A stretch of 64,000 nt of DNA. Origin: Mucilaginibacter gilvus (GTDB lineage: Bacteria; Bacteroidota; Bacteroidia; Sphingobacteriales; Sphingobacteriaceae). The stretch lies in assembly GCF_004054195.1 (NCBI RefSeq), contig NZ_SBIW01000008.1:62001-126000 (forward strand). The letters are read 5' to 3'. The notes under the pieces are model-generated. The model ran no database searches, was not told the origin of the DNA, and saw only the letters and a program-made list of their open reading frames with translations. The translations under genes and the position numbers were made by a program. Shown one piece after another: positions 1 to 64,000 of the stretch. The number at the start of each line of letters is the position of its first letter. Within the stretch, counting starts at the first letter, position 1.

Positions 1-1298
1 TGTTACTTACTGCCTGCGTAAAAAACCAGGGTGATTGGCCTAAAGGAAAACCAGATAGTACCGAAGCCAAAAGCAATATTGTAGCTATTGGCGGCACATC
101 TCAAACCGACACGGTGGGTAAAGAGCTGGTAGAATCGATTGTAGTAAAAATAAATGAGCCGGGGAGCAGGCTCAATAAATTATTTGTAAAAATATTCCAG
201 CAAACGCTTTGTAATGGCGATTCGGTAATTGAGCGCACAATAAAGAACGGCGAAACGATAAGTTTTAAATGGAGACTAAACAGCCGCCCGGGTGTGCAAA
301 CACTCAATTTTAAGGTGCTTGACAGTGCACTAAACGTAATTGATTCGATCAAAGTGACCGCTACGGCCATCGCACCCAAGCCCGGCTGGCATGTGGCATC
401 ATGCACCATATCCGAAAATGTTGGGGTAAAGAGTTTTGCCATGCTGAGCACGGGTAGGCTCCTGGTATGTTATTCCGGTTCGATAAAGCCGCAATATAGC
501 GACGATAATGGCGTCTCCTGGCACTCGTTTAGTTATACCGATGTAATGTATACGGATAAGGTAATTGTGAGCCCTACCGACGAAATATACCTTGCGGCAA
601 ACAATAATTCGGTATATTATTCTTCGGGCATAGGAGGGCATTGGGAGCGTATGTGGATAACATCGTGGAACACGGAATGGTGCCGCGACCTTGCATTTTT
701 ACCCGACGGCAGATTGCTATACACATCAATGGACGGCGGCATTTTTATAAGAAATAAAAAAGGAGAAAACTTTGTAGAGATTGAGGCTTCGTACCGCCCC
801 ACGGGCGTGGAACTCCGATACATGGCAGAAACAGCTGAGGGTGATATTTATTTTATCAGCCAATTTAATTTTGCTACTAAATTGGTTAAGCTCGACCATA
901 CCACCCAAAAACTTACAGATGTAACAGGTTTACCGGTTACCGATGCTACCTCGTTTTTTATGGATGATAAAGGTGTAATGTTTGCAGGGGGGTATAATAA
1001 AGCCACGGGCTTTGCCGAGCTGCACCGGTCAGATGATAAGGGTATAACCTGGAATAAAATATTCAGCTACAAATACCCAAGCATTTTTTATTATACGGCA
1101 TTATATAATTTTACCAAACAGGTAGATAATAATTACTATTTTAGGGTGGGGACAGCGTATTTTAAAACAGCAGACCTTAAAACTTTTGCGCAAATAGATG
1201 TGCCTTTCAACACCTTTGCAACTCCATATATTGTTGCGAAGAATAACTATTTTATTGTAAACTCATACCCGCTTGTTTTGCAATACCTTGTACCATAA
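1..1298 (+). CDS. Asp-box (BNR-like) surface lipoprotein, 5' end outside the window
   Basis: The reading frame is open from base 3 at the left edge, so the gene starts upstream. A GTG at 114 opens the same frame but is not needed. The first residues read LLTAC, with Cys at bases 15-17, which looks like the end of a lipoprotein signal peptide. The mature part has two Asp-box motifs of the form S-x-D-x-G-x-x-W (SDDNGVSW and SDDKGITW). These are usual in sialidase/BNR or YCF48-like beta-propellers. No catalytic residues of a sialidase can be assigned. It is probably an outer-membrane-anchored beta-propeller of unknown ligand. It converges on dxs with a shared hairpin between them. Confidence 0.7.
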   Translation, partial: LLTACVKNQGDWPKGKPDSTEAKSNIVAIGGTSQTDTVGKELVESIVVKINEPGSRLNKLFVKIFQQTLCNGDSVIERTIKNGETISFKWRLNSRPGVQTLNFKVLDSALNVIDSIKVTATAIAPKPGWHVASCTISENVGVKSFAMLSTGRLLVCYSGSIKPQYSDDNGVSWHSFSYTDVMYTDKVIVSPTDEIYLAANNNSVYYSSGIGGHWERMWITSWNTEWCRDLAFLPDGRLLYTSMDGGIFIRNKKGENFVEIEASYRPTGVELRYMAETAEGDIYFISQFNFATKLVKLDHTTQKLTDVTGLPVTDATSFFMDDKGVMFAGGYNKATGFAELHRSDDKGITWNKIFSYKYPSIFYYTALYNFTKQVDNNYYFRVGTAYFKTADLKTFAQIDVPFNTFATPYIVAKNNYFIVNSYPLVLQYLVP

Positions 1299-1321
1299 AT
1301 CGGGGAGTGCGCGCAATAAGC

Positions 1322-1358
1322 AAAAAAGAGCGACTGGTTAACCCAATCGCTCTTTTTA
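1322..1358. terminator. Bidirectional hairpin terminator
   Basis: The arms AGAGCGACTGG and CCAATCGCTCT form an 11-bp stem with one mismatch. An A-run lies on the left and a T-run on the right, so the hairpin can end transcription of both the lipoprotein gene and the convergent dxs. Confidence 0.75.
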
Positions 1359-1388
1359 TTTTCGTCTTATTTCTTGCTTCCTGACTCT

Positions 1389-3326
1389 TTACGATGCTAT
1401 CGTATGCTTATTGCATTTAATATCTAAACTCTGCACTTTGGCAACTATTGATGCGGCATCGTAACCACATTCGGCCCAAAGTTCGGGTTGTTCGCCGTGT
1501 TCTATGATTTTATCGGGGATACCGAGGCGGATCACGTTGGTGGCCTGGTAATTATTATCGGCCATAAACTCTAAAAGCGCAGTACCCATACCGCCTTCAA
1601 TACAGCCATCTTCCACCGTAATTACGCAACCAAACTTGCTGAACACCTCGTGCAGCATAGTGGCATCTAAAGGTTTTACAAAGCGGAGGTCGTAATGGGC
1701 AGGGTAGTAGCCAAGGTCGTTTAACTGGGCGGTTGCTTTCACCACTTCGTTGCCAATTGCGCCGATGGATACTATGGCAACATCTTCGCCATCGCAAATT
1801 TTGCGGCCCTTGCCAACAGGGATAGCTTTGAAAGGTTTGCGCCAGTCTACCATCACCCCGTTACCGCGCGGGTAACGGATGCTGAACGGGCCCATATTTT
1901 CCAGCTGAGCGGTGTACATGAGGTTGCGCAGTTCTTCCTCGTTCATCGGGGCAGATACCGTCATGTTAGGGATGCAGCGCATAAACGCCAGATCGTAAGC
2001 GCCGTGGTGCGTTGGCCCGTCGGCACCGGCAATACCGGCACGGTCCAGGCAGAAGATCACGTTGAGGTTTTGGATGGCCACATCGTGGATCACCTGGTCG
2101 TAAGCGCGCTGCATAAAGCTGCTGTATATATTACAGAAAGGCACAAGCCCCTGCGTGGCTAATCCGGCAGAAAAAGTAACGGCGTGCTGCTCGGCAATAC
2201 CCACATCAAAGGCGCGGTTTGGCATAGCCTTCATCATCAGATTGAGCGAACTGCCCGATGGCATGGCCGGGGTTATCCCCATAATTTTAGGGTTTGCCTC
2301 GGCAAGCTCTATAATGGTATGGCCAAACACATCCTGGTATTTGGGCGGTTGCGGCTTATCGTATTTTGTTTTCTTTATTTCACCGGTTATCTTATCAAAA
2401 AGGCCGGGAGCGTGCCACTTGGTTTGGTCCTTTTCGGCCAGGGCATAGCCTTTACCTTTTACGGTAATGCAATGCAGCAGCTTAGGGCCGGGGATATCGC
2501 GCAGATCCTTAAGTACTTTAACCAAATGCTCCACATCGTGGCCATCAATCGGACCGAAATAACGGAATTTAAGCGCCTCGAAGAAGTTACTGCGTTTAAG
2601 CAGGGTCCCTTTGATGCTTTTCTCCAGCTTCTTGGCTATTTTAAAAGCATCCGGGCCTATCGCGGATATCTTGGTTAAAATGGTTGCTATATCGTCTCTA
2701 AACCTATTGTATGGCTTGGAGGTGGTAATATCTGTCAAGTATTCTTTCAGCGCGCCCACGTTAGGGTCTATCGACATGTTATTGTCGTTCAGGATCACCA
2801 GCAGGTTGCTGTTTTCTATACCGGCGTGGTTAAGGGCCTCAAAAGCAAGCCCTGCGGTCATGGCGCCATCGCCTATTACGGCTACGTGCTGCCTGTCGGT
2901 CTCGCCCTTGTATTGCGATGCCACGGCCATACCCAGCGCTGCCGAAATGGAGGTAGAGGAGTGGCCAACGCCAAAAGTGTCGTAAATGCTTTCACTGCGT
3001 TTTGGGAAGCCGCTGATGCCGTTATGAATGCGGTTGGTGTGAAACTGGTCGCGACGACCGGTAAGTATTTTGTGGCCGTATGCCTGGTGGCCAACATCCC
3101 AAACCAGTTGGTCGTATGGGGTGTTCAGTACGTATTGTAAGGCTACCGTTAGCTCAACCGTACCCAGGCTGGCAGCAAAGTGGCCGCCGTTTACCGATAC
3201 CACATCGATAATATACTGGCGCAGTTCGTTGCATACCTGTTTCAGTTCTTCTTCCTTAAATTGCTTTAAATCAGACGGATCAACAATCCTTTTTAACAAA
3301 TCACCGGCGGGTACCTGCATGGACAT
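1389..3326 (-). CDS. dxs: 1-deoxy-D-xylulose-5-phosphate synthase
   Basis: A cytoplasmic thiamine-diphosphate enzyme that joins pyruvate and glyceraldehyde 3-phosphate into DXP, the first step of the MEP isoprenoid pathway. The 645 residues match the family length. The N-terminal third carries DVGHQAYGHK and the ThDP motif that begins GDGAMTAG and ends NDNNMSI. The pyrimidine-domain signature GIAEQHAVTFSAG follows near residue 375. A C-terminal transketolase domain completes the protein. The gene is divergent from scpA across 129 bp. A near-consensus -7 box on the minus strand (TTACTTTG, 3348-3355) lies 22 bp upstream of the start. Confidence 0.97.
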   Translation of the reverse strand: MSMQVPAGDLLKRIVDPSDLKQFKEEELKQVCNELRQYIIDVVSVNGGHFAASLGTVELTVALQYVLNTPYDQLVWDVGHQAYGHKILTGRRDQFHTNRIHNGISGFPKRSESIYDTFGVGHSSTSISAALGMAVASQYKGETDRQHVAVIGDGAMTAGLAFEALNHAGIENSNLLVILNDNNMSIDPNVGALKEYLTDITTSKPYNRFRDDIATILTKISAIGPDAFKIAKKLEKSIKGTLLKRSNFFEALKFRYFGPIDGHDVEHLVKVLKDLRDIPGPKLLHCITVKGKGYALAEKDQTKWHAPGLFDKITGEIKKTKYDKPQPPKYQDVFGHTIIELAEANPKIMGITPAMPSGSSLNLMMKAMPNRAFDVGIAEQHAVTFSAGLATQGLVPFCNIYSSFMQRAYDQVIHDVAIQNLNVIFCLDRAGIAGADGPTHHGAYDLAFMRCIPNMTVSAPMNEEELRNLMYTAQLENMGPFSIRYPRGNGVMVDWRKPFKAIPVGKGRKICDGEDVAIVSIGAIGNEVVKATAQLNDLGYYPAHYDLRFVKPLDATMLHEVFSKFGCVITVEDGCIEGGMGTALLEFMADNNYQATNVIRLGIPDKIIEHGEQPELWAECGYDAASIVAKVQSLDIKCNKHTIAS

Positions 3327-3442
3327 TCTTTAGAAGTATTTAACTTACAAAGTAAGCTATATTATGTGATAATTTTAGAATGGTATAAAGGTAATTATTG
3401 TTTTGCAAATAACATTTATAATTGTTTACCGGGTTTTAACTG

Positions 3443-3450
3443 TATTTTTG
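3443..3450 (+). promoter_or_regulatory. -7 box (TATTTTTG) of scpA
   Basis: The sequence matches the Bacteroidota primary-sigma -7 consensus TAnnTTTG exactly. A TTG at 3422-3424, 18 bp upstream, could be the -33 element. The box ends only 5 bases before the scpA ATG, which implies a leaderless or nearly leaderless transcript. Confidence 0.4.
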
Positions 3451-3455
3451 AATTT

Positions 3456-4205
3456 ATGCTGGATAACGACTTCGCGATTAAACTGCCCCAGTTTGAGGGC
3501 CCGTTCGACCTGCTGCTGTTTTTTATAGAGCGCGACGAGCTGGACATTCACGATATCCCCATCGCCAAAATTACCGACGATTTCCTGCATTACATTCACC
3601 AGATGACCGTGCTAAACATGGAGCTGGCCAGCGAATTTATTTTTGTGGCGGCCACGCTGATGCGTATTAAGGCCAAAATGCTGTTGCCCCGCTATAACAC
3701 CGGCGAGGAAGAGAACGAGATGGATACCAAAGAAGGGCTGATCCGGAAGCTGATCGAATACAAAAAATTCAAGGAGCTTTGCGAGGAGATCCGCCCCTGG
3801 GAGGACGAACGCTTTAAACAGGAAAAACGCGGCAACATCAAACTGGACCTGGAGCAGGTTGAGAAAGTAGTAGTCCCCGGCGAAGAACTCTCCGAAATAA
3901 ACCTGTATAAGCTGATGGTGGTGTACAACCGGGTAATGAAGCAATTTTTAACCCGCACCGAAACTGTTACCCACACTGTGGTGCAGTACCCCTACACCAT
4001 AGAAAAACAAAAGCAAGCCATCCAAAACCTATTGCAGATAAACAAAAAGCTCGATTTTAAACACATTGCCGGTAACAGCGAAAACAAGGTGCACTTTGTA
4101 TACAACTTTTTAGCCGTGCTGGAAATGCTGCAACAGGAGATGATAGATATCCAGATAGGGCTTGGCTTTAATAACTTTTGGATAGCGCCGAAAGGGCAGA
4201 TGTGA
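3456..4205 (+). CDS. scpA: Segregation and condensation protein A (kleisin)
   Basis: The kleisin subunit of the SMC-ScpA-ScpB condensin, which folds and segregates the chromosome. The N-terminal signature FEGPFDLLLFFIERDELDI is diagnostic. It is followed by a helical region and a C-terminal winged-helix part. The ATG at 3456 gives 249 residues and places the family motif at the N-terminus. An upstream in-frame start at 3366 would add 30 unrelated residues and would lie before the likely promoter. No scpB or smc gene is nearby. Confidence 0.93.
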   Translation: MLDNDFAIKLPQFEGPFDLLLFFIERDELDIHDIPIAKITDDFLHYIHQMTVLNMELASEFIFVAATLMRIKAKMLLPRYNTGEEENEMDTKEGLIRKLIEYKKFKELCEEIRPWEDERFKQEKRGNIKLDLEQVEKVVVPGEELSEINLYKLMVVYNRVMKQFLTRTETVTHTVVQYPYTIEKQKQAIQNLLQINKKLDFKHIAGNSENKVHFVYNFLAVLEMLQQEMIDIQIGLGFNNFWIAPKGQM

Positions 4206-4275
4206 GGATGATGTGCAAATTTCAGATATGCAGATGAGTGTGTCATGGTGAACTCGTCGAATCGTTTTAACTGCT

Positions 4276-4300
4276 GCCGCAAGCGTCCCCGGCTTGTGGC
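4276..4300. repeat. Short REP-like hairpin
   Basis: The arms GCCGCAAGC (4276-4284) and GCTTGTGGC (4292-4300) pair with one mismatch around a 7-base loop. It lies between scpA and the next lipoprotein. There is no T-run, so it looks more like a dispersed palindrome than a terminator. Confidence 0.4.
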
Positions 4301-4368
4301 CCGCATGCAAGGTAATGATTATGCGAAATCGCGATAAAAGTGTTAAATTACCATCCTAAAGCCTTGCC

Positions 4369-5187
4369 ATGATAAAGAGCATCAAATACCTATTAATATT
4401 CGCAGTACTGGCATTAATGCTGCAATCCTGTGCTAAAGTCGCCGGTGTTATTAACGAAGATGACAAGAACCTTGTTTTGGATGAGGCAGCGGCTGTAGAA
4501 CTGCCGGAGGTAAGCATCCCCTTGGTGAAAACCATAACAACAAAACAGGCTGAGATTGTAAACGGGCAGGAGTTTTATAGCCTGTTGGTGGAGCGTTTTA
4601 AATACGACAGCAAAAACAGGGTTACCTCGTACGATTATAACAACGGCAACTGGGTATACGAGTACACTTACGATGTTGCTAACCGTGTAACCGGCGTTGC
4701 AGAGGATGCGGGCAACTACTTAGTAACCTATAAATACATTTACTATAAAGACCGGATAGTGGCCACATCTAACCGCGATGGTTACAGTATTTTCTTCGAC
4801 GAAAAAAGGCGGCTCGGCAAGATCATGCCTTATGGCTCCCCATCATCAACCCAATATTTGTACGATGGACGAGGCAACATGACCGGAAAAGCGTATGTGT
4901 TAAGTAGCGAAACCCCGCCGTATGGTACGCACACCTTCGATGATAAAAAGAACCCCTTTAGCCGTGTGGCCGGTTATAACCTGCATTTTAACTACCTGGC
5001 TACCGTAAACCTGAAACACGAAGTACTTGGCAACATAAACAACCCCTTGTTTGCGGATAATAGTACAGGTGTGAGCATCGGTACCCGTACCTACACCTAT
5101 AATGCGGGCGGCTATCCCCTAACCTCGAAAACGATTTATAACGATGGAAAGCATGTCGATTATGAAACGTACGAGTACACGCAGTAA
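4369..5187 (+). CDS. Lipoprotein with YD/RHS-like repeats
   Basis: Residues 1-21 form a lipoprotein signal peptide that ends in the lipobox LQSC. From about residue 75 on there are repeats rich in Tyr, Asp, Asn and Gly (for example YDSKNRVTSYDYNN and YTYDVANRVTGV). They resemble the YD/RHS beta-repeats of Bacteroidota surface lipoproteins (DUF4595-like). No enzymatic motif is visible. It stands alone, 163 bp behind scpA and 209 bp before glyA. Its function is unknown, but a role at the outer membrane surface is likely. Confidence 0.75.
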   Translation: MIKSIKYLLIFAVLALMLQSCAKVAGVINEDDKNLVLDEAAAVELPEVSIPLVKTITTKQAEIVNGQEFYSLLVERFKYDSKNRVTSYDYNNGNWVYEYTYDVANRVTGVAEDAGNYLVTYKYIYYKDRIVATSNRDGYSIFFDEKRRLGKIMPYGSPSSTQYLYDGRGNMTGKAYVLSSETPPYGTHTFDDKKNPFSRVAGYNLHFNYLATVNLKHEVLGNINNPLFADNSTGVSIGTRTYTYNAGGYPLTSKTIYNDGKHVDYETYEYTQ

Positions 5188-5324
5188 ACAGTGTTTGGTA
5201 TATGTGGGGATATTAATAAACTTAGGCCCCACTGCCGCTTGCGGTAGCGTATAAAACTCCAAGTCCACCTAACGTACATCCAACCCACCCCGTTTTCCAA
5301 CTCATTTAATATAATCACGCCCTT

Positions 5325-5361
5325 TTTATCTCAAATCTCACATCTAATATCTCAAATCTAA
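5325..5361 (+). repeat. Simple direct repeat upstream of glyA
   Basis: The phrase ATCTCAAATCT occurs twice, about 20 bases apart, in an AT-rich stretch just before glyA. The surrounding bases are made of the same words (ATCT, CAAATC). It may be neutral or part of the glyA 5' region. Confidence 0.35.
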
Positions 5362-5396
5362 TTTTATAGCTAACTTAGCGCGCATTACACACAACA

Positions 5397-6683
5397 ATGA
5401 AAAGAGATAAATTAATATTTAAATTACTGGATGAAGAGCAGCAGCGCCAGGAAGAAGGCATTGAGCTTATAGCATCAGAAAATTTTGTGAGCAAGCAGGT
5501 GATGGAAGCCGCTGGCTCTGTTGCAACCAACAAATATGCCGAAGGCTTACCGGGCAAACGCTACTACGGCGGCTGCGAAATAGTTGATGAAATTGAAACC
5601 ATTGCTATTGATCGCGCTAAGCAGTTGTTTAACGCCGAGTGGGCAAACGTGCAGCCGCATAGCGGTGCGCAGGCCAATGCCGCGGTTATGCTGGCTGTTT
5701 TACAACCCGGCGATAAAATATTAGGGTTCGATCTTTCTCATGGTGGCCACTTAACCCATGGCTCGGCGGTAAACTTTTCTGGTAAATTATATCAGCCGCA
5801 TTTTTATGGGGTTAAAAAAGATACGGGTTATGTAGATTATGAGCAGCTGAAAGAAGTTGCCCTGCGCGAAAAACCAAAACTGATCATCTGCGGTGCTTCG
5901 GCTTACTCGCGCGATTGGGATTACGAGTTTATCCGCGCCGTTGCAGATGAGGTTGGTGCTTTGGTGCTTGCCGATATTTCGCACCCGGCCGGCTTAATTG
6001 CCCGCGGTTTACTTACCGATCCGCTGCCGCATTGCCATATTGTTACTACCACTACCCACAAAACCCTGCGCGGCCCGCGTGGTGGTCTTATACTGTTAGG
6101 TAAAGATTTTGAGAACCCATGGGGCTTAAAGACACCAAAAGGCGAAGTGAGGATGATGTCGGCCTTGTTGGATATGGCTGTTTTCCCGGGTACACAGGGT
6201 GGTCCGCTGGAGCATATCATCGCGGCTAAGGCCATCGCTTTTGGCGAGGCTTTGAGCGATAGCTACATGAAATACATTTTGCAGGTGAAAGTTAACGGCG
6301 CGGCCATGGCCAAAGCGTTTGTTGAGCGCGGTTACGATATCATCTCGGGCGGTACCGATAACCACCTGATGCTGATAGATCTGCGTAACAAAAACATCAG
6401 TGGTAAAGCTGCCGAGAAGGCTTTGGTAAGTGCCGATATCACCGCGAACAAAAACATGGTGCCTTATGATGATAAGTCGCCGTTTGTTACTTCGGGCATC
6501 CGTGTGGGTACAGCTGCGATAACCACCCGTGGCTTAAAAGAGAAACACATGGATACCATTGTGGAGCTGATAGATATGGTAATAAACGACCCCGAAAACG
6601 AAACTGTTTTAAAGAAAGTACGTAAAAGGGTGCACAAGCTGATGGAAGACCATCCGCTTTATCGCGATAAGCACCTGGGCTAA
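5397..6683 (+). CDS. glyA: Serine hydroxymethyltransferase
   Basis: A cytoplasmic PLP enzyme that interconverts serine plus tetrahydrofolate and glycine plus 5,10-methylene-THF, the main source of one-carbon units. The 428 residues match the family. The N-terminus has the conserved IELIASENF. The substrate-loop region GKRYYGG is present. The PLP lysine is Lys222 in [13 protein letters not shown]. The next gene, a hybrid histidine kinase, starts 2 bp after the stop, so the two are probably co-transcribed. Confidence 0.97.
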
Positions 6684-6685
6684 CA

Positions 6686-9600
6686 ATGGACGTAGAGCAT
6701 CATACCCCTTCGGAACTGGAAAGCAGGCGTATAACTGCCCTGCATTCCTATGATATCTTAGATACCCTACCCGAAAAGGAGTATGATGCTATTACCCGCC
6801 TGGCCTCCTATATATGCCAGGTTCCCATTGCCTTTATCTCTTTTATAGACGATTCCAGGCAATGGATAAAATCCACCATTGGGCTTGATATTGAACAAGT
6901 GCCAATTGAAGATACCTTTTGCCAGCACACCATTAAGGAAGATCATTTAGTTATTATTCCCGACCTCACAAAAAAAGAAGGGTTTTGCGAGGAAGAAATG
7001 GTTAAAGGCGATTTCGGCCTGCGGTTTTATGGCAGCGCCCCGCTGATAGATCCCGAGGGCTACCGCATTGGTACCCTATGCGTGCTCGATACCCATGTAA
7101 GGCACATCACCGATGAACAGCAGGATGCCCTTAAAGTGCTGGCGAGCGAAGTGATATCGCACCTGGTGCTGCGTAAGCAGAAGAAAGAGCTGGAAAAAAG
7201 CCTGGCAGTTCATAAAGACTTCTATGCCCTATTCAATAATTCAACAGAGATCCATTTAATTGCCGGTGCCGATTCTAACATCGAACTGATAAATAACTGT
7301 ATTTTAGATATTTTAGGCTACACGGTAGAGGAGGCTACGGGCAGGTCGTTATGGAGTTTTGTAGCTGGACAAAACCGCGAACAGTTTGTGCCGGTGATAC
7401 AAAAAGCGGTGGCCACGCAAAAACCCTTCGAAATTGAGACCCAAACCGTAACCCGCGGCGGCGATATCAAATGGATCAGCTGGACCGCCGTACACAAAGC
7501 CGGCAAATGGTTTTGCAGCGGCCGCGATATTACTTTTCAAAAGAAATTAATACTGCAAACAGAACAACTTTCGCTGGTGGCCAGTAAAATAAAGAACGGC
7601 GTAGTGATAAGCGATGCCGATGATAAAGTTATTTGGACCAACAATGCCTTTGAACACATTACCGGGTACAACAACCAGGATGTAGAGCACAAATACCTGG
7701 GGCAGGTACTTAAAGGTAAGCCAAAAGATGACGAGGCCGAAGATAAACTGCTTGATGCGATAAGGAAGAATTTATCATACGAGGTGGAACTATCTATGCT
7801 CACCAAGAATGGACAGCCTATTTGGATCTCGGTAACCAACTCCGTTATTTATGCGAGCGATGGCGTGATAGAAAAATACATCCGTATTATTATCGACATC
7901 ACCTTTCGAAAGCGTGCCGAGCAGGACGTAGAGATATTATCCTTTGCGGCCCGCAAATCGCCAAGCGGTATCATGATCCGCGATACCAAAGGCAAGATCA
8001 TCTGGATGAATGAGTCGATGGAGAAGATCATCGGTTACTCTTTGGATGAGTTAAAAGGGCAAACCATTGGCACCAAACTCATAGGCGAAGAAACGGACCT
8101 CGAGGTTTTCAAGGGTGCCGTACAAAAAGTGAAAGAGAACAAGCCTTACGAGGTTGAAATAAAAATATATAAAAAAGACGGTTCTACCGCCTGGGTGTTC
8201 ATATCAAACAGCCCGCTGTTTAACGAAATAGGAAGCGTAGAGCGGCAAATAGGCGTAATGGTTGATATTACCAGCCGTAAAAAAGCTGAGGAGCAATTAA
8301 CCCTGCTATCGCTTGTAGCCAGCAAAACCACCAGCGGTGTGGTTATTAATGATAGCGAAGGCAAGGTAGAATGGGTGAACGATGCCTTTGAATACATTAC
8401 CGGCTACACGTTGGATGATGTGAAGGATAAACATCTCGGCGATTCGCTGAAGGGCGAGCTGACCGATGTATCCATTATCACCAAAGCGCGCGAACTATCA
8501 GAGAAAAAACAGTCTTTTGAGGTTGACCTGCTAATTTATCGTAAAGATGGGCAACCTGTTTGGATCTCGGTCATCAACTCCGTTATTACCGATGATGCAG
8601 GCAGGGTTGATAAATACATTGAAGTTATAATTGATATCACTGCCAAAAAGAAAGCCGAGCTGGAACTGATAGCAGCTAAGGAAGAGGCGCAGCAGCTGAG
8701 CCGTGCCAAGGATATGTTCATTGGTGTAATGAGCCATGAGATCCGCACGCCGCTGAACGCGGTGATTGGGATGAGCCACCTGCTGCTGAACGATAACCCT
8801 TTGGAATCGCAAAGGGAGAACCTCAGCATCCTCAAATTCTCGGCAGAAAACTTAATGACGCTGATAAACGATGTGCTTGATTTTACCAAGATAGAGACCG
8901 GTAATATAGAACTGGAAAAAGCGCACGTGAATGTTCGCGATATGATCCAGGGGGTTACAGCATCTATGCAATATAAGGCGCATGAAAATAACATCTACCT
9001 TAAAAGCAGCATAGAGGAAGCCATCCCGGCTATTGTAATTGGCGACAGGGCGCGGCTGGTGCAAATTTTGCTGAATTTGGTAAGCAACGCGGTTAAATTT
9101 ACGGCCACAGGTGGCGTTGATATTGATTTAACGGTAATAGAAGATACGAAAAAAACCGTAAGAATACGTTTTGCCGTATCTGACAGTGGAATAGGTATTG
9201 CAAAAAACAAATTAAATACCATCTTTGAATCTTTTAAGCAGGCAGAAGCAAACACCACCCGCGAATATGGCGGAACAGGACTGGGCTTGGCTATCAGCAA
9301 GAGGCTGATAGAGTTGCATGATTCAAGGATAAATGTAGACAGCATACCGGGGCAGGGTTCAACTTTTTGGTTTACCATAACCTTTAAAAAGCTGGAAGAC
9401 CAAACCATAAACAATAGTAATAAAGTGGAAACAGGATTAAATATCAACGTGCTGGTAGTAGATGATAACCAAATAAACAGGTTATTGATAAACAAGGTTC
9501 TGAAAAAATGGGGCGCCACCGCCGATTTTGCAGAGAATGGCCAGGAGGCGATAGATAAGCTGGAGCTGCACAAAAACTTTGATGTGGTGCTGATGGATAT

Positions 9601-9814
9601 CCACATGCCTATAATGGGCGGGCTGGAAGCAGCAGGCATTATCCGCACCTTTACAGATCCGTACTTCCAAAAATTACCTATCATAGCCCTTACCGCATCT
9701 ATGCTGAGCAACCAGATGGGCCAGATAGAGAGTGCCGGCATGAATGATTATATTCTAAAACCGTTCGACCCTACCACCCTGCACATGAAACTGAGCAAGT
9801 ATCAGAAACAGTAA
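6686..9814 (+). CDS. GAF-PAS4-hybrid histidine kinase with receiver domain
   Basis: A predicted cytoplasmic hybrid sensor kinase of 1042 residues with no transmembrane segment. Domains in order: GAF (about 20-165), PAS1 (175-290), PAS2 (295-412), PAS3 (417-535), PAS4 (541-655), HisKA (674-740) with phospho-acceptor His684 in MSHEIRTPLN, HATPase_c (about 785-905, with NLVSNAVKFT, GIGIA and GGTGLGLAIS), and REC (922-1040) with phospho-acceptor Asp971 in VVLMDIHMP. PAS2 and PAS4 are clearly similar to each other, which points to an internal duplication. There is no output domain, so a downstream Hpt or response regulator must lie elsewhere. A hairpin terminator follows. The ligand is unknown. 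Confidence 0.93.
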   Translation: MDVEHHTPSELESRRITALHSYDILDTLPEKEYDAITRLASYICQVPIAFISFIDDSRQWIKSTIGLDIEQVPIEDTFCQHTIKEDHLVIIPDLTKKEGFCEEEMVKGDFGLRFYGSAPLIDPEGYRIGTLCVLDTHVRHITDEQQDALKVLASEVISHLVLRKQKKELEKSLAVHKDFYALFNNSTEIHLIAGADSNIELINNCILDILGYTVEEATGRSLWSFVAGQNREQFVPVIQKAVATQKPFEIETQTVTRGGDIKWISWTAVHKAGKWFCSGRDITFQKKLILQTEQLSLVASKIKNGVVISDADDKVIWTNNAFEHITGYNNQDVEHKYLGQVLKGKPKDDEAEDKLLDAIRKNLSYEVELSMLTKNGQPIWISVTNSVIYASDGVIEKYIRIIIDITFRKRAEQDVEILSFAARKSPSGIMIRDTKGKIIWMNESMEKIIGYSLDELKGQTIGTKLIGEETDLEVFKGAVQKVKENKPYEVEIKIYKKDGSTAWVFISNSPLFNEIGSVERQIGVMVDITSRKKAEEQLTLLSLVASKTTSGVVINDSEGKVEWVNDAFEYITGYTLDDVKDKHLGDSLKGELTDVSIITKARELSEKKQSFEVDLLIYRKDGQPVWISVINSVITDDAGRVDKYIEVIIDITAKKKAELELIAAKEEAQQLSRAKDMFIGVMSHEIRTPLNAVIGMSHLLLNDNPLESQRENLSILKFSAENLMTLINDVLDFTKIETGNIELEKAHVNVRDMIQGVTASMQYKAHENNIYLKSSIEEAIPAIVIGDRARLVQILLNLVSNAVKFTATGGVDIDLTVIEDTKKTVRIRFAVSDSGIGIAKNKLNTIFESFKQAEANTTREYGGTGLGLAISKRLIELHDSRINVDSIPGQGSTFWFTITFKKLEDQTINNSNKVETGLNINVLVVDDNQINRLLINKVLKKWGATADFAENGQEAIDKLELHKNFDVVLMDIHMPIMGGLEAAGIIRTFTDPYFQKLPIIALTASMLSNQMGQIESAGMNDYILKPFDPTTLHMKLSKYQKQ

Positions 9815-9819
9815 GTTTG

Positions 9820-9850
9820 GTGAGTTGTGAATAGAGAGTAGAGAGTGGTT
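9820..9850 (+). repeat. Phrase-like intergenic repeat (GTGAGTTGTGAATAGAG family)
   Basis: The stretch after the kinase stop consists of G/T/A words such as GAGTTGTGAATAG and GAGAGTAGAGAG. The same GTGAGTTGTGAATAG string recurs at 53856-53870 in this window, so it belongs to a dispersed family. Confidence 0.5.
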
Positions 9851-9893
9851 TTTAAATCGAATTCTGAAGTTTGGCTGCTCAAAATAATACGAG

Positions 9894-9916
9894 GCGTTCC
9901 GATGGAACGCTTTTTT
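9894..9916 (+). terminator. Rho-independent terminator of the histidine kinase gene
   Basis: A perfect 7-bp stem, GCGTTCC-GAT-GGAACGC, is followed at once by six T residues. It lies 80 bp behind the kinase stop and ahead of the convergent comF. Confidence 0.85.
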
Positions 9917-9996
9917 GTTTTATAATGATATCAGGACAGGGTTTTCAACCTGCAAATCAAAATCCAAAAAATCGCAAAAATTCGTTTAACCCCGGT

Positions 9997-10695
9997 TTAG
10001 ACGGCATAAGCAATTGTAGCTATACTCAGCGTCAATCCCGGCACTTTAAGCAATTCTATCCCGCAGGCCTCCAGCGTTGCACCGGTGGTTACGGTATCAT
10101 CTACCAATAAAACATGTTTATTTATTAACTTATCGGGGTTGGCCACCACAAATACCTCCTTCATATTCTCAAACCTCGCGAACCGCGATTTATGCGTTTG
10201 CGTTTTGGTAGCTACCGATCGGACAAGATTATCCACCTCCACTTTCGCGTTTAATTTTTCGGCAAGGCCATCGGCAAAGCAGGCGCTTTGGTTGTAACCA
10301 CGCTCTTTCAGCCGTTTTTTGTGGAGCGGAACGGGAATAATATAGTCGGCCGTTTTGAAAACTTCATTTTCTGCCAGTTGAATGCCGGCTACCGCGCCAA
10401 GTATATTGCCTATGCGCTGCATGTTGTCGTACTTAAAGTGATGCATCATTTTTTGCACTTTGCCGCCTTTGTTAAAAAAGTAAAGAGCGTAGGCGGCCTG
10501 CACCGGCAGTTTCCCCCAAAATTGCTGCGCCACAATGTTATCCGGCTGCTGATGAAGATTGGTGTAGGGGAGATTGTAAAGGCAATCTGTACAAATAAGA
10601 TCTTCCCCGGCAACCAAACTGGCATGGCATGCCGCGCAAAGCTCCGGGAATATGAGGGAGATGAAATCGGAAAGGTAGCGGCGTAATGGGTTCAA
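9997..10695 (-). CDS. comF: ComF-family phosphoribosyltransferase
   Basis: A 232-residue ComF protein. The N-terminus carries a zinc-ribbon-like pair of Cys motifs (CAAC and CTDC). The C-terminal half is a type I phosphoribosyltransferase fold with the PRPP loop VLLVDDTVTTGATL near residue 195. ComF proteins are needed for DNA uptake during competence in some bacteria, but their substrate is not settled. No other competence gene is in the window. The gene stands alone, divided from rlmN by a REP-like pair. Confidence 0.88.
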   Translation of the reverse strand: MNPLRRYLSDFISLIFPELCAACHASLVAGEDLICTDCLYNLPYTNLHQQPDNIVAQQFWGKLPVQAAYALYFFNKGGKVQKMMHHFKYDNMQRIGNILGAVAGIQLAENEVFKTADYIIPVPLHKKRLKERGYNQSACFADGLAEKLNAKVEVDNLVRSVATKTQTHKSRFARFENMKEVFVVANPDKLINKHVLLVDDTVTTGATLEACGIELLKVPGLTLSIATIAYAV

Positions 10696-10750
10696 GGCTT
10701 TAAGGTAGCAAAGCGAACGCGTATTATTAAAATAAGGAAACGTTTTTTAT

Positions 10751-10836
10751 TATAGACGCAATACTTCGCGTTTCCTTCAGGCAATGTTTCTTGGTTCTTT
10801 ATCCGTCCTAACGGAGACGCGAAGTATCGCGTCTAT
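10751..10836. repeat. Pair of inverted REP-like palindromes
   Basis: The left copy (10751-10774) and right copy (10813-10836) are reverse complements with 2 mismatches in 24. The right copy is itself a hairpin: GAGACGCGA-AGTA-TCGCGTCTC. The left copy is a slightly decayed version. The layout of two small hairpins in opposite orientation is like a bacterial interspersed mosaic element. It fills most of the comF-rlmN gap. Confidence 0.65.
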
Positions 10837-10851
10837 ACGAGAGAGAAAAAT

Positions 10852-11928
10852 TTACGCCTCTATCGCAACCGCCTTATCCTTCTCTTTTATAGCTAACTGA
10901 CCGCAGGCGGCATCAATATCTTTACCGCGGCTGCGGCGCAGGTTGGTGTTTACGCCATGGCTGCGCAGGTAATCGGCAAAGGCTTCTACCTTATCTTCAC
11001 CTGCGTTAATGTAGCTGGCGAAAGAGATCGGGTTATACTCAATAATATTTACCTTACAGGGAATATGCTTGCAAAACTGTACAAGTTCTTTGGCATCCTG
11101 TATATTATCATTTACGCCATCAAAAATAATGTACTCGTAGGTAACGGCGTTTTTGGTTTTGGCGTAAAAGTATTTTAAGGCGTCGGCCAGTGCTTTTAAC
11201 GAGTTTTGCTCATTAATGGGCATAATGGTGTTGCGCTTCTCATCGTTAGCGGCGTGCAGCGAGAGGGCGAGGTTGAATTTAACCTCATCGTCGCCAAGCT
11301 TACGTATCATTTTGGCAATGCCCGCGGTAGATACCGTAATACGTTTGGCCGCCATGCCCAAGCCATCAGGCGAGGTGATGCGTTCTATCGATTTCATTAC
11401 GTTGGCGTAGTTAAGCAAAGGCTCGCCCATGCCCATGTACACAATGTTTGATAGCGGGATGCCGTAGTTTTCGCGGGCCTGTTTATCAATCAATACAACC
11501 TGGTCGTATATTTCATCGGGGTTAAGGTTGCGCTTGCGTTCCATGTAGCCGGTGGCGCAAAATTTACAGGTAAGGCTGCAGCCAACCTGTGATGATACAC
11601 AGGCCGTCATTCTATCGGTAGTTGGAATTAAAACACCCTCAATTAAATGAGTATCGTGTAAAATAAAAGAATTTTTTATAGTTTTATCAGCACTAACCTG
11701 TGAAGTATTTATTTTAACGTTGTTGATAATAAATTTCTCATCAAGTTTAGTACGGAGTTCTTTTGAAATATTGCTCATGTCATCAAAAGATAAGCATGAT
11801 TTTTTCCATAGCCATTCATACACCTGTTTAGCCCTGAAAGCCTTTTCATCCATTTGGATAAAGTGCGCCTGAAGTGCTTGAAGGTCAAGGCTGCGGATAT
11901 CAATTTTGTCTTTTTTTGCGTTCACCAT
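10852..11928 (-). CDS. rlmN: 23S rRNA (adenine2503-C2)/tRNA methyltransferase RlmN
   Basis: A radical-SAM enzyme that methylates C2 of A2503 in 23S rRNA and A37 of some tRNAs. The 358 residues fit the family. The 4Fe-4S motif is CSLTCKFC (CxxxCxxC), followed by ATGY. The second catalytic Cys is in AACGQLA near the C-terminus. The methyl-carrier mechanism needs both. The GEPLLNY motif is also present. The start is ATG at 11928, and a GTG at 11925 is equally possible. A consensus -7 box lies 1 base upstream of the ATG. Confidence 0.96.
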   Translation of the reverse strand: MVNAKKDKIDIRSLDLQALQAHFIQMDEKAFRAKQVYEWLWKKSCLSFDDMSNISKELRTKLDEKFIINNVKINTSQVSADKTIKNSFILHDTHLIEGVLIPTTDRMTACVSSQVGCSLTCKFCATGYMERKRNLNPDEIYDQVVLIDKQARENYGIPLSNIVYMGMGEPLLNYANVMKSIERITSPDGLGMAAKRITVSTAGIAKMIRKLGDDEVKFNLALSLHAANDEKRNTIMPINEQNSLKALADALKYFYAKTKNAVTYEYIIFDGVNDNIQDAKELVQFCKHIPCKVNIIEYNPISFASYINAGEDKVEAFADYLRSHGVNTNLRRSRGKDIDAACGQLAIKEKDKAVAIEA

Positions 11929-11929
11929 G

Positions 11930-11937
11930 CAAAAGTA
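11930..11937 (-). promoter_or_regulatory. -7 box (TACTTTTG) of rlmN
   Basis: On the minus strand this is an exact match to TAnnTTTG. It ends one base before the rlmN ATG. If used, transcription would begin at or inside the start codon, so the real start may be the GTG at 11925 or translation may be leaderless. Confidence 0.4.
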
Positions 11938-12070
11938 CTTAAATTTAAAAATTCCGATGCCTTTTTAAAGTCATTCTTTTATAGCATTAAAAACAATAAC
12001 TAAAAGTTAATTGTATTTACTAAAATTGGGTGGGGTTAAATTTTTTTTAGAAGATGCCATTTTACACTGA

Positions 12071-13243
12071 ATGAAAAGTTTTATAGCCGATTTCGTTTAC
12101 CCAGTTTGTGCCGATCCAATCAAAAATGGAATAGTAACAGTTGATGATGCCGGAAAAATAATCTCCATTGCCGAAAGCCAATCGCCTGACCAACAGCCCG
12201 AATCTATGGAGCGTCTTAGTGGTGTAATTGTACCGGGCTTTATAAATACCCACTGCCATACCGAACTCTCGCACCTTAAAGCTAAAATTGTTCCCGGGAA
12301 CGGTCTCATCAGTTTTATAAAAGACGTACAAAATTTCAGGAATACCGAGAAAAATGCCATCATAGACGCTGCCGAAGCCGCCGACGCAGAGATGTACAAT
12401 AATGGCATTGTAGCCGTAGCCGATACGAGTAACAGTAATTTTACAAGGGATTTAAAAGAAAAAAGTAAATTGTATTACCACACTTTTGTGGAGATATTTG
12501 GCTTTTTACCCGAGAGTGCCGAAGACCTGTTTGCCAAAGCCCTGGCGTTGGCCGGGGAATTTAAGCCGCAGTCGGTATCCATTACCGCGCATGCGCCTTA
12601 TTCAGTATCCAAAGAATTATTTAAGCTGATCAAACGCCATAGCGATAGCGGTAATAACCTGCTGAGTATTCATAATCAGGAATGCGAGGACGAGAATAAA
12701 TTTTACCGCTACAAACTGGGCGGCTTTATTGATATGTATAAACACTTCGGTATCAATATAGATTACTTTCGGCCGCAGGCACGCAATTCCTTACAATCTA
12801 TTATACCGTTGCTCACCAACCGGCAAAAAATATTGATGGTGCATAATACCTGCACCAATTTAAAAGACATTTATTTCATCAAACGGTTCGACAGGAAGAT
12901 AAACTGGTGCTTTTGCCCCAATGCCAATATGTACATAGAGAAGCGCCTGCCCAAAGTGGAGCTTTTTGTAAACCAGGGCCTTAATATTACCCTCGGTACC
13001 GATAGCCTGGCCTCAAACGATAAGCTTTGCATCCTGAGCGAAATGCGCACGCTGCAGCAAAATATCCCCTCGCTGAGTTTCGATACCCTGCTGCAATGGG
13101 GCACCAGCAATGGTGCCAAATTTTTGGACATCGACAGCGACAAAGGAACCATTGAGGTTGGTAAAACCCCGGGACTTAACCTCATAACCGGCCTCGATGG
13201 CAACAAAATTACACCGGAGACAAAGGTGAAAAGGTTAATTTGA
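12071..13243 (+). CDS. Amidohydrolase-family deaminase (aminofutalosine deaminase-like)
   Basis: A metal-dependent amidohydrolase of 390 residues in the chlorohydrolase/deaminase branch. The HxH metal site is His61/His63 in THCHTELSHL. Further ligands are visible in ITAHAPYSVS, SIHNQECEDE and GTDSLASND. This set resembles adenosine- or aminofutalosine-type deaminases, the latter acting in futalosine-route menaquinone synthesis. No other men/mqn gene is in the window, so the substrate is inferred only. It is divergent from rlmN and followed by acylphosphatase after a repeat-rich gap. Confidence 0.82.
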   Translation: MKSFIADFVYPVCADPIKNGIVTVDDAGKIISIAESQSPDQQPESMERLSGVIVPGFINTHCHTELSHLKAKIVPGNGLISFIKDVQNFRNTEKNAIIDAAEAADAEMYNNGIVAVADTSNSNFTRDLKEKSKLYYHTFVEIFGFLPESAEDLFAKALALAGEFKPQSVSITAHAPYSVSKELFKLIKRHSDSGNNLLSIHNQECEDENKFYRYKLGGFIDMYKHFGINIDYFRPQARNSLQSIIPLLTNRQKILMVHNTCTNLKDIYFIKRFDRKINWCFCPNANMYIEKRLPKVELFVNQGLNITLGTDSLASNDKLCILSEMRTLQQNIPSLSFDTLLQWGTSNGAKFLDIDSDKGTIEVGKTPGLNLITGLDGNKITPETKVKRLI

Positions 13244-13380
13244 AAATGAGGTAATTTGAAGATTTGAAAATGAGTGTGGAGGTGTCGTAAATAACCACGT
13301 AATTTGACAACCAAACTCGGTTTTAAATTGTTGCCATTCCAATCTTCAAATTTTCAAATCATCTCATTTTCAAATTAACA
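13236..13380. repeat. Inverted AT-rich phrase repeat (AATTTGAAAATGAG family)
   Basis: The left side (13236-13273) is made of AATTTGAAAATGAG and TTTGAAGATTTGAAAATG. The right side (13342-13380) is the approximate reverse complement (CTTCAAATTTTCAAAT, CTCATTTTCAAATTAAC). The two sides could form a long imperfect hairpin of up to about 40 bp upstream of the acylphosphatase start. The low-complexity words are typical of dispersed intergenic repeats. Confidence 0.55.
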
Positions 13381-13381
13381 A

Positions 13382-13654
13382 ATGAAGCATCTCAATATAA
13401 CGGTAAAGGGTAAAGTACAGGGCGTTTCTTTTAGGGTGGCGGCAAAGGCAGTGGCCGATCAGCTTGGCGTGCGGGGTTTTGTGCGCAATCAGCCCAATGG
13501 CGATGTTTTTATTGAAGCCGAAGCCGACGACTTTATGATGGATATGTTTTTAGAATGGTGCCGGGAAGGCGCGGAACATGCCGTAGTTACCGGCGTGGAA
13601 GTGCATGATGGCGAATTAAAAAACTATCGTAATTTTGAAGTTGTGAAAAAATAG
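13382..13654 (+). CDS. Acylphosphatase
   Basis: A 90-residue acylphosphatase that hydrolyses carboxyl-phosphate bonds such as acetyl phosphate or 1,3-bisphosphoglycerate. The signature GKVQGVSFR (catalytic Arg) and the later GFVRNQPNGDV (catalytic Asn) are both intact. The size is normal. It appears to head a run that continues, 26 bp later, with the flippase gene. Confidence 0.93.
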   Translation: MKHLNITVKGKVQGVSFRVAAKAVADQLGVRGFVRNQPNGDVFIEAEADDFMMDMFLEWCREGAEHAVVTGVEVHDGELKNYRNFEVVKK

Positions 13655-13680
13655 TTCGGTACACTTTAAGCTCCATCTGA

Positions 13681-15201
13681 TTGTCAACCGCAAAAAAATT
13701 CGCCGGGCAAACTGCTATTTATGGCATAAGTACTATGGTATCAAGGCTTATCGCCTTTATATTAACTCCTTTTTATTCGCGGGCGCTGCCCGTAGCAGGC
13801 AATGGCATATTTACGGCCATGTATGGTTACGCTTCTATCATCAACGCCATCCTGGCGTTTGGGATGGAAACCACTTTTTTTAGATATTTGAATAAGCAGG
13901 AGCACAACAAACAGCAGGTTTATAATAACGCATTCGGAGCTGTTATTGCTGTGATAGTGGTTTTCCTGGCCTTTTCCCTGCTTTTTTTAGACGGCATTAT
14001 AAATTACTTGCAGGCTGGTGTTATAAAAGACCATGCCGACTACGCCTTCTATGTAAAATGTTTTCTGTTCATTTTAGCGGCTGATGCATTTTGCGTTATT
14101 CCGTTCGCCAAACTACGTGCCGACGGGAGGCCGCTGCGCTATGGGTTAATTAAGTTTTTAAATGTACTTATGGTGTTGGGCTTTAATCTGTTTATGCTGT
14201 TTGCAATCCCATATATCATTAAGCACCACATGGCCGGTGCAGATTGGTTTGCAGGCTGGTACAGGCCAAAATGGGTGGGTTATGTGTTCCTGGCCAATAC
14301 GGTTGCCAGTGTAGCTACCATTATTTTGTTACTGCCCGAAATACTCCAGCTCCGACTGAGATTTAGTAGCAGCATGTTTAAAGAGATGTTTGTGTATAGT
14401 TGGCCGGTGCTGGTGGCCAATATATCGTTCCTCATCAACGAGTCGTTAGATAAGGCAATGCTGAAACAAATGCTGCCGCATGGTATTAACGATCAGCAGG
14501 TGGGCATTTACGGTATGTGCGCCAAGATCGCGCTATTCCTCAGTATTTTTGTACAGGCCTTTCGCTTGGGTGCCGAACCTTTCTTTTTTAGCCACGCAAA
14601 AAACAAGAACTCTGGTGATACCTACGCCCGCATCATGAATTATTTTGTAATAGCCGTTGCAGTAATATGCCTGGCCCTGGTGGCCAACATCAATATCCTG
14701 GCCTATATTATTGTAGGTAAGGAGGTGGTAGGCGAGGGTGCGGCTGCGCATAAAAACGTATACTGGTCTGGTTTGGGGGTTGTGCCGCCATTACTTTTTG
14801 GCTATTTAAGCCTGGGCATTTATATGAACTTGTCTATCTGGTACAAACTGTCCGATCAAACAAAGTACGGGCTATACATATCAGGCATAGGCGCTTTTTT
14901 TACCATCGTGCTCAATTACCTGTTCATCCCCAAGTACAGTTATATGGCATCGGCCTGGATCTCGCTCGGCGCTTATGCCACCATGATGATATTATCGTAC
15001 CTGTGGGGACAAAAAAATTACCCTATCCCCTATAACATAAAAAAGAACCTCGCTTATATCATAATATCAGCTGTGCTCGTTTACATATCATTCAGCGTAT
15101 TTAAGCGCAATATATTTATTGGCAACGGCCTGTTTATTTTATTTGCGCTTGGGGCATTGTATACCGAACGGAAAGAACTAAAAGCTATATTTAGCAAATG
15201 A
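13681..15201 (+). CDS. Wzx/MATE-like polysaccharide flippase
   Basis: An inner-membrane protein of 506 residues with about 12-14 hydrophobic segments. It is of the oligosaccharide flippase type (MOP superfamily), as in O-antigen or peptidoglycan-precursor transporters. It starts [25 protein letters not shown], here split as [12 protein letters not shown] then ISTMVSRL, which is the usual N-terminal helix pattern. A TGA stop lies directly before the TTG at 13681, so TTG is the most upstream start. The next in-frame ATG is at residue 19 and would cut into the first helix. No glycosyltransferase genes are adjacent. The stop overlaps dut by 4 bp. Confidence 0.85.
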
Positions 15202-15632
15202 ACATCAGGGTAATCAACAGATCTAAAAATATTTTACCGGCCTACGAAACGCTCCACGCCGCGGGCATGGATATGCGTGCCGACCTGGAAGCCCCGGTTG
15301 TACTAAAACCGCTGGAGCGCCAGCTGATCCCCACCGGGCTTTACATAGAACTGCCCGAAGGTTACGAAGCGCAGATAAGGCCACGTAGTGGCTTGGCATA
15401 TAAGCATGGTATTGGCATTGTAAATTCGCCGGGTACCATTGATGCCGATTATCGCGGCGAAGTAAAAGTGCTGCTGGTGAACCTTTCTAACGTTGATTTT
15501 GAAATAAACACCGGCGACCGAATTGCCCAAATGGTAGTGGCCAAACATGAGCAGGTGAAATGGGAAGAGGTTGACATGTTGAGCGACACCACCCGGGGCA
15601 CCGGCGGGTACGGGCATACCGGTAAAGACTAA
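15198..15632 (+). CDS. dut: dUTP diphosphatase
   Basis: A trimeric dUTPase that converts dUTP to dUMP and pyrophosphate, which keeps uracil out of DNA. All five motifs are visible in 144 residues: [37 protein letters not shown] and the C-terminal [10 protein letters not shown]. The start codon overlaps the flippase stop (ATGA), and the TPR gene follows after 3 bp. Confidence 0.97.
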
Positions 15633-15635
15633 ATA

Positions 15636-17381
15636 ATGAAGAAAACGGCATTTATCATCCTGTTAGTAGGCATGTGTACCACGGCTGTTGCTCAAAAAAG
15701 CAGCAATGGTGATGCCGCGCCCCTAAAGCAATTGAGCGCCGCAGATAGCAGCCGGGTAAAGGAGCTGTTCTTCTCGGCCATCCGCCAAAAAACAATTGAT
15801 AATACCAAGCTCGCAACCGAGTTGTTTGGCCAGGTGCTGGCTATCGACCCCAACAACGATGCCTCCCTGTATGAATTGGCCAACCTGGAAAAAGCGCAGA
15901 ACAATTACCAGGCCGCCGCTCCCTTATTAGAAAAAGCGACAACTGTAAGCCCCGATAACGAATGGTACTGGCTGGCCCTTGCTGATAACTACGAAAAAGC
16001 AAACGACCTGGTAAAACTCCAGAGCGCTTTTGACCAGCTGATACGCATTAACCCCGATAAACCTGGGTACTATTTTGGCAAAGCGAGTGTTTACTCGGTG
16101 CAGCGCAAGTACGATGAAGCCATAAAACTATATGATAAGGTAGAAAGTATAACCGGCCCTACAGATGAGCTGCAGGCTAACCGACAAAAAATTTACCTGA
16201 TACAGGGTAAGGTTGATAAAGCATCGGACGGGTTGGAGAAAATGATAGCGGCCCACCCTAACGAGGCCCGTTACTACCTGATGCTTGCCGAACTTTACAA
16301 CTCCAACGGGCTAAATGATAAAGCCATTGAGGTGCTCAACAAAGGGGTTACCGCGCTCGATAAAGATAAGAACACAGGCCTTAGCTACGGTCTGCTGCAC
16401 ATGGCACTGGCCGATGTGTATAAGGATAAGAAGGACCTGGTGGCCAGCTTTAACGAGCGGAAAATTGCCTTTGCCAATCCTGATATTGATATAGAGCAAA
16501 AGGTGCGCGTGATACAGGAGTATGTTCCGCAGCTAACCAACCCAACACTGAAGACACAAGTGCTGGAACTTAGCCGCATACTTACCGTTACCCACCCCAA
16601 CAGCGATAAGGCTTTTGCCATTTATGGCGATATGCTGGTGCAAACAGAACAGTTTCGCGAAGCAAAACCAGTTTATAAAAAATCGATAGAGTTAAATCCG
16701 CAATCATACCAGGTGCATGAGCAGTTGGTGCGGATTGAGATGGCCGAAAGCGATTTCGCGGGCGCTATAAAAGATGGCGAGAACGCGCTTAGCTATTTCC
16801 CCAACCAGGCCTGGATGAATTATTTGGTAGGCATAGCCTGGCAACAAAGCAAAAATTACAACAAAGCGCTGGGCTATTTAAAAAACGCGGTGGGCTTAGA
16901 GGCTGCCGATAAGGATCTGCTTTCGCAATGCTATTCGGCCATGGGCGATTGCTACCATTCCATTAGTGATAACAAAAGTTCAGACGAGGCTTACGAAAAG
17001 GCGCTGAGTTACAATCCCGATAATGCTTTCACGCTGAACAATTATGCGTACTATTTGTCGTTAAGGAACGAGCAGCTGGATAAAGCGGCGGCAATGTCTA
17101 AACACAGTACCGAACTGCAGCCCAACAGCGCTTCGTTTGAAGATACTTACGCCTGGATCTTATTCAGGCAGAAGAAATACACAGAGGCGAAGGTTTGGAT
17201 AGAAAGATCGCTCGCGCATGATAAAACAGACAGCGCGGTGAAGACAGAACATTACGGTGATATTTTGTTTTTTACAGGAGATAGTAGTGGTGCCCTGCAA
17301 AACTGGGAAAAAGCCAAAAAGCAGGGTGGCGCTTCGCCTGCATTAGAGAAGAAAATAAATGAGAAGAAATATTCTGAATAA
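15636..17381 (+). CDS. Periplasmic TPR-repeat protein
   Basis: The first 19 residues form a signal peptide (KKTAFIILLVGMCTTAVAQ). The remaining 560 residues are tetratricopeptide repeats. Examples are PNNDASLYELANLEKAQNNY, PNEARYYLMLAELYNSNG and PDNAFTLNNYAYYLSLR. TPRs are protein-binding scaffolds. The neighbours (DUF4292 lipoprotein and EnvC-like activator) suggest work in the periplasm or at the outer membrane, perhaps in envelope assembly. The last 23 bp overlap the next gene, so translation is probably coupled. Confidence 0.85.
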   Translation: MKKTAFIILLVGMCTTAVAQKSSNGDAAPLKQLSAADSSRVKELFFSAIRQKTIDNTKLATELFGQVLAIDPNNDASLYELANLEKAQNNYQAAAPLLEKATTVSPDNEWYWLALADNYEKANDLVKLQSAFDQLIRINPDKPGYYFGKASVYSVQRKYDEAIKLYDKVESITGPTDELQANRQKIYLIQGKVDKASDGLEKMIAAHPNEARYYLMLAELYNSNGLNDKAIEVLNKGVTALDKDKNTGLSYGLLHMALADVYKDKKDLVASFNERKIAFANPDIDIEQKVRVIQEYVPQLTNPTLKTQVLELSRILTVTHPNSDKAFAIYGDMLVQTEQFREAKPVYKKSIELNPQSYQVHEQLVRIEMAESDFAGAIKDGENALSYFPNQAWMNYLVGIAWQQSKNYNKALGYLKNAVGLEAADKDLLSQCYSAMGDCYHSISDNKSSDEAYEKALSYNPDNAFTLNNYAYYLSLRNEQLDKAAAMSKHSTELQPNSASFEDTYAWILFRQKKYTEAKVWIERSLAHDKTDSAVKTEHYGDILFFTGDSSGALQNWEKAKKQGGASPALEKKINEKKYSE

Positions 17382-18150
17382 AATAGCCATCATCCTTTTA
17401 CTGGTTACAGCGGTAAGTTGTAAATCGAAAAAGTTGGTGGTTGTGCAGCGCCCAACAAAAGATACCGTGGCGGTTAAAACAAATGATGTAGCCGAGCGGC
17501 TGGCTGCCATCCGTTCCAAACAGGTTACCTTTAACACTTTTAGCGGCAAGGCAAAAACCAGGCTGGATATCAACGGCGATGATAACGACGTTACCCTGAA
17601 CATCCGCGTAAACCGTGATCAAAAAATTTGGATCTCCATCACCGCTATAGCCGGGCTGGAAGTAGCAAGGGCGCTGATAACGCCGGATAGCATACAGGTG
17701 ATAAACCGTTTTCAGAACCTGTACCTTAAAAAACCGTTCAGCTATATCCATAGGTACGCGGGCAGGCAGGTGAACTTTAAAACGCTGCAATCGTTATTGG
17801 TGGGGAACGCCATTGGCGAACTGCTTAATCCGGATGCCAAGTTTACCCCAGAGGGTGCCAACACCGGCATTACCGGCAACCTGCAGGGCCTGGTGTATAA
17901 GCTGCTGCTTGGCCCCGATATGAAGGTTACACAAACCAACCTGGCCAACCAATTGGCAGGGCAAACTTTACAGGTAGCCAACCGTGTTTTTATACAGGCT
18001 GATAGCCGCATAGTACCATCGCAAATAGATATTACTTCTACAGCGCCGGGGAATAGGGTGCTGGTTAATTTACGTTATACGCAGGCGGAGTTTGACCGTG
18101 TTTTAGAGTACCCCTTCAGTATTCCAAAAAGTTATCAACCTGCAGATTAA
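17359..18150 (+). CDS. DUF4292 outer-membrane lipoprotein
   Basis: A 263-residue Bacteroidota lipoprotein. The signal peptide ends in the lipobox AVSC at residues 18-21. The body looks like a LolA/LolB-type beta-fold: it begins TFNTFSGKAKTRLDINGDDN and continues with short beta-strands. This matches the DUF4292 family. I infer a lipid- or lipoprotein-handling role from the fold only. The ATG lies inside the TPR gene, and the EnvC-like gene follows 18 bp later. Confidence 0.8.
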   Translation: MRRNILNKIAIILLLVTAVSCKSKKLVVVQRPTKDTVAVKTNDVAERLAAIRSKQVTFNTFSGKAKTRLDINGDDNDVTLNIRVNRDQKIWISITAIAGLEVARALITPDSIQVINRFQNLYLKKPFSYIHRYAGRQVNFKTLQSLLVGNAIGELLNPDAKFTPEGANTGITGNLQGLVYKLLLGPDMKVTQTNLANQLAGQTLQVANRVFIQADSRIVPSQIDITSTAPGNRVLVNLRYTQAEFDRVLEYPFSIPKSYQPAD

Positions 18151-18168
18151 AAAACCTATTTTTGATGA

Positions 18169-19491
18169 ATGAAATTTTTTAAAGCAGCCCTGATCATTAT
18201 TGCTGTATGTACAGCTACCAGCGTGTTTGCGCAAACCAGCGACGAATTAAAACGCCGTAAAAATAAACTTACCGAAGAGCTACAGCAGCTTAACCGCGAG
18301 TATGAAGAAACGGCGAGCAATAAAAAGGTTTCGGTAAGGCAGCTAAATAACCTTAAAATACAAATAAACCTGCGCCAGGAAAAGATAGCCAATATCAACT
18401 CCGAGGTAAGAAATTTAGATAATCAAATCTCTGAGAGCAATAATACCGTACATAACCTGCAGAGCCAGTTAGACCAGTTGAAAAAGGAGTACGCCGGCAT
18501 GGTGCTGTTTGCCTACCGCAACCAAAGTGCCTACAATAAGCTGATGTTTATTTTTGCGTCAAAAGATTTTAACCAGGCTTACAGACGTTTAAAATATTTA
18601 CAGCAATTTGGTACCTACCGCGAGCGGCAGGCGGGTTACATACAGGGCACACAAAAAGAACTGCATGTAAAAATAAACGAGCTGGATAAAGATAAAAAAG
18701 AAAAGAGCAACCTGCTTACCGAACAGGAAAAAGAACGAACGGAATTAGGTAAGGCAAAAAGTAACCAGGTAAAAGTAATTACCGACCTGAGCAAGCACCA
18801 GGGTGAGCTTAAGAAGCAGCAAAAGGATGTTCAGCAAAAAATTGCGAAGACGAACCGTGAAATAAACAATGCTATCCGCAGGGAGATAGAGGAAATGAGG
18901 CGCAAGGCCGAAGAAGAAGCAAGGAGGAGAGCAGAGGAAGCCGCACGTATTGCAGCTGCCAAAGCCAAAGCAGATGCCGCTAATAATAACGCACCTGCGC
19001 CTGTTGTAATTAAAAAGCCGGTAGTGATAAAACGTGCTACTGATAGCGAGGCACTTAATGCCACGCCCGAAGCAGCCAAGCTGTCGAATGACTTTCTGGG
19101 TAACCGCGGGCGTTTACCATGGCCGGTTGCCAGCGGGCAGTTGATCCATGGTTTTGGCACATATGTAGAAGACGGTATCCGTAATGATAACAACGGCTAC
19201 GAGATAAGAGCCGCAGCGGGCGCACCGGTAAGGGCCGTCTTCGAAGGTACGGTGAAAATGGTGAAGGATATAAGCGGGACTTATTTGGTTATCATTAACC
19301 ATGGCGAGTACTTTACATCATACTCCAACCTGCGGTCGGTAAACGTTTCGGTAGGGCAAAAGGTGGGCACCAAACAAACTATTGGCGCTGTAGCAACAGA
19401 CCAGATCAGTGGCGAGTCGTCGGTAAACTTTATCCTGAACAAGGGCACCACATTTGTGGACCCGCGCGTATGGTTGGCACCTGCAAACTAA
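18169..19491 (+). CDS. EnvC-like murein hydrolase activator (degenerate LytM)
   Basis: A periplasmic protein of 440 residues. A signal peptide (1-21) is followed by a long coiled coil rich in Lys, Glu and Gln (about 25-255), a low-complexity Ala/Arg-rich linker, and a C-terminal LytM/M23 domain (about 320-438). The M23 zinc ligands are missing. The region normally HxxxD reads NDNNGYEIR, the middle His is replaced in TSYSNLRSV, and the HxH motif reads SSVNFIL. It is therefore predicted to be inactive as a peptidase and to act, like E. coli EnvC, by activating cell-division amidases. Confidence 0.88.
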   Translation: MKFFKAALIIIAVCTATSVFAQTSDELKRRKNKLTEELQQLNREYEETASNKKVSVRQLNNLKIQINLRQEKIANINSEVRNLDNQISESNNTVHNLQSQLDQLKKEYAGMVLFAYRNQSAYNKLMFIFASKDFNQAYRRLKYLQQFGTYRERQAGYIQGTQKELHVKINELDKDKKEKSNLLTEQEKERTELGKAKSNQVKVITDLSKHQGELKKQQKDVQQKIAKTNREINNAIRREIEEMRRKAEEEARRRAEEAARIAAAKAKADAANNNAPAPVVIKKPVVIKRATDSEALNATPEAAKLSNDFLGNRGRLPWPVASGQLIHGFGTYVEDGIRNDNNGYEIRAAAGAPVRAVFEGTVKMVKDISGTYLVIINHGEYFTSYSNLRSVNVSVGQKVGTKQTIGAVATDQISGESSVNFILNKGTTFVDPRVWLAPAN

Positions 19492-19518
19492 AGTGTTAAC
19501 TATAGCGTTGTAATTGTA

Positions 19519-19526
19519 TATATTTG
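19519..19526 (+). promoter_or_regulatory. -7 box (TATATTTG) of the tatA pair
   Basis: An exact TAnnTTTG match lies 21 bp before the first tatA ATG. A weak -33-like TTAAC lies about 20 bp further upstream. It separates the tatA genes from the envC-like gene, which ends 27 bp earlier. Confidence 0.5.
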
Positions 19527-19547
19527 TAACCTTAATTGTGAGATAAG

Positions 19548-20033
19548 ATGTTAAGCATGGTTTTTTTATTCCTTAATATAGGTACCGGCGAAATGGTGTT
19601 GATCGTTTTCGCAGCGCTGATGCTGTTTGGCGGTGAGAAATTACCCGAGATAGCACGAGGCCTTGGAAAGGGGATCCGCGATTTTAAAGATGCTTCTGAC
19701 GATGTTAAGCGCGAAATAAACAACCAGATAAATAATTACGAGGACAAAAAATCGGAGTTAAAGAAATCTTTGGACGATAAGCCCAAAGAGGAATTACCGG
19801 AATATGTTGCGCCTGAGTACACCCCGATAGAAGGCACCTTACCCGCCTTTGAAGGCCAGGCCGCTACCGATGCCATTGAAGAGCATTCCGAATTGGGCAA
19901 CCCCGAAGCACCGGAAACCTATGAAAGCGAACCGGAATTAAAGCACCCCGTAACCGGCAGCGCGAACGGCTCTATTAACCTGAGCAAAAGCGAAGAGCCT
20001 GAGAAAAAGACTATCGAAGAAGAATATAAATAA
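19548..20033 (+). CDS. tatA: TatA/TatE-family translocase subunit with long acidic tail
   Basis: An inner-membrane subunit of the twin-arginine translocase, which moves folded proteins across the membrane. Residues 8-25 form the single hydrophobic helix. They are followed by the hinge and amphipathic helix with FGGEKLPEIARGLGKGIRDF, the standard TatA core. The remaining 100 or so residues are acidic and rich in Pro and Glu. The protein is 161 residues against about 60-90 for most TatA, so the tail is an extension. A second TatA follows. No tatC is in the window. Confidence 0.92.
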   Translation: MLSMVFLFLNIGTGEMVLIVFAALMLFGGEKLPEIARGLGKGIRDFKDASDDVKREINNQINNYEDKKSELKKSLDDKPKEELPEYVAPEYTPIEGTLPAFEGQAATDAIEEHSELGNPEAPETYESEPELKHPVTGSANGSINLSKSEEPEKKTIEEEYK

Positions 20034-20068
20034 CACAAAAACATTAACATACATAAAAACTTAAGAAA

Positions 20069-20239
20069 ATGGGATTAGGCGCACCAGAAATTATTCTGAT
20101 CATTATCGCAATACTAATATTGTTTGGAGGTAAAAAAATTCCTGAACTGATGAAAGGTTTAGGTAAAGGCGTAAAAGAATTTAAAGACGCGCAGAACGGC
20201 GAAAACAGCACAACTTCAGAAGAGAAACCGAAGTTATAA
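20069..20239 (+). CDS. tatA: Short TatA/TatE-family protein
   Basis: A 56-residue protein that begins [20 protein letters not shown] and continues [20 protein letters not shown]. This is the complete TatA core: one transmembrane helix, hinge and amphipathic helix, with only a short acidic tail. It lies 35 bp behind the long TatA, so the two are probably co-transcribed. It ends before a strong terminator. It could be the main pore-forming TatA while the longer one plays a TatB/TatE-like role, but this is inference. Confidence 0.92.
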
Positions 20240-20285
20240 TTGCCAGTTTCTTATTGGGCAGCTTTGTAGCTGTTTAAACTTATAA

Positions 20286-20329
20286 AACTTATCTGTTGAA
20301 ATAGTTATGCTTCAACGGATAAGTTTTTT
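20286..20329 (+). terminator. Rho-independent terminator of the tatA pair
   Basis: The arms AACTTATCTGTTGAA and TTCAACGGATAAGTT form a 15-bp stem with one mismatch around a 10-base loop, followed by a T-run. It lies 46 bp after the second tatA stop and just before gatA. Confidence 0.88.
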
Positions 20330-20336
20330 ATTTTAG
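20329..20336 (+). promoter_or_regulatory. Near-consensus -7 box (TATTTTAG) of gatA
   Basis: The sequence differs from TAnnTTTG at one position. It overlaps the T-run of the preceding terminator and ends 5 bases before the gatA ATG, again suggesting a very short leader. Confidence 0.3.
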
Positions 20337-20341
20337 GCCCC

Positions 20342-21766
20342 ATGTCTAAAGATTTTTCCTCTTACAAGGATATTAAAAGAGGGTTACAAAACGGAACGGT
20401 TACAGCCGAAAGCCTGGTAAAAGGTTACTTGCAGCAGATCAAGGCAAATGCCCGTTTAAATGTTTTTAACGAGGTTTTTGACCAGGAAGCGCTTGCTTCA
20501 GCCAAAACTGTTGACGCGCGTATAAAAAAAGGTACCGCCGGCAAACTGGCCGGTATGGTTATCGCTATAAAAGATAATATTTGTTACAAGGACCATAAGG
20601 TAACAGCATCTTCGCGCATCCTGGAGAATTTCACCTCCATTTATTCATCAACCATTGTAGAGCGTTTATTAGCCGAAGATGCCATCATCATTGGCCGTTG
20701 CAATTGCGATGAATTTGCCATGGGCGCAGCCAACGAAAATTCTTTTTTTGGAGCGGTAAAGAATTTTGCCGACGAAAAACGGGTTTCGGGTGGTTCATCC
20801 GGCGGCTCGGCAGTAGCCGTGCAGGCTGGCATGTGCCATGCCGCAATAGGTACCGATACCGGTGGTTCGGTAAGGCAACCCGCCTCGTTTTGCGGTGTAG
20901 TGGGCTTTAAGCCGACTTACGGACGGATCTCCAGGCACGGGATCATCTCCTACGCATCCTCGTTCGACCAGGTGGGCACGCTCACCAAATCTGTTGAAGA
21001 TGCCGCTTTACTTTTCGAAATAATGGCTGGCGCGGATGAGTTTGACGGCACACTATCGCAAAAGCCCGTTCCTAAGGCCGATGTGCATACCAAAGATACC
21101 GGCAAAAAGAAGATCGCGTATTTACAGGAAGCATTATCCAGCCCCGGTGTGGATGCCGATGTAAAGAACACGCTCATCAACTCCATAGAAAAACTAAGGG
21201 CGGACGGGCATACCGTAAAGGCCATCTCCTTTGAATATTTAGAATACCTGGTACCCGCGTACTACATCCTGGCCATGGCCGAGGCATCCAGCAACCTGGC
21301 CCGCTACGATGGCGTTCATTACGGCTACCGCAGCCCCAACGCAACCGATCTTACCTCCACATACAAACTCTCCCGTTCGGAAGGCTTTGGCAAAGAGGTG
21401 AAACGCCGCATTATGCTGGGCACATTTGTTTTAAGCGCCGGTTACTATGATGCTTATTACGCCAAGGCTCAAAAGGTACGCCGGCTGATCAAAGATCAAA
21501 CCAATGAGATCCTGCAGGAGTACGATTTCCTGCTTACCCCAACCGCTCCCGAACCCGCTTTCCCGATAGGGAAAAAAGAAAAGGACCCGGTGGTAACCTA
21601 TTTGTACGATATTTTTACGGTGCAAGCATCGCTGGCCGGTTTGCCCGCCATCTCGTTGCCTACAGGCAATAACAGTAAGGGTTTGCCGTTAGGTTTGCAG
21701 CTATTAGGGAAGGGTTTTGCCGAGGAAGAACTGTTGAATTTCTCTGAATATTTCTTACAGCTATAG
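20342..21766 (+). CDS. gatA: Asp-tRNA(Asn)/Glu-tRNA(Gln) amidotransferase subunit A
   Basis: The amidase subunit of GatCAB. It releases ammonia from glutamine for transamidation of mischarged Glu-tRNA(Gln) or Asp-tRNA(Asn). The 474 residues are normal. The amidase-signature Ser-cisSer-Lys triad is visible: Lys in AIKDNICYK, Ser in SGGSSGGSAVAV and Ser in TDTGGSVRQPASF. The gatB and gatC genes are not adjacent. Confidence 0.95.
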   Translation: MSKDFSSYKDIKRGLQNGTVTAESLVKGYLQQIKANARLNVFNEVFDQEALASAKTVDARIKKGTAGKLAGMVIAIKDNICYKDHKVTASSRILENFTSIYSSTIVERLLAEDAIIIGRCNCDEFAMGAANENSFFGAVKNFADEKRVSGGSSGGSAVAVQAGMCHAAIGTDTGGSVRQPASFCGVVGFKPTYGRISRHGIISYASSFDQVGTLTKSVEDAALLFEIMAGADEFDGTLSQKPVPKADVHTKDTGKKKIAYLQEALSSPGVDADVKNTLINSIEKLRADGHTVKAISFEYLEYLVPAYYILAMAEASSNLARYDGVHYGYRSPNATDLTSTYKLSRSEGFGKEVKRRIMLGTFVLSAGYYDAYYAKAQKVRRLIKDQTNEILQEYDFLLTPTAPEPAFPIGKKEKDPVVTYLYDIFTVQASLAGLPAISLPTGNNSKGLPLGLQLLGKGFAEEELLNFSEYFLQL

Positions 21767-21826
21767 AAAGTTTATACATTAGTAAATAATTTTCCGGCGG
21801 CCTCTTCTGCCGGTATAACCTAATTT

Positions 21827-23086
21827 ATGAAGAAATTCTTTACGTTTATTATCTGCGTGGCAGCACTGCAGCTAATGAATGCGGATAGTTCGTATGCTCA
21901 ATCGTTCAACGCAGATACTGCCGCGCTGCTGCCTGTAAAAGAGGTAGCGGTTTCCAAATACCAGGATGTTATTTTTAAGCGCCGGCTGGATTCTATCCAA
22001 AAGGATGTCCCGCTTGATTATAATGGCTACGTGCAGGGCTATATAGACGTTTATATGAGCCGCCGCGATGAGATAGGCCGTTTCCTTGGCCTCTCCAAAT
22101 ATTACTTCCCCATTTACGAAAAGGCTTTCCGCGACGCGGGGGTGCCCGAAGAGATCAAATATTTGTCGATAGTAGAATCGGCATTGAATCCAAACGCCGT
22201 ATCGCGTGTAGGTGCTGCTGGTCCCTGGCAGTTCATGTCGGAAACGGCGAAGATCTACCACCTGAAAATGAACGACTATGTGGATGAGCGCCGCGACCCC
22301 GTGCAATCCAGCCAGGCCGCTGCTGCTTACCTGCGCGATGCCTATCAGCAATTTGGCGACTGGCTGCTGGCCATAGCATCATACAACTGCGGAAAAAGCA
22401 ATGTGGAGAATGCCCTTGCCAAAACCGGCGCCACCGATTACTGGTCTATCCGCCAGTTATTACCTGCCGAAACACGCGGCTATGTACCGGCTTACATCGC
22501 CATTACCTACACTATGAATTATTACAAGCGCCACGGCATTTACCCTCAGCCCACGGATATCCCGATGGAAAACGATACAGTTAGCGTGAGCCGCTTAGTG
22601 CCCATGAGCCGCATTGCCACAGCTTTAGGGATAGATTTGAAGGATGTGGTAACCCTTAACCCAAGTTATCGGATGCTCATCGTTAACGGCTCTTCTGCAG
22701 CCCCGCGCAGGATCCTGGTACCGCATAGCCGGAAAGAACGTTTTACTGTTTTAGCGCAGGCGATAGATAACCCTAACTATGTGATACCTGCATACCGGCC
22801 TGTTTATGTACCACCGCCAGTAAAAACAAGAACGGCAGCCGCTTCGGCAGCCGTACCTCCGGGAGTTGAAAACATGGCTGCTCAAACAGGTACAATAGCG
22901 CCTGCAATAGTGCCAAGGGCTAATATGCCGCATTTCCACACAACGGTAAAAGGCGATACTTTGGCAACTATAGCAACAAAGTACGGTATTAGGGTAGAAG
23001 ATTTGATGGGTTGGAATAAACAATTAGGCAACAATAAAAACATACCCCTGGTTGCCGGACTTACGGTTAATCTAAGCAGGGGCTAA
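21827..23086 (+). CDS. MltD-like membrane-bound lytic transglycosylase with LysM
   Basis: A secreted murein lytic transglycosylase of 419 residues that cleaves the MurNAc-GlcNAc bond to form 1,6-anhydro ends. The N-terminal signal peptide ends near AQS (residues 1-25). The GH23/SLT domain (about 95-240) contains the catalytic Glu in SIVESALNPNAVS, then GAAGPWQFM and ASYNCGKSNV. One LysM domain lies at the C-terminus (about 370-417). A strong terminator follows. A gap of 60 bp separates it from gatA. Confidence 0.92.
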   Translation: MKKFFTFIICVAALQLMNADSSYAQSFNADTAALLPVKEVAVSKYQDVIFKRRLDSIQKDVPLDYNGYVQGYIDVYMSRRDEIGRFLGLSKYYFPIYEKAFRDAGVPEEIKYLSIVESALNPNAVSRVGAAGPWQFMSETAKIYHLKMNDYVDERRDPVQSSQAAAAYLRDAYQQFGDWLLAIASYNCGKSNVENALAKTGATDYWSIRQLLPAETRGYVPAYIAITYTMNYYKRHGIYPQPTDIPMENDTVSVSRLVPMSRIATALGIDLKDVVTLNPSYRMLIVNGSSAAPRRILVPHSRKERFTVLAQAIDNPNYVIPAYRPVYVPPPVKTRTAAASAAVPPGVENMAAQTGTIAPAIVPRANMPHFHTTVKGDTLATIATKYGIRVEDLMGWNKQLGNNKNIPLVAGLTVNLSRG

Positions 23087-23103
23087 AGAATATATATAAT
23101 AGT

Positions 23104-23140
23104 GGCCGGGTTTCGATGTATTTCGAAACCCGGCCCTTTT
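23104..23140 (+). terminator. Rho-independent terminator
   Basis: A perfect 12-bp stem (GGCCGGGTTTCG paired with CGAAACCCGGCC) with an 8-base loop is followed by five T residues. It closes the transglycosylase gene 17 bp after its stop. Confidence 0.93.
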
Positions 23141-23168
23141 TATTACCAGCTTTCAAAAAAAGTAATCG

Positions 23169-23176
23169 TAATTTTG
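23169..23176 (+). promoter_or_regulatory. -7 box (TAATTTTG) of maeB-ruvA-sprA
   Basis: An exact TAnnTTTG match lies between the preceding terminator and the maeB ATG, 19 bp before the start. No clear -33 TTTG is visible. Confidence 0.5.
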
Positions 23177-23195
23177 AGGGCTTGAATTAGAGAAG

Positions 23196-25499
23196 ATGAA
23201 TAAACAAAATCGTAAACAGGACGCCTTAAATTACCACTCCAAAGGGCGCCCGGGTAAAATACAGGTGGTGCCAACCAAGCCTACCAATTCTCAACGAGAT
23301 TTAACTTTAGCTTACTCCCCGGGTGTTGCCGAGCCTTGCCGCGCTATAGCAGAAAATGTGGATGATGTTTATAAATACACGGCTAAAGGCAACCTCGTAG
23401 CTGTTATCAGCAATGGTACCGCGGTGCTGGGTCTGGGCAATATTGGCCCCGAAGCCAGTAAACCCGTAATGGAGGGAAAAGGCCTGCTGTTTAAAATTTA
23501 TGCCGATATCGATGTGTTCGATCTGGAGATAAATGCCAAAACGGTTGATGAGTTTGTAACGATAGTAAAAGCGCTGGAGCCAACTTTCGGCGGTATAAAC
23601 CTCGAGGATATATCGGCCCCAACCTGCTTTGAGATAGAGCGCAGGCTGAAGGCGGAAATGAAGATCCCCGTAATGCACGACGACCAGCACGGTACGGCCA
23701 TCATATCGGGTGCGGCCTTAATGAACGCCTGCGAAATACAGGGTAAAAAGCTGGATAAGATAAAAATGGTAGTTAACGGAGCGGGTGCCGCCGCTGTTTC
23801 CTGCTCAAAAATGTACCTGTCGCTGGGGGTTAAGAAAGAGAACCTGGTGATGTTTGATATCAACGGCGTGCTGGATACCAGCCGTACCGATCTGGACGAT
23901 ATTCGCATGGAGTTTGCCACCGAGCGTAAGGATGTTAAAACCCTTGCCGATGCCATGAAGAATGCCGACGTATTTGTGGGCCTTTCGGCGGGCAACGTGG
24001 TTACCCCCGCAATGCTGGTGAGCATGGCCAAAAACCCCGTGGTATTTGCCATGGCCAACCCCGAACCAGAGATTAGTTACGATTTGGCTATTGCCGCCCG
24101 TAAGGATATTATTATGGCTACCGGCCGGTCTGATTTTCCTAACCAGGTGAACAACGTATTGGGTTTCCCCTATATTTTCCGCGGCGCGCTTGATGTAAGG
24201 GCAACCGCCATTAACGAAGAAATGAAAATTGCCGCGGTACACGCTATAGCCGAGATGGCTAAAAAGCCGGTACCCGAGGCGGTTAACTTAGCATACAATA
24301 TTACCAACCTTAAATTCGGCAGGGATTATATTATCCCTAAGCCAATGGATCAGAGGTTGATCACCGAGGTATCGTCGGCAGTGGCCCGCGCGGCTATGGA
24401 GAGTGGTGTTGCCCGCAAAGGCATCACCGATTGGGATGCTTATAATGAGGAACTGCTATCGCGATTGGGCACCAACAACAAGTTGATGCGCGACATCACC
24501 AATAAGGCCAAGCAAGCGCCAAAGCGTGTGGTATTTGCCGAAGCCGATACTTACAAAATATTACGCGCCGCCCAAATTGTAAAAGATGAAGGCATAGCGA
24601 CGCCTATCCTTTTAGGTAACATTGAGAAGATAAAGGCCATTATGCGCGAGAACGAACTAGACCTTGGCGATGTGCAGATGATAGACACCCGCGACGATTG
24701 CCCGCGTGCCCAGGAGTTTGCCGAGTACCTGTATAAAAAACGCCAGCGCCGCGGTATTACCAAGCAGGAAGCGCGTAAAACAATCATCGACAGGAATTAC
24801 TACGGCGCTTGCATGGTGCAGTTTGGCGAAGCGGATGCATTGATCTCCGGCTTAACAAAAAACTATGCGGATACCATTAAACCCGCGCTGCAGATCATCG
24901 GTACCGATGAGGGTGTAAACCGGGTTGCGGGTATGTACCTGATGATAACGCAAAAAGGGCCTGTGTTTTTTGGCGATACAACGGTAAACATCAACCCAAG
25001 CGTAGAAGAACTGGTAGATATTACCGTACTGATAGAAAAAGCGGTATCGTACTTTATACCTAAACCAAGGGTAGCACTTTTATCTTACTCCAACTTTGGC
25101 TCCAACAAAGGCGAGATCCCGGAAAAATCGGCCGAGGCCGTGCGGATACTTCACCAAAAATATCCTAACATGATAGTTGATGGTGAGATGCAGGCCAACT
25201 TTGCGCTCAACTCCGAATTGTTGAAGGATAACTTCGAATTTTCATCGCTCAACGGCAAGCCGGCCAATACGCTTATTTTCCCGGGACTGGCATCGGGTAA
25301 CATCGCTTACAAATTATTGCAGGAAATTGGCGGCGCGGAAGCCGTTGGCCCTATTTTGTTGGGACTGAAAAAACCGGTACATGTATTGCAATTGGGCAGT
25401 AGTGTACGCGAGATTGTAAACATGGTTACCATTGCGGTGGTAGATGCCCAGGAAAAGAGCCGTGCGGCAGCATCGCCAAAAGCACGTAAAGCAAAATAA
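23196..25499 (+). CDS. maeB: NADP-dependent malic enzyme (malic enzyme-PTA fusion)
   Basis: Decarboxylates malate to pyruvate and makes NADPH. The 767 residues show the MaeB two-part design. Residues 1-420 are malic enzyme, with YSPGVAEPC, the metal/substrate region [10 protein letters not shown] and the nucleotide loop [10 protein letters not shown]. Residues from about 430 to 760 are a phosphotransacetylase-like domain, normally regulatory (acetyl-CoA sensing). ruvA follows after 3 bp and sprA after that, so one transcript is likely. Confidence 0.95.
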
Positions 25500-25502
25500 A
25501 CT

Positions 25503-26087
25503 ATGTACGACTATATTGACGGGAAGCTGGCCTTTAAAAGCCCGGCGCATGTGGTTATTGATGCGGGGGGCGTTGGCTACCACATCAATATTTCGGTAAA
25601 TACTTTTTCTCGCGTGGGCAATACGGAAAGGTGCAAGTTATACGTTTGGTTACATGTAAAAGAAGATGCGCACACGCTGTATGGTTTTGCCGATGAGGGC
25701 GAGCGCAAGCTTTTTTTGCACCTGGTATCAATATCAGGCATAGGCCCCAACACTGCACGCATGATGTTGTCGTCCATCACCCCCGATGAGATCCGCAACG
25801 CCATAGTACAGGGTAATGTTCCGCTTATTCAACGGATAAAAGGGATAGGGCCTAAATCGGCACAGCGCATTATTTTAGAACTTCAGGATAAACTTCGCAA
25901 GGAAGGCCCGGACACATTGACAGTTGTGTCAGGGTTAAAAACGGTAAAAGAAGAGGCGCTTTCAGCCCTTGTTATGTTAGGATTTGTGCGTAACGTTGCC
26001 GAGAAAGTATTGGATCAGGAGCTCAGCAAAAATACTGGCCCCTTAACGGTAGAACAGCTTATTAAATTTGCGTTAAAAAGCTTATAA
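25503..26087 (+). CDS. ruvA: Holliday junction branch migration protein RuvA
   Basis: Binds four-way junctions and loads the RuvB motor during recombination and repair. The 194 residues show the N-terminal OB fold (start MYDYIDGKLAFKSPAHVVID), the two helix-hairpin-helix motifs (SISGIGPNTARMML and IKGIGPKSAQRIILEL), and the C-terminal RuvB-binding domain (EALSALVMLGF). The gene order ruvA-sprA is common in Bacteroidota. Confidence 0.97.
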   Translation: MYDYIDGKLAFKSPAHVVIDAGGVGYHINISVNTFSRVGNTERCKLYVWLHVKEDAHTLYGFADEGERKLFLHLVSISGIGPNTARMMLSSITPDEIRNAIVQGNVPLIQRIKGIGPKSAQRIILELQDKLRKEGPDTLTVVSGLKTVKEEALSALVMLGFVRNVAEKVLDQELSKNTGPLTVEQLIKFALKSL

Positions 26088-26108
26088 TTACTTATAATAA
26101 AATAACAC

Positions 26109-29100
26109 TTGGTTAAAAATTTTACTTGTAAACTTTTTATAGGTACGCTTTTTTTATCCGCATTTTGCGGAACAGGGAAACTATTTGCCCAGCAGCAAAG
26201 CGCGGGGCAACAACAAAGCACCGGGCAGCAACCAATACCCGGGCAAACAAACATCCCGCGCCCCGGCCAGCAGCAACGCGCAAACCAGCCGCAAGTACAA
26301 CAACCAACACCAAACACCGCGCCTGCAGATACTACCCGGCCCCGTAATGCCGCGCCCTTAAGCAACGCTCCAAAACTGACCAAAACCCGTAACCAATGGG
26401 CATTGGAAGGCCTTTTTGATGTAGACCCGCCGGGTACAACGCGTACCGTGGAATACGATCTGGCAACCAACACTTACATCATTTACAAAAAACTGGGAAA
26501 TTTAAATTACGGTGTGCCCCTGTACTTAAGCCCTACCGAATACTTAAAGCTCCAACAAAAAGGCGTACAGCGCGAGTATTATAAACAACTGGCAGATAAT
26601 TACGCTTATGAATCGCAGCAGCCGGGGTTTATACCGCAAATAAAGATTCGCAGCAAAACGTTTGAGCAGATCTTTGGCAGCTCAACCATCAACATCCGCC
26701 CGCAGGGTTCGGCAGAGGTGATATTAGCCGGGCAGATCAACAAGAACGAAAACCCGCTTTTTAATACCCGCCAGCGCAGCCAGTTCAATTTTAATTTTGA
26801 TCAGCGGATCCAGCTGAACGTAACCGGCGATATTGGCGACAAGCTGAAAATAAGTACCAATTACAATACCGAGGCCCAGTTTCAGTTTGAGAACCAGATA
26901 AAGCTGGATTATACCGGCCATCCCGACGAAATTATCCAGAAGATAGAAGCCGGTACTGTAAGCATGCCCCTCAATACCTCGCTTATTACCGGCAGCCAGG
27001 CACTTTTTGGGGTGAAAACAAAACTGAAGTTTGGTAAGCTGGATATCACCACCATCTTGTCGCAGCAGCGTTCGCAATCAAAAAGCATTACCATTACCAA
27101 TGGCTCGCAGCAGGGCAACATCGCGCTTACGGCTGCGGAGTACGAATCCAATAAACACTTTTTCCTGTCGCAATATTTCAGGAATAACTACAACCGGGCG
27201 CTGGCCAATATCCCCATCATCAGCTCCAACATCAACATTACTAAAATTGAGGTTTGGACAACCAACCGTACCAACGTTACCACCGATAGCCGCGATATAC
27301 TGGCCTTTTTGGACCTGGGCGAAAACAGGCCTTACAATACCGCGCTGGTGCAGGGCGGGCCGGGCTTTAGCGGTTTACCCGCGGGTTTCAAGGGACCGGG
27401 CTTTACGCAGCAATCCAATACCCTGTTGCAAAACTTACCGTCAACGGCGCGTATAACCAACTCTAATGATGTTTCTACTTACTTCCGCGCTACCGGCGCT
27501 ACAGATAACTACGCCAAGGTAACCTACGCCCGCAAGCTTACCCCAACTGAGTACACGCTGCACCCTCAACTGGGCTACATATCGTTAAACTACCCGTTGG
27601 ATAACGACCAGGTGCTGGCGGTTGCCTACCAGTATTCTTACAACGGGCAAGTATACCAGGTGGGCGAGTTCAGCAGCGATGTAGCGGTAGACCCGGCAAC
27701 GCCCAAGGCGCTTTTTGTAAAATTATTAAAGAACGAGCTGCTAAAAACTAACCTGCCAACCTGGGACCTGATGATGAAAAACATCTATTCCCTGGGCGCT
27801 TATGGTATCAGCCCATCAAACTTTAAACTGAATGTTAGCCGTTTGGATGATAAATCCGGGATCGAAAAAACGATAATGGACGAGGGCGCCAATACTAAAA
27901 GCAAGCGCTGGCTGCAGTTAACCGGGGTGGATAACCTCGATCAGCAAAACGATAAGCGACCCGATGGCTACTTCGACTTTTTGGAGGGTATCACCATCGA
28001 TTCGCAAAACGGGCGCATTATGTTCCCGGTGGTGGAACCCTTCGGTGCCGATCTCGCGAAGCAATTTACCGCGGGTGAACAGGACCTGGTGGCCCGCTAC
28101 GTATACCAACCGCTGTACGATTCTACCAAAACCATCGCGCAGCAATTATTCCCAAAGCTAAACAGGTATCTCATTAAAGGCACTTACACCTCCACCCAGG
28201 GCTCGGAGTACCAGCTAAATGCTGTGAATATTCCGCAGGGCTCGGTAGTGGTTACGGCGGGAAATTTAAAACTGAACGAGGGCGCTGATTATACTGTTGA
28301 TTACAGCTCTGGCCGGATCCGCATCCTTAACCAGGCTTTGCTTTCTTCCGGCCAGCCCATCAACATTAAAATAGAGAATAACGAGCTGTTTGGCGTTCAG
28401 CAGAAATCCCTCTGGGGTACACGGCTGGATTACCGGGCAAGCAATAAGCTGGCCCTGGGTGCTACCTTTATGCACCTCACCGAGCAGCCCATCACCCAAA
28501 ACGAGGTGGTAGGAGAGGAATCTATATCCAACAGTATCTTCGGGTTCGATGCCAATTACAGCACCACGTCAAGGCTTTTAACGCGCCTGGTAGATAAGAT
28601 CCCTTTAATAAATACCAAGGCACCATCAACCATTAACCTAAGCGGCGAGTTTGCTAGGCTAATGCCAGGAAGCCCGGGCGCGCTGAACTTTGCAGGCTCC
28701 AAGAACGGTACTTCTTACCTGGACGATTTTGAGAATAGCCGCTCGGTTATTGATATAAAAAGCGCGGTAAGCTGGCAAATTGCAGGTACGCCGCAGATGT
28801 TCCCCGAATCGCAATTGTTTAACGATCTGAGTTATGGCTACAACCGCGCCCGCTTGACCTTTTATAATATCGACCCGATATTTTACACCAGCGCCGGCAA
28901 TATTGCGGTAAACCGTACCGACCTGTCCAACCATTACGTAAGGCAGGTGATTGAGCAGGAGGTGTTCCCATTTAAGCAGTCGGTAACTGGCCAGCCGCTA
29001 ACCTTGTCAACCTTTAACCTTGCCTTTTATCCAACGGCACGCGGGCAATATAACTATGCCACATCGGGCATCAATACAGATGGCACATTACAAGGCCCAA

Positions 29101-32100
29101 AAAACCGCTGGGGCGGCATCTTCCGCAAGCTGGAGACAAACGATTTTGAATCGAACAATATCGGGTACATCGAATTTTGGGTGCTCGACCCCTTTATTTA
29201 CAAACCGGCCTCGCAAGGTGGCGACCTGTATTTTAACCTCGGGAGCATTTCTGAGGACATCCTGAAAGACGGGCGCAAGAGTTTGGAGAACAGCCTGCCC
29301 GTAGATGGCGCTACCGATAAAACCGACGAAACCGTTTGGGGCCGGGTATCTAAATTGCAGCCGGTAATAAATGCCTTTGATAATAACCCCGATTCGCGCC
29401 GTTTACAGGATACTGGTTTGGATGGTTTGAACGATACGGATGAGCAATCGAAATTTGCCAATGTGGTAAACCAGGCAAAGGCGGTGCTGAGTCCGCAGGC
29501 CGCTACTGCGTTCTCCGCCGACCCTTCAACAGATGACTACCGCTACTACCAAGGGCCCGAGCTTGACCAGGCGCGCGCCGGTATTTTAGAGCGTTATAGC
29601 CGCTACAACGGTACCGAGGGTAACTCCAAAACCGCAGAGCAATCACAAGCGGAACTTGGCCTGCAAACATCGGCCTCCACATCCCTGCCCGATGGTGAGG
29701 ACATTAACCGGGATAATAACATGAGCCAAACGGATGAATACTTCCAGTACAGGGTATCCATCCGCCCGCAGGATATGCTGGTTGGCCAAAACTATATCAG
29801 CGATAAAGTAAAATCGAACGTAAAACTGGCCAACGGGCAAACAGAAGCGGTTACATGGTATCAGTTCAGGATCCCGATAACCGACTACCAAAGCAAAGTA
29901 GGCAACATTCAGGATTTTAAGGCCATCCGTTTTATGCGTATGTTCATGACCAACTTTGCCGATACCTCGGTATTACGTTTTGCCACCCTGCAGCTGGTAC
30001 GTGGCGAATGGCGCAGCTTTAACGCCGAGAATAACCCGCTGAACATCATTGCCGACCCGGCCATCCAAAGCCCAACGGTTGATAACTCGGTATTGGATGT
30101 GCAGGCCGTAAATATTGAAGAGAACGGTAACCGCACCCCAATACCTTACGTGGTGCCACCGGGCATTAACCGCCAGCGCAATTACAATAACCTGCAAACA
30201 GATACCAAGCTGAATGAGCAATCGCTCTCCTTAAAGGTTACCAACCTGCGCGATGGTTACTCAAGGGCGGCTTTCCGTACATTTTTTAACGATCTGCGGT
30301 CGTACAAAAAGATCCAGATGTTTATCCATGCCGAGGGCGACCAGTTGAAGGATAACGATGTAAATGCCTTTATACGCCTGGGTGTTGATTACCAGGACAA
30401 CTATTACGAATACGAAGTACCACTGGCCATTACCCAGCAGGGTACCCGCGACCCCGGTGCTATATGGCCCGCGAGTAACGAACTTAACCTGGAGCTGGAC
30501 CTGCTCACCAGCGCCAAGCTTGCCCGTAACAATGCCAAGCTAAACGGCCTGCCATGGCCGTTTACCACCCCGTTTATTTACACCGACGGGCATAACAAAG
30601 TAACCATTAAAGGCCAACCCGACCTGAGCCGACTGCGTACTATTATGGTAGGTGTGCGTAACCCGTACAAAGGCAATAATACAGGCGCAGATGATGGGCT
30701 GGATAAAACCGGTACCCTGTGGTTTGATGAATTGCGCCTCACTGATTTTGACCAGCGTGGTGGCTGGGCGGCAACAGCCAGGGCCGATTTCGCGCTGGCA
30801 GATTTTGCCAATATTACCTTATCGGGCAGTAAAAGTACCGTTGGGTTTGGTTCGCTGGATTCGCGCGTGAGCGACAGGAGCCGCAGCGATAACCAGATCT
30901 ATGATATATCGGGCAGTGTGGAGCTGGGCAAGTTCTTCCCGGCTAAAAGCGGGATCAAGATACCGGCGTATATTAACATAAGCAACCAGGTAGCAACCCC
31001 GCAGTACGACCCGCAATCGCCTGATGTGGAACTGAAGAAAACGCTTGCAGCCGCACCAACCTCGCAGGCGAGAGATTCTATCCGGAATGTATCGATAGAT
31101 TATACCATGCGTAAAAGCATCAACTTTACAAACGTGCACAAAGAGCATACCAACGCCAGCGCGCCGGTACATGTTTGGGATGTAGAGAACTTTAATGCCA
31201 CCTACGCCTACACCGAATACACCCACCACGATTTTATTGTGGAAAGCGACCTGGCCCGTACTTACCGTGTAAGCCTGGCCTATAACTACAGCACCCAACC
31301 TAAGTATTATACACCTTTCGGGAAGATCATTAAAAGTAACCTGCTGGCTTTGGCGAGGGATTTTAACTTCAGCTTACTGCCATCGAGGTTGAACTTCGCT
31401 ATCAATTTCGACAGGTATTATTCAGAGAATACCCTGCGTAATAACGACCCGAATAACTATATCCCAATACCCACCAGTTTCAACAAAAACTTTAATATAA
31501 CCCGCGTTTATGGTATCGGCTGGAATTTATCCAAATCGCTGCAGATGGATATTGATGCCACCAACTTATCGGTAGTGGATGAGCCGGCCGGCCGTATCAA
31601 CGGGCTTAAACGCGATACACTTTGGGAAAACCTGAAAAGGCTGGGCCGTACTACCAACTACAACCACACCATCAACTTTAACTACACCACGCCGATAAAC
31701 AAAATCCCGGGGCTGGACTGGACAGCCCTGATAGCGCGTTACAGCACCCACTTTAACTGGCAAACCCAGCCCGAGTTCGCCATCAACAACCCGGATTATA
31801 ACGTTGGTAACAGCATTCAAAACTCGCGCACCATACAGTTAAACCCTACGCTTAACTTTACAACCTTCTATAACAAGTTTAAGGCGCTGCGCAAAGGCAA
31901 TAATGATAATGGCGGTGTAGGCGGGTTCTTCCTGGGCGTATTAACCAGCGTGAAAAACCTGAGCGGTACGTATACCCGCACCGAGGGTACCTTCTTGCCG
32001 GGGTATTTGCCGCAGTCGAATTTCTTTGGGCAGGATTTTTCTTACGATTCGCCAGGGATAGGCTTTCTGCTGGGCAGCCAGGCAGATCTGCGTAATAAAG

Positions 32101-33272
32101 CGATAGAACGGGGATGGATAACCTCGGATACCCTGCAAAACCAGCCCTACGTAACCACTTTTAATTCCGATCTGCGCCTGCGTGGTATTATCGAACCCAT
32201 CAAAGATCTGCGCATCGAACTGATCGCTTTTAAAACACAGGATCGTAACTATCAAACCAACTTTAAATATCTGGCAGCTACAAACAGTATTGAGAACCTG
32301 AGCCCTACAACATCGGGTACCTACAGTGTTTCTATTTTATCGTTTGCCACGGCGTTCTCCAAATCAACAGGAATAAACAATACTTCAACAACGTTTCAGC
32401 AATTTTTAAGTAACCGGGCGATTATCTCCAAACGCCTTGGCGTAACCAACCCTAATTCTACCGGCACAACAAACGGTTTTGCAGATGGCTATGGTGCCAA
32501 TGCCCAAAACGTGCTGGTTCCGGCCTTCCTGGCGGCTTACACAGGTAAAGATGCAGGCAGTTCGTCGCTAAGCCAGTTCCCGCAAACGCCTATCCCCAAC
32601 TGGCAGATCAGTTACAGCGGGCTGGGCAAGATGCCGTTCTTTACCGAGGTGTTTGATTCCTTCGATCTGAGGCATGGCTACCGCTCATCGTACAACGTGA
32701 ATGGCTACACCACCCTGTTGCAGTACCAGGCGGCCAATGGTGCTGTAAGTTCGCGCGATGCCAATACCGATTTCCTGCCTTTTTACCAAATGACACAGGT
32801 GAGTATTTTTGAACAGTTTGTGCCGCTTTTGGGTGTGGATGTGCGTTTTAAAAACAGCATGACCGCCAACATGGAATATCGTAAAACACGTACGCTGGCA
32901 TTAAGCCTGCTCAATAGCCAGTTGGCGCAGCAAACCGAGAATATTGTGGTGGTTGGCTTTGGCTACCGCCCTAAAAACTTCCGGATGCCTTTTGGCTGGT
33001 TTGGTGGAAAAACGAATAACGACATCAACTTTAAGCTGGATGTGGCTATCCGCGATAATAAAACGCTTATTTACCGTGCCGATATTGAAGCCGCGGAGGT
33101 ATCATCCGGTGCAAAAAACATCACCATGCGCCCATCGATAGATTACGTGATCAACCAGCGCTTCAACCTCAATTTATTCTACGATAGCAATATCACCAAG
33201 CCATACACCTCGCAAACGTTCAATACTTCGTTCACCAACTTTGGCTTGAATTTGAAATTGTTGTTGCAGTAA
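26109..33272 (+). CDS. sprA: SprA, giant outer-membrane T9SS translocon protein
   Basis: A 2387-residue homologue of Flavobacterium SprA (Sov in Porphyromonas). It is the outer-membrane channel of the type IX secretion system that exports CTD-tagged proteins and gliding adhesins. A signal peptide (about 1-28) is followed by a Gln/Pro-rich stretch to about residue 80, then alternating beta-rich domains typical of SprA. A TAA lies two codons upstream, and no ATG precedes the signal peptide, so TTG at 26109 is the only likely start. It is the third gene behind maeB and ruvA. No other T9SS genes (gldKLMN, porV) are in the window. A nested inverted repeat follows. Confidence 0.95.
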   Translation: MVKNFTCKLFIGTLFLSAFCGTGKLFAQQQSAGQQQSTGQQPIPGQTNIPRPGQQQRANQPQVQQPTPNTAPADTTRPRNAAPLSNAPKLTKTRNQWALEGLFDVDPPGTTRTVEYDLATNTYIIYKKLGNLNYGVPLYLSPTEYLKLQQKGVQREYYKQLADNYAYESQQPGFIPQIKIRSKTFEQIFGSSTINIRPQGSAEVILAGQINKNENPLFNTRQRSQFNFNFDQRIQLNVTGDIGDKLKISTNYNTEAQFQFENQIKLDYTGHPDEIIQKIEAGTVSMPLNTSLITGSQALFGVKTKLKFGKLDITTILSQQRSQSKSITITNGSQQGNIALTAAEYESNKHFFLSQYFRNNYNRALANIPIISSNINITKIEVWTTNRTNVTTDSRDILAFLDLGENRPYNTALVQGGPGFSGLPAGFKGPGFTQQSNTLLQNLPSTARITNSNDVSTYFRATGATDNYAKVTYARKLTPTEYTLHPQLGYISLNYPLDNDQVLAVAYQYSYNGQVYQVGEFSSDVAVDPATPKALFVKLLKNELLKTNLPTWDLMMKNIYSLGAYGISPSNFKLNVSRLDDKSGIEKTIMDEGANTKSKRWLQLTGVDNLDQQNDKRPDGYFDFLEGITIDSQNGRIMFPVVEPFGADLAKQFTAGEQDLVARYVYQPLYDSTKTIAQQLFPKLNRYLIKGTYTSTQGSEYQLNAVNIPQGSVVVTAGNLKLNEGADYTVDYSSGRIRILNQALLSSGQPINIKIENNELFGVQQKSLWGTRLDYRASNKLALGATFMHLTEQPITQNEVVGEESISNSIFGFDANYSTTSRLLTRLVDKIPLINTKAPSTINLSGEFARLMPGSPGALNFAGSKNGTSYLDDFENSRSVIDIKSAVSWQIAGTPQMFPESQLFNDLSYGYNRARLTFYNIDPIFYTSAGNIAVNRTDLSNHYVRQVIEQEVFPFKQSVTGQPLTLSTFNLAFYPTARGQYNYATSGINTDGTLQGPKNRWGGIFRKLETNDFESNNIGYIEFWVLDPFIYKPASQGGDLYFNLGSISEDILKDGRKSLENSLPVDGATDKTDETVWGRVSKLQPVINAFDNNPDSRRLQDTGLDGLNDTDEQSKFANVVNQAKAVLSPQAATAFSADPSTDDYRYYQGPELDQARAGILERYSRYNGTEGNSKTAEQSQAELGLQTSASTSLPDGEDINRDNNMSQTDEYFQYRVSIRPQDMLVGQNYISDKVKSNVKLANGQTEAVTWYQFRIPITDYQSKVGNIQDFKAIRFMRMFMTNFADTSVLRFATLQLVRGEWRSFNAENNPLNIIADPAIQSPTVDNSVLDVQAVNIEENGNRTPIPYVVPPGINRQRNYNNLQTDTKLNEQSLSLKVTNLRDGYSRAAFRTFFNDLRSYKKIQMFIHAEGDQLKDNDVNAFIRLGVDYQDNYYEYEVPLAITQQGTRDPGAIWPASNELNLELDLLTSAKLARNNAKLNGLPWPFTTPFIYTDGHNKVTIKGQPDLSRLRTIMVGVRNPYKGNNTGADDGLDKTGTLWFDELRLTDFDQRGGWAATARADFALADFANITLSGSKSTVGFGSLDSRVSDRSRSDNQIYDISGSVELGKFFPAKSGIKIPAYINISNQVATPQYDPQSPDVELKKTLAAAPTSQARDSIRNVSIDYTMRKSINFTNVHKEHTNASAPVHVWDVENFNATYAYTEYTHHDFIVESDLARTYRVSLAYNYSTQPKYYTPFGKIIKSNLLALARDFNFSLLPSRLNFAINFDRYYSENTLRNNDPNNYIPIPTSFNKNFNITRVYGIGWNLSKSLQMDIDATNLSVVDEPAGRINGLKRDTLWENLKRLGRTTNYNHTINFNYTTPINKIPGLDWTALIARYSTHFNWQTQPEFAINNPDYNVGNSIQNSRTIQLNPTLNFTTFYNKFKALRKGNNDNGGVGGFFLGVLTSVKNLSGTYTRTEGTFLPGYLPQSNFFGQDFSYDSPGIGFLLGSQADLRNKAIERGWITSDTLQNQPYVTTFNSDLRLRGIIEPIKDLRIELIAFKTQDRNYQTNFKYLAATNSIENLSPTTSGTYSVSILSFATAFSKSTGINNTSTTFQQFLSNRAIISKRLGVTNPNSTGTTNGFADGYGANAQNVLVPAFLAAYTGKDAGSSSLSQFPQTPIPNWQISYSGLGKMPFFTEVFDSFDLRHGYRSSYNVNGYTTLLQYQAANGAVSSRDANTDFLPFYQMTQVSIFEQFVPLLGVDVRFKNSMTANMEYRKTRTLALSLLNSQLAQQTENIVVVGFGYRPKNFRMPFGWFGGKTNNDINFKLDVAIRDNKTLIYRADIEAAEVSSGAKNITMRPSIDYVINQRFNLNLFYDSNITKPYTSQTFNTSFTNFGLNLKLLLQ

Positions 33273-33278
33273 TAGTCC

Positions 33279-33522
33279 GAATCAGAATTTACAGGATTTT
33301 AGAATTTTCAGAATGTAAAGTTGATGGTGGTTGACATATACCTCCACGTCATGCTGAAATCTTTTCAGCACCCCATCATTAAAGTCGTCACAAAGCATTG
33401 CGGTGATACGTGGTTTTTTAGCAAAGTTCGCCACTTGCCGTGTGAGGTGCTGAAAAGATTTCAGCATGACGGGACAGGGGATTTATATTCTGAAAATTCT
33501 AAAATCCTGTTAATTCTGATTC
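33279..33522. repeat. Nested double inverted repeat
   Basis: The outer arms are 36 bp (33279-33314 and 33487-33522) with one mismatch. The inner arms are 26 bp (33347-33372 and 33446-33471) and perfectly complementary. Each inner arm is itself a hairpin: TGCTGAAA-TCT-TTTCAGCA on the left and TGCTGAAA-AGA-TTTCAGCA on the right. The 73-bp centre has no open frame of note. It sits between convergent sprA and sdaA and may serve as a terminator for both. The design resembles a small non-autonomous element built of two REP-like units. Confidence 0.85.
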
Positions 33523-33534
33523 AGACAACCAACC

Positions 33535-34965
33535 CTAACACTCCGGCAAGCTGATGGGGATATTGATGGCCAGTCCGCCATCGGATGTTTCTTTGTATTT
33601 GGAGTTCATATCCAGAGCGGTTTGCCACATGGTACGTACCACTGCATCCAGGCTTACTTTGGCTTTATCGGGATTGCTTTGCAGGGCAAGCTGCGTGGCG
33701 GTGATAGCTTTTATGGCACCCATAGTGTTCCGTTCGATGCAAGGCACCTGTACAAGCCCGCCAATAGGGTCGCAGGTGAGGCCGAGGTGGTGCTCCATGG
33801 CAATTTCGGCGGCCATTAAAACCTGGCGCTGACTGCCACCCAATACCTCGGTAAGCGCTGCCGCGGCCATGGCCGATGATACACCAATTTCGGCCTGGCA
33901 ACCGCCCATAGCGGCAGATATGGTGGCACCTTTTTTAAAGATGCTGCCTACCTCCGATGCGGTGAACATAAACTGGATGATGCGCTGCTCGTCAAATCCA
34001 TCGCAAAAGCAGATGAAGTATTGGAGCACCGCCGGAATAACCCCCGCGGCGCCGTTGGTAGGCGCGGTAACTACACGGCCAAAGCTGGCGTTCTCTTCGT
34101 TAACGGCCAGCGCGAAGCAGCTCACCCAGTCTAAAATATTCTGGAAGCTATTACCTGTTTCACGGATGGCCGCTACCCATTCGGTGTAATTGCTGTAACT
34201 ACGCCCGGCCAATAATCGTTTATTTAAGGCGAAAGCACGACGAGCCACATTCAGCCCGCCGGGCAGGCTGCCGGTAGTATGGCAGCCACGGTACATGCAT
34301 TCTGTCATTACCTTAAATATCTGCAGCGTACCGTTACGTGTATCGGCTTCGCTGCGCCAGGCAAGCTCATTTTCGGCGACAACTTCTGATATTTTGAGCC
34401 CGGTTTTTAAACACCAGTGCAGCAGGTCGCCGGCGGTATCAATAGGGAAGGGCAGGTCTACCTCTGTCTTGTGCGATGCATTCGAACCCTCCTTCACCAC
34501 AAAACCACCGCCTATAGAGTAAAACGTTGCCGTTACGGCTTTTCCATTGCTTAAAAAAGCCTGGAAGGTTACCGCGTTGGGGTGAAAGGGGAGGCTTTCG
34601 GTAAAGAGAAAAAGCATGTCATCATCAAAATTAAAGCTTACCTCTTTAGTGCCGCCAAGCATTAGTTTATGCCCGGTGTTTATCTCCGCAATTTTGCTGT
34701 TGATCCTATCTACCTCAAAGGTGACAGGGTCGTCGCCGCTTAAGCCAAGGAGGATGGCAATATCGGTGCCGTGGCCCCTGCCGGTTTTGGCCAGCGAGCC
34801 GTAAAGCAAAACTTTAACTTCTACCACAAGAGGCAGCGCCTCCTGTTCGGCAAGTAGGGCAATAAACTGCTGTGCCGCGCGCCATGGCCCAAGCGTATGG
34901 GAACTTGACGGGCCAATGCCTATCTTAAACATATCGAATACCGAAATTTGCTCTCTTTGCATCAC
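33535..34965 (-). CDS. sdaA: L-serine ammonia-lyase (iron-sulfur)
   Basis: Deaminates L-serine to pyruvate and ammonia with an oxygen-sensitive 4Fe-4S cluster. The 476 residues comprise an N-terminal beta domain (start [20 protein letters not shown]) and a C-terminal alpha domain. The alpha domain carries [16 protein letters not shown] and [18 protein letters not shown], with Cys residues that serve the cluster. The frame opens with GTG at 34965, directly followed by ATG at 34962, which is the more likely start (475 residues). It lies downstream of a consensus -7 box. Confidence 0.95.
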
Positions 34966-34967
34966 TA

Positions 34968-34975
34968 CAAAACTA
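34968..34975 (-). promoter_or_regulatory. -7 box (TAGTTTTG) of sdaA
   Basis: An exact minus-strand TAnnTTTG match ends 5 bases before the likely ATG at 34962, giving almost no 5' leader. No clear -33 TTTG is seen. Confidence 0.4.
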
Positions 34976-35072
34976 ACGATACTAACAGTATATTTTTTTG
35001 GTTAAACGCTTTTAATATTAAGTTTCATTTAATAATTTAAACCAAACTTTAAAACTTAAAACCTTAACACAA

Positions 35073-35525
35073 ATGGAAACTTACGACGCACAACAAACAG
35101 GGGTATTCTTCGCTTTTTTCGCAGCCATGTTCATACCTATTATGATCGTCTCAGTGATCATATTGATAGCCTATTGGAAAATATTCGAAAAGGCCGGCAA
35201 GCCTGGTTGGGCGGCCATTGTTCCCATTTATAACATTATTGTTCTGCTTGAAATTGTGGGTAAGCCGCTTTGGTGGATCCTATTGTTGATCTTCCCCTGT
35301 ACATCATTCTTTATTGGGATATGGCTTATAAACCTGCTCAGCAAAAGCTTCGGCCAAAGCGAAGGTTTCACCCTCGGGCTTATCTTTCTTCCTTTTGTGT
35401 TTTTTCCGTTGCTGGGTTTTGGCAACTACCAATATATTGGCCCGGCAGGTGCAGGCTTCGCAAGGAATGATACTTACGATCCTTCCATAAATTATAAAGA
35501 CCCTTTAAATCCGCCGCAGGCATAA
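35073..35525 (+). CDS. DUF5684-type small membrane protein
   Basis: 150 residues with about four hydrophobic segments. The pattern AYWKIFEKAGKPGWAAIVP (about residues 35-55) followed by YNIIVLLEIVGKPLWW is typical of the DUF5684 membrane family. Function is unknown. It was considered as a signal peptidase partner because such proteins often sit beside signal peptidases, but none is present here. It overlaps the next gene by 1 base (TAATG), so translation is probably coupled. Confidence 0.75.
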   Translation: METYDAQQTGVFFAFFAAMFIPIMIVSVIILIAYWKIFEKAGKPGWAAIVPIYNIIVLLEIVGKPLWWILLLIFPCTSFFIGIWLINLLSKSFGQSEGFTLGLIFLPFVFFPLLGFGNYQYIGPAGAGFARNDTYDPSINYKDPLNPPQA

Positions 35526-35863
35526 TGCGTTCACTATTATTTGCACCCTGCAGCATGGCTTTTACTACCTGGCTGCAGGGGCATTTACTTCCTTGTCCGT
35601 TTAAGTATTTTACCGGGATAGATTGCCCGGGCTGTGGTTTTCAACGCTCGGTTGTGGCGCTCATGCAGGGGCAGTGGAGCGCAAGCCTGGCGCTTTACCC
35701 GGCTACTATACCCTTACTGCTGGCCATTATTTATACCCTTGCCGATAACTTCTTCAAGCTGGATACCCCAAGAAAGATCATCAAAACAAGCGCTTACATT
35801 ACCGTTGCGAGTATAATGCTCATTAGCTACACCATCAAAATGGCGCACCTGTACTGGCTATAA
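35525..35863 (+). CDS. DUF2752 membrane protein
   Basis: 112 residues. The family motif CPFKYFTGIDCPGCGFQRS is intact: Cys-rich, with the CPGCGFQR core. Two or three hydrophobic helices follow. It is a DUF2752 inner-membrane protein of unknown function. It overlaps the preceding DUF5684 gene and ends 6 bp inside the convergent RDD gene. Confidence 0.85.
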   Translation: MRSLLFAPCSMAFTTWLQGHLLPCPFKYFTGIDCPGCGFQRSVVALMQGQWSASLALYPATIPLLLAIIYTLADNFFKLDTPRKIIKTSAYITVASIMLISYTIKMAHLYWL

Positions 35864-36589
35864 AACTTCGGCCTGGGTAGCGTAGAAGCTGTAATCTTTC
35901 CGCAGGGTTTGCAGGAATTTAAGATCATTCATTTCCGGTGGGGCAGCTAAACCGAGGTGGTTTTTTATGCGGGTAGCCAAATTGTAAACCACTACGCTGT
36001 TGCCGGTTTTTACATAGGTGTTCACTACCTCATTTATCAGCTCGATATCCTGCTCGCTTAATTGGGCTGCGGCGGCAAATACGGGTTCGTAACCGTCAGC
36101 CGCGGGCATAAAAGCCACGTGGTTAATTTTTGTACGCGGGCTGGTGCGGATAAGGATAGTGCCGGCCACCAGGTCGCCAATGCGTTGTACCTTTTCGCTT
36201 ATGGCGGCTACTACCAGGGCAATGGAGCCCATGCTCAATCCAAAATCTACTATCCGGAACAGCCACCTCAGCAAATACTGACTAAACCGGGGTTGCGCGC
36301 CATCAAGGCTCACCACTTTAATTTTCATCACCTTTTTGCCTACCGATTGCCCGTTCATAAAATACTCGCAAACGAGATCGTAAAAAACATAGGAAATGCC
36401 ATAAATTACAATGAGTACTATGAGTGTGCTCTTCATGCCATCGAGGCTGATACCGGTGATAATGAACAGGATATACAACAGGAAGAAGATGCCAAAATCA
36501 ATAATACTTGCCACGATGCGCTCGCCCAGCCCGGCCAGTTCATAGTCGATATCGATGTTTTGCGAAGTAGTGATCCGTACGGTTTGCAT
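35858..36589 (-). CDS. RDD-family membrane protein
   Basis: 243 residues. The RDD domain begins near residue 18 with GLGERIVASIIDFGIFFLLY, where Arg and Asp are the family residues, and has three to four hydrophobic helices up to about residue 150. A hydrophilic C-terminal tail of about 90 residues follows. RDD proteins are linked to ion transport or envelope stress, but this subfamily is uncharacterised. It is divergent from spoIIM, the usual neighbour in this conserved cluster. Confidence 0.85.
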   Translation of the reverse strand: MQTVRITTSQNIDIDYELAGLGERIVASIIDFGIFFLLYILFIITGISLDGMKSTLIVLIVIYGISYVFYDLVCEYFMNGQSVGKKVMKIKVVSLDGAQPRFSQYLLRWLFRIVDFGLSMGSIALVVAAISEKVQRIGDLVAGTILIRTSPRTKINHVAFMPAADGYEPVFAAAAQLSEQDIELINEVVNTYVKTGNSVVVYNLATRIKNHLGLAAPPEMNDLKFLQTLRKDYSFYATQAEVL

Positions 36590-36686
36590 GTTAAGAAATA
36601 TATATGCTCAATTTGCTGGTTTTTTGTTGAATTATAAAACTTTTGTAATTATTTTAACGCCATATTATTTAACCTGGGCCGGATTA

Positions 36687-37637
36687 ATGCGCGAACCGAT
36701 TTTTGTAAAACAGAATGCCAAAAAATGGGAGCGCTTTGAAAGTTCGCAGGGCCAGGGGCCGGATGAACTGGCGGATAGCTTTATCCAGATAACAGACGAC
36801 CTGGCCTACGCCAAAACCTTTTACCCAAAATCAAAAACTACGGTTTATTTAAACGGGCTTGCGGGCAGGTTCCATCAATCCATCTATAAAAACAAAAGCG
36901 AAAAGGGCAACCGCTTTATTACCTTTTGGAAATACGAGCTGCCGTTGTTGTTTTATAAGCATCGCAAACCATTGTTGTATGCCTTCACCTTTTTTATGGT
37001 GTTTTGCCTTATAGGCTGGCTCTCGGCCATGTACGATGAGAATTTTGTACGGCTAATTATGGGCGATCGTTATGTTGATGAAACCAACGCCAACATAGCC
37101 CGCGGCGAACCATTCGGCATTTACGGCAGCGACTCAGAATTTTTTACATTTTTCCGCATAGCAGCAAATAACATTTATGTATCGCTGGTAACGTTTGTAA
37201 GCGGCATCATATTTTCGGTGGGCACGCTTTACCACCTGTTTCAAAACGGCATTATGCTGGGCGCGTTCCAGTATTATTTTTTTAGTAAGGGCCTGGGCAT
37301 GCAATCGGTACTGGTTATCTGGATCCACGGTACGCTGGAGATCTCGGCCATTGTAATAGCCGGTGGAGCCGGGCTGGTAATGGGTAACAGCCTTTTATTC
37401 CCCAAAACCTATACCCGCATGGAATCGCTAAAAAAAGGCGCGGCCGATGGCATGAAGATAGCCATTGGGCTGGTGCCTATATTTTTAACCGCTGCTTTTT
37501 TTGAAGGCTTTGTAACCCGCCATACGCACATGCCCATCTGGCTAAGTATTGGCATACTGGGCTCATCGGCTTTTTTCATCATTTGGTACGTGATCTTATA
37601 CCCCCGCAAAATTTATAACACAGCATATGGAACCTAA
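36687..37637 (+). CDS. SpoIIM-like (stage II sporulation protein M) membrane protein
   Basis: The ATG at 36687 (MREPIFVKQNAKKWERFE) gives 316 residues with the usual N-terminus. The longer frame from 36555 adds 44 residues and overlaps the RDD start region. A helical N-terminal part of about 100 residues is followed by five or six transmembrane helices in the SpoIIM/DUF95 fold. The organism is not a spore former by its gene set, so the name is only historical. In Bacteroidota the family is found with RDD, DUF4129, MoxR and DUF58 genes, as here. It overlaps the next gene by 11 bp. Confidence 0.85.
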   Translation: MREPIFVKQNAKKWERFESSQGQGPDELADSFIQITDDLAYAKTFYPKSKTTVYLNGLAGRFHQSIYKNKSEKGNRFITFWKYELPLLFYKHRKPLLYAFTFFMVFCLIGWLSAMYDENFVRLIMGDRYVDETNANIARGEPFGIYGSDSEFFTFFRIAANNIYVSLVTFVSGIIFSVGTLYHLFQNGIMLGAFQYYFFSKGLGMQSVLVIWIHGTLEISAIVIAGGAGLVMGNSLLFPKTYTRMESLKKGAADGMKIAIGLVPIFLTAAFFEGFVTRHTHMPIWLSIGILGSSAFFIIWYVILYPRKIYNTAYGT

Positions 37638-38514
37638 TATAGAATTGGCCAAACCCCGCGATTTTGGCGAGATCATCAGCGACACGTTTTTATTTATCCG
37701 CCAAAATTTTAAAGGGCTGTTAAAAAGCTTTTTTATTTTCTGTGGGTTTTTCCTGGTGGCGGGTGCGCTGGCCATGTGCATTATGCAATACAAAACCAAT
37801 TATACGGTTACCCGGCAAGTTGCGGGCGTGCCTGCCGAGTTTGGGAACATATCAGAGTTAGCTGTCAGCATTATAGGGGTTATGGTATTTGCGCTGCTTG
37901 GCTTTACTGCTAACATGACCACCATTATTTGCTACGTAACCTTATATAAAAATAAAGCGAATATAGAACCTACAACAGAAGAGATGTGGGCCTATTTTAA
38001 GTACTATTTTTTAAGAGTGCTTGGAGCCAGTATTGTTATTTGGCTGCTGCTGTGCGCCGGTTACATGGTATGCCTTATCCCGGGCATCTGGTTATTCCCG
38101 ATACTTGGGCTGATATTTCCGATCATGATCATTGAGAATGCCAGCTTTGGTTATGCCTTTAGCCGCGCTTTTAAACTCATTAGCAACAACTGGTGGATAA
38201 CCGCCGGTGCTGTATTTATTGTATGGCTCATCGCTTATTGTATGATGTTCTTCATCAGCCTGCCCCTGTCGCTGGTAAATGTTTCCAGCATGTTGCTACG
38301 CCCCCATGTGGGCCCCACTGTATCCATGGGCCAGATTGTGCTCGGCTCAGTGCTGCAGCAACTGATGCAGGTGATATTGGTGATCCCCACTATAGGCATC
38401 TGCCTTTGCTATTTTAACCTTACTGAAAGTAAAGACGGCACCAGTCTGCTGAACCGTATTGACAAGTTTGGCGGTCAAAACACACAAACCGACCTGCCCT
38501 CAGAGGAATATTAA
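37627..38514 (+). CDS. Multi-pass membrane protein of the MoxR cluster
   Basis: 295 residues with about six hydrophobic helices. The N-terminus reads ELAKPRDFGEIISDTFLFIRQNFK. This amphipathic start is like the DUF975/glycerophosphodiester-phosphodiesterase membrane-domain family. No catalytic motif is seen. It overlaps SpoIIM by 11 bp, and the DUF4129 gene begins at the base after its stop. Confidence 0.7.
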   Translation: MEPNIELAKPRDFGEIISDTFLFIRQNFKGLLKSFFIFCGFFLVAGALAMCIMQYKTNYTVTRQVAGVPAEFGNISELAVSIIGVMVFALLGFTANMTTIICYVTLYKNKANIEPTTEEMWAYFKYYFLRVLGASIVIWLLLCAGYMVCLIPGIWLFPILGLIFPIMIIENASFGYAFSRAFKLISNNWWITAGAVFIVWLIAYCMMFFISLPLSLVNVSSMLLRPHVGPTVSMGQIVLGSVLQQLMQVILVIPTIGICLCYFNLTESKDGTSLLNRIDKFGGQNTQTDLPSEEY

Positions 38515-39300
38515 ATGCTGCGTACCACCCTCCTGTTTGTTTTTTTACTGATTGCCAATCTGTGTTTTGCAGGGCCGGATACGACGACTGTGCTCAAAAA
38601 AGCAGTGGTTAAGAACGATACCGTTGCGGTGAGTAAAAAGCCGGCGGCTGTTATAACCGATACCACAACCGTAGAACAACGGAGCCTGGATACTGTCGCC
38701 CTCAACAAATACAAAAAGTTACCTGAGTTTAAATATGAGGAAACTTACAATGGCCCATCATGGTGGACACGCTTCTGGCGCTGGTTTTGGGAATGGCTTA
38801 GCCAGTTACTTGGCAGGGCCGGGAAGCACCCGGGGGCAATGTCGGCCTTATTCATATTCTTGAAATACTTTTTTATTGTGGCTGGTGTTTCGGCACTGGT
38901 GTTTCTGATAATGAAACTGTCCGGCATCAATATGCTGCACCTTTTCCGCAAAAAACCTTACTCCTCGCTGGCATACGCCGAATCTGTGGAGAACATCCAT
39001 GAGATAGATTTTGAGGCCGAAATAGAAAATGCCATTGCCGTACACAATTACCGTTTTGCCGTGCGCCTGCTTTATCTGCGCAGCCTGAAACAGTTGAGCG
39101 ATAACGGGCTTATCAACTGGCAGATCAATAAAACAAACACCAATTACGTGTACGAGCTTAGCAACGCCGAACAGCGCGAAGCTTTTAAACGGCTTACCCT
39201 GCAGTTTGAATACGTATGGTACGGCGATTTTTTAATAAATGGCGAGATCTTTAAAAGGATAAACGCGCTTTTCAACACCTTTAAAAGCAGCGCCGAATGA
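38515..39300 (+). CDS. DUF4129-domain membrane protein
   Basis: 261 residues. A signal peptide (1-20) precedes a periplasmic stretch of Lys/Val/Thr-rich sequence. A WWTRFWRWFWEWL segment and one transmembrane helix (about 120-142) come next. The C-terminal cytoplasmic part (about 175-255) carries the DUF4129 pattern NYRFAVRLLYLRSLKQLSD and FEYVWYGDF. In other bacteria DUF4129 proteins stand beside transglutaminase-like or MoxR-DUF58 genes. It overlaps the DUF4350 gene by 4 bp. Confidence 0.82.
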   Translation: MLRTTLLFVFLLIANLCFAGPDTTTVLKKAVVKNDTVAVSKKPAAVITDTTTVEQRSLDTVALNKYKKLPEFKYEETYNGPSWWTRFWRWFWEWLSQLLGRAGKHPGAMSALFIFLKYFFIVAGVSALVFLIMKLSGINMLHLFRKKPYSSLAYAESVENIHEIDFEAEIENAIAVHNYRFAVRLLYLRSLKQLSDNGLINWQINKTNTNYVYELSNAEQREAFKRLTLQFEYVWYGDFLINGEIFKRINALFNTFKSSAE

Positions 39301-40484
39301 AAGATTTTAAATTATATATCGGTATCGCCTCGGCTTTGATGCTGGTTTACGTTATTGCGCAATACAATAAACCCAACCCGGTTAACTGGAGTACTACGCT
39401 GTACTATAACGACAAGATCCCCTTCGGTACCTTTGTGCTGTATGACCGCCTTTATGATTTTTTCCCCGACGCGGACGTAACTCGCACCAATCAATCTGCT
39501 TACAGCGTTTTTAGCGATACTACGATGATGCCCGGCAATTACCTCATTATTGCCAATAATTTGGAGCTGAGTAAAGATGATTACGCCGAAATGGTAAAAT
39601 ACATCAGCAAGGGAAATTCGGTATTCATCAGTGTTTTCGACTGGGGTGGCATGGTAACGGACACCCTGAAACTAAACCAAAGCGCGGAATTTGGTAAAAA
39701 GGCTGTCGGGGTAAATTTCACCAACCCGAAACTTAAACGGGCGGAAAACTATACGTTTGATAAACATATAACCGACCAGTACTTTAAAAAATTTGACACT
39801 ACGAGGGCAACGGTTATAGGGCAAAACTCATTGGGGCACGCCAACTTTATCAGCTATACCTTTGGCAAGGGTAAACTTTTTCTTTTTGCCAATCCGCAGG
39901 TATTTACCAATTACAGTCTGTTAAAACCTGCCAGTGCAGATTATGCTCAAAAGGCGCTTTCCTATCTCCCTGCCGGTGTTGATAATGTTTATTGGGACCA
40001 GTATCAAAACCACGATATCCCTACGGATGAGTCGCCAATGCGCGTATTTTTCCAGCACGCGGCTTTGCAATGGGCGTATTACCTGGCGCTGGCCAGCATG
40101 CTGCTATTTGTTGTTTACGAAATTAAGCGCAGGCAGCGGATTATCCCGGTGGTAGAGCCGCTGAAGAACTCCACGCTGGAGTTTGTAACCGTTGTGGGCA
40201 AGGTGTACTACGAGCAGCGCGATAACGCCAACATCGCGGCAAAAAAGATACTGTACTTTTCAGAACATCTGCGCACAGTCTTTAACCTTAAAGCAGGCGT
40301 TTACAATCAGGAATTTATAACCCCGCTCGCCAATAAAACAGGTATCGACCTGCTGTTTGCGGGCGAATTGGTAAGGCATATTAATTACCTGCTACCGCAA
40401 AAGCACGTTACCGACCGCGAACTTATTGTACTAAACCAGTTAATAGAAAAATTTTATATTCAATCCGGCTCACATGGAAAATGA
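39297..40484 (+). CDS. DUF4350-domain membrane protein
   Basis: 395 residues. An N-terminal transmembrane helix (about 5-22) is followed by a DUF4350 region. This part looks like a GATase/ThuA-like Rossmann fold (YDRLYDFFPDADVTRTN, YLIIANNLELSKDDYAEM). A second helix lies near residue 260-280, and a cytoplasmic C-terminal tail follows. No catalytic Cys or nucleophile can be assigned, so a structural role is possible. It overlaps moxR by 11 bp. Confidence 0.8.
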   Translation: MKDFKLYIGIASALMLVYVIAQYNKPNPVNWSTTLYYNDKIPFGTFVLYDRLYDFFPDADVTRTNQSAYSVFSDTTMMPGNYLIIANNLELSKDDYAEMVKYISKGNSVFISVFDWGGMVTDTLKLNQSAEFGKKAVGVNFTNPKLKRAENYTFDKHITDQYFKKFDTTRATVIGQNSLGHANFISYTFGKGKLFLFANPQVFTNYSLLKPASADYAQKALSYLPAGVDNVYWDQYQNHDIPTDESPMRVFFQHAALQWAYYLALASMLLFVVYEIKRRQRIIPVVEPLKNSTLEFVTVVGKVYYEQRDNANIAAKKILYFSEHLRTVFNLKAGVYNQEFITPLANKTGIDLLFAGELVRHINYLLPQKHVTDRELIVLNQLIEKFYIQSGSHGK

Positions 40485-41451
40485 AAACTTTGAACAACGA
40501 ACAGACCTTAGCAAGCTAAGCAGCGCTGTTGCACAGATAAAAGCCACGCTCTCTAAAATTATTGTTGGGCAGCAGCAGGTTATCGACCTAATTATTGCCG
40601 GCATATTGGCCGATGGGCATATTTTGATAGAGGGGGTGCCGGGTGTAGCCAAAACGCTGACCGCTAAATTGATTGCAAAAGCCGTTGATGTTAAATATTC
40701 GCGTATCCAATTCACGCCCGACCTGATGCCGTCTGATGTATTAGGTACTTCGGTATTTAACCCCCAAACGGCAGGGTTCGAATTTAAGAGAGGCCCGGTG
40801 TTCGGTAATATTATTTTAATAGATGAGATAAACCGCGCGCCAGCCAAAACACAATCGGCCCTGTTTGAGGTGATGGAAGAGCGCCAGATAACAATGGATA
40901 GCCACACCTACAAAATGGACGAGCCCTTTATTGTACTGGCTACCCAAAACCCGGTAGAGCAGGAAGGCACCTATCGCCTGCCCGAAGCGCAGCTTGACCG
41001 TTTCCTTTTTAAAATAGAAATTAAATACCCATCGCTGGAAGAGGAGATAGCCATTGTTACACAACAGCACCAGCAAAAAACCGCGGATCAGCTGAGCGAT
41101 ATAAAACCTGTTTTGGCGGGCGAGGATATTATTGCCTTGCGCAGACAGGTGAGGGCGCTGTATGTGGAGCCCAAAATACTGGCCTTTGCCGCGCAGATCA
41201 TCCACGAAACACGTAACAACCGCTCGATATATTTGGGTGGTTCGCCGCGCGCTTCGCTGGCTATTGTAAATGCAGCCAAAGCTATTGCCGCCATTAACGG
41301 GCGCGATTTTGTGACCCCGGATGATATTATTTTAGTTGCTGCCCCTGTATTGCGCCACCGCATAATGCTTACGCCCGATAAAGAAATGGAAGGCGTACTG
41401 CCGGATGATGTAATTGCCCAGATAATCCAAAAAATTGAGATTCCACGATAA
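40474..41451 (+). CDS. MoxR-family AAA+ ATPase
   Basis: 325 residues. Walker A is EGVPGVAKTLTAKLIAKA (about residues 52-70) and Walker B is IILIDEINRAPAKTQ. The sensor region is ATQNPVEQEGTY, followed by the lid domain. MoxR ATPases work as chaperones that insert cofactors or assemble complexes, usually with a DUF58 or VWA partner, which here follows after 6 bp. There is no VWA gene nearby, in contrast to the Bat-type clusters of Bacteroidota. Confidence 0.95.
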   Translation: MENENFEQRTDLSKLSSAVAQIKATLSKIIVGQQQVIDLIIAGILADGHILIEGVPGVAKTLTAKLIAKAVDVKYSRIQFTPDLMPSDVLGTSVFNPQTAGFEFKRGPVFGNIILIDEINRAPAKTQSALFEVMEERQITMDSHTYKMDEPFIVLATQNPVEQEGTYRLPEAQLDRFLFKIEIKYPSLEEEIAIVTQQHQQKTADQLSDIKPVLAGEDIIALRRQVRALYVEPKILAFAAQIIHETRNNRSIYLGGSPRASLAIVNAAKAIAAINGRDFVTPDDIILVAAPVLRHRIMLTPDKEMEGVLPDDVIAQIIQKIEIPR

Positions 41452-41457
41452 ACGCAG

Positions 41458-42804
41458 GTGAAGAAACTATTAGCGCTGTTTTATACCGATCTATTCTTAA
41501 GCGGCAGGCTGTTCTCGGCGCTGGCCTGTAGTGTTGTGTTCTTTTTGTTTTCGTTCTTCTTTCCCTGGCTTGGCGATCTGCCCGAGTTTTTCTTTTGGGG
41601 CCTGGTGCTGCTAACCCTTATTGACCTAATAATGCTCTACCGTGTAAAGGATGCCATGTTTGCCAAAAGACACGCCCCCGAGCGCCTGAGCAACAGCGAT
41701 GATAACGAGTTAGGCATCTATATAGAGAATCGTTATTCGTTTTCGGTATCGGCGGGTATTATCGATGAGATCCCCGTGCAGTTCCAGAAGCGCGACGTGT
41801 GGTTTAAAACAACTTTAAATGCCGGCGAGCACAAACTCATCAGCTATCTACTAAGGCCGCTTAAACGCGGCGAATACGAGTTTGGGAGCATTAGGGTGTT
41901 TGTGCGTTCGCCGCTGGGCCTGGTGAGCAGGCGCTTTAACTTTGGGCAGGCAGAAGTGCTACCAGTGTATCCATCATTTCTGCAGATGCGCAAATACGAA
42001 CTGCTGGCCATATCAAACCGGCTGAGCGAGATCGGGATTAAAAAAATACGCCGGCTGGGACATAGCCTGGAGTTTGAGCAAATAAAAAATTACGTACCCG
42101 GCGATGATTACCGCAACATCAACTGGAAGGCATCAGCACGCCAGGGCAGCTTAATGACCAACTCCTACACCGACGAAAAATCGCAGCAGGTGTATTGCGT
42201 GATAGATAAATCGCGCGCCATGAAGATGCCTTTTGAAGGGCTTAGCCTGCTTGATTATGCCATTAACGCCAGCCTGGTACTCTCCAACGTAGCCCTGTTA
42301 AAAGAAGACAAGGCCGGGCTGATCACTATTGCCGAGAAAGTTGGCTCTGTAATACCTGCCGACAAAAAGCATACGCAGATCAACAAGATACTGGAGGTAT
42401 TATACAAGGAGAAAACCCGCTACCTGGAAACTAATATGGAGGCGCTTTACAGCACTATCCGTAACGTAGTAAAACAGCGCAGCCTGATTGTTTTCTTTAC
42501 CAATTACGAAAGTATGCCCGCCTTACAAAGGCAGCTGCCGTTTTTAAAGCGCATCTCGCGTTTCCATTTGCTGCTGGTGGTTTTCTTTGAGAATACCGAA
42601 CTGAAGCAGGTTAGCGAGCAACCAGCTGGTAACGTGGAAGAGATCTACATCAAAACCATCGCGGAAAAATTCGCCTACGATAAAAAACTCATCGTAAAAG
42701 AACTGGCCGCCCACGGCATCCAATCCATCCTCAGCACCCCGCAAAATTTGACCATTAATACCATAAACCGATATTTGGAGCTGAAAGCTAAGCAAAGGAT
42801 ATAG
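41458..42804 (+). CDS. DUF58-domain protein
   Basis: 448 residues, starting at a GTG 6 bp after the MoxR stop. Two N-terminal transmembrane helices (about 15-60) are followed by a periplasmic or cytoplasmic beta-rich region. The DUF58 signature lies near residue 200-225: EFEQIKNYVPGDDYRNINW, then KASAR. A VWA-like C-terminal fold follows. Such proteins pair with MoxR ATPases. The last gene of the membrane cluster, it is followed by a low-complexity repeat region before mscS. Confidence 0.92.
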   Translation: MKKLLALFYTDLFLSGRLFSALACSVVFFLFSFFFPWLGDLPEFFFWGLVLLTLIDLIMLYRVKDAMFAKRHAPERLSNSDDNELGIYIENRYSFSVSAGIIDEIPVQFQKRDVWFKTTLNAGEHKLISYLLRPLKRGEYEFGSIRVFVRSPLGLVSRRFNFGQAEVLPVYPSFLQMRKYELLAISNRLSEIGIKKIRRLGHSLEFEQIKNYVPGDDYRNINWKASARQGSLMTNSYTDEKSQQVYCVIDKSRAMKMPFEGLSLLDYAINASLVLSNVALLKEDKAGLITIAEKVGSVIPADKKHTQINKILEVLYKEKTRYLETNMEALYSTIRNVVKQRSLIVFFTNYESMPALQRQLPFLKRISRFHLLLVVFFENTELKQVSEQPAGNVEEIYIKTIAEKFAYDKKLIVKELAAHGIQSILSTPQNLTINTINRYLELKAKQRI

Positions 42805-42806
42805 AG

Positions 42807-42943
42807 GGGAAGTAGAGTCAAGAGACAAGAACCAAGATACAAGGCAGGAAAGTAGAATCAAGAGACAAGAATCAAGAGACAAGACGAAAGCATTTTTCTT
42901 CTTTTTCTCTCTTGGTTCTTGTCTCTTATGTCTTGATTCTACT
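42807..42943. repeat. Phrase-like inverted and direct repeat (CAAGAGACAAGAA family)
   Basis: AGTAGAGTCAAGAGACAAGA (42811-42830) recurs with one change at 42851-42870, a 40-bp period. The region near 42911-42943 is the reverse complement of the same words (CTTGGTTCTTGTCTCTT, TCTTGATTCTACT). The whole can fold into a hairpin between the convergent DUF58 and mscS genes. It has no open frame and is typical dispersed intergenic filler. Confidence 0.65.
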
Positions 42944-43729
42944 CTAAACTCCGGGCAACCTCACTCCGGCTTCGGCGAGGCCGATGACGATGCGTTCCTG
43001 TAGTTCTATTTTGGTGGAGAGGAAGTTGGCGGGTTCTACCCAAACGTTTATAGTAAATTTTACACCGTCAATTTCCAGCCCTACTACGCCTACGCGGGTT
43101 TCTGGTTGATGTAAGATGGTGGGTATCGCCATTATGGCATCGTTAATGATCTGTTTAACCTGTGTTACGTTGGCTGCGTAGCCCAGCTTTATTTCAAAAT
43201 CTAAACGGCGGCGGCCTTCGCGCGTTACGTTTACAATTACCTCGTTAAAAAGCTTGCCGTTGGGGATGATCACCGTTTTGTTATCGGCAGTAATAAGCAC
43301 GGTGTAGAAGATCTGTATAGAGGTAACTTTGCCATCCTGCCCCTGGGCAACAATGCTATCGTCTATCTCGAAAGGCTTTAGTAATAAAATGAGCACCCCG
43401 CCGGCAAAGTTTTGAAAGGTGCCCGACAAGGCCAAACCTGCCGCCACACTGAACGCGCCAATAATAGTAGTGAATACGGTCAGTTCGAAACCGATGATAT
43501 TCATTACAAATATGATGAGCAGTACGTAAAGGGCGGTAATTGTAAGGCTTAAAAAGAATGGCCGTAAAGATGAATGAACCGCATTGCGATCCATCCGGGT
43601 ATGGAGGCGGCCCTTTAAGAACCTGATAAACCATAAACCGACAAAAAAGGCAATGATACCGGCGGCGTAGTTAGGCCCCCTGTGTATTAACCAAACGTGA
43701 AATGCGTTATAAAATTCTTTTAGCTCCAT
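42944..43729 (-). CDS. Small-conductance mechanosensitive channel (MscS family)
   Basis: Opens under membrane tension and releases solutes on hypo-osmotic shock. The 261 residues contain three transmembrane helices. TM3 is marked by SVAAGLALSGTFQNFAGG then LILLLKPFEIDD. The MscS beta domain follows, with VTSIQIFYTVLITADNKTVIIPNG, here split as VTSIQIFYTV and NKTVIIPNGKLF, then the alpha/beta C-terminus. It is transcribed on its own, with a perfect -7 box 7 bp upstream. Confidence 0.93.
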   Translation of the reverse strand: MELKEFYNAFHVWLIHRGPNYAAGIIAFFVGLWFIRFLKGRLHTRMDRNAVHSSLRPFFLSLTITALYVLLIIFVMNIIGFELTVFTTIIGAFSVAAGLALSGTFQNFAGGVLILLLKPFEIDDSIVAQGQDGKVTSIQIFYTVLITADNKTVIIPNGKLFNEVIVNVTREGRRRLDFEIKLGYAANVTQVKQIINDAIMAIPTILHQPETRVGVVGLEIDGVKFTINVWVEPANFLSTKIELQERIVIGLAEAGVRLPGV

Positions 43730-43736
43730 AGCGGAG

Positions 43737-43744
43737 CAAAATTA
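43737..43744 (-). promoter_or_regulatory. -7 box (TAATTTTG) of mscS
   Basis: An exact minus-strand TAnnTTTG match whose last base is 8 bases from the first base of the mscS ATG. The stretch 43745-44016 further upstream holds no gene I can support. Confidence 0.45.
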
Positions 43745-44016
43745 TAGATTTTTCGCTGATTAGCTATAGATGGCCACGAATAGCTCCGGGCCTTTAAACA
43801 GTACCCATTCAACTATGCGGCTGTGGATCTGTGTTTTTTTATTTCTGAGGTTTTTCATAATACTGTGGGATATTCAAACGCTGTGCCTAATAAGCCCATT
43901 AACAGTATGATGACGAAAATTTCACCTAACACGTTACAATCGCCCTCAAAAAAGCAAAAAGAGCGGTATATCAATTGATTGTACCTATTTCATACGGATA
44001 AAATAGTGTCCAAAAT
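43745..44016. other. Gap between mscS and the groL terminator with no supported gene
   Basis: With the mscS promoter and groL terminator, this completes a 356-bp stretch without a gene. A 46-residue frame at 43770-43910 (+) has a hydrophobic middle but no conserved motif, so I do not call it. Nothing else is visible. Confidence 0.4.
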
Positions 44017-44050
44017 AAAACCCCTGTCTATTTTATTAGACAGAGGTTTT
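44017..44050 (-). terminator. Terminator of groL
   Basis: The arms AAAACCCCTGTCTA and TAGACAGAGGTTTT form a 14-bp stem with one mismatch around a 6-base loop. On the minus strand a TTTTATTTT run follows. It lies 36 bp behind the groL stop. Confidence 0.8.
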
Positions 44051-44062
44051 AAAATTTTATTC

Positions 44063-44085
44063 TCCCTTTAGGGGGTTAGGGGGCA
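44063..44085. repeat. G-run repeat at the groL 3' end
   Basis: CCCTTTAGGGGGTTAGGGGGC lies directly against the groL stop. On the minus strand it reads GCCCCCTAACCCCCTAAAGGG. The same CCCCCTAACCCCCTGAAGGG phrase recurs at 50332-50389. It is a widespread Bacteroidota intergenic repeat. Confidence 0.55.
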
Positions 44086-45723
44086 TTACATCATGCCGCC
44101 CATGCCGCCGCCGCCCATAGGTGGCATGCCGCCGCCTTTTTCGTCTTCCGGATCGTCTGCCAACACACACTCGGTGGTTAACAACATCGATGCGATAGAA
44201 GCTGCGTTCTCTAATGCTACACGGCTTACTTTAGTTGGGTCGATAACACCGGCGCCAATTAAGTTTTCGTAAACATCAGTACGTGCATTGTAACCGAAGT
44301 CACCAGTACCTTCTTTAACTTTTTGTACTACGATAGAACCTTCAACGCCTGCATTTTGGCAGATCTGACGAAGAGGCTCTTCGATAGCGCGACGGATGAT
44401 CTGGATACCAGTGTTCTCATCTTCGTTTGCGCCTTTAAGGTTAGCTAAAGCACCAACCGCGCGGATGAAGGCAACGCCACCACCAGCTACAATGCCTTCT
44501 TCTACAGCCGCACGGGTTGCATGTAAAGCATCGTCAACACGGTCTTTCTTTTCTTTCATCTCTACTTCAGAAGCAGCACCGATGTAAAGAACCGCAACAC
44601 CGCCGCTTAATTTAGCTAAACGCTCTTGCAATTTTTCTTTATCGTAATCAGAAGTAGTAGTTTCTATCTGCGCACGGATCTCGCCGATACGGCCTTTGAT
44701 AAGGTCTGCATCACCATCACCGTTAACAATAGTAGTGTTGTCTTTATCGATAGAAATTTTCTCAGCCTGGCCTAACATGCTCAGGTCAGCGCTTTCTAAT
44801 TTGTAGCCTCTTTCTTCAGAGATAACGGTACCGCCGGTTAATACAGCGATATCCTCTAACATAGCCTTACGGCGATCGCCAAAGCCTGGTGCTTTTACAG
44901 CAGCAACTTTTAGTGAGCCACGGATTTTGTTAACAACCAATGTAGCTAATGCTTCGCCATCAAGGTCTTCAGCAATAATTAACAATGGTTTGCCTGTTTG
45001 TACTTGTTTCTCCAGGATAGGAAGCAATTCCTTCATCGAAGAAATTTTCTTGTCGTAGATAAGGATGTATGGGTTATCTAACTCAACTTCCATTTTATCT
45101 GAATTGGTTACAAAGTAAGGAGAAAGGTAACCACGGTCAAACTGCATACCTTCTACAGTTTTAACTTCAGTTTCAGTTCCTTTTGCTTCTTCAACAGTGA
45201 TAACACCAGAAGTACCAACTTTTTTCATCGCATCAGCAATCATCTCGCCAATAACTTCATCGTTATTTGCAGAGATAGAAGCTACTTGTTTGATCTTACC
45301 GAAATCATCGCCAACATCTTGTTTTTGAGCTTTCAAATCAGCAACAACAGCAGCAACTGCTTTGTCAATACCGCGTTTCAGATCCATTGGGTTAGCGCCC
45401 GCTGCAACGTTTTTAATACCTGCAGTTACGATAGCTTGTGCTAAAACGGTAGCAGTAGTAGTACCATCACCTGCAATATCAGCAGTTTTTGATGCAACTT
45501 CTTTAACCATTTGCGCGCCCATGTTTTCGATAGGGTCTTTCAGTTCAATTTCTTTAGCTACAGTTACACCATCTTTAGTGATAACCGGTGAACCAAACTT
45601 TTTATCGATAATTACGTGACGGCCTTTTGGGCCTAATGTTACTTTAACTGCGTTAGCCAAAATATCAACACCGCGCTTTAAAGCGTCACGTGCTTCAACA
45701 TTATATTTAACTTGTTTTGCCAT
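44086..45723 (-). CDS. groL: Chaperonin GroEL (60 kDa)
   Basis: The large chaperonin, a tetradecamer that folds proteins with ATP and GroES. The 545 residues start [18 protein letters not shown] and include [14 protein letters not shown] near residue 85, and [19 protein letters not shown] at the C-terminus, the usual Gly-Met tail. groS lies 110 bp upstream on the same strand, with a quasi-palindromic repeat between them. Confidence 0.98.
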
Positions 45724-45739
45724 TATTTTTTAGTTTTTC

Positions 45740-45832
45740 TGTTTAAATGTTGTAACGTTTTAAGGTTGAAATGTTGTGCGCTGCGCTGATTTAACTTTGC
45801 AACATTACAACGTTGTAACCTTTCAACAATTA
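45740..45832. repeat. Inverted phrase repeat (ACGTTGTAACGTTG family) between groS and groL
   Basis: Words such as GTTGTAACGTTTTAAGGTTGAAATGTTG on the left, here described as GTTGTAACGTTT and AAGGTTGAAATGTTG, recur as CAACATTACAACGTTGTAAC and CTTTCAACA on the right. A long imperfect hairpin in the groES-groEL mRNA is possible and could set the GroES:GroEL ratio. Confidence 0.45.
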
Positions 45833-45833
45833 G

Positions 45834-46130
45834 TTAATTAAATACCGCGTAGATATCAGATTCGCGCATGATCAGGTACTCTTTACCATCAACGGTAACT
45901 TCGGTACCGGCATATTTGCCATATAAAATTTCGTCACCAACTTTAACGGTCATTGGGATAAGTGTACCCGAAACATCGGCGTATTTACCCGGGCCAACAG
46001 CCACTATAGTACCTTTTTGTGGTTTTTCCTGAGCTGTCTCGGGGATGTAGATACCCGAAGCAGTTTTAGTTTCGGCAGCAGCGGCTTCTACAACCACCCT
46101 GTCTGCACTTGGTTTAATGTTTAATGACAT
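45834..46130 (-). CDS. groS: Co-chaperonin GroES
   Basis: The heptameric lid of GroEL. 98 residues start [18 protein letters not shown]. The mobile loop [18 protein letters not shown] is normal. The core [11 protein letters not shown] and [13 protein letters not shown] are present. It is the first gene of groS-groL. No CIRCE element is seen upstream. Two other inverted repeats are, at 46188-46220 and 46248-46271. Confidence 0.98.
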
Positions 46131-46187
46131 AGTAATCCTATTTGAAATTATAATTTTAAGTTTTCGTTATTGGTTTTCACATCAATT

Positions 46188-46271
46188 ATGCCAAGCCTGT
46201 AAATAAACTTGCATTGGCATACTTTACTGTTTTATTGTCAGACTTACGTAAAGCGATCTGTCGCAGTTTAC
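46188..46271 (-). promoter_or_regulatory. Candidate operator region of groSL
   Basis: Two small inverted repeats lie upstream of groS. ATGCCAA (46188-46194) pairs with TTGGCAT (46214-46220). GTAAAGCGA (46248-46256) pairs with TCGCAGTTTAC (46261-46271) with a 2-base bulge. A classic CIRCE (TTAGCACTC-N9-GAGTGCTAA) is absent. A role in heat-shock control is guessed from position only. Confidence 0.25.
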
Positions 46272-46321
46272 ACTAAATTTACATGTGCGTGCCATCATGT
46301 CAGCACCTCTCTTTAGCCAAA

Positions 46322-46347
46322 AAAGGCCTTGATAGATCAAGGCCTTT
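46322..46347 (-). terminator. Terminator of the miaB/sigma54/lptE/secG run
   Basis: A perfect 12-bp stem (AAAGGCCTTGAT and ATCAAGGCCTTT) with a 2-base loop. On the minus strand it is followed by TTTTTT. It lies 22 bp after the secG stop and separates it from groS. Confidence 0.88.
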
Positions 46348-46369
46348 CGATATTCGCTTTTAAAATATA

Positions 46370-46720
46370 TTACGGTTTTTTAGGGGCAGGTTGTGCAGGT
46401 ACGCTCAAAGGAGCAGTTTGCTGTGGTGTAGTACTGGTTGGTTTAGAAGCCTTTTTAATTTGCTCCATCAGCGCAGGGTCTTCTGATTTTTGCGCGCCAC
46501 CTTTTACAGATACGTTAATAACAAGCGACAGAACCATGATGCTGATAGCCAGTACCCAGGTGCCTTTTTCAAGAAAATCGCCGGTTTTTTGTACGCCCAT
46601 TAATTGCGACGAGCCTGAAAAATTTGATGATAAACCACCGCCTTTTGGGTTCTGTATCAATACAATAAGCCCTAATAAGATGCAAAGGATAATGGTGATT
46701 ACGATTAAAACTAAGTACAT
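46370..46720 (-). CDS. secG: Preprotein translocase subunit SecG
   Basis: An inner-membrane helper of SecYE. 116 residues. Transmembrane helix 1 (about 2-22) is followed by QNPKGGGLSSNFSGSSQLMG, the family motif, and a second helix (about 52-72). The C-terminal tail is Lys/Pro/Gln-rich and longer than in E. coli, as usual in Bacteroidota. The upstream gene, a large acidic protein, ends 11 bp before its start. Confidence 0.95.
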   Translation of the reverse strand: MYLVLIVITIILCILLGLIVLIQNPKGGGLSSNFSGSSQLMGVQKTGDFLEKGTWVLAISIMVLSLVINVSVKGGAQKSEDPALMEQIKKASKPTSTTPQQTAPLSVPAQPAPKKP

Positions 46721-46731
46721 TTCTTTATTTA

Positions 46732-48531
46732 TTAATTGATTTTCTTTTCTAACTGTTCAATCTGGGCTGCAAAGTAAAGCTTTTTTTCCGGAATTTTCAA
46801 CATCAAATTTTTATAAGTAGCTATAGCTTTATGATATAGCATCTGGTCGCCATAAATGCGGGCAAGTGTTTCTGTCACCATGGCATCCTGATCTTCGGAA
46901 CTCCTCTTGGCCTTGTTCTCGTTATCCAGCTTATCTGCCGAAAGGGGTTTGATCTGCGGATCGGTATGGATAAAGCGTTCTATGATGATGTCTTCTTTTT
47001 TGCTATGGTCAAATTCAATCTGCGGCGGCTCTATTTCGCCTATACCGCTAATTGATGTAAGGCTGAATATATTGGTATAATACTGTTGCTGCAATTCATC
47101 CGGCGCGTCTCTTTTTGCATCGTTTGTCTGCGCTGCAGGCTCCGGCTCTGCGTAGGGTTGATTAACGCCCGCGTGTTCTTTACGGGTTTTATCAAGCCAC
47201 CACATAAAGCTGTAGGGCAGGGTATCATCGTTGTATTTGGATATATTATTTGGCTCTTTGGCGGACCCGGAAATCTGGGGCAGAGTCTGCGGTTCGGTCT
47301 CAGGTTGTGCTTGCGCAACAGGCTCTGGCTGTGGTGCAGTGCCGGTAGTGCCTGCACGTAACTCATCCAACTTTTTATCGAATGATAAATAGTCGGTAGC
47401 TGCTATGTTGCCGTAGATCAGTTTATCGGTTTCGCCGTCTATATAAGTTTGCTGCGTAATTGTGGCTTCTTCGTCCGGATCGGCGGCTTCTATAGACGCT
47501 TCTTCGGGATCCTCGGCAAATTTATTGCTCAGGCTTTCTACGCCTATCTCATCAATGCTTACTATCTCGTCGTAAATCTCGTCCTCAATATCATCCTGTT
47601 TATGAAAAACATTTTCGGGGCGGTAGTAACTCTCAAATGACGATACTTCCGCCGGTTCGGTTGAGCCTGCCGATTCGGCCTGATTAACTGCATGTTGTTC
47701 AAATGCAGAAAGCGAATGGTCGTATGTTTCTATCTTGGGTTCTTCCGGTGTAACAGCTGCAACTTGTTTGGACTGTGTTTCGGGCGCTTTTTCAGCCTCC
47801 GGTTTGGGCAAAGTTTCAATAACCGGCTCCTCCACTTGTTCTGCTTCCGGCTCCGCTACAGCTATCTCCTCAACATTCTCTAATTTGGACAGATCCCAGG
47901 GGTTGGCAAACGCATCCTCATCGTCATCATCTGATGCGGTCGAATGATAAACAGCCTCGGTTTGTACTGATTGCTGCTGGTCTGATTGCGGCAACGGCGG
48001 GGGAGTGTCGTATGTGTGCCCGGCCTGCACTTCAGGCTCTGCTGTAATGTCCCCGGCTGGTAAGTCAAAAGTTTTTTCGTCGTCGTCTTGTCCCGGGGTA
48101 AATGCCTCAATTGATGCAATGTTAGCTGCGGGCTGGGCAAAGTCTTGTGGAATGAGGGTTTCGGCTTCGGCAACCGGGGCATCGCTTATCAGTTCGGCTG
48201 TTTCGGTAGCCGTGCCAATATTAAAGTAATTTTCGGGCTCGGTGGTTTGGTTACTGTTGAAAGTTTGGTTTACCCTGTCGCGCGATACCGGCAGCAATCC
48301 ATCCGGGTCGTGCAGAAGTTTATGAAGCGCTTTTGGGCTAAAATAGGCTGCGGCTTTACGGATATCGGGTGTTTGCAACGAGCGCGCATACATCACCTGC
48401 AATAATCCGCTCTGCGGATTATCCTGCACCAGCCGCTCTAAATTAAGCTTGTGTAACTGGCCGTTCTCGGCCGGGTTTGCCAGCAAATCCCACAAAATTT
48501 CCTTATGCCTGTTATCTATGTTTTGATCCAC
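46732..48531 (-). CDS. Large acidic protein with TPR-like C-terminus, function unknown
   Basis: 599 residues from a GTG start. The N-terminus (1-60) is a short helical region (HKEILWDLLANPAENGQLH, LLQVMYARSLQTPDIRKAAA). Residues from about 100 to 530 are low-complexity, very rich in Glu, Asp, Pro, Ala and Gln, and probably disordered. The C-terminal 60 residues (ETLARIYGDQMLYHKAIATY, KNLMLKIPEKK) look like one TPR pair. There is no signal peptide, so it is cytoplasmic. It stands between lptE and secG in a conserved envelope operon. I do not recognise a function. Confidence 0.78.
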   Translation of the reverse strand: MDQNIDNRHKEILWDLLANPAENGQLHKLNLERLVQDNPQSGLLQVMYARSLQTPDIRKAAAYFSPKALHKLLHDPDGLLPVSRDRVNQTFNSNQTTEPENYFNIGTATETAELISDAPVAEAETLIPQDFAQPAANIASIEAFTPGQDDDEKTFDLPAGDITAEPEVQAGHTYDTPPPLPQSDQQQSVQTEAVYHSTASDDDDEDAFANPWDLSKLENVEEIAVAEPEAEQVEEPVIETLPKPEAEKAPETQSKQVAAVTPEEPKIETYDHSLSAFEQHAVNQAESAGSTEPAEVSSFESYYRPENVFHKQDDIEDEIYDEIVSIDEIGVESLSNKFAEDPEEASIEAADPDEEATITQQTYIDGETDKLIYGNIAATDYLSFDKKLDELRAGTTGTAPQPEPVAQAQPETEPQTLPQISGSAKEPNNISKYNDDTLPYSFMWWLDKTRKEHAGVNQPYAEPEPAAQTNDAKRDAPDELQQQYYTNIFSLTSISGIGEIEPPQIEFDHSKKEDIIIERFIHTDPQIKPLSADKLDNENKAKRSSEDQDAMVTETLARIYGDQMLYHKAIATYKNLMLKIPEKKLYFAAQIEQLEKKIN

Positions 48532-48552
48532 CTGGTTAAAACTACAAATTGC

Positions 48553-49071
48553 CTACCAATTATTAAAAGCCTTATTAAAAATATCGTCGGTTAACTGTTT
48601 ATTAATATCCTGTATCAGCTGTTGTTCCTGCGAAGAAATGTCGCCCGCAAAATCTTTCGATTTGGTAAACGGTTCTTCAAAACTAAGCTTTTTATCCTTA
48701 TCATACGTAAACTTCACCATTACGGTAATGGTTAAACGGCTTGCACCGGCAATAGGGGCGGTATTATTATTAGTGGCCTGTATAGATATAGGTGCATAAT
48801 TGTACCCCGTAATGGTGCCCGACATCATGGCATCCGCCTCACCTCTAACAATACTTAGGTTGGTTTGTGTGCGAATACGGTTCTTTAACGCCTCGGTAAA
48901 ATCCTGGCTGAGCGTGTTTACCACCAGCGGCGCAGTATTTTCAAAATACTGAATGTTGATGGTTTTTAATTCCGGCGGGATAGTGGCCCCGTTTAACGAT
49001 ACCGAACATGAATTGAATAAACAGATTACGGCACCCAGCAATACCGTATTTAAAAATAGCTTTTTGGTCAT
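48553..49071 (-). CDS. lptE: LptE-family LPS-assembly lipoprotein
   Basis: An outer-membrane lipoprotein that plugs the LptD barrel for LPS delivery. 172 residues. The signal peptide ends in the lipobox LFNSC at residues 18-22. The body NIQYFENTAPLVVNTLSQDF and TEALKNRIRTQTNLSIV matches the Bacteroidota LptE family. It follows the sigma54-type activator by 13 bp and precedes the acidic protein by 21 bp, so the genes probably share a transcript. Confidence 0.88.
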   Translation of the reverse strand: MTKKLFLNTVLLGAVICLFNSCSVSLNGATIPPELKTINIQYFENTAPLVVNTLSQDFTEALKNRIRTQTNLSIVRGEADAMMSGTITGYNYAPISIQATNNNTAPIAGASRLTITVMVKFTYDKDKKLSFEEPFTKSKDFAGDISSQEQQLIQDINKQLTDDIFNKAFNNW

Positions 49072-49084
49072 ATACCTATGATAA

Positions 49085-50329
49085 CTATAAATTTAGCTCT
49101 TTTATTTTACGGTACAAGGTTCTTTCTGAGATGCCCAACTCATTTGCCGCAAGTTTGCGCTTGCCCTTGTGTTTTTTTAACGCCTTGCGTATCAGGTCCG
49201 ACTCTTTATCAACCAATGATAACGATTCCTCCACCTCCTCGGCCTCGTGCGTAATATTATAGGAATCAGCATTATTATTGCTGGTATTCACCGGTTGCTG
49301 CAGGGTAAATTGCGTTTCCTTATGATTGTTTTGCGGTAATTCTATATCGCGGTACAACTGGTTGAGCGTTTGCGAATGGTTTTGATAGTTGGTGCTTACC
49401 CCGCCATGCTCAATCATATCGGCAACCAGTTTTTTCAGCTCCACCATATCGCGTTTCATATCAAACAGTACTTTGTACAGGATATCACGTTCAGAGAAAT
49501 CTTCTTTTGGCTGGTTATCCAGGCGCATAGGCAAATTGCTGCGTCCTGTTTCGTGCGGGATGTAGGTGAGCAAAGTAGCCGCTGTGATGATCCGGTCGCG
49601 TTCTAAAACGGCCAGCTGCTCGGCCATGTTCTTTAACTGGCGAACGTTACCCGGCCAGGTATAATTGATCAAAACCTGCTGCGCGTCCTCATCCAGTTGG
49701 ATGGGCGGCGTGCGGTATTTGTCGGTAAAGTCTGACGTGAATTTGCGGAACAGCAGGAAAATATCTTCCTTCCTATCGCGCAGCGGTGGGATCCTTAGGG
49801 GAACCGTATTTAAACGATAGTAAAGGTCCTCGCGGAACTTGCCGGCCTTAACGGCATCATATACATCCACATTGGTAGCGGCTATAACGCGCACGTTGGT
49901 TTTCTCTACCTTAGACGAACCCACGCGAATGTACTGGCCAGATTCCAGCACGCGTAGTAAGCGCGCCTGTGTACCTAAAGGCATTTCGGCTATTTCATCC
50001 AAAAATATGGTGCCGCCGTTTACGGTTTCAAAATAGCCTTTACGCTCGCCAACGGCACCGGTATAAGCACCCTTTTCGTGTCCGAACAGTTCCGAATCGA
50101 TAGTACCCTCGGGGATGGCCCCGCAGTTTACCGCAATAAACGGCCCATGCTTGCGCGGACTCATCTGGTGGATGATATGCGAAAACACCTCCTTACCACT
50201 CCCGCTTTCGCCGGTGATCAATACCGAAATATCTGTTGGGGATACCTGGTTAGCTATATTGATAGCCCGGTTAAGCAATGGCGAATTACCAATGATACCG
50301 AAGCGCTGTTTAATTTCTTGTATTTCCAT
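49085..50329 (-). CDS. Sigma54-dependent transcriptional activator (AAA+ plus Fis-type HTH)
   Basis: 414 residues. The AAA+ sigma54-interaction domain begins almost at the N-terminus (about 15-240), with Walker A GESGSGKE, the sigma54-contact loop GAYTGA (a variant of GAFTGA) and Walker B TIFLDEIAEMP. A Gln/Asn-rich linker follows, then the C-terminal HTH near residue 390-412 (LAANELGISERTLYRKIKEL). There is no REC or GAF domain, so its activity is not controlled by a fused sensor. Its place in the lptE-secG operon is typical of Bacteroidota. Confidence 0.93.
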   Translation of the reverse strand: MEIQEIKQRFGIIGNSPLLNRAINIANQVSPTDISVLITGESGSGKEVFSHIIHQMSPRKHGPFIAVNCGAIPEGTIDSELFGHEKGAYTGAVGERKGYFETVNGGTIFLDEIAEMPLGTQARLLRVLESGQYIRVGSSKVEKTNVRVIAATNVDVYDAVKAGKFREDLYYRLNTVPLRIPPLRDRKEDIFLLFRKFTSDFTDKYRTPPIQLDEDAQQVLINYTWPGNVRQLKNMAEQLAVLERDRIITAATLLTYIPHETGRSNLPMRLDNQPKEDFSERDILYKVLFDMKRDMVELKKLVADMIEHGGVSTNYQNHSQTLNQLYRDIELPQNNHKETQFTLQQPVNTSNNNADSYNITHEAEEVEESLSLVDKESDLIRKALKKHKGKRKLAANELGISERTLYRKIKELNL

Positions 50330-50331
50330 GC

Positions 50332-50459
50332 CCCCTAACCCCCTGAAGGGGGAATTTGCCCCCCAGCCCCCTGAAGGGGGAGCCGGAGGATGTTAATTAT
50401 TTTTATTTTGATGCCCAACTTTGTTAATCAAAAGCTCCCCCTTCAGCGGGCTGGAGGGC
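50332..50459. repeat. CCCCCTGAAGGGGG palindromic repeats
   Basis: Between miaB and the sigma54 activator, CCCCCTGAAGGGGG-type palindromes lie at 50340-50353 and 50368-50381, each a short GC-rich hairpin. A related piece, CTCCCCCTTCAGCGGGCTGGAGGG, here split as CTCCCCCTTCAGCGGG and CTGGAGGG, follows near 50436-50458 in opposite sense. The phrase also occurs behind groL (44063-44085). It is a dispersed family. Confidence 0.65.
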
Positions 50460-51913
50460 TACACTATTCTTCCTATCAGCGTTGCCGATGTGGTACGCTC
50501 TACCAACACATTTGCGTATTGGCCTGGTTTATAACCTTCCGTTACCGGGAAAATCACCATGGCGTTCTGATCGCTACGGCCGCAATAATCGTTGTTAGAT
50601 TTTTTGGAGAAGCCTTCTATCAGCACTTTCTCTACCCGGCCCAAACGTGCCTGCATACGGTAGAAAGAATATTGCTGCTGCTTGGCAACTATTTCAGCTA
50701 AACGCGCCTGCTTTACAACTTCGGGGATATCATCCGCATAGCGCTTGGCTGCCAAGGTGCCCGGGCGCTCGCTGTATTTAAACATGTAGGCAAAATCGTA
50801 TTTAACGTAATCCATCATGCTTACGCTGTCGTTATGCTCCTCGTCGGTTTCGGTGCAGAAGCCGGTGATCATATCGGTAGATATGGCACACTCCGGGATA
50901 ATGCGGCGGATCGCGTCGATACGGTTAATGTACCAGTCGCGGTCGTAAGTGCGGTTCATCAGCTCCAGTACGCGGCTGTTACCGCTTTGTACCGGCAGGT
51001 GTATGTAGTTGCAAATATTATCGTATTTGGCAATGGTGTATAAAACCTCGTCGGTAATATCCTTTGGATGCGAGGTGGAGAAGCGAACGCGCAGATCCGG
51101 GTTTACCAGCGCAACCATTTCCAGCAGGTTGGCAAAGTTTACGATTTTAACCTCATCGCCAACTGCCAGTTGCTCACTGCTATCAGCCAGCTGTCCACTC
51201 CATTTGTACGAGTCCACGTTCTGCCCAAGCAAAGTTACCTCGCGGTAGCCCTGGTTAAACAAGTCGGTGCATTCTGCTACAATGGAAACCGCATCGCGGC
51301 TCCGTTCGCGACCGCGGGTAAATGGCACCACGCAAAACGAGCACATATTATCGCAGCCACGCATTATCGAGACAAAGGCGTTGATGCCGTTGCTGTTTAA
51401 ACGCACGGGGCTGATATCTGCATAAGTTTCTTCGCGACTAAGCAATACATTTACCGCACGCTGTCCGCCGTCTACCTGTTCTATCAGGTTTGGCAGGTCG
51501 CGGTAAGCATCGGGGCCTACAACAACATCTACCAGTTTTTCTTCTTCCAAAAATTTGGCTTTTAAGCGCTCGGCCATGCAGCCCAATACGCCAACCACCA
51601 TACCCGGGTTTTTGGATTTGGCACCCGCAAATTCTTTAAGGCGGTTACGTACGCGCACTTCCGCGTTTTCGCGAATGGAGCAGGTATTGATGAACACCAC
51701 ATCGGCGTTGTTAAAATCGCTGGTGGTTTCAAAACCGCTATCGGCCAGTATAGAAGCTACTATCTCGCTATCAGAAAAATTCATGGCGCAGCCATAACTT
51801 TCTATATAAAGCTTTCGCCCGTTATTTTTACCTACAACAGGCTCCAATAACAAAGCTTCTCCCTGCCTGCTCTCATCATGCACCTTATCCGGAATAAGCA
51901 AATCCATCGTCAT
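50459..51913 (-). CDS. miaB: tRNA-2-methylthio-N6-dimethylallyladenosine synthase MiaB
   Basis: A radical-SAM methylthiotransferase that modifies i6A37 of tRNAs. The three N-terminal cluster Cys residues are in [14 protein letters not shown] and GVLGCMAE. The radical-SAM motif is [13 protein letters not shown] domain ends the protein. The start at 51913 (484 residues) or the ATG at 51907 is chosen. The TTG at 51982 would lie upstream of the promoter-like box at 51931-51938. Between QNVDSYKW and [11 protein letters not shown] there are about 17 unusual residues, [19 protein letters not shown], whose DNA looks like an intergenic repeat. Confidence 0.96.
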
Positions 51914-51930
51914 TCTTAAAAATTGAACCG

Positions 51931-51938
51931 CAAAAATA
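51931..51938 (-). promoter_or_regulatory. -7 box (TATTTTTG) of miaB
   Basis: An exact minus-strand TAnnTTTG match 17 bp upstream of the ATG at 51913. This supports that ATG or the one at 51907 over the more distant TTG. Confidence 0.5.
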
Positions 51939-52053
51939 CAAAATTTTATATAATGATGTGACAGTTTGTCAGCAGATAACAAAATGAATGTTTTGTTGTT
52001 AAAACAAAGCCCTTTACCGGTACAATCACCTCAACATATCTAAATATCCTTAA

Positions 52054-53856
52054 ATGGCATTTAAATTACTACAGCATCGCTGGCAAAAAATATCTCTCAT
52101 CGTCGTACTCGGGTTACTGGTGCTTACTTTGATAGTCGCTTTATTCGCCAATAGTTACTTCGCGCCAAAACTGGCCGATAAAATAAAAAACCAGGTTTTA
52201 AAAAGCAGCGACAGCCTCTATCGTATAGACATAGGGAACACCGAGCTACACATTTTAAAGGGGCAGGCCACCCTGTACGATATTAAACTGAGTGTAGATA
52301 CCGCGGTATACAACCTGAAGAAAAAACAGGGAACCGCGCCCAATAATTTATACGAATTACAGGTGAAGCGCCTCGTGGTATCGCACATGCAGCTACTTAC
52401 GCTGTACTTTAAAAAGAAGCTAAATATTGGCCGGATTACGCTGAACGCGCCTGATGTGGAGGTAAGCTATCACCCCAACCAGGAACCCGATACAGCAAAA
52501 AAAGATAAGCGTACGCTTTGGCAAAAGATCTCCAAATCGTTGGAGTTGATCAATGTAGGTGAGATCTATTTAAATGATGTTAAACTGAAATATAAAGACT
52601 ACACCGGGCCGAAGGTAGCTGTATCTGAGCTAAAGAAGCTGAACCTGAAAGCTACCGGCCTGCTCATAGATTCGGCCACGCAAAAGGATACATCAAGGTT
52701 TTTGTTTTGTAAGGATGTGACTACCGAGTTGTATAACTACACCAGCAAATCTGCCGACGGCTTGTATACTTTTAAGGTTAAATCAGTAAAGCTATCTACT
52801 CAAACGGCCCGGCTTAGATTGGCTGGCGTAACATTGACCCCACTGCCGCATGAGACGTTTTTCCGCAAAAGCACCGACGACCTGTTTGCCTTAAAGTTGG
52901 ATACTATTGTACTGAACGGTTTTGATTACATGAATTATCAGAAAAACCAGGACTTATCGGTATCGAAGATGACCGCAAGCAAAGGCTTCTTCGAGATTTA
53001 CAGTAACCCCAACGGCCCACTAAAAACAACCGACAGGCTGGTCACTTTCCCAAACTGGGCCTTGCGCAACATGGTTAAAGCGAAGTTTAATGTAGATACG
53101 CTTGATGTTAAAAAGTTTAATTTTACTTATAAAGAAGTAAATAAAGGGCCCATGAAAACGGGGATGATATTTTTCAGTAATATTAATGCCCGGTTTTTAA
53201 ACCTCACCAACAAAAAGGAACTGGTGCAAAAAAATAACATTTGCACGGCCGATGTTACCAGCTATTTTATGGGGAAGGGAAAGTTCAACGTGTCGTTCAA
53301 TTTTAATTTGAGTGATGCGGCTTATAGCTATAGCTACAAAGGCCACCTGGGACCCATGGATATTGCGGAAGTAAACCCGGCCCTTATGCCGTTATCGCTG
53401 GTTAAGGGTACGTCGGGCAGGGTAAAAAGCCTCGATTTTAACGTCCACAGCACTAAAAAAACATCAACGGGGACGGTTTCGTTTCTGTATAACAACTTGA
53501 AGGTGGATGTGCTGCGGAAAGATTATACCAAAAAAACCATCATCACAACCTTGGCAAACACGTTTATCCTCAAACACGATAACCCGGATGATGGCAGCAA
53601 TACGCCGCGCCTGGCTAAGGTGGCGTTCATCCGGCCGGCAAATTTCCCCTTCTTTAAAACGGTATGGCAAACCATCCTGAGCGGCATAAAACCCTGCGCC
53701 GGTGTGGGCAAAGCCGAAGAGGAAAAGTTTAAAAAGCAAAGCGCCGACGAAGCCAAAAAAGACCAGGAAGACTTGTTGAAGGATGCCAAAAAGAAGAAAG
53801 AGGCAGAGGATAAAAAGTTTAAGGAAGCGTTGAAGAAGAAGAAAGAGGGGAAATAG
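52054..53856 (+). CDS. AsmA/DUF748-like membrane-anchored protein
   Basis: 600 residues. An N-terminal transmembrane helix (about 14-32, LIVVLGLLVLTLIVALFANS) is followed by a large beta-rich region. Its repeated pattern (IDIGNTELHILKGQATLYDI, KLSVDTAVYN) resembles AsmA-like/DUF748 proteins, which act in lipid transport or outer-membrane biogenesis. The last 50 residues are a Lys/Glu-rich coiled coil. No catalytic motif is visible. It is divergent from miaB and stands alone. Confidence 0.65.
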   Translation: MAFKLLQHRWQKISLIVVLGLLVLTLIVALFANSYFAPKLADKIKNQVLKSSDSLYRIDIGNTELHILKGQATLYDIKLSVDTAVYNLKKKQGTAPNNLYELQVKRLVVSHMQLLTLYFKKKLNIGRITLNAPDVEVSYHPNQEPDTAKKDKRTLWQKISKSLELINVGEIYLNDVKLKYKDYTGPKVAVSELKKLNLKATGLLIDSATQKDTSRFLFCKDVTTELYNYTSKSADGLYTFKVKSVKLSTQTARLRLAGVTLTPLPHETFFRKSTDDLFALKLDTIVLNGFDYMNYQKNQDLSVSKMTASKGFFEIYSNPNGPLKTTDRLVTFPNWALRNMVKAKFNVDTLDVKKFNFTYKEVNKGPMKTGMIFFSNINARFLNLTNKKELVQKNNICTADVTSYFMGKGKFNVSFNFNLSDAAYSYSYKGHLGPMDIAEVNPALMPLSLVKGTSGRVKSLDFNVHSTKKTSTGTVSFLYNNLKVDVLRKDYTKKTIITTLANTFILKHDNPDDGSNTPRLAKVAFIRPANFPFFKTVWQTILSGIKPCAGVGKAEEEKFKKQSADEAKKDQEDLLKDAKKKKEAEDKKFKEALKKKKEGK

Positions 53857-53898
53857 TGAGTTGTGAATAGTGAGTGGTGGGTAGTGAGTTGTTGGTCC
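53856..53898 (+). repeat. Phrase-like intergenic repeat (GTGAGTTGTGAATAG family)
   Basis: GTGAGTTGTGAATAGTGAG and GTAGTGAGTTGTTGG lie directly behind the AsmA-like gene. The same words follow the histidine kinase gene (9820-9850). Confidence 0.5.
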
Positions 53899-53949
53899 CC
53901 AACTTTTACTACCTTTCTACCACCAATAAACTAATGAACGATTGAACCA

Positions 53950-54510
53950 ATGAACGATAATAAAACCGAACTCCAAAAAATGCTGGATGGCGAGCTATAC
54001 GTTGCCGGCGACCAGCAACTTGTTGATATGCGCGATAACGCACGCGTGTTGCTTAGTCGGTACAACCAAATGATGGCCGAGCCGCTGGAGAAAAAGAATG
54101 AGGTGCTGAAAAAGCTTTTGGGTAAATGCAGTACCATTGATATTCAACCGCCGTTTTTTTGTGATTATGGTACCCATATTATTGCCGGCGAAAATTTCTT
54201 TATGAATTTTAACTGCGTAATATTGGATTGCGCGTTGGTAACCATAGGCAATAATGTAATGTGCGGACCATACGTGCAAATTTATACGGCCTATCATCCG
54301 CTGGCAGCCGAAGAACGCATTAAAGGCCCCGAACTGGCGGCACCTATTACCATTGGCGATAATGTTTGGCTGGGCGGCGGTGCCATTATTTGTCCGGGCG
54401 TAACCATTGGCAGCAATACCACTATCGGCGCGGGCAGCGTGGTTACCAAAGATATCCCGGCGGGCGTGTTCGCGGCGGGGAACCCTTGCCGTGTGATCAG
54501 AACCATTTAA
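53950..54510 (+). CDS. Maltose/galactoside-type O-acetyltransferase (hexapeptide)
   Basis: 186 residues. An N-terminal Mac domain (about 5-60, KTELQKMLDGELYVAGDQQL, RYNQMM) is followed by the left-handed beta-helix of hexapeptide repeats (about 70-185). It includes NCVILDCALVTIGNNVMCGP, GDNVWLGGGAIICPGVTIGS and NTTIGAGSVVTKDIPAG. It acetylates sugar hydroxyls with acetyl-CoA, and Maa and LacA are the relatives. Substrate cannot be read from sequence. Confidence 0.92.
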   Translation: MNDNKTELQKMLDGELYVAGDQQLVDMRDNARVLLSRYNQMMAEPLEKKNEVLKKLLGKCSTIDIQPPFFCDYGTHIIAGENFFMNFNCVILDCALVTIGNNVMCGPYVQIYTAYHPLAAEERIKGPELAAPITIGDNVWLGGGAIICPGVTIGSNTTIGAGSVVTKDIPAGVFAAGNPCRVIRTI

Positions 54511-54625
54511 ATTTGGAATAATGAATTTCGGATGCTGAACGCCGACGGAGCATGCTTTTTGCACTTCGCCGTTCGGTAATTTGGGCTTATTTCCTATCTT
54601 TCCGGCGCAATTAAAACATCACATT

Positions 54626-55093
54626 ATGCAAGAGCCAAGTGCCTTAAACCAGGTAGCCGAATTTCATAAAACCTTTAAACACCCGGTGGTAAGCGGCCCG
54701 GCCATCCCATCAAAAGAGCGTTGCGCTTTACGCGTGTCACTACTTGCCGAAGAAGTGCAGGAACTGCAGGATGCCATTGCCGATAATAATTTAGTGGAAA
54801 TTGCCGACGCGCTTTGCGATATCCAATACGTACTGGCAGGCGCCATATTGGAGTTTGGCCTGGGCGAAAAATTCAAAACATTGTTCGACGAGGTGCATCG
54901 CTCTAACATGAGCAAAGCCTGCAAAACCATAGAAGAAGCCGAGCAAACCATAGCCCATTACCAGGCAAAAGACGGCAGCGAATCGTACCACAAAGAAGAG
55001 GACGGCCTGTTTTTGGTTTACCGGACCAATGATAACAAAACCTTGAAATCTATCAATTATTCACCTGCTGATCTGGGTGGGATATTGTTGTAG
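54626..55093 (+). CDS. MazG-like nucleotide pyrophosphohydrolase
   Basis: 155 residues from the ATG at 54626. An upstream in-frame start at 54581 adds 15 residues with no homology to the fold. The all-alpha NTP-PPase motif is visible as LLAEEVQELQDAIADNNLVE, then IADALCDIQYVL, matching the EExxE and ExxD metal ligands of the MazG/HisE superfamily. It probably hydrolyses non-canonical NTPs or dNTPs. dut and dcd are also in the window, but not linked. Confidence 0.85.
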   Translation: MQEPSALNQVAEFHKTFKHPVVSGPAIPSKERCALRVSLLAEEVQELQDAIADNNLVEIADALCDIQYVLAGAILEFGLGEKFKTLFDEVHRSNMSKACKTIEEAEQTIAHYQAKDGSESYHKEEDGLFLVYRTNDNKTLKSINYSPADLGGILL

Positions 55094-55116
55094 GGGGGAT
55101 GTTGGCTTGTTGATAT

Positions 55117-55212
55117 GTATAGATAAGCCCCTTTTTCTATACATATCAACCACGACGTGTATAGAAAAGGCCCTTTTCCTATACATATAAATCACGACGT
55201 GTATAGAAAAAG
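55117..55212. repeat. 42-bp tandem repeat with internal palindromes
   Basis: Two near-identical copies (55137-55170 and 55179-55212) with a 42-bp period. Each contains CTATACA - 14 bases - TGTATAG, so each can form a hairpin. The shared core is CACGACGTGTATAGAAAA. A partial third unit lies on the left (GTATAGATAAGCCCC, 55117-55131). It fills the gap before the stop of the HsdR_N-type gene. The repeats are too few and too irregular for CRISPR. Confidence 0.75.
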
Positions 55213-55243
55213 GGCATACTGGATACATTTCCTTTAGATATTG

Positions 55244-56311
55244 CTATTTCTTCTCCAGTCTTGCCACCGCTTTCAATAAATCATCGGCGTATTTATATAT
55301 TTCGTCTAATGATTTGATTTCGTATTTAACTTCCTTTTTAGCCTCATCCAAAATCACTAACTGCTTTTTTGTGGCCGTAAGATACAGTCGACATATAGTT
55401 TTTCGGTTGTTGTCGTCCAATAAAACAGCAAAATAGGATTGAGCATCTCTGTAAGTTATTCTTGTTGATTCAATATTTTGGCGTAATAGCGATTTAATAA
55501 TGTAAAACCCTTCCATTTCTTCCTCGGTAGTTACTACAACAGGTGCTGCACCCGGCACTACTTCCTCCAATTTTACCGCTTCTGCAACTTCTAATTGTTT
55601 TTCTTGGTTAAGTGCAGACTTAAGGCGCTCGTTAATTGCATCACTAATAAGCAAATTAAAAGAGCGTTTAATTATCGGTGCGAATTGCTCTTTTACTTTA
55701 GCCGTCATCACTCCGGAATAAACTTGTTTGGTGAAGAAGGTGACAAAATTTTCCGAGGGTAAAATCATCTCTCTGTTTAGAAGTGATTTTAGCTCATTGA
55801 GGTATTTTAATTCACTGGCTGTATTTGTAATGCTTTCAACATCAAAATAAGATTTGTGAAATTTCTTTAGCTCAACCACTTCGGTTTCTTTGATTTCGGT
55901 GATATTAAATTCAAAGAATGGAGTGCTATCCATTTTATTCCTCTCTTCTAAATCTGTGTAAAAACGATAGGTTAGTCCGTTGGTAAGCAAACCAAACTTT
56001 GCCTTCGTGGTGTGAAAATATCGGAAAAGCTGTGAATTGTGCGGGTCTAATTTTTCAAGATGGTGTTTGCACTCGATCAAAATTGTAGGTTCGTTATCTT
56101 TCATGATAGCGTAATCTACCTTTTCACCTTTTTTTATGCCGATGTCGGCAATAAATTCCGGGTTAACCTCAAACGGGTTAAATACATCGTAGCCTAAGAC
56201 TTGAATAAAAGGCATGATCAATGCGTTTTTGGTTGCTTCTTCTGTTTTTAGCTGTGGTAGCATTTTTTCTACACGCGAAGCCAGTTGGGTAATTTGGTCT
56301 TTGAAGTCCAT
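55244..56311 (-). CDS. Orphan HsdR N-terminal (HSDR_N) nuclease-fold protein
   Basis: 355 residues from the ATG at 56311. An upstream in-frame ATG at 56368 would add 19 residues. The N-terminal domain is a PD-(D/E)xK fold of the type I restriction R subunit N-terminus: Asp66 in KVDYAIM and Glu80/Lys82 in LIECK. There is no helicase motor, and no hsdM or hsdS gene nearby. The C-terminal 150 residues have no motif I recognise. It may be a stand-alone nuclease-fold or regulatory protein. A GC-poor composition and the adjoining tandem repeat make it different from its neighbours. Confidence 0.82.
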   Translation of the reverse strand: MDFKDQITQLASRVEKMLPQLKTEEATKNALIMPFIQVLGYDVFNPFEVNPEFIADIGIKKGEKVDYAIMKDNEPTILIECKHHLEKLDPHNSQLFRYFHTTKAKFGLLTNGLTYRFYTDLEERNKMDSTPFFEFNITEIKETEVVELKKFHKSYFDVESITNTASELKYLNELKSLLNREMILPSENFVTFFTKQVYSGVMTAKVKEQFAPIIKRSFNLLISDAINERLKSALNQEKQLEVAEAVKLEEVVPGAAPVVVTTEEEMEGFYIIKSLLRQNIESTRITYRDAQSYFAVLLDDNNRKTICRLYLTATKKQLVILDEAKKEVKYEIKSLDEIYKYADDLLKAVARLEKK

Positions 56312-56528
56312 AAATGATAAGGTATTATAATTGGTAAACAATAATACGATAAAATAAAGTTGATACAAAGTGTTGTTAATTGATAGTCAATTATTTATTG
56401 AATTAAATAAAATGAACCCCAACGGCTCCTTACTCCAAGTATCGGCATCTCAACTTATTCTCAGCTACAAGGGTCGCCTTTTCCTCGCTCTTGCAATTCC
56501 TCCCCTAATTGCCTAAATTCACCTCATC

Positions 56529-57830
56529 ATGAGCCACAATAACCGCCGCGTTTTTATCAAGCAAGCCACCGCTTTGGCTGGTGCCTTTGGTGCCGCCAGT
56601 ATGTTTAACCACGCCCACGCCGAAAGTTTTTCAAATGCATCGGCAAGGGTGGCGCATTTAACGCCGCAACAGGTATCTGCCGATGAGGATTATTGGGCTA
56701 CCATACAGCAGGCTTACACGGTAAACCCCAGCATTATCAACCTCAATAATGGCGGCGTTTCGCCGGCACCGGCAGTGGTGCAAAAAGCGCTGGACCGGTA
56801 TAACGCGCTTTGCAATGAAGGTCCGTCTTACTTTATGTGGCGCATACTGGATATGGGCCGCGAACCCCTACGCGAGAAACTGGCCGCGCTGGCCGGCTGC
56901 CTGCCCGATGAGATTGCCATAAACCGTAACGCTACCGAAGCGCTGAACACCGTTATTTACGGCATCACCCTAAAAAGTGGCGATGAGGTAATAGGTTCTT
57001 TCCAGGATTATCCAAACATGATGCACGCCTACGAACAGCGTGCGCTGCGCGATGGTATTATTTACAAACGGCTCGACTTTAAGTTCCCGATAGAGAACGA
57101 CGAGGAAATTGTAAAGGCTTACGCCGATGCCATTACCCCTAAAACGAAACTGATCCACGTTACCCACATGGTAAACTGGGTTGGGCAGCTGATGCCCGTG
57201 CGCAAGATCTGCGACATGGCCCATGGCAAAGGTATTGAGGTGATTTGTGATGGCGCGCATTCCTTCGGGCTGATAGATTTTAAAATTCCCGACCTGCACT
57301 GCGATTATTTTGGCACCAGTTTGCATAAATTCCTTTCCGCGCCGATAGGCAGCGGGATGATGTGGATCCGTAAGGATCATATTGAGAAAATCTGGCCTTT
57401 AACCTGTGCCGATAAACCGCAGAGCCCTGATATACGCAAGTTTGAACAGTTGGGTACCCGCAGCTTCGCCATAGAACAGGCCATTGGCGAAGCCATCAAC
57501 TTCCACAACGGTATTGGTCCCAAACGCAAAGAAGACCGCATCCGCTACCTTAAAAACTACTGGGCCGAAAAGGCTAAGGCTATCCCTAAAGTAAAGCTCC
57601 ACACCTCGCTAAAAGACCAATACTCCTGCGCCATCTGCGGCGTAAGTATAGACGGCATGACACCCGGCGAGCTTGACTCAGCGCTTTGGAACAAGTACAA
57701 AATACATGTGGTGGGCATTGTATGGCAAACCATTAGTTGCATACGCGTAACTCCGCATGTATACACCACCATAGCCGATCTGGATAAATTTGTGAAAGCA
57801 CTAACCGAGATCGCCGCTAAAGGAAAGTAG
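56529..57830 (+). CDS. Tat-exported class V aminotransferase (isopenicillin N epimerase-like)
   Basis: 433 residues. The N-terminus NNRRVFIKQATALAGAF is a twin-arginine signal: RRVFIK followed by a moderately hydrophobic stretch, ending near AHA. It predicts export of a folded, PLP-loaded enzyme. The PLP-dependent fold (aminotransferase class V/CefD-like) has the cofactor lysine Lys267 in TSLHKFLSAP and the motif CDGAHSFG. Substrate is unknown. It stands alone, and the two tatA genes are at 19548-20239. Confidence 0.9.
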   Translation: MSHNNRRVFIKQATALAGAFGAASMFNHAHAESFSNASARVAHLTPQQVSADEDYWATIQQAYTVNPSIINLNNGGVSPAPAVVQKALDRYNALCNEGPSYFMWRILDMGREPLREKLAALAGCLPDEIAINRNATEALNTVIYGITLKSGDEVIGSFQDYPNMMHAYEQRALRDGIIYKRLDFKFPIENDEEIVKAYADAITPKTKLIHVTHMVNWVGQLMPVRKICDMAHGKGIEVICDGAHSFGLIDFKIPDLHCDYFGTSLHKFLSAPIGSGMMWIRKDHIEKIWPLTCADKPQSPDIRKFEQLGTRSFAIEQAIGEAINFHNGIGPKRKEDRIRYLKNYWAEKAKAIPKVKLHTSLKDQYSCAICGVSIDGMTPGELDSALWNKYKIHVVGIVWQTISCIRVTPHVYTTIADLDKFVKALTEIAAKGK

Positions 57831-57882
57831 GAAGTTGATTTCGGATTCCGGATTTTATCATAAAAGTTTAGGATTTATGGTG

Positions 57883-57923
57883 ACACTATTTTGGTGAAAA
57901 TAGTGTTAACCCTGCTTTTTTTT
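57883..57923 (+). terminator. Hairpin behind the aminotransferase
   Basis: A perfect 10-bp stem, ACACTATTTT-GGTG-AAAATAGTGT, followed after 9 bases by eight T residues. The T-run is slightly distant, but it probably ends the transcript. The rest of the gap to 58095 holds no supported gene. Confidence 0.65.
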
Positions 57924-58094
57924 ATGTCGTTGATTATCAGCTATTTGAAAAATTATTTTGAAATTGTGTTAAGTTATGTTAACCCTAATTCCTAAGCAGC
58001 GATGCTTGATGGTTAGTAAAAGAGGGGGAAATTAAAGCAATTCATAGAGGGGCATACAAAATTGAATATGCTGTCTTTTAATGGGCTATTACTC

Positions 58095-58814
58095 TTACAA
58101 ATGACTCAACACCACAGGTGCTATAGCGTTCACCCATAAATTATACATGGCCGCAGAGGGATGTAACCCGTCGCTGGCATTTAGGCTGGCATCGGTCGCC
58201 GCTTTTTTAGATATGGTGGTAATGTCGACGTAAGCCACACCCTGTTTATCGGTTTCTGTTTTGGCAATGGTGTTAAAGGCATCTATATCGGCTGCTATCT
58301 TGTTGCGGTCGTAACCATTTGCATACGGTGTGGAACCCCAATCGGGTATGGAAACTACAAATACGTGGTTCTTATTACCATCGGCATAAGTTATGGCTGT
58401 ATTTAACAGTTGTATAAACTCGGTTCGGTAAACATCTTTGCTGTTGCCCCGGTATTGGTTATTCACGCCGATAAGCAGGGTTACAATACTATATTTTTTG
58501 CTGGCGGTGCCGCTGGCATTAATGGCATTGATCAGTTCGCCGGTGGTCCAGCCGGTACGGGCAATAATATCCGGGTTGCCGGTGAGGTGTCCTGCCAGCT
58601 TTAGCTGCGCGGCCAATTGGTAGGGGAACGATTTTGGCGCATCTACCGCCTCGCCGATGGTATAACTATCGCCCAGGGCCAGGTAAGTAAGGTTATCCGC
58701 ATACGCAGGCGCAGGTTTTACGGGGTTACTCGTAGGTGTCACGGGCAATTGCATTTGTTTGTTGCAGCCAAGCAGGCCGTAGGTTATTAATATTGTTGTT
58801 AAGATCCTCTTCAT
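58095..58814 (-). CDS. SGNH/GDSL-family hydrolase lipoprotein
   Basis: 239 residues. The signal peptide ends in the lipobox GLLGC (residues 13-17). The SGNH esterase motifs are present: GDSYTIGEA (nucleophile Ser), the Gly block near IARTGWTTGEL, LLIGVNNQYRG (Asn block), and DGLHPSAAMYNLW (Asp and His). It probably deacylates a lipid, peptidoglycan or carbohydrate ester at the envelope. The start overlaps the lipB stop by 4 bp, so it is translationally coupled to lipB. Confidence 0.92.
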   Translation of the reverse strand: MKRILTTILITYGLLGCNKQMQLPVTPTSNPVKPAPAYADNLTYLALGDSYTIGEAVDAPKSFPYQLAAQLKLAGHLTGNPDIIARTGWTTGELINAINASGTASKKYSIVTLLIGVNNQYRGNSKDVYRTEFIQLLNTAITYADGNKNHVFVVSIPDWGSTPYANGYDRNKIAADIDAFNTIAKTETDKQGVAYVDITTISKKAATDASLNASDGLHPSAAMYNLWVNAIAPVVLSHL

Positions 58815-59542
58815 GCTACCTCCATACCAAACAATACGGAAATATGTTGGGTAAGGATTTTTTCAACGTCATTTAAATTCACTTCGTGGCCAAGTTCCTG
58901 TTGCATGCTGGTAACCGCCTTGTCGTCTATGCCGCAGGGTACTATGTTTTTAAAGTAGTTTAGGTCGGCATTTACATTTAGGGCGAGACCGTGCATGGTA
59001 ACCCAGCGGCTGCAGCGTACACCCATAGCGCAGATCTTGCGCGCCTTATCGTTATCGCCATCAAACCAAACGCCGGTATAACCGGGGTAACGGCCGGCGG
59101 TAAGTCCAAAATCGGATAGGGTGAGTATCACGGCTTCTTCCAGCGTACGCAGGTAAAGATGGATATCGGTAAAAAAATTATCGAGGTCTAAAATAGGGTA
59201 GCAAACCAATTGTCCGGGGCCGTGGTAGGTGATGTCGCCACCGCGGTTAATGGGGTAATAAGCGGCTTTGTTTTCCTTAAGTCCGGCCTCATCCAGCAAA
59301 AGATGTTCGGCTTTGCCGCTTTTGCCAAGTGTGTAAACGTGCGGGTGTTCGCAAAAAACCAGGTAATTGGGCGTTAAGGTTTCTTCGCCAGGCTCATCAC
59401 CCGTTACAACCAGCGACTGCCTGTTGCGGATCTCTGCCTTCAGCTTCACCGTTTCGCCAAAAAGCTGCTCTTGTCGCTCCCAGGCAACTTTGTAGTCGGT
59501 TAGGCCCCAGTCCTGTAGTATTACCCTTTTATTTTTCATCAT
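58811..59542 (-). CDS. lipB: Lipoyl(octanoyl) transferase LipB
   Basis: Transfers octanoate from octanoyl-ACP to lipoyl-dependent E2 or GcvH proteins. 243 residues. RGGDITYHGPGQLVCYP is the family signature. The catalytic Lys is in KICAMGVRCS and the acyl-carrying Cys in VPCGIDDK. The start is one of two consecutive ATG codons. It lies 1 bp behind the PPTase stop, which makes functional sense because both enzymes deal with ACP-bound acyl chemistry. Confidence 0.96.
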   Translation of the reverse strand: MMKNKRVILQDWGLTDYKVAWERQEQLFGETVKLKAEIRNRQSLVVTGDEPGEETLTPNYLVFCEHPHVYTLGKSGKAEHLLLDEAGLKENKAAYYPINRGGDITYHGPGQLVCYPILDLDNFFTDIHLYLRTLEEAVILTLSDFGLTAGRYPGYTGVWFDGDNDKARKICAMGVRCSRWVTMHGLALNVNADLNYFKNIVPCGIDDKAVTSMQQELGHEVNLNDVEKILTQHISVLFGMEVA

Positions 59543-59543
59543 C

Positions 59544-60182
59544 TTATCCCTTCACGTAGCCTATCATATAATCTTCGTACTTCACGTAGTTTACCTCGTA
59601 GGCAATGTCTATCGCGCCTTTTTGCAGTTTGGCATCCACTATGCCATGCCCTTCAAACGCGAAAGGCTGCAGCAGAATGTTATCCAAAAACGAAACCTCT
59701 TTTTGCCCGTAACATTTATAGATAGCCTCCTTGGCGCACCAGCAAACATACAGGTGGTCGATGGTGTTTTTCGGACCGATGAATGCCAGTTCGTCCGGGC
59801 TCATAAACTTATTGGCAATGCGCTCCACTTTTTGCTTTATCTGTTCAATATCTATGCCTACGGGACTGGTTTTGCTGATCATTACGGCAGCGTAATCAAA
59901 GGAATGGCTCAGCGAAATATGATAGGGGAGCGTAACCAGGTAAGGCTTGCCGTGGCTGTCCACCTTGCAATCTATATACTCTTCGGTGCGGAGCATTTTG
60001 CGCAGCAGTACGCGGGTGCCCAGCCAGTGCAGGTAGCGCTTGCTTTTACTCAGCTGTTTGGTAAACGCTTTTTCGTGCTCATCCAGCTGGAGTTGCTTGT
60101 ACAGTTCGTCTGCTTCTTCCTCTATTCGCCATAGCGCAAACTCTGTGTCATCGTCTATCTGGTGCCGGTACGCTATCGCCAT
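59544..60182 (-). CDS. 4'-phosphopantetheinyl transferase superfamily protein
   Basis: Attaches the phosphopantetheine arm of CoA to carrier proteins. 212 residues from the ATG at 60182. An upstream ATG at 60224 lies inside the -7 box and is unlikely. Motifs of the Sfp/EntD group are visible: PVGIDIEQIK (magnesium Asp and Glu) and WCAKEAIYK (second metal Glu/Lys). It is the first gene of the PPTase-lipB-SGNH operon. Confidence 0.92.
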   Translation of the reverse strand: MAIAYRHQIDDDTEFALWRIEEEADELYKQLQLDEHEKAFTKQLSKSKRYLHWLGTRVLLRKMLRTEEYIDCKVDSHGKPYLVTLPYHISLSHSFDYAAVMISKTSPVGIDIEQIKQKVERIANKFMSPDELAFIGPKNTIDHLYVCWCAKEAIYKCYGQKEVSFLDNILLQPFAFEGHGIVDAKLQKGAIDIAYEVNYVKYEDYMIGYVKG

Positions 60183-60221
60183 AAAGTAAAATTGCAAAAA
60201 GGATAACAAACTTATATCAGG

Positions 60222-60229
60222 CAAAGATA
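60222..60229 (-). promoter_or_regulatory. -7 box (TATCTTTG) of the PPTase-lipB-SGNH operon
   Basis: An exact minus-strand TAnnTTTG match 39 bp upstream of the ATG at 60182, which supports that start. Confidence 0.5.
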
Positions 60230-60317
60230 ATAATTCGTTTTTAAGGCTACGGGTTGTAACACCGGGGGTATAACTTACGTCATACCAGTACTAAACAATA
60301 TTTTAGCAAACATCGCA

Positions 60318-60431
60318 ATGAAAAAAATATACATAGCCGCCGCCATTTTAATAGCCGTTGCTTTAACAGAAAGCTGCCGCAAACAGCAGATAGAAGCCGG
60401 AAGAGCCAGCCAGGAAAAAGTTGGGAATTAG
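60318..60431 (+). CDS. Tiny lipoprotein-like peptide
   Basis: 37 residues: a hydrophobic signal-like N-terminus (MKKIYIAAAILIAVALTES) and a Cys at residue 21, then 16 polar residues. The lipobox LTESC is loose, as often in Bacteroidota. It is divergent from the PPTase operon. No homologue is known to me. It could be a real small lipoprotein or a chance frame. Confidence 0.45.
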   Translation: MKKIYIAAAILIAVALTESCRKQQIEAGRASQEKVGN

Positions 60432-60615
60432 ACGAAATAAGCTGGATTTGAAAATATGTTAGAGCTATATGCTCTAATATTTAAAATCGGGGGTTATTTA
60501 CTTGCCTGCATTATTAATTTGATAAATATTGATAATCAGCTATTTAATTCTGCAATAATTTGTAACTTGTACGCCATAACTTTCGTATTAAGAGTTGTAT
60601 TTAAATTATTGATTA

Positions 60616-60807
60616 ATGACCCCGTTAGTAGTATTTGGCATAATTATTTTATCGTTTGCCGCGTTGCTGATATTTGGAATAATATTCTTCAGCATCCTCA
60701 AGTATATTAAGAGAAAGTATTATCCCAACTGGAAATTTCCGGATTACATCAGTGTGGGGTATGCCGAATACTTGTATCACAAGTTTATCAAGAAAGACCT
60801 TAAATAA
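60616..60807 (+). CDS. Small single-span membrane protein
   Basis: 63 residues. A hydrophobic helix of about 24 residues (about 4-28, VVFGIIILSFAALLIFGIIF) is followed by a basic and aromatic tail (KYIKRKYYPNWKFPDYISVG). A TAACTTTC box lies near 60578-60585, with a TTTG about 20 bp further upstream. The overlapping longer frame at 60456 looks less natural. Function is unknown. Confidence 0.5.
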   Translation: MTPLVVFGIIILSFAALLIFGIIFFSILKYIKRKYYPNWKFPDYISVGYAEYLYHKFIKKDLK

Positions 60808-60921
60808 GGCGCTCTCAACACCCCTTTTATTTATCGGAAAACCCGGCGTGTGGGTTTTAGCTTAGTTTGCTTAAGGCTTTCCGGCTATTGCTTTGCCAAT
60901 TGTTAATTAAATGTGCAGAAT

Positions 60922-60958
60922 ATTGCCTTGCCCGGTAAGGCAATAAACAATAATTTAG
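60922..60958 (+). promoter_or_regulatory. Hairpin and -7-like box upstream of dcd
   Basis: A perfect 8-bp stem, ATTGCCTT-GCCCGGT-AAGGCAAT (60922-60944), is followed 6 bp later by TAATTTAG (60951-60958), one base off TAnnTTTG. The dcd ATG lies 18 bp downstream. The hairpin has no T-run, so an operator is possible. Confidence 0.35.
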
Positions 60959-60976
60959 GTGCCTCATTACCGGCAC

Positions 60977-61513
60977 ATGATATTATCAGACAAACGCATC
61001 CTCGAAGAAATTGAAAAAGGCTCGATCATCATAGAACCTTTTGACCGCGATTGCCTGGGCACCAACTCGTACGACGTGCACCTGGGGAAGCACCTCGCTA
61101 CCTATAAAGACCGCGTACTGGATGCCAAGCTTCATAACGAAATTATTGGATTTGAGATCCCTAAGGATGGGTTTATCCTGCAACCCAATACCTTGTATTT
61201 AGGTGTTACCGTTGAGTACACTGAAACACATTTGCATGTGCCATTCCTCGAAGGAAAATCGAGCACGGGACGTTTAGGCATAGATATCCACGCTACCGCA
61301 GGCAAGGGCGATGTAGGTTTCTGCAACACCTGGACGCTGGAGATCTCCTGCGCGCAGCCGGTAAAAATTTACCACGGGATGCCCATCGGCCAGCTCATCT
61401 ATTTTGTGGTGGAAGGTGAAATAGAGACCCTTTACAACACCAAAAGCAACGCTAAATACAACAAGCCCACCACACGCCCGGTAGAAAGCATGATGTGGAA
61501 GAACAAGTTTTAG
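60977..61513 (+). CDS. dcd: dCTP deaminase
   Basis: Deaminates dCTP to dUTP, the substrate of Dut. 178 residues from the ATG at 60977 (MILSDKRILEEIEKG). A GTG at 60959 would add 6 residues. Motifs: GTNSYDVHLGKHL, LEGKSSTGRLGIDIHATAG (the Ser/Arg and catalytic Glu region), and YHGMPIGQL. It is closely related to the dUTPase fold. Confidence 0.95.
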   Translation: MILSDKRILEEIEKGSIIIEPFDRDCLGTNSYDVHLGKHLATYKDRVLDAKLHNEIIGFEIPKDGFILQPNTLYLGVTVEYTETHLHVPFLEGKSSTGRLGIDIHATAGKGDVGFCNTWTLEISCAQPVKIYHGMPIGQLIYFVVEGEIETLYNTKSNAKYNKPTTRPVESMMWKNKF

Positions 61514-61549
61514 AGGCTTTGGTATATTACACATACTTAAGCCTTGATT

Positions 61550-61836
61550 ATGAAAGTATTACGCTAATTGCTTTTTATTCTGCCTGTATTTTGTGCTTCC
61601 ATCTCCATTGCGCAAACCCGATAGCACCTTTCTGAGCAGGGTAAATGCTGCCATAGCCAACCAATATACAGCAAGGCTAAAAGCAAGCAATTTGCGGTTA
61701 TTGTGATAACCACCAAAACGCCGCGCCGGTATTGATACGGCTGTTTTAAAACAGGTGCCCATACGGCATGGTGATAGAAGGGATAGATGATGAGGGCAAC
61801 CTGAGCAGGCAAGTGTATTGCTATAAGGTAGAGTAA
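61550..61836 (+). pseudogene. Decayed gene of a small secreted protein
   Basis: The frame starts ATG AAA GTA TTA CGC, then hits TAA. Reading on past the stop gives LLFILPVFCASISIAQ, a good signal peptide. In a shifted frame the next bases read DSTFLSRVNAAIANQYTARL. In the next shift the last 69 bp (61768-61836) read MVIEGIDDEGNLSRQVYCYK then VE and a stop. A start, signal peptide, body and end are thus all present but broken by at least one stop and two shifts. Its original function is unknown. Confidence 0.55.
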
Positions 61837-61872
61837 TTGCAGCTAACCCTGTAGTTTTGAACTTTTTTTGAG

Positions 61873-61880
61873 TAAATTTG
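61873..61880 (+). promoter_or_regulatory. -7 box (TAAATTTG) of clpS
   Basis: An exact TAnnTTTG match ends 9 bases before the clpS ATG at 61890, giving a very short leader. It also supports that ATG rather than the start at 61878. Confidence 0.5.
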
Positions 61881-61889
61881 CTGGTATAT

Positions 61890-62171
61890 ATGCCAACCGA
61901 AGTACAGGAAGAAACACTCACCCTCGAAGAGATACTGGCCGGGCTGAAAGAGATGCACCGCCTTATTTTGTGGAACGATGACCATAACACGTTCGACCAT
62001 GTTATTCATTGTATGATGAAGTATCTGGATTACTCCGAACCGCAATCAGAAAAAATTGCCTGGAAGGTACACAATGAGGGTAAATGCGCCGTACTGGAAG
62101 GCTCATATACCGAAATGGAGATCTACCGAAAAATATTGCAGCAAGAGGGCTTAACCGTTAGCGTGGATTAA
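61890..62171 (+). CDS. clpS: ClpS, Clp protease adaptor (N-end rule)
   Basis: Delivers N-degron proteins to ClpAP-type proteases. 93 residues from the ATG at 61890. The ClpS core is LILWNDDHNTFDHVIHCM (the NDD motif of the N-end-rule pocket) and ends with VHNEGKCAVLEGSYTEMEIY. Normal size. No clpA lies in the window. Confidence 0.9.
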   Translation: MPTEVQEETLTLEEILAGLKEMHRLILWNDDHNTFDHVIHCMMKYLDYSEPQSEKIAWKVHNEGKCAVLEGSYTEMEIYRKILQQEGLTVSVD

Positions 62172-62192
62172 AGGTTATCTTATTCATCTGTA

Positions 62193-62699
62193 TTGAACAC
62201 CATCACCCATACCGAACGCTTAATAATCCGCCAGCTAACCCTGGGTGATACCGGTTTTATTATTGAGCTGTTAAATAGCCCGGGCTGGCTAAAATTCATC
62301 GGCGACCGCAATGTGCATAATACCGATGATGCCCTTAACTATCTTACCAACGGGCCTCTAAAAAGCTACGCTGAACATGGTTTCGGCCTGTACCTGGTGG
62401 CCACCAAAACCGATGATACGCCCATAGGGATGTGCGGCATTCTTAAACGCGCTACTTTAAATAACCCGGATATTGGCTACGCGCTGTTACCTGGCTTTGC
62501 AGGCATGGGTTATGCTTACGAAATGGCAAACGCCGTTTTAAAACATGCGCAGCATGATTTGAAATTACCTGTAATCTCTGCCATAACGCTGCCGGGTAAC
62601 ACCTCTTCGGTTAAGCTCCTGGGTAAATTGGGCTTGCACAACAAGGGCCTCTTTGTTGCCGAAGACTCCAAAGAAACACTGCTGCTTTTCCAAAACTAA
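62193..62699 (+). CDS. GNAT-family N-acetyltransferase
   Basis: 168 residues from TTG at 62193. A stop at 62169 and no ATG before the fold make TTG the best start. The RimJ/RimL-type GNAT fold is visible: ERLIIRQLTLGDTGFIIELL at the N-terminus, then PIGMCGILKR, and PGFAGMGYAYEMANAVLKHA for the acetyl-CoA loop. It lies 21 bp after clpS. Its substrate cannot be read from sequence. Confidence 0.88.
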   Translation: MNTITHTERLIIRQLTLGDTGFIIELLNSPGWLKFIGDRNVHNTDDALNYLTNGPLKSYAEHGFGLYLVATKTDDTPIGMCGILKRATLNNPDIGYALLPGFAGMGYAYEMANAVLKHAQHDLKLPVISAITLPGNTSSVKLLGKLGLHNKGLFVAEDSKETLLLFQN

Positions 62700-63026
62700 C
62701 GCGCCGCAGGGCTTTAATCGGATTTTCCCATCTGTTAATAATGCCCGTTCGTCTATACAAATCCGGCGTCTGTCTATCGTGTTTTTATTGCTGAATTATT
62801 TTTTTGTCTTTTGCTATCGTCATCCAGGGCTGGTAAACCTGAGATTGATTTAGTTGAGTTATTGATTTATTCGGTAACGATGCGTTCTGCGTGAGATACA
62901 GAACGCATTTTTTATTCCCGTTGTTTTTGCAACATTTATTGTATCAACTTAAACATTAGTGGTGCATTGCCCGCTATTGTGGGGCTACATTTATAAACTC
63001 TTAAGTTAATTCCGAAACCGCTAATT
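62700..63026. other. 327-bp gap between GNAT and the glycoside hydrolase
   Basis: Holds the terminator at 62880-62913 and a weak -7-like TACATTTA at 62986-62993, 33 bp before the next gene. A region of CTATACA and GTCTATCG words (62752-62780) recalls the repeat at 55137-55212. No supported gene. Confidence 0.5.
62880..62913 (+). terminator. Rho-independent terminator
   Basis: A perfect 10-bp stem (ATGCGTTCTG paired with CAGAACGCAT) with a 9-base loop is followed by six T residues. It lies 180 bp behind the GNAT gene. Confidence 0.85.
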
Positions 63027-64000
63027 ATGAAGAAGAATATTTCGCTCTGGTTTGTACTGTTGCTGCTGGCCGCTAATAACGCCCTCGGCCAAAAAAAAGC
63101 TTATTTAATGCCCCGGGTAATAGAAAAGAATGGCCGCCATGCCCTTTTGGTTGATGGCAAACCCTATTTAATGCTGGGCGGCCAGGTCCATAATTCCAGC
63201 GCATGGCCGGGTATGCTGCCGCAGGTGTGGGCCGCTGTTGAGGCAATACACGCTAATACTTTGGAGGTGCCCATTTATTGGGAACAGGTGGAAGCAGTAC
63301 AGGGTAACTTCAATTTTTCGGTAATAGACACTTTACTGCTACAGGCCCGTGCGCACAACGTTAGGCTGGTGCTGCTTTGGTTTGCCACCTGGAAAAACGG
63401 CAGCAACCACTACATGCCCCACTGGATGAAAAACAACGCTGCAAAATATCCCAACGTAACTAACAAGAAAGGGCAACTGATAGATTCTCCCTCGCCAAAT
63501 ATTGAGGCTACGCTGGAGGCCGATACCAAGGCTTTTGCAGCGGTGATGCGCTACCTCAAAAAAACCGACCCGCAGCATACCGTGATCATGGTGCAGGTAG
63601 AGAATGAGCCGGGCGCATGGGATACCCAGCGTGATTATTCGCCCCTGGCCCAAAAAATATTTGAAAGCCGCGTGCCGGCCGAATTGCTAAAACCGGAATT
63701 GCTTAAAGCATTAAGCCGCCCCACAAACGCAACCGGCACCTGGAAAGAGGTGTTTGAGGAGCGTGCGGACGAGTACTTCCACGCCTGGTCGGTAGCGCGG
63801 TTTATTGGCAAGGTTGCGGCTGCCGGCAAAGCAGAATACGCGTTGCCCCTGTATGTAAACGCAGCCCTGCGCGATCCATTGACCAACCCTATGGCCAACA
63901 GTTACGAAAGCGGCGGGCCTACAGATAACGTGATCCCCATTTACAAAGTGGCAGCACCGGCCATAGATGTGCTTAGCCCGGATATTTACCTGGACGGTAG
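63027..64000 (+). CDS. Secreted beta-galactosidase-like glycoside hydrolase, 3' end outside window
   Basis: The frame runs from the ATG at 63027 off the right edge, giving 324 codons so far. The first 22 residues (KKNISLWFVLLLLAANNALG) form a signal peptide. The rest is a TIM-barrel of the GH35/GH42 clan A type: DGKPYLMLGGQVHNSSAWPG and NTLEVPIYWEQVEAVQGNFN, with the probable acid/base Glu in VQVENEPGAW. It is probably the DUF5597-containing beta-galactosidase type, an outer-membrane or periplasmic polysaccharide-degrading enzyme. Its neighbourhood beyond the edge is unknown. Confidence 0.85.
   Translation, partial: MKKNISLWFVLLLLAANNALGQKKAYLMPRVIEKNGRHALLVDGKPYLMLGGQVHNSSAWPGMLPQVWAAVEAIHANTLEVPIYWEQVEAVQGNFNFSVIDTLLLQARAHNVRLVLLWFATWKNGSNHYMPHWMKNNAAKYPNVTNKKGQLIDSPSPNIEATLEADTKAFAAVMRYLKKTDPQHTVIMVQVENEPGAWDTQRDYSPLAQKIFESRVPAELLKPELLKALSRPTNATGTWKEVFEERADEYFHAWSVARFIGKVAAAGKAEYALPLYVNAALRDPLTNPMANSYESGGPTDNVIPIYKVAAPAIDVLSPDIYLDG

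Follow-up and report, generated by a model that had tools for sequence, protein, structure and literature searches.

Background

REPINs, the repeats that go with RAYT proteins, are inverted pairs of palindromes present in many gene-less copies, and free-standing homing endonucleases of the GIY-YIG and PD-(D/E)XK kinds are elements whose sole gene is a small nuclease gene. MITEs are short gene-less elements with terminal inverted repeats that are common to longer, gene-bearing ones. In the portions of Di Nocera et al. (2013, PMC3733652) consulted here, REPtrons are likewise inverted palindrome pairs with many gene-less copies and a few gene-bearing ones within the same repeats. The same portions define the CGTC-tagged REPs, which occur mostly as head-to-head dimers and apparently have no dedicated transposase; they also equate neisserial CGTC-1 with dRS3, describe REP dimers inside palindromes in other bacteria, and leave open which enzyme, if any, spreads the CGTC REPs. 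The main text of a 2025 REP survey (PMC12306157) contains neither "GIY-YIG" nor "transposase".

The palindrome described below lies in a stretch of DNA of 64 kb from Mucilaginibacter gilvus (the window) and resembles each of these systems in part. Like REPtrons and REPINs it belongs to inverted palindrome pairs with many gene-less and few gene-bearing copies, but those systems have a Y1 HUH protein where a PD-(D/E)XK or GIY-YIG gene is found here, the GTAG tag is absent here, and the outer arms here are arrays of ~9-nt units. It is like MITEs in sharing its terminal repeats with longer gene-bearing copies, and differs from them in lacking a transposase of any known class; nor did the sites compared show a clear target-site duplication. 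Homing endonucleases have one cognate site, whereas the elements here are bounded by inverted repeats and have numerous gene-less copies at many unrelated sites.

The palindrome between sprA and sdaA

An earlier note on this DNA had described a nested double inverted repeat at 33279-33522, and direct reading and a repeat search of the window both confirm it (Table 1). In that search the outer arms are 45 nt long and 93% complementary, so the outer repeat is present but somewhat longer than the 36 bp claimed; the 36-bp stretch with one mismatch is readable inside the longer arms at 33279-33314 and 33487-33522. The inner arms, 29 nt long and 97% complementary, contain the perfect 26-bp stretch; each is also a small palindrome in its own right (TGCTGAAA..TTTCAGCA), as the note had said. 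The structure of the whole is far beyond chance: its RNA fold is -128.8 kcal/mol against -56.9 +/- 4.5 kcal/mol for 200 dinucleotide shuffles (z -15.9, reached by 0/200), and as DNA it folds with z -14.2 (0/200 shuffles). A 22-nt piece of the outer arm, searched with up to 3 mismatches, has only two sites in the 64-kb window, the two arms themselves (0 expected). A search of the palindrome against Rfam gave only four matches, to miRNA-type hairpins and RefA5, all far below the gathering score. The neighbouring 2387-aa and 476-aa ORFs are presumably sprA and sdaA, respectively; both names come from the earlier note and fit these proteins.

Table 1. Coordinates of the nested palindrome and its neighbours in the window
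Feature	Position	Strand	Remark
Whole outer element	33275..33526	.	Gene-less inverted pair of the GTCTGAATCAG family (GxxExxY-type), like-armed
Outer left arm	33275..33319	+	GTCCGAATCAGAATTTACAGGATTTTAGAATTTTCAGAATGTAAA; direct-repeat units of ~9 nt (unit length from the lag-9 autocorrelation of GxxExxY arms in general)
Outer right arm	33482..33526	-	Inverted copy of outer left arm
Inner left arm	33347..33375	+	CGTC-tagged palindromic repeat (CGTCATGCTGAAATCTTTTCAGCACCCCA)
Inner right arm	33443..33471	-	CGTC-tagged palindromic repeat, head-to-head with inner left arm
Spacer of inner CGTC pair	33376..33442	.	Gene-less; counterpart in the C24:192956-193412 copy is a GIY-YIG-like gene
sprA	26109..33272	+	2387-aa ORF, upstream neighbour
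sdaA	33535..34965	-	476-aa ORF, convergent neighbour

The outer arm family

A BLAST search with the element retrieved at least 106 matches from its own genome (G000; 5.42 Mb in 31 contigs), a lower bound that comes from 40 of 64 candidates scored, and a profile made from the outer arms found at least 56 arms in the stretches fetched, with the approximate consensus GTCTGAATCAGAATTTACAGAATTTTAGAATTTTCAGAAT. Twenty-three pairs of neighbouring arms lie less than 500 nt apart, 22 of them facing inward and one in tandem, and the loop between the arms of the 22 inward-facing pairs is mostly short. With ORFs counted from 100 aa upward, none of the 22 pairs lies inside an ORF and many begin within a few bases of one. 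The earlier note had offered a small mobile palindromic element as one reading, and this is supported by the many copies in the same layout and by family members that are present or absent at another site in relatives (see below).

Conservation of a perfect hairpin is not a feature of the family, since arms within an element resemble each other slightly less (0.757) than arms taken from different elements do (0.793), a difference that contradicts selection for complementarity within an element (1998 of 2000 permutations were at least as high). In arm identity the window pair ranks first among the 22 (0.95). It is also the sole like pair among the 12 that could be typed on both sides, the other 11 being unlike, under a simple three-letter rule (type T or A) that left at least one side untyped in the other 10 of the 22 pairs.

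The earlier note's other proposal, a designed dual terminator for sprA and sdaA, is not supported by the family or the site. A bidirectional terminator or a protector of mRNA ends would suit a very stable fold that sits between convergent genes and starts 2 nt past the sprA stop codon. A scan for intrinsic terminators (GC-rich stem plus T run), however, found none within 33275-33526 and two sites at 33563-33586, and only 5 of the 22 family pairs lie between convergent ORFs, 13 being between tandem and 4 between divergent ones. Furthermore, among the same-genus matches listed, sprA and sdaA are adjacent only in G025, and there the gap between them holds other, TGTC-tagged pairs and not this element. 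We consider this explanation very improbable, though the element may still act as a weak terminator after having landed behind sprA.

GxxExxY genes between outer-type arms

An outer-type pair at C20:474469-474963, between leuC and leuD, encloses a gene whose ORF matches PF13366 (PD-(D/E)XK, 107 bits) and TIGR04256 (GxxExxY). This copy is putatively autonomous, and the window's outer repeats are shared with it, as MITE repeats are with those of their gene-bearing relatives. A GxxExxY gene also lies inside the same arms in a relative (G003, contig C15), and the window's outer arms are of the same kind as those around the gene in both genomes. All three GxxExxY genes found in the own genome are bounded by inverted repeats, which are of three different sequences (GTCTGAATCAG..., CACGAATTTCACGAAT... 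and TCTGAACCGG...), and all three kinds recur elsewhere in that genome, away from the gene. In the own genome gene-less outer copies outnumber gene-bearing ones. GxxExxY matches were found in 46 of the 60 genomes searched, own included.

The arrangement is general for the gene. Flank scores were computed at thresholds of 12, 14, 16 and 20, and are quoted at 14 for GxxExxY and at 16 for GIY-YIG; the shuffles in these tests are single-base shuffles. A first set of 33 GxxExxY loci comprised 3 from the own genome and 30 from relatives (the best 30 of a longer list, mostly one per genome), and 2 were dropped for a short flank; 28 of the remaining 31 have a flanking inverted repeat that scores at least 14, against 2/124 shifted and 0/155 shuffled controls. 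GTDB genomes supplied a second set (80 loci, the best of 586 confirmed stretches; 5 dropped for a short flank), in which the fraction was 56/75 against 0/274 shifted and 1/225 shuffled; 19 of the 75 fell below the threshold, and a few of the 56 passing loci are AT-rich matches without units (e.g. L406, L375, L369 and L364). By record title, this second set reaches beyond Bacteroidota to a planctomycete and a Pyrinomonadaceae MAG. The control was another small multicopy family of the same 60 genomes, the cold-shock genes (the best 30 of a longer list, 2 dropped for a short flank), which gave 0/28 at 16, 1/28 at 14 and 3/28 at 12.

The GxxExxY arms are arrays of units, with a mean autocorrelation peak at lag 9 (0.39). 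All Mantel tests were confined to loci whose repeat passed the threshold and whose match could be read as an open frame; among these, the more alike two proteins are, the more alike are their arms (Mantel r 0.51, 28 loci, 0/5000 permutations), and the same holds within the genus (r 0.44, 15 loci, 0/5000 permutations).

In an alignment of 20 GxxExxY sequences E23, D62, K74 and Q86 are invariant and E72 is nearly so; we take E23, D62, E72-x-K74 and Q86 to be the residues of active PD-(D/E)XK enzymes. An AlphaFold2 model of one GxxExxY protein (118 aa) has a mean pLDDT of 93.7. A fold search with this model found no match at E 0.001, and its top match was a weak one to SSO0001 (4ic1; E 0.01, TMq 0.51-0.54), which is presumably a Cas4 nuclease. 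The fold thus weakly resembles that of Cas4 and RecB-like PD-(D/E)XK nucleases, from which GxxExxY differs in being shorter (118 aa modelled). A sequence search of the PDB with the protein gave no significant match. The GxxExxY outer class was not found in the open-licence PubMed Central literature searched; in the portions of that literature consulted, the name "GxxExxY" occurs in a CRISPR reverse-transcriptase context.

Genes matching PF05635 (four-helix-bundle, 23S rRNA IVP-like) occur in 58 of the 60 genomes. We note that inverted arms scoring at least 14 bracket 23 of 28 such genes in relatives (L158-L187; the best 30 of a longer list, 2 dropped for a short flank), against 0/112 shifted controls, and that their arms are built of 7-nt units (autocorrelation 0.62 at lag 7). 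PF05635 genes and their arms may be a third family built on this principle.

The inner arms, CGTC REPs and GIY-YIG genes

Searched as a profile, the inner arms recover CGTCATGCTGAA-CTTGT/TTTAT-TTCAGCACCCCA repeats in inward-facing pairs. Both inner arms and most of the family members listed carry the CGTC (or TGTC) end, CGTCATGC..., and the family occurs in head-to-head dimers. Most copies read TGCTGAA-[5 nt]-TTCAGCA with a CCCCA end, and the CGTC REPs are recognised by a stem of 8-9 bp, a loop of 4-5 nt and a CCA tail; the window's inner stem is borderline, since its arms can be read as 7 bp with a 5-nt loop or as 8 bp with a 3-nt loop. The inner repeat is in kind a member of the described CGTC-tagged REP superfamily, which it resembles, as far as the consulted portions of PMC3733652 go, in its CGTC end, short stem with mostly a 5-nt loop, CCA tail and head-to-head dimers.

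Between the inner-type arms at C24:192956-193412 lies a minus-strand ORF of 97 aa. This ORF is probably GIY-YIG-like, judging from its conserved Y, N, Y.G, R, H and E, which we take to be the GIY-YIG motif positions, and from the annotation of many relatives of the protein as "GIY-YIG nuclease family protein"; an NCBIfam search with the 97-aa protein gave only a weak match, to another family. The positions conserved in the GIY-YIG alignment are presumably those of active GIY-YIG enzymes.

From the same 60 genomes a set of GIY-YIG loci was taken (the best 30 of a longer list, one of them own, mostly one per genome; 2 dropped for a short flank). A flanking inverted repeat scoring at least 16 is present at 25 of the 28, the other 3 being below this threshold, against 0/112 shifted and 0/140 shuffled controls. 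The arms shown are largely CGTC- or TGTC-tagged palindromes of several kinds, and arm similarity again tracks protein similarity (r 0.76, 22 loci, 0/5000 permutations).

In a plasmid collection 33 records match the GIY-YIG protein, and 15 loci were chosen from them so as to avoid near-duplicates. Flanking inverted repeats reach 16 at 13 of the 15 and 20 at 10 of the 15, against 3/30 shifted controls at either value. The passing loci include Sinorhizobium meliloti, Novosphingobium aromaticivorans, Azospirillum lipoferum and Neisseria, all of them named as CGTC hosts in the consulted portions of PMC3733652. The CGTC end is absent from some of the 13 passing repeats (e.g. Planktothrix), and no flanking inverted repeat was found at the Photobacterium and Rhizobium tumorigenes loci. 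Thus, while the portions of PMC3733652 at hand report no dedicated enzyme for CGTC-tagged REPs, most GIY-YIG genes tested here are bracketed by repeats that are largely of CGTC/TGTC type. A link between GIY-YIG genes and CGTC-type repeats was not found in the open-licence PubMed Central literature searched, where "GIY-YIG" and "repetitive extragenic palindromic" do not co-occur and where the arm strings, searched as text, retrieve only papers that look unrelated by title.

RAYT genes of the own genome

The earlier note had also thought of a RAYT-type element and of looking for a REP-associated transposase. The own genome does have two Y1_Tnp genes, of which one matches REP_Tyr_transpos above cut-off, and inverted palindrome pairs in many copies are REPIN-like, so that mobilisation by a RAYT (a Y1 tyrosine transposase), known for the REP/BIME repeats of Pseudomonas and E. 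coli, is a candidate. Neither gene, however, is flanked by arms of the outer or the inner kind. Read by eye, both adjoin other repeats; the closest outer arm is ~0.9 kb from a Y1_Tnp gene with another ORF between, and the inner arms are ~5 kb from the RAYT. The GTAG tag is missing from both arm families, whose ends are GTCTGAATCAG (outer) and CGTC (inner), and the gene-bearing copies of both hold nuclease-type genes other than RAYT. From the own genome, a RAYT origin is thus very improbable for either repeat. The REP_Tyr_transpos (RAYT) gene at G000:C24:69545-69796 (L062 5507-6055) adjoins, by eye, a long inverted repeat of its own, GCTGCCGCGAG..AACTCGTGG.

Occupied and empty sites in relatives

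The leuC-leuD junction was read in 39 genomes of the genus, own included, out of 61 searched, with each species represented by a single genome. It is empty in 4 and holds a GxxExxY element in 17, of which 16 could be read at the junction and one (G026) is known from gene-match data alone; some of these are decayed, with broken copies in G002 and G031. Gene-less CGTC/TGTC-type pairs occupy it in 7 genomes, a gene-less pair with 7-nt units in one, a tiny hairpin bearing GTCTGAATCAG ends in one, and a different small ORF in 9, some of which also have repeats there. In G080, G031 and G017 the leuC stop codon is supplied by the element's own GTCTGA. Since the contents of this junction vary and the sprA-sdaA gap of G025 differs from that of the window, neither site retains a given element.

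Several details of these junctions may be recorded here. The small ORF starts near MILEVAxLN (e.g. L305, L313 and L319) and presumably encodes an ABM-type monooxygenase. The C20:474469-474963 element has replaced the last leuC codons, and its left arm encodes the LeuC C-terminus ...SESEFSELEN; a similar LeuC end (SESEFA) is found in G011, which does not have that GxxExxY element.

A comparable contrast is seen in Azospirillum, whose sufB-sufC junction carries the GIY-YIG gene in A. lipoferum and lacks it in A. ramasamyi and A. oryzae (~96% identity over the aligned parts). Neither leuC-leuD nor sufB-sufC shows a clear target-site duplication; there the empty-site relatives have diverged or native bases have apparently been replaced. 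Two further occupants of the latter junction were seen. In Shinella sp. PSBB067 (L464) a GIY-YIG element lies between sufB- and sufC-like sequence, and in Sphingomonas parapaucimobilis (L463 663-1073) the sufB-sufC junction is occupied by a DUF559 gene which, by eye, has CCCCTCCCCTTCAGGGGAGGGG-type palindromes to its left and right. From this one locus, DUF559 and the CCCCTCCCCTTCAGGGGAGGGG-type palindromes are perhaps a further nuclease/palindrome pair.

Nested elements and their possible movers

The window palindrome is made of two elements of different families, each of which has its own nuclease-type gene-bearing copy. Only 2 of the 22 outer pairs hold an inner pair, the one in the window and the one at C20:50747-50976, and as the joints of the two differ, the nestings look independent on the sequence. 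The window most likely holds a gene-less GxxExxY-type element that was invaded by a gene-less CGTC-REP pair.

Our preferred reading of the locus, to which we give a probability of about 0.65, is that it consists of nested non-autonomous mobile hairpins, GxxExxY-type outside and CGTC-REP inside, with the two nucleases as their putative movers. The outer gene-less element would have landed directly behind the sprA stop codon, and the inner REP pair, head-to-head, would then have inserted itself into the outer hairpin's loop. Each nuclease may recognise and cut its own arms, in the form of either a cruciform or a single-strand palindrome; a break there could lead to copying of the element into new sites and so spread the gene-bearing copies, while gene-less copies would be served in trans. 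The window copies would then have been moved by nuclease action on their arms. Two unlike nuclease-type proteins each lie between, and co-vary with, their own arms, and the simplest reading of this is that each recognises its own arms.

The same observations can be read with the nuclease genes as passengers, the repeats being moved by the host or by some other process and the GxxExxY and GIY-YIG genes inserting into them or hitch-hiking. The two families, their gene-bearing copies in the same genome, the enrichment of inverted repeats at gene flanks, the coupling of arm and protein sequence and the presence or absence of elements at a shared site are established, and shared descent of gene and arms could account for part of the Mantel result. 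Passenger genes would agree with the greater number of gene-less copies, with G013, which has outer arms and no GxxExxY match, and with the other ORFs that the leuC-leuD junction can hold. Against this, distinct protein families have distinct arm classes, arm sequence tracks protein sequence in three families, most of the GxxExxY and GIY-YIG copies tested are flanked by arms, and both proteins conserve residues of catalytic type. We regard the passenger explanation as unlikely and retain the nucleases as candidate movers of the two elements.

Implications

These results hint at an overlooked class of mobile elements. It is a tentative idea, which we hold at slightly less than even odds, that the class is a widespread one in which one small protein, either a nuclease or a binder of nucleic acids, reads its own inverted arms, with GxxExxY, GIY-YIG and PF05635 versions and with intergenic palindromes as the gene-less offspring. 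If so, GxxExxY (PD-(D/E)XK) proteins would pair with arms of ~9-nt units such as ACCACAGAGnnCACAGAG or GTCTGAATCAGAATTnnCAGAATT, PF05635 four-helix-bundle proteins would pair with arms of 7-nt units, and GIY-YIG would be the missing enzyme of the CGTC REP superfamily, neisserial dRS3-type repeats included. The window would then show one element class invading the hairpin loop of another, and much of the palindromic intergenic clutter of such genomes would be the gene-less offspring of these elements. The GIY-YIG link is a directly testable candidate for the spread of CGTC REPs, as repeats and genes are both found in tractable alphaproteobacteria. A role is also proposed here for the GxxExxY family, so far named by its motif only, and an origin for part of the palindromes that lie between Bacteroidota genes.
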